NCBI GenBank assembly: GCA_021154065.1
Contig: JAJKJG010000076.1
Location: 1 to 8,858, forward strand
Direction of reading: 5' to 3'
From: Methylobacterium sp.
Lineage (GTDB): Bacteria > Pseudomonadota > Alphaproteobacteria > Rhizobiales > Beijerinckiaceae
Length of the DNA: 8,858 nt
Part shown: positions 1-8,858 of the stretch, one piece after another
Layout of the letters: each line of letters starts with the position of its first letter
Numbering within the stretch: position 1 is the stretch's first letter
Program-made: the position numbers and the translations under genes
The notes under the pieces: model-generated
The model's database searches: none
The model's input: the letters and a program-made list of their open reading frames with translations, nothing else
Told to the model about the DNA's origin: nothing

Positions 1-34
1 CGCCGGATGTTGCGGCTGTCGTTTCGAGACTCAA
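1..34 (-). CDS. Possible 5' end of a minus-strand gene, cut by the window edge
   Basis: Only about eleven codons are visible, reading LSLETTAATSG after the initiator position, so no function can be given. The reason to call it is the ribosome binding site. On the minus strand a perfect AGGAGG lies a few bases before a TTG at 34-32, an ideal spacing. A GTG at 40-38 is in the same frame but overlaps the Shine-Dalgarno sequence. The frame stays open upstream to at least about position 75, where another GTG occurs, so the start is not settled. It would be transcribed in the same direction as the kinase gene that ends at 339. The sequence left of the window is needed to confirm it. Confidence 0.33.
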   Translation of the reverse strand, partial: MSLETTAATSG

Positions 35-40
35 GTTCAC

Positions 41-338
41 CTCCTCGGGGAGCCGCCCTTCGATCCGGCGCACGCGTCCTGCGTCGCCCGAAGGCGGCGA
101 TAAGGCATGCGGCTGATCTGGGGTCTTGACGAACGTCAGCGCTTTGAAACGCCACTCACGCTTTTACGACCTGTTAGGTATCTCAAAATCGCATAAAATT
201 TGAATGATACAAGAGAGTCGCACGGCTAAACTCGGCGTATGGTGAAAACTCGCCCGCCGTTGCTGAAGGGCGGCGTTCCACGGCAAGAATAGTAAAGATC
301 GTCGGTTAATCGAGGGCGCCAAGAGCACGTGCGCCGCC
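41..338. other. Intergenic region with an A+T-richer patch
   Basis: This gap lies between the kinase stop and the possible gene at the left edge. I see no convincing gene in it. Positions about 140-310 are clearly richer in A and T than the rest of the window, as expected for a promoter region serving the left gene. I could not pair convincing -35 and -10 boxes there. Small inverted repeats are present: TGACG-AA-CGTCA (127-138) and ACCT-GTT-AGGT (169-179). A 23-codon minus-strand open frame (108-37) ends in the Shine-Dalgarno sequence of the left gene. Downstream of the kinase, a weak five-base stem (315-319 with 331-335) has no following T-run, so no terminator is called. Confidence 0.5.
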
Positions 339-1769
339 TCAATGCGCGCCGCCGAGCGGGATGCGTATCTCGCAACGCAGTCCTGCTGGGGCGAAGTCGA
401 AATCGACCGAGCCACCGGCCTCCTGCTCGAGGCCGCGCTCGATCAGGCGCGAGCCGAAGCCCTTGCTCTTGCGCGGCTCGACCGGCGGGCCGCCGCGCTC
501 GATCCAGTTGAGGCGCACCTCGCCGCCGTTGATGCGGCGATCAACGCGCCAGCCGACCTCGACCCGGCCGGCGGGTTTCGACAGCGCGCCGTATTTCGCC
601 GCGTTGGTCAGCATCTCGTGGAAGACCATGCCGGCGACGAGCGCGGTCTTTGCCGGCAGCATGACCGGCTCGCCGTCGAGACGCACCCGCGCGGCACCGT
701 CGCCGTTGCGGTAGGCGGCGGCTTCGTTGGCGAGGATCTCGTGCAGCTCGGCGCCCTGCCACTCGCTTTCTGTGAGCAGATTGTGGGTCTTGGAGATGGC
801 GAGGAGGCGCGCCTCGAAGGCCTCGCTGAACTCCTCGATCGAGCCGGCGCCGCGCGCCGTCTGCGCGGCGATCGATTGCACCGTCGCCAACGTGTTCTTG
901 ACCCGATGATTGAGCTCGTTGAGGAGTAGCTCGCGGCGCTCCTCTGCGGTCTTGCGCTCAGTGACGTCCTGCGAGACGCCGACGAGACGCAGCGAACCAT
1001 CGTCCCGATCGATAGCCCGTCCGCGGATCTGCACGCAGTGCAGGCTGCCGTCGGGCCAGACCACCCGATACTCGCTGTCGAAGCTCGCGCGCTCGGCGAT
1101 CGACCGGCGGAGCCCCGCCGCCTGGCGCTCGCGCTCGTCGGGGTGCAGCGTGGCGACGAGATCCGCGTAGGAAAACGCTTCGTCGGGCGCCCGGCCGAAA
1201 TTCGCCTTGAAGGTCTCCGACGCGGTGAGCTCGCCGGTATCGACGGCGTATTCCCAGGCACCGAAATCGCCCGCCTCCATGGCAATGCGCAGCCTCGCCT
1301 CGCCTTCCGCGAGCGCGGCCGCGGCGCGCTCCTGCTGGATGAGGTAATCGCGGACCTGAAGCTGGCGGCGGCGCGCCCGCAACGCCGATTGCACCGCGCT
1401 GACGAGCGTCAGGCCGTGCAGCGGGCGCTCGAGGAACATCACGTTGCCGAGCACCTCGCTCAAATGCAGGTGCGGCAGGCCCTTGCGCAGCGCGTTCGCC
1501 TCGCGGGTCAGGACGACGAAGGGCGGGTCGGACCAGGGCGGGCGCTGGTCGAGATGCCGCTTGAGGCTGGCGAGATCCTGCCGCGAGAGCGCCTCCTCCT
1601 CGACGAGCGCGGCCCCGATGCCATCGCCGATCGATGCCGCAAAGGCTTCGTAGTCCGGGCAGATCCGGCAATCGATCTGGGCTCCCTTCAGGAGCCGGCA
1701 GGCGCTCTCCGCGTCGCGGCCGGTCGGGGCCAGGATGATGACCGGACCGGCGTCAGTCTTGCCCCTCAC
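339..1769 (-). CDS. PAS-containing HWE-family sensor histidine kinase with pseudo-receiver N-terminus
   Basis: A predicted soluble sensor kinase of 476 residues; no membrane segment is apparent. Residues about 9-130 have a receiver-like pattern, but the usual phospho-acceptor Asp position holds Glu57 and the conserved Lys is Arg115 (FLERP), so this domain probably cannot be phosphorylated. Residues about 157-280 form a PAS domain ending in the typical DVTERK. The dimerisation/phospho-acceptor helix carries ELNHRVKN with His288. The ATPase domain shows the HWE signature: His384 in the N-box (FHEMLTNAAKYG, Asn389) and Trp422-x-Glu424, with GFG at 437-439. In alphaproteobacteria, kinases of this and the related HisKA2 class often act on receivers such as PhyR; the partner here is unknown. 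The start is GTG, overlapping the kaiC stop in GTGA, with GGAG eight bases upstream. This implies translational coupling and a joint role with KaiC. Confidence 0.9.
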   Translation of the reverse strand: MRGKTDAGPVIILAPTGRDAESACRLLKGAQIDCRICPDYEAFAASIGDGIGAALVEEEALSRQDLASLKRHLDQRPPWSDPPFVVLTREANALRKGLPHLHLSEVLGNVMFLERPLHGLTLVSAVQSALRARRRQLQVRDYLIQQERAAAALAEGEARLRIAMEAGDFGAWEYAVDTGELTASETFKANFGRAPDEAFSYADLVATLHPDERERQAAGLRRSIAERASFDSEYRVVWPDGSLHCVQIRGRAIDRDDGSLRLVGVSQDVTERKTAEERRELLLNELNHRVKNTLATVQSIAAQTARGAGSIEEFSEAFEARLLAISKTHNLLTESEWQGAELHEILANEAAAYRNGDGAARVRLDGEPVMLPAKTALVAGMVFHEMLTNAAKYGALSKPAGRVEVGWRVDRRINGGEVRLNWIERGGPPVEPRKSKGFGSRLIERGLEQEAGGSVDFDFAPAGLRCEIRIPLGGAH

Positions 1770-3286
1770 GTCTGGGGCTCCGCCGCTTGGCCGCGCATGA
1801 GGCCTCCTGCCCCGCCGACATAGCGCGGCACGCCGGTCAGCACGCCCTCGAAGTCCGTGAGCGGCGCGCCGACCTTGATGCCGCTCGCGCCCATCGTGAA
1901 CTCGCGGATCGTGTCCTCGTGCGCGCCGCCGCGGTTCTTGATCACCGACACCGCCTTGCGGATGCGCCCTCCGGACTCGAAGAACCGCAGCAGCAGCACC
2001 GCGTCGGCGATATAGCTGATGTTGAGCGTCGATTGCATGTTGCCGACGAGGCCGAGCTGGGGACTGATCAGGAACGTCGCGACGCCAACTTGGCTGAGGT
2101 AGGACAGGAGCTCGTGCACCTGCAGCAGCAGCTGCTTCTCCTCGGGCATCGCCGCCATGTACCCGGTCAGGCTGTCGATGACGATCACCCGGGCGCCGAC
2201 CCGTTCCACGTCCTGGCGCACGATCCAGGCGAACTCGCCCGGCGCGAGCTCGGCCGGATCGAGCTGGCGCAGCGACACGAGGCCGGCCCGGATCTGCGGC
2301 TCGATGTCGATGCCGAGCTTCTTCGAGCGCGTGATCAGCGTCCCGGCGCGCTCGTCGAACTCATAGATCGCGCTGCGCTCGCCGCGGTGGGCGGCGGCCA
2401 GCATGTATTGCAGCGCGATCGAGGTCTTGCCGATGCCGGCCGGCCCGAGGACGAGCGTGCTCGTGCCCCGCAGCGGGCCGCCATCGAGGAGCGCGTCGAG
2501 CTCGGGCACGCCGCTCTCGATCTGCTCGGTCAGGAAATCGCGGTGATGGTGGGCGGCGACGAGCCGCGGGAAGACGTCGAGTCCGCCCGGGCGGATGACG
2601 TAATCGTGCCAGCCTTCGAGGAAGGCCGAGCCGCGCATCTTTTGCACCTCGATGCGCCGCCGCGCGGCGCCGAACTCCATCGTCAGGCGCTCGAGCGCGA
2701 TGACGCCGTGGCAGATGCTGTGCAGCTGCAGATCGGTAGGGCCGCCGGTGAGGTCATCGAGCAGCAGCACCGTGCAGTCCTGGCCCGTGAAGTATTGCTT
2801 GAGGGCGAGAATCTGGCGCCGGTAGCGCAGCGGGTCCTGGGCGAGAAGCCGCATCTCGGACAGGCTATCGAAGACGACGCGCTTCGGCTGCACCACCTTC
2901 ACCTTGTCGAGGATCGCCTTCATGGTCTCGCCAAGCTCGACCTCCCAGGGATGGAGCAGCGTCTGCTCCTGGTCGAGCGATAGGGCCCTCTCGGCCGAGG
3001 CGAACTCGAACAGGTCGATACCGTCGAGCGACCAGTGATGGCTCGTGGCGACGGCGCGCAGCTCCTCCTCGGACTCGGAGAGCGTGACGTAGAGCCCGGC
3101 CTCGCCGAGGTGGCGGCCCTCGAGCAGAAACTGCAGCGCCAGCGTGGTCTTGCCGGCGCCGGGCGCGCCCTCGACGAGATAGACGCGATTGGCGAGCAAG
3201 CCGCCGCGCAGCACGTCGTCGAGGCCGATGATGCCCGTTGAGGCGCGGGGCGGGCTCTTCAGCACGGCGGGATGAGCGTCGTTCAT
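1766..3286 (-). CDS. kaiC: KaiC-family double-domain ATPase
   Basis: A cytosolic RecA-superfamily protein of 506 residues with two tandem KaiC domains, close to the usual KaiC length. Domain 1 (about 15-245) has Walker A GAPGAGKTT (40-48) and a Walker B strand ending at Asp140. Domain 2 (about 250-485) has Walker A GPAGIGKTS (281-289) and Walker B VIVIDSL with Asp371. Acidic residues suited to catalysis follow the first strands (Glu71; Asp311-Glu312). In cyanobacterial KaiC the domain-2 phosphosites are adjacent Ser and Thr. By my alignment the equivalents here are Ser424 and Tyr425, inside NISYIAD. No kaiA or kaiB is nearby, so a signalling or stress role with the coupled HWE kinase is more likely than a full clock. 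ATG 3286 is preferred: GAAGG lies just upstream and a possible EcfG promoter leaves a sensible leader. A TTG at 3337 would add 17 unconserved-looking residues. Confidence 0.88.
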   Translation of the reverse strand: MNDAHPAVLKSPPRASTGIIGLDDVLRGGLLANRVYLVEGAPGAGKTTLALQFLLEGRHLGEAGLYVTLSESEEELRAVATSHHWSLDGIDLFEFASAERALSLDQEQTLLHPWEVELGETMKAILDKVKVVQPKRVVFDSLSEMRLLAQDPLRYRRQILALKQYFTGQDCTVLLLDDLTGGPTDLQLHSICHGVIALERLTMEFGAARRRIEVQKMRGSAFLEGWHDYVIRPGGLDVFPRLVAAHHHRDFLTEQIESGVPELDALLDGGPLRGTSTLVLGPAGIGKTSIALQYMLAAAHRGERSAIYEFDERAGTLITRSKKLGIDIEPQIRAGLVSLRQLDPAELAPGEFAWIVRQDVERVGARVIVIDSLTGYMAAMPEEKQLLLQVHELLSYLSQVGVATFLISPQLGLVGNMQSTLNISYIADAVLLLRFFESGGRIRKAVSVIKNRGGAHEDTIREFTMGASGIKVGAPLTDFEGVLTGVPRYVGGAGGLMRGQAAEPQT

Positions 3287-3353
3287 GGCCTTCGGAGAAT
3301 TGGAAGAGACGGCGGACCAAGCCTGCGCCGCCGGCAAGCCGTTTCCACACCAT

Positions 3354-3379
3354 AACCAGAACGGTCAAGGTCCGGTTCC
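3354..3379 (-). promoter_or_regulatory. Candidate EcfG (general stress sigma) promoter for kaiC-kinase operon
   Basis: On the minus strand GGAAC (3379-3375) is followed after 18 bases by GTT (3356-3354). Alphaproteobacterial EcfG promoters are described as GGAAC, about 17-18 bases, then (C)GTT; here a G precedes GTT. The element lies about 70 bases before the kaiC ATG and points towards it. A TTGACC inside the spacer has no matching -10 at normal spacing. The match is short and could be chance, but the location and the HWE kinase context fit. Confidence 0.45.
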
Positions 3380-3579
3380 CGGGGCACCTCACGATAACCG
3401 GGGATGGCGAAAGCCAAGAACGAGGGCTCGCCTTCCGCAGCGGACTTCCTCGAGAGCCGGCGAAGTAAGTACGGCTTAAGACATCCAATCTAGGCTGCCC
3501 TCGTTTGGTGCGGCGCGTTGGGCGGCAAGGCTCCGGAATACTTCGAGACGGTCGAGCAACCGCGATGCAAGGCCTTGCC

Positions 3580-4674
3580 ATGCCGCCTCACGCCGGCGGC
3601 TCCGCCGCCCAGACCGTGGTGCTCGTCACGGACCGCCCGAACCCGAATGTCGCCCTCAGCGATGCCCTGCACGCGGTGGCCGATATCACGGTCGTCGGGC
3701 CGGAGGAGGATTGGAGCCGACAGGGGCCGCTTGCCGCCGTCGTCGCCGACCTCACGCTCGGGCGTGCGCAATCGGTGAATTGCCTGCGCCGGCTTCAGCT
3801 CCGCTACGCCGGCGCGGCGCTGCCGCTGTTGTGCCTGCTGCGGCAGGTCACCCGCGAGGCGGTGCTCCAGGCAAAGGCGCTTGGCGCCGACGCCTGCATG
3901 CCGGCCGATGCCGCGCCCGAAACCGTGACGCACGCGCTCGTCAAGATCCTGAGCCCGGAGCAGTCGGTTCCCGACCGCCTGATCCAGGTCTCGGCGGCAC
4001 GGACCGGGGACATTCTCGGCGGGCTCTTCCGCGCCGCGCAGGACGGGGTTGCGCCAAGCATGGCGCTCGTCGAGCGCGGCCTCGATCCGGTTCTCGACGC
4101 CATGGCGGCGGGCGGCCTCAGCCGCTGGCTCGACACTGTATGGGCCTACGACGACGGCACCTACCAGCACTGTCTCCTCGTCGCCGGCCTCGCCGCGAAC
4201 TTCGCCCAGCATCTCGGCTTCTCGCGCCCCGATCAGCGCCGCCTGACGCGCGCCGCGCTCGTCCACGACGTCGGCAAGGCCCGGATCCCCTACGCCATCC
4301 TCAACAAGCCTGGGCGGCTCGACGATGCCGAGCAGGCGATCATGCGCACCCATCCGGCCGCCGGCTTCGAGCTCCTCCGCGACGGCGGTGAATGCGATCC
4401 GGTGACGCTCGACGCGGTGCGCCACCATCACGAGATGCTCGACGGCTCGGGGTATCCCGACGGCCTGCGCGGCCCCGAGATCGGCGACCTCGTCCGGCTC
4501 TTGACGATCTGCGACATCTACGCCGCCCTGACCGAGCGCCGCGCCTACAAGCCGCCGCTCCCGGGCGAGGACGCGCTCGCGATCCTCGCCGGGATGGGCG
4601 GCAAGCTCGAGATCAGGCTCGTCGCGGCCTTCGGCGATTCGATCCGCGCCGGCGCGCTCGCCAGCGCCGCCTAG
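3580..4674 (+). CDS. Cyclic-di-GMP phosphodiesterase, degenerate receiver plus HD-GYP domain
   Basis: A 364-residue cytosolic protein predicted to hydrolyse cyclic-di-GMP. Residues about 10-125 look like a receiver: Asp57 sits where the phospho-acceptor would be (AAVVADLTL), but the conserved Thr/Ser is Leu and the conserved Lys is Met107, so normal phosphorelay is doubtful. Residues about 190-355 are HD-GYP with all key motifs: His197 (YQH), His229-Asp230 (LVHDVGKARIP), HHExxDGxGYPxGL at 283-296, and D312-IYAALTERRAYKPP. The catalytic half therefore appears intact. ATG 3580 is chosen because AAGG lies seven bases before it. ATG 3565, GTG 3508 and TTG 3505 are in-frame alternatives with poorer sites. 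The gene is divergent from the kaiC-kinase pair across a 293-base gap, which suggests shared control. No terminator with a T-run was seen after it. Confidence 0.9.
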   Translation: MPPHAGGSAAQTVVLVTDRPNPNVALSDALHAVADITVVGPEEDWSRQGPLAAVVADLTLGRAQSVNCLRRLQLRYAGAALPLLCLLRQVTREAVLQAKALGADACMPADAAPETVTHALVKILSPEQSVPDRLIQVSAARTGDILGGLFRAAQDGVAPSMALVERGLDPVLDAMAAGGLSRWLDTVWAYDDGTYQHCLLVAGLAANFAQHLGFSRPDQRRLTRAALVHDVGKARIPYAILNKPGRLDDAEQAIMRTHPAAGFELLRDGGECDPVTLDAVRHHHEMLDGSGYPDGLRGPEIGDLVRLLTICDIYAALTERRAYKPPLPGEDALAILAGMGGKLEIRLVAAFGDSIRAGALASAA

Positions 4675-4813
4675 CGCGCCACCGGCGGGGAGGCCTCCGG
4701 CACGGCCACGCTTTGGCCTCGAAATCACCCCGGAATGACCCCCGTTCGACAAGATCGGGTGAACCATTGCGCCCTCAAATGTGCGGCGGGACGGTCGGAG
4801 GGTGGGCAGGTCG

Positions 4814-5041
4814 ATGCGGCGTATTTCGAGCGCAGAGTTGGTGCGGCATTTCAGCGTGCATTCGGACGTGGCGCTGCACGAGCCCGTCGTGATCACCCGC
4901 AACGGCCGCGACCGGCTGGTGCTCCTCAGCGTCGCGCAGCTGCGCGAGCTCCTGGCGCGCGCGCTCGAGCGGACGCAGGACCCGTCGGCAAAGCTCGCGC
5001 TCGAGGACGAGCTCGAGGCGTTCCTATCGAGCGCGGCTTAG
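4814..5041 (+). CDS. Phd/YefM-family antitoxin-like protein
   Basis: A 75-residue protein whose N-terminal half fits the Phd/YefM antitoxin fold: ISSAELVRHFS, then EPVVITRNGRDRLVLLS, then a helix VAQLREL. Family members bind DNA as dimers with this N-terminal part and neutralise a toxin with the C-terminal tail, here acidic and helical (about 53-75). ATG 4814 is preferred because the domain begins there and GGAGGG (4797-4802) and AGG (4808-4810) lie upstream. An in-frame ATG at 4781 would add eleven arginine-rich residues. No RelE-, Doc- or PIN-like toxin follows: the next 168 bases hold only a tiny hydrophobic frame, then an opposing gene. It may be an orphan antitoxin or a stand-alone regulator. 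Confidence 0.78.
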   Translation: MRRISSAELVRHFSVHSDVALHEPVVITRNGRDRLVLLSVAQLRELLARALERTQDPSAKLALEDELEAFLSSAA

Positions 5042-5076
5042 CGCGCGGCGCGGCCCGCGCTCCGCGAGTTCGCCCG

Positions 5077-5154
5077 ATGCGCGCGCTCGACATGCTGATG
5101 CTCGCGACCAGCCTCGGCCTCGTCTGCTTCGCCTGGGCGGTCGCGCGCTGGTAA
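5077..5154 (+). CDS. Possible 25-residue single-span membrane peptide
   Basis: This short frame starts with ATG and encodes a 25-residue peptide that is almost wholly one hydrophobic segment (MLMLATSLGLVCFAWAVA, residues 6-23). Its ends are polar or basic (MRALD and RW). It begins 35 bases after the antitoxin gene on the same strand. The upstream GCGAG is a weak ribosome binding site, and a frame this short can arise by chance. I cannot assign a function. Tiny hydrophobic peptides occur as small accessory subunits of membrane complexes or as type I toxins, but nothing here distinguishes these. Confidence 0.3.
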   Translation: MRALDMLMLATSLGLVCFAWAVARW

Positions 5155-5209
5155 GCGGCGCGCCGAAGTGGCCGCTCCGCCCCCTCCCCGTCCATCGCGG
5201 CGCATCGCC

Positions 5210-5995
5210 TCAGCACACCCCCGTCAGCTCGCCGAGCACCTCGGCCAGCTCCGGCGTGCACGCCAGAATCGCGTTCCCCTTCGTCAGCCCCTCCCCCGCC
5301 AGATAATCGTTCACCCAGCCGCCGGCCTCGCGCACCAGCACCAAGCCCGCCAGCGCGTCCCAGGCGTTCATGTGGAGCTCGACATAGGCTTCCATGCGCC
5401 CGGCGGCGACGTAGGCGAGCGCGAGGGCGCCGGAGCCGCCGCGGCGGACGGCGGCGCCGGCCTGCTTCAGGCGCGCGACGACGCCGACGTAAGCCTCGAG
5501 CGGAACGCGGGTCGACCAGCCGGCCTCGATCGTCGCCTGGGCGATGTCGCCAAGGCCGCTGACCCGGATGATCTCGCCGTCGAGCGTCGCGCCGCGTCCG
5601 CGCGCCGCGGCGTAGAGCTGGTTGTGGGCGGGGTCGTAGATGACGCCGATCAGCGCCTCGCCGGCGCGGACAAAGCCAAGCGAGACGCAGTAATGCGGGA
5701 TGCCGCGGGCGAAGTTCGCGGTGCCGTCGATCGGGTCGACGACCCAGGCGCCCTGGCCGGATTGGCCCAACGCGCCGCCCTCCTCCTCGCCGAAGAAGGC
5801 GTCCTCGGGGAACGCCTCGTGCAGGCGCAGCCGGATCAGCGCCTCGACCTCGGCGTCGCTTGCAAGCACGTAGTCCTGCGGGCCCTTGAAGGCGATGGCG
5901 AGCGCCGAAGGACGGTCGTGGAAGCGCCGGCGGGCGAGCGCGCCGGCCTCGCGCGCAATCGCCGAGGCGGCGAGAAGCCGGTGCTCGAGATCCAT
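5210..5995 (-). CDS. Inositol monophosphatase family protein
   Basis: A 261-residue Mg2+-dependent phosphatase of the IMPase/FBPase/CysQ superfamily, the usual length for IMPases. Metal and substrate residues are visible: FGEE with Glu70, the signature WVVDPIDGT with Asp87 and Asp90, and the C-terminal WD motif at Trp212-Asp213 (NAWDALAG). The likely reaction is removal of phosphate from inositol 1-phosphate. Bisphosphate nucleotidase or histidinol-phosphatase activity cannot be excluded from motifs alone. ATG 5995 is chosen because the protein then begins as family members do (MDLEHRLL). The longer start at 6070 adds 25 unconserved-looking residues and lies inside an operator-like palindrome at a probable promoter -10. 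The gene is divergent from the RpiR-type regulator. The shared operator motif suggests co-control with inositol genes. Confidence 0.88.
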   Translation of the reverse strand: MDLEHRLLAASAIAREAGALARRRFHDRPSALAIAFKGPQDYVLASDAEVEALIRLRLHEAFPEDAFFGEEEGGALGQSGQGAWVVDPIDGTANFARGIPHYCVSLGFVRAGEALIGVIYDPAHNQLYAAARGRGATLDGEIIRVSGLGDIAQATIEAGWSTRVPLEAYVGVVARLKQAGAAVRRGGSGALALAYVAAGRMEAYVELHMNAWDALAGLVLVREAGGWVNDYLAGEGLTKGNAILACTPELAEVLGELTGVC

Positions 5996-6058
5996 GCTTG
6001 AGGCCACGCCACGCTCCACACGGACGTGCCGGAACAAAGTGTCCGGCGCTTGCGGTTT

Positions 6059-6074
6059 TGGAACGTTCATTCCA
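6059..6074. promoter_or_regulatory. Candidate IolR-type operator, perfect TGGAA-N6-TTCCA
   Basis: A perfect inverted repeat with five-base arms and a six-base centre (CGTTCA). It matches exactly the GGAA-N6-TTCC motif I recall for the RpiR-type inositol regulator IolR of Sinorhizobium meliloti. It sits between the phosphatase gene and the divergent RpiR-family gene, over the probable -10 of the phosphatase promoter. A weaker copy, GGAA-N6-GTCC, lies at 6031-6044, 29 bases away centre to centre. Confidence 0.6.
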
Positions 6075-6095
6075 TTGTCGGACGCGCGCTGTCAA
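6066..6095 (-). promoter_or_regulatory. Probable promoter of the inositol monophosphatase gene
   Basis: On the minus strand a perfect TTGACA -35 box (6095-6090) is followed after 18 bases by AATGAA (6071-6066), which matches TATAAT at three of six positions. The -10 lies inside the 16-base operator-like palindrome, so a bound repressor would block polymerase. Transcription would start near 6060, downstream of the ATG at 6070, giving a leader of roughly 65 bases before ATG 5995. Confidence 0.45.
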
Positions 6096-6142
6096 TTGCT
6101 GGCGCAGTGGCGGCGGGGCGCGGCCGGTGGCCCGCAACGAGG

Positions 6143-6185
6143 CCGGTGCAATGAGGTGAAACGGGTGAAACGCGCGTTGCACCGG
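6143..6185. repeat. Nine-base inverted repeat enclosing a nine-base tandem repeat
   Basis: Arms CCGGTGCAA (6143-6151) and TTGCACCGG (6177-6185) are perfectly complementary, with a 25-base loop. Inside the loop GGTGAAACG occurs twice with no gap (6155-6163 and 6164-6172). It lies in the non-coding region before the RpiR-family gene. It could be a regulator-binding array or a leader-RNA structure; its role is not known. Confidence 0.55.
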
Positions 6186-6191
6186 ACCGAA

Positions 6192-6223
6192 AGAGCGGAC
6201 GCGCCGTCCGGCAGAGCGGACGG
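6192..6223. repeat. Overlapping, mutually exclusive hairpins with 21-base direct repeat
   Basis: AGAGCGGACG occurs at 6192-6201 and again at 6213-6222, exactly 21 bases apart. The intervening CGTCCG (6205-6210) can pair either with CGGACG before it (6196-6201, three-base loop) or, as CCGTCCG (6204-6210), with CGGACGG after it (6217-6223, six-base loop). Only one hairpin can form at a time. The end of the element is about 60 bases before the RpiR-family start codon. Confidence 0.5.
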
Positions 6224-6285
6224 CCGACTCCGGGCGGCCGGGGGCCGATTGGGGGCCTGCGCCGGCGGCGCGGTATCGGGAGAAT

Positions 6286-7182
6286 ATGGGCGGGAACACC
6301 GGAGAATCGGGCCTTGGAACCCGGGTCATGCCGGCGGATAGGGCGCGAGAGGACGGGGCGGATTGGAAGGCGCCGCCGCGGGATTTCGAGCGCTTCCGCG
6401 AGCTTCTGCTCGATCGCCGCGACGGTCTGCCGTCGCGGCTCGTGCGCGCCGCCGAATATGCGCTTGCTCATCCGGACGAGATCGCCTTCGGCACCGTCGC
6501 CTCGGTCGCCGAAGCCGCCGAGATTCAGCCCTCGGCATTGATCCGGTTCGCCAAGGCGCTGGGCTATAACGGCTTTTCGGAGCTGCAAGAGGTCTTCCGG
6601 CATCGCCTGCGCGAGCGCTGGCCGCCTTACGGCGAGCGCCTGGCAAAGCTCCGGACCGAGGCCCCGGACGGCCCGGCCGGGCTGCTTAAGCGCTTCAGCG
6701 CCTCGTCGGCGCTCTCGCTCGCCAAGCTCGACGACACCGTGGTCCCAGAGGATCTGGAGCGCGCGGTCTCGGTCCTGGCCGGCGCCGCGACGATCCATCT
6801 TCTCGGCCTGAGGCGCGCCTTCCCGGTCGCCTCCTATTTGGCCTATGCCCTTGGCAAGCTTCAGGTTTCGGCGAACCTCGTCGACCATGTCGGGGCGCTT
6901 GCCGGCGAGCAGATCGGCGCCGCGCGCGACGGCGACGCGCTCATCGCGGTGAGCTTCACGCCCTATACGCCGGCGACGATCGAGCTCGCCAACGCCTTCT
7001 CAGCGAAGGGGTTTCCGGTCGTTGCCATCACCGACTCGGCGTTCTCGCCGCTGGCGCCGGCGGCGACCGCGCGGATCGAGATCGTCGAGGCCGATGTCGG
7101 CGGCTTCCGCTCGCTCGCGGCGACCTTCTGCGTCGCCATGACCCTTGCGGTGGCGGTTGCGGAACGGCGCGGCGAGCGTTGA
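6286..7182 (+). CDS. MurR/RpiR-family transcriptional regulator, probable inositol regulator
   Basis: A 298-residue cytosolic DNA-binding protein. Residues about 34-110 form the RpiR-type helix-turn-helix domain; the recognition segment is near SVAEAAEIQPSALIRFAKALGYNGFSEL (73-100). Residues about 145-285 form a SIS sugar-isomerase fold, which in this family binds phosphosugars or related ligands. ATG 6286 has GGGAG three bases upstream; ATG 6328, with GGAA eight bases before it, would remove 14 residues and remains possible. The gene is convergent with the iolG-like gene (12-base gap) and divergent from the phosphatase. RpiR-family IolR proteins control inositol catabolism in rhizobia, and motifs matching that operator occur in front of two neighbouring genes. 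A role as IolR, probably a repressor, is therefore inferred but not shown. Confidence 0.88.
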   Translation: MGGNTGESGLGTRVMPADRAREDGADWKAPPRDFERFRELLLDRRDGLPSRLVRAAEYALAHPDEIAFGTVASVAEAAEIQPSALIRFAKALGYNGFSELQEVFRHRLRERWPPYGERLAKLRTEAPDGPAGLLKRFSASSALSLAKLDDTVVPEDLERAVSVLAGAATIHLLGLRRAFPVASYLAYALGKLQVSANLVDHVGALAGEQIGAARDGDALIAVSFTPYTPATIELANAFSAKGFPVVAITDSAFSPLAPAATARIEIVEADVGGFRSLAATFCVAMTLAVAVAERRGER

Positions 7183-7194
7183 TTTCGCAGGAGG

Positions 7195-8184
7195 TTACCC
7201 GACGCGCACCGGCCTGCCGGAGCGCGCCGCCTCGGTCGCGGCGTCGGCCAGAATCTGCGCCCGCAGGCCGTCCTCCCCCGAGGGCGAAGCCGGCGCCTCG
7301 CCGAGCGCTGCGGCAACGAACGCGTCCAGCTCGGCCCGATAGGCCTCGGCGTAGCGCTCGAGGAAGAAGGGCAGCGCCGGGTCCGTGCGGTAGCCCGCCG
7401 AATCGGCGAGCGTGACGGTCGTCGCCTGCCGGTTGCCGGCGCTCAAAAGCCCTGTCGAACCATGGACTTCGATGCGCTGGTCGTAGCCGTATGCGGCGCG
7501 GCGCGAGTTCGAGATCTGGGCGATCCTGCCGGACGCGGTCTTGAGCAGCACGGCGGCCGTGTCGACGTCGTCGGCGGCGCCGATCGCCGGGTCGATGAGG
7601 CAGGCGCCGACCGCGTGCACCTCGACCGGCTCCTCGCCGAGCAGAAAGCGAGCCATATCAAGGTCATGGATCATCATGTCGCGAAACAGCCCGCCCGACC
7701 AGGCGGCGTGCTCCGCTGGCGGCGGGGCGGGGTCGCGGGAGAGGATCGTGACGATCTCGACGGCGCCAAGCTCGCCGGCGCGCAGACGCCGGGCAAGCGC
7801 CGCAAAGCTTGGGTCGAAGCGGCGGTTGAAGCCGATCATGAGGGTTGCGCCGCTCGCCGCAACCACTTCCAGACATTTGCGAATCCGGCCCGCGTCGAGA
7901 TCGACCGGCTTCTCGCAGAAGACCGCCTTGCCGGCCCGCGCGGCACGCTCGATCAGCCCGACATGAAGGTCGGTCGGGGTGCAGATCACGACAGCGTCGA
8001 TGTCGCGGTCCTCGATGATCGAGTCGAGGTCGCGGACATGCGAGCCGGTCGCCGCCGCAAGGGCCTCGGCCGCCGGCGGGCTCGCGTCCGCGATCGCCGC
8101 GAGCCTGGCCCGCGGATGCGCCGCGCTGTTGGCGCCGTGGATGCGCCCGATCCGCCCGGCGCCGAGAAGCCCAATCCGCAGCAT
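7195..8184 (-). CDS. iolG: Gfo/Idh/MocA-family oxidoreductase, probable inositol 2-dehydrogenase
   Basis: A 329-residue NAD-dependent dehydrogenase. The N-terminal Rossmann fold starts with GLLGAGRIG (5-13). The EKP motif gives the catalytic Lys92, and GGLFRDMMIHDLD supplies Asp169 and His173 with the D-x3-H spacing of characterised IolG enzymes. The predicted reaction is myo-inositol plus NAD+ to scyllo-inosose, the first step of inositol catabolism. Close relatives use other inositols or sugars, so substrate choice is inferred partly from the RpiR regulator and phosphatase alongside. ATG 8184 is chosen because GGGGA precedes it and the Rossmann fold begins at residue 2. A start at 8229 would add 15 residues before the fold. 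The gene ends 12 bases from the convergent regulator and is divergent from the short-chain dehydrogenase. Confidence 0.82.
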   Translation of the reverse strand: MLRIGLLGAGRIGRIHGANSAAHPRARLAAIADASPPAAEALAAATGSHVRDLDSIIEDRDIDAVVICTPTDLHVGLIERAARAGKAVFCEKPVDLDAGRIRKCLEVVAASGATLMIGFNRRFDPSFAALARRLRAGELGAVEIVTILSRDPAPPPAEHAAWSGGLFRDMMIHDLDMARFLLGEEPVEVHAVGACLIDPAIGAADDVDTAAVLLKTASGRIAQISNSRRAAYGYDQRIEVHGSTGLLSAGNRQATTVTLADSAGYRTDPALPFFLERYAEAYRAELDAFVAAALGEAPASPSGEDGLRAQILADAATEAARSGRPVRVG

Positions 8185-8185
8185 T

Positions 8186-8224
8186 TTCCCCGCTCGTATT
8201 TCCCCAATTCCAATGCCGTATTCC
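8186..8224 (-). promoter_or_regulatory. Cluster of four GGAA half-sites upstream of iolG
   Basis: Read towards iolG, GGAA occurs at 8224-8221, 8211-8208, 8203-8200 and 8189-8186, the last just before the start codon, where it may serve as ribosome binding site. GGGAATACG and GGGGAAATACG are near copies. They resemble the operator half-site TGGAA but are direct, not inverted, so the link is weak. No convincing promoter boxes were found for iolG. Confidence 0.22.
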
Positions 8225-8288
8225 CACAATCCAACCGGATGCCGGGCGGAGGGGTCGAGAGAACGTTTGATCCAGGTTGACCGGCAGG

Positions 8289-8304
8289 TGGAATTATAAT
8301 TTCA
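8289..8304. promoter_or_regulatory. Candidate IolR-type operator, TGGAA-N6-TTTCA
   Basis: This 16-base element matches the perfect palindrome at 6059-6074 at nine of ten arm positions; only the right arm differs (TTTCA for TTCCA). Its core AATTATAATT (8292-8301) is itself a perfect palindrome. It lies between the divergent iolG-like and short-chain dehydrogenase genes, 35 bases before the latter's start codon, and covers a consensus -10 box. It could control both genes. Confidence 0.5.
8295..8300 (+). promoter_or_regulatory. Consensus -10 box for the short-chain dehydrogenase gene
   Basis: A perfect TATAAT stands out in very G+C-rich surroundings, 39 bases before ATG 8340. No -35 box sits at 16-18 bases: TTGACC (8277-8282) is 12 bases away and TTGATC (8267-8272) is 22. 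The TATAAT is part of the palindromic operator core, so operator symmetry alone could also explain it. Confidence 0.38.
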
Positions 8305-8339
8305 TCGGCGCGCGTGCCCAGACCCCGGTCCAAGCCCTC

Positions 8340-8858
8340 ATGAGCGATGTACCGACCCGCCAGCTCGGCGGCAAGGTCGCCGTCGTCACCGGCGGCACGC
8401 AAGGCTTGGGCGAGGCGATCGCGCGGCTGTTCGCGGCGCGCGGCGCGGCGGGCCTCGTGATCTGCGGCCGCCAGAGCCACAAGGGCGAGGCTGTCGCCGC
8501 CGACCTTACCGGCCAAGGCTGCCGCACCGTATTCGTGCGCGCCGATCTTGGCGCGGTCGACGACGCCCGCGCCGTCGTCGCGGCGGCGGAGCGCGCCTTC
8601 GGCCGCGTCGACGCCCTCGTCAACGCCGCCGGCATCACCGACCGCGGCACGATCTTCGACACCTCGCCGGAGCTCTTCGACCGCATGGTGGCGGTGAACC
8701 TGCGGGCGCCGTTCTTCCTCATGCAGGAGGCGGCAAAGCTCATGCGGCGCGAGCGCGTCGAGGGCGCGATGGTCAACATCCTGTCGATGTCGGCCCATGG
8801 CGGCCAGCCCTTCCTCACGCCCTACAGCATGTCGAAGGGAGCGCTCGCGACGCTGACC
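8340..8858 (+). CDS. Short-chain dehydrogenase/reductase, 3' end beyond the window
   Basis: The first 173 residues of a classical SDR (usual length about 250); the frame is open to the last base. Visible motifs are the cofactor loop TGGTQGLG (17-24), Asp69, NAAG (95-98), Asn120, Ser149 or Ser151, and the catalytic YSMSK (Tyr162, Lys166). Gly43-Arg44 at the end of the second strand, rather than an Asp, hints at NADP(H), but this is weak. Substrate is unknown; polyol, sugar or inositol-derived ketones are plausible given the neighbours. The start is ATG 8340, with no good Shine-Dalgarno sequence upstream. It is divergent from the iolG-like gene across 155 bases holding the operator-like palindrome, so it may belong to the inositol regulon. 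Confidence 0.9.

Follow-up and report, generated by a model that had tools for sequence, protein, structure and literature searches.

The question raised by this locus is whether a short inverted repeat, spotted by eye on either side of an RpiR-family regulator gene, marks the operators of an inositol regulon, and which promoters such operators would control. Comparison of the 8,858-nt stretch of DNA analysed here (the window) with related loci makes it very likely that it represents one edge of an IolR-controlled inositol-catabolism regulon in a Microvirga-like alphaproteobacterium, with operator 1 and the pair 2A/2B as predicted binding sites.

Sites and genes in the window

Both copies of TGGAA-N6-TTCCA claimed in the original prediction are present. 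Operator 1, TGGAACGTTCATTCCA, is a perfect palindrome at 6059-6074 located between the phosphatase gene and iolR, and operator 2B, TGGAATTATAATTTCA, at 8289-8304, carries one mismatch; no strand is assigned to these or the other sites. The gene layout is also as described, with one copy before the phosphatase, the other between iolG and a short-chain dehydrogenase (SDR) gene, and the RpiR-family gene between the two. Sites were scored with a weight matrix built from other loci, L001, L047 and L048 being excluded from training. Operators 1 and 2B score 23.4 and 22.4, while the best scores in 60 first-order Markov shuffles of the window have a mean of 5.0 and a maximum of 14.4. The claim that no third copy is as good was right, the next one being the weaker operator 2A, GAGAACGTTTGATCCA, at 8259-8274, 30 bp upstream of 2B, whose score of 10.9 is not significant alone. 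Six matches with up to two mismatches occur in the window versus 1.10 expected, a number reached in none of 200 shuffles; the core GGAA-N6-TTCC with up to one mismatch is not rare (five matches versus 2.23 expected, with 15 of 200 shuffles reaching five). This is the motif already published for IolR (PMC2597717), and on sequence grounds TGGAACGTTCATTCCA and TGGAATTATAATTTCA are very probably real IolR operators.

The regulator gene (6286-7182, plus strand, start at 6286 or 6328) encodes an N-terminal rpiR-type HTH_6 domain (PF01418, 38.0 bits, cut-off 28.3) followed by a C-terminal SIS domain (PF01380, 62.4 bits, cut-off 25), and its product is 46.6% identical to Sinorhizobium meliloti IolR over 87% of the query. 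The S. meliloti protein, identified as IolR by the iol genes around it, found the iolR-locus gene as its best match in six of six genomes in a one-way best-match test, with a clear gap to the next match in the four genomes that had one. The placing of an IolR-like regulator between the operators is supported. The neighbouring iolG (7195-8184, minus strand) is assigned as inositol 2-dehydrogenase (TIGR04380, 428.9 bits, cut-off 355), and the SDR oxidoreductase gene (8340-8858, plus strand; NF004847, 263.8 bits, cut-off 240) is cut by the window end.

Inositol genes had been named as the likely targets, in agreement with iolG in the window and with iolC, iolD and iolE in a Microvirga metagenome-assembled genome (MAG; locus L001). 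The regulon had also been called small, which it probably is not: in this closest relative the SDR gene heads an SDR-iolC-iolD-iolE run, the iol genes beyond SDR being seen in relatives only. IolB and a homologue of the relatives' transporter binding protein were not found in the Microvirga MAG, which may be incomplete.

Conservation of the sites among relatives

Both operators recur at the same positions in L001, whose regulator is 82% identical to that of the window. Operator 1 is identical in sequence and place, the counterpart of 2B (12010-12025) differs in one spacer base, and that of 2A, AAGAACGTTTGATCCA, likewise lies 30 bp from the main site. A possible degenerate secondary site in the window, CGGAACAAAGTGTCCG, at 6030-6045 and 29 bp from operator 1, is weak, its position scoring 0.8 in the window and 7.6 in L001.

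The expected conservation of orthologous intergenic regions was found more widely. A site with at most one mismatch is present upstream of iolR in 89 of 101 relatives' loci, in 50 of them perfect, and 29 anagram control dyads reach a maximum of one locus in 101. When dyads were searched without prior choice, TGGAA/N6 ranked top with 50 windows, the next unrelated dyad having 12. After merging loci at 85% regulator identity the iolR-side site remains in 29 of 38 clusters. Twelve of the 101 loci lack it, three of these having iol genes. The predicted association with inositol genes is also seen, since an iol gene lies nearby in 84 of the 101 loci and the iolR-side site is carried by 81 of these 84 versus 8 of the 17 others (Fisher p 2e-6, for loci that are not phylogenetically independent). 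On the iolG side the site occurs in 45 of 65 loci having IolG; only 7 of 17 clusters retain it after merging at 85% identity. Among the 20 IolG loci without a site of at most one mismatch before IolG, two have sites with two mismatches and L092 has no site at all, while in the remaining 17 the IolG gene follows SDR. A partner site lies 29-31 bp away in all 45 iolG-side sites, and a GGAAY half-site is found at -29 to -31 from the iolR-side site in 44 of 89.

Scanning genomes with the bare motif, a check proposed at the outset, was uninformative. Perfect matches number 4-8 per genome in six relatives versus 3-7 for the reversed control; the Microvirga MAG has 49 matches with at most one mismatch versus 76 for the control, and locus L001 has two with at most two mismatches versus 2.57 expected, no more than chance. 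In L001 it is the positions of the sites, rather than the number of matches, that carry the signal. Three other perfect matches in this MAG (L003-L005) have no strong partner at 30 bp and were treated as chance: L004 adjoins a carboxyl-transferase gene, L005 lies among transglutaminase-like proteinase ORFs, and the two ORFs scanned at L003 gave no Pfam match. Two transporter genes differ, the unlinked one of genome G059 (L152) having an upstream site with a score of 28.1 and that of G348 (L153) having no strong one. The near-control frequency of perfect copies is what palindromes arising by chance and having no role would give; however, this reading is practically refuted by the position-specific conservation described above, against control dyads in at most one locus, and by the genome scan with a composite pattern described below.

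Promoters beside the operators

Operator 2B is one half of a predicted pair with 2A, a point beyond the original prediction. Between the two lies the putative -35 box TTGACC (8277-8282, plus strand) of the SDR(-iolC) promoter, kept in all six divergent iolG/SDR regions, that is, the window and the five such loci among the 101. The candidate -10 box TTTCAT (8300-8305, plus strand) overlaps the end of 2B, and the TTTCA mismatch of this operator may be due to that overlap. The claim that both copies cover a -10 box is supported for 2B with this box; in operator 1 no good -10 hexamer is visible. A TATAAT inside 2B was rejected as the SDR -10 because TTGACC precedes it by only 12 bp and TTGAC-N18-TTTCAT is the conserved arrangement; the promoter scan matched it on the iolG strand only, where it is a possible promoter element.

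TTGAC-N18-TTTCAT was found in 22 of 106 loci, each of which has a partner site 29-30 bp away. The other 84 lack it, among them 42 of the 45 loci that have an iolG-side pair, as do two of four named plasmid records. In 397 genomes of the order, the composite promoter-operator pattern gave 44 matches in 43 genomes versus two for the reversed control. Thirty of the 44 were inspected: 28 lie before iolC, one before SDR and one before a sugar-transport operon. Although the partner site formed no part of the search pattern, the best partner stands at -30 in 30 of 30, scoring at least 7 in 26. The composite is a far better marker of iolC promoters in genomes than the motif alone.

The weakness of operator 2A in the window would agree with a single palindrome of each pair binding IolR, its partner being kept for another reason such as a second protein or the promoter architecture, as would the report, in the parts of the Caulobacter crescentus paper drawn on here, that a mutation of motif 2 made no difference in complex medium (PMC2597717). 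We consider this quite improbable, since the partner shares the palindromic consensus of the main site, with scores of up to 25.9 on the same matrix, and since its offset is fixed both in the relatives' iolG-side sites and in the inspected composite matches.

In the preferred reading, the RpiR-family repressor IolR is predicted to bind TGGAAY-N4-RTTCCA palindromes. Operators 2A/2B would flank the -35 box of the SDR(-iolC-iolD-iolE) promoter, whose genes are presumably co-transcribed, and overlie its -10 TTTCAT, so that IolR bound there would keep RNA polymerase out; iolG, on the opposite strand, may be under the same control. Binding of a phosphorylated pathway intermediate to the SIS domain would relieve repression; the IolR effector is given, in the portion of PMC8877191 relied on here, as the pathway intermediate 2-deoxy-5-keto-D-gluconate 6-phosphate.

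At the other operator, the phosphatase gene (5210-5995, minus strand) has its likely start at 5995, the ORF being open to 6070. Its product has the PF00459 domain (192.2 bits, cut-off 27) and falls below the cut-offs for the inositol-1-monophosphatase equivalog (168.9 versus 332 bits) and for histidinol-phosphatase (147.8 versus 275.15 bits), and it is named here only inositol-monophosphatase (IMPase)-like, as a putative substrate class. An ATG inside operator 1 is unlikely as its start (MNVP...): the frame runs without a stop through the window sequence and through the part of L048 that was read, and meets stops in L001 and L185. The presumed phosphatase promoter has a -35 box TTGACA (6090-6095, minus strand) at a place conserved in the family: 65 of the 89 iolR-side sites have a divergent TTGAC at +31/+32. 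A counterpart of this box is seen in L048 and L185 and missing in L001. The corresponding -10 would fall inside operator 1, around which a strict scan found no promoter. IolR at operator 1, just downstream of this -35, would shut off the divergent phosphatase promoter and perhaps that of iolR too.

Operator 1 might instead serve iolR autoregulation only, being a real IolR site beside a phosphatase gene that is a bystander under another promoter. The iolR-side site is indeed kept whichever divergent gene adjoins, transporter, SDR or phosphatase, and phosphatase homologues outside iolR loci (38 places in 28 of 30 genomes, of which 30 places were examined) have a strong upstream site at one place only, L185, the next best scores being 12.4 and 9.7. 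At L185, however, the unlinked phosphatase gene has a perfect site, itself preceded by TTGACA, that starts 91 bp upstream; operator 1 lies 63 bp from the phosphatase start as against 211 or 253 bp from that of iolR; and the phosphatase gene and iolR are linked in 19 of the 101 loci, twice divergently and 17 times as SDR-iolG-phosphatase, the latter proteins being only 46-49% identical. We thus regard autoregulation alone as rather unlikely. From these sequences, some lineages appear to have the divergent phosphatase gene under IolR, a second point beyond the original prediction, and the single strong site among the 30 unlinked places indicates that its recruitment is lineage-limited.

Taken as a whole, and with slightly more doubt than conviction, we propose that the iolC-type promoter of many members of the order is a composite: two IolR palindromes with a 30-bp offset flank the -35, the second also serves as the -10 TTTCAT, and one IolR tetramer, holding both, locks the promoter; in the Microvirga-like lineage an inositol-phosphate phosphatase would in addition have been recruited into the regulon, feeding inositol into the pathway and extending catabolism to phosphorylated inositols. 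A palindrome spotted by eye thereby becomes a testable promoter-operator grammar for inositol use in the order, promoter overlap offers an explanation for an "imperfect" half-site, and some soil bacteria may switch on an inositol-phosphate phosphatase along with inositol breakdown.

Comparison with known systems

The IolR-operator system is confirmed as one of a known and largely ordinary kind, its extensions being the 30-bp pair around a promoter and the phosphatase. A literature search of titles and abstract openings, with most subscription papers outside its scope, returned no report of IolR with a phosphatase and none of tandem sites.

The system resembles that of C. crescentus as far as the consulted sections of Boutte et al. 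2008 (PMC2597717) describe it. There the RpiR-family IolR (CC1297) adjoins iol genes, its deletion derepresses idhA, ibpA and iolC, and GGAA-N6-TTCC palindromes precede iolC, idhA and other inositol genes, with two copies before iolC, where mutating motif 1 raises expression. The Caulobacter iolC motifs are 59 bp apart versus 30 bp here, and its targets include ibpA and iolA, those of the window being probably the phosphatase and SDR genes. Furthermore, iolR of the window sits between the phosphatase gene and iolG, unlike in Caulobacter.

The S. meliloti cluster (iolYRCDEB of Kohler et al. 2011, PMC3187398, as described in PMC8877191; Gfo-iolR-iolCDEB), which encodes the related regulator, resembles the window in its promoter: sites lie upstream of iolY, iolR and iolC, those before iolC forming the 30-bp pair of a composite promoter-operator. 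The gene order differs: the pair in the window has iolG and SDR running away from it on either side, and the phosphatase gene diverges from iolR. In Ensifer aridi, the same portion of PMC8877191 reports, loss of iolR did not induce iolC.

A further likeness is to NanR of Streptococcus pneumoniae, also of the RpiR family, for which the parts of a preprint used here (PMC12713135) describe a dimer-tetramer equilibrium, a palindrome with a degenerate half-site nearby, and a phosphosugar effector at the tetramer interface. NanR differs in being an activator, in having the half-site 23 bp away and in responding to a different sugar. The 30-bp pair is a natural DNA arrangement on which the working of RpiR tetramers could be studied.

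Gene context of the two probable operators

Both inverted repeats of the original prediction, TGGAA-N6-TTCCA at 6059-6074 (operator 1) and TGGAA-N6-TTTCA at 8289-8304 (operator 2B), were found at these coordinates. They lie among genes for an inositol-monophosphatase-like phosphatase (5210 to about 5995, minus strand), an RpiR/SIS regulator (iolR, 6286 or 6328 to 7182), iolG (7195-8184, minus strand; 428.9 bits with TIGR04380, whose cut-off is 355) and, from 8340 onward on the plus strand, an SDR oxidoreductase. Three proteins, all named Microvirga sp. MAG, match 95% of the regulator's length at 99-100% identity, and the genome collection yielded a single relative, a contig of a Microvirga MAG (L001, 82% identity). 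This contig carries the phosphatase (minus), a site, iolR, iolG (minus), a site, SDR, iolC, iolD, iolE and a Na/Pi symporter gene; iolD and iolE exceed their cut-offs and iolC falls slightly under (589.4 against 600, the ORF start being probably over-long). Since the gene order of L001 runs through SDR, iolC, iolD and iolE, the window probably covers one end of an iol cluster and not the small regulon originally proposed.

The symporter gene (L001, 18956-20608) lies immediately 3' of iolE and could be related to phosphate released from inositol phosphates. Elsewhere in the window, overlapping minus-strand genes for a PAS/HWE histidine kinase and a two-domain KaiC-like ATPase (339-4674), adjoined by an HD-domain phosphodiesterase-like gene, form a possible KaiC-kinase signalling cassette, and a plus-strand 75-aa frame (4814-5041) matches the Phd/YefM antitoxin family (30.6 bits, cut-off 29.8).

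Conservation of the site upstream of iolR and the divergent phosphatase

L001 contains TGGAACGTTCATTCCA, identical to that of the window, and TGGAATTATCATTTCA, both positioned as in the window; they are the only matches with two mismatches or fewer in 20.8 kb, where 2.57 are expected by chance, so that the positions and not the count, which is no more than chance, carry the evidence. A protein search with the regulator in 397 sampled genomes of the MAG's family gave 137 places in 133 of them, and 101 loci were analysed, namely 100 of these places (the 36 weakest left out) and L001. Within 300 bp upstream of the regulator and 30 bp inside it, TGGAA-N6-TTCCA occurs with at most one mismatch in 89 of the 101 loci, perfectly in 50, and is absent at that threshold from 12. 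Ranking exact 5-base dyads in the same 101 upstream windows with no prior choice of motif places TGGAA with spacer 6 at the top (50 windows), followed by its shifted forms, the best unrelated dyad reaching 12; no other anagram of TGGAA (29 in all), taken as a dyad and allowing one mismatch, is found in more than 1/101. As the loci are related to one another they were also collapsed by regulator identity, the site being found in 29 of 38 clusters at 85% and in 11 of 15 at 65%. The proposed tie to inositol genes is borne out as well: the site is present in 81/84 loci that have an iol gene close by, against 8/17 that have none, several of the latter being short or at contig ends. Five regulator homologues of 50-57% identity (L049, L051, L079, L084 and L143) have neither iol genes detected in the stretch nor a site with at most one mismatch upstream, and are perhaps retargeted.

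The gene divergent from iolR differs by locus, being a phosphatase (window, L001, L048), a transporter or an SDR. In 65/89 loci the strand reading away from iolR carries TTGAC, offset from the site by +31 or +32. The window copy is TTGACA at 6095-6090, and the -10 partnering it would fall within operator 1, though no good -10 hexamer is seen there; L001 lacks TTGACA at this operator. iolR and the phosphatase are linked in 19/101 loci, 2 divergent and 17 as SDR-iolG-phosphatase; in the latter the phosphatase is just 46-49% identical to that of the window, and is the best match to it in the four such genomes searched. Among unlinked homologues (30 of 38 places examined) a strong site was found only in one genome (G059), perfect and beginning 91 bp upstream. 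From these linkage counts and the single unlinked homologue, it seems likely that IolR controls the phosphatase, though only in some lineages. The enzyme scores under the curated cut-offs of both inositol-1-monophosphatase and histidinol-phosphatase, and for this reason it is described only as inositol-monophosphatase-like.

The phosphatase frame stays open (5995-6070) as far as an ATG within operator 1, where automatic annotation might start the gene; two relatives favour 5995 instead.

The probable paired operator and its presumed promoter

A site matrix trained on 34 unique sites, with L001, L047 and L048 left out, reveals a partner 29-31 bp away for each of the 45 iolG-side sites (-30 in 40, +30 in 3, -31 in 1 and +29 in 1), and none above the threshold of 7 at other offsets within 120 bp. 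In the window this partner is operator 2A, at 8259-8274. At iolR-side sites a full partner is uncommon (11/89 at -29 or -30, four more at -25 and one at +107), and a GGAAY half-site occurs at -29 to -31 in 44/89.

Alignment of the iolG/SDR intergenic region (window, L001, L047, L048 and L111) shows TTGAC conserved between both sites and TTTCAT at the end of site 2, and L070 is consistent with both; together these are the window and all five loci among the 101 with divergent iolG and SDR. Among 106 loci (the window, the 101 loci and four named plasmid records), 22 have the composite TTGAC-N18-TTTCAT, the S. meliloti iolC promoter being one of them, and all 22 have the pair, with the partner at -30 in 21 and at -29 in one. 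Eight Markov-shuffled sets gave 0, 0, 0, 0, 0, 0, 1 and 0 matches, and spacers of 10-17 and 19-26 gave 0 to 2. The other 84 loci lack the composite and must have promoters of another build; some of these loci are cut short, and they include 42 of the 45 loci that have an iolG-side pair as well as two of the four plasmid records. A stricter pattern, blind to the partner site, gave 44 matches in 43 of 397 genomes of the order (reversed control, 2), with no exact match in the remaining 354. Of the 44 matches 30 were inspected: iolC follows in 28 and SDR in one (G001, the MAG), and in the last (L218) a xylose-isomerase-like gene comes next, then a sugar-binding-protein gene, with iolG about 4.7 kb further along; the genome of L218 (G715) has a second match, the 31st seen (L236), before iolC. 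In 30/30 the highest-scoring partner in the 60 bp upstream stands at -30, with a score of at least 7 in 26 and of 3.7 at minimum. The TTTCA half-site, originally counted as one change from the motif, is thus conserved in this class and was probably kept because it also belongs to the presumed -10.

The L218 composite lies between a LacI-family gene and the xylose-isomerase-like gene.

Proposed repression and known IolR systems

Most likely, IolR dimers would sit on 2A and 2B, on roughly one helix face since the sites are 30 bp apart, and shut RNA polymerase out of the promoter between them. One tetramer could hold both sites, since PMC12713135 describes RpiR crystal structures as tetrameric. 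A pathway intermediate would then free IolR, as described for S. meliloti in PMC8877191.

Neither a 30-bp pair nor an IolR-controlled phosphatase was found reported in the open literature searched, judged from listings; the key S. meliloti paper lay outside this search, and we therefore claim no priority for either. Regulator, motif and targets are of an already known kind. S. meliloti Ak57 has the order Gfo/Idh-RpiR-iolC-iolD-iolE-iolB, in agreement with the iolYRCDEB order that PMC8877191 attributes to Kohler et al. The RpiR protein of this strain shares 46.6% identity with the window regulator (over 87% of the query) and, used in turn as a query itself, matches the iolR-locus gene best in 6/6 genomes searched. 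Universal repression through a promoter bracketed at 30 bp is counted against by E. aridi, where loss of iolR did not induce iolC (PMC8877191), and by Caulobacter, where the iolC motifs are 59 bp apart, compared with 30 bp in the window. In Boutte et al. 2008 (PMC2597717), GGAA-N6-TTCC is the inositol-module motif of Caulobacter and relatives, iolR deletion leads to derepression and expression rises when motif 1 ahead of iolC is mutated. The link to IolR drawn in the original prediction agrees with this motif and with the regulator identity, and by sequence the regulator and sites of the window are of the same kind as the Caulobacter IolR/GGAA-N6-TTCC system.
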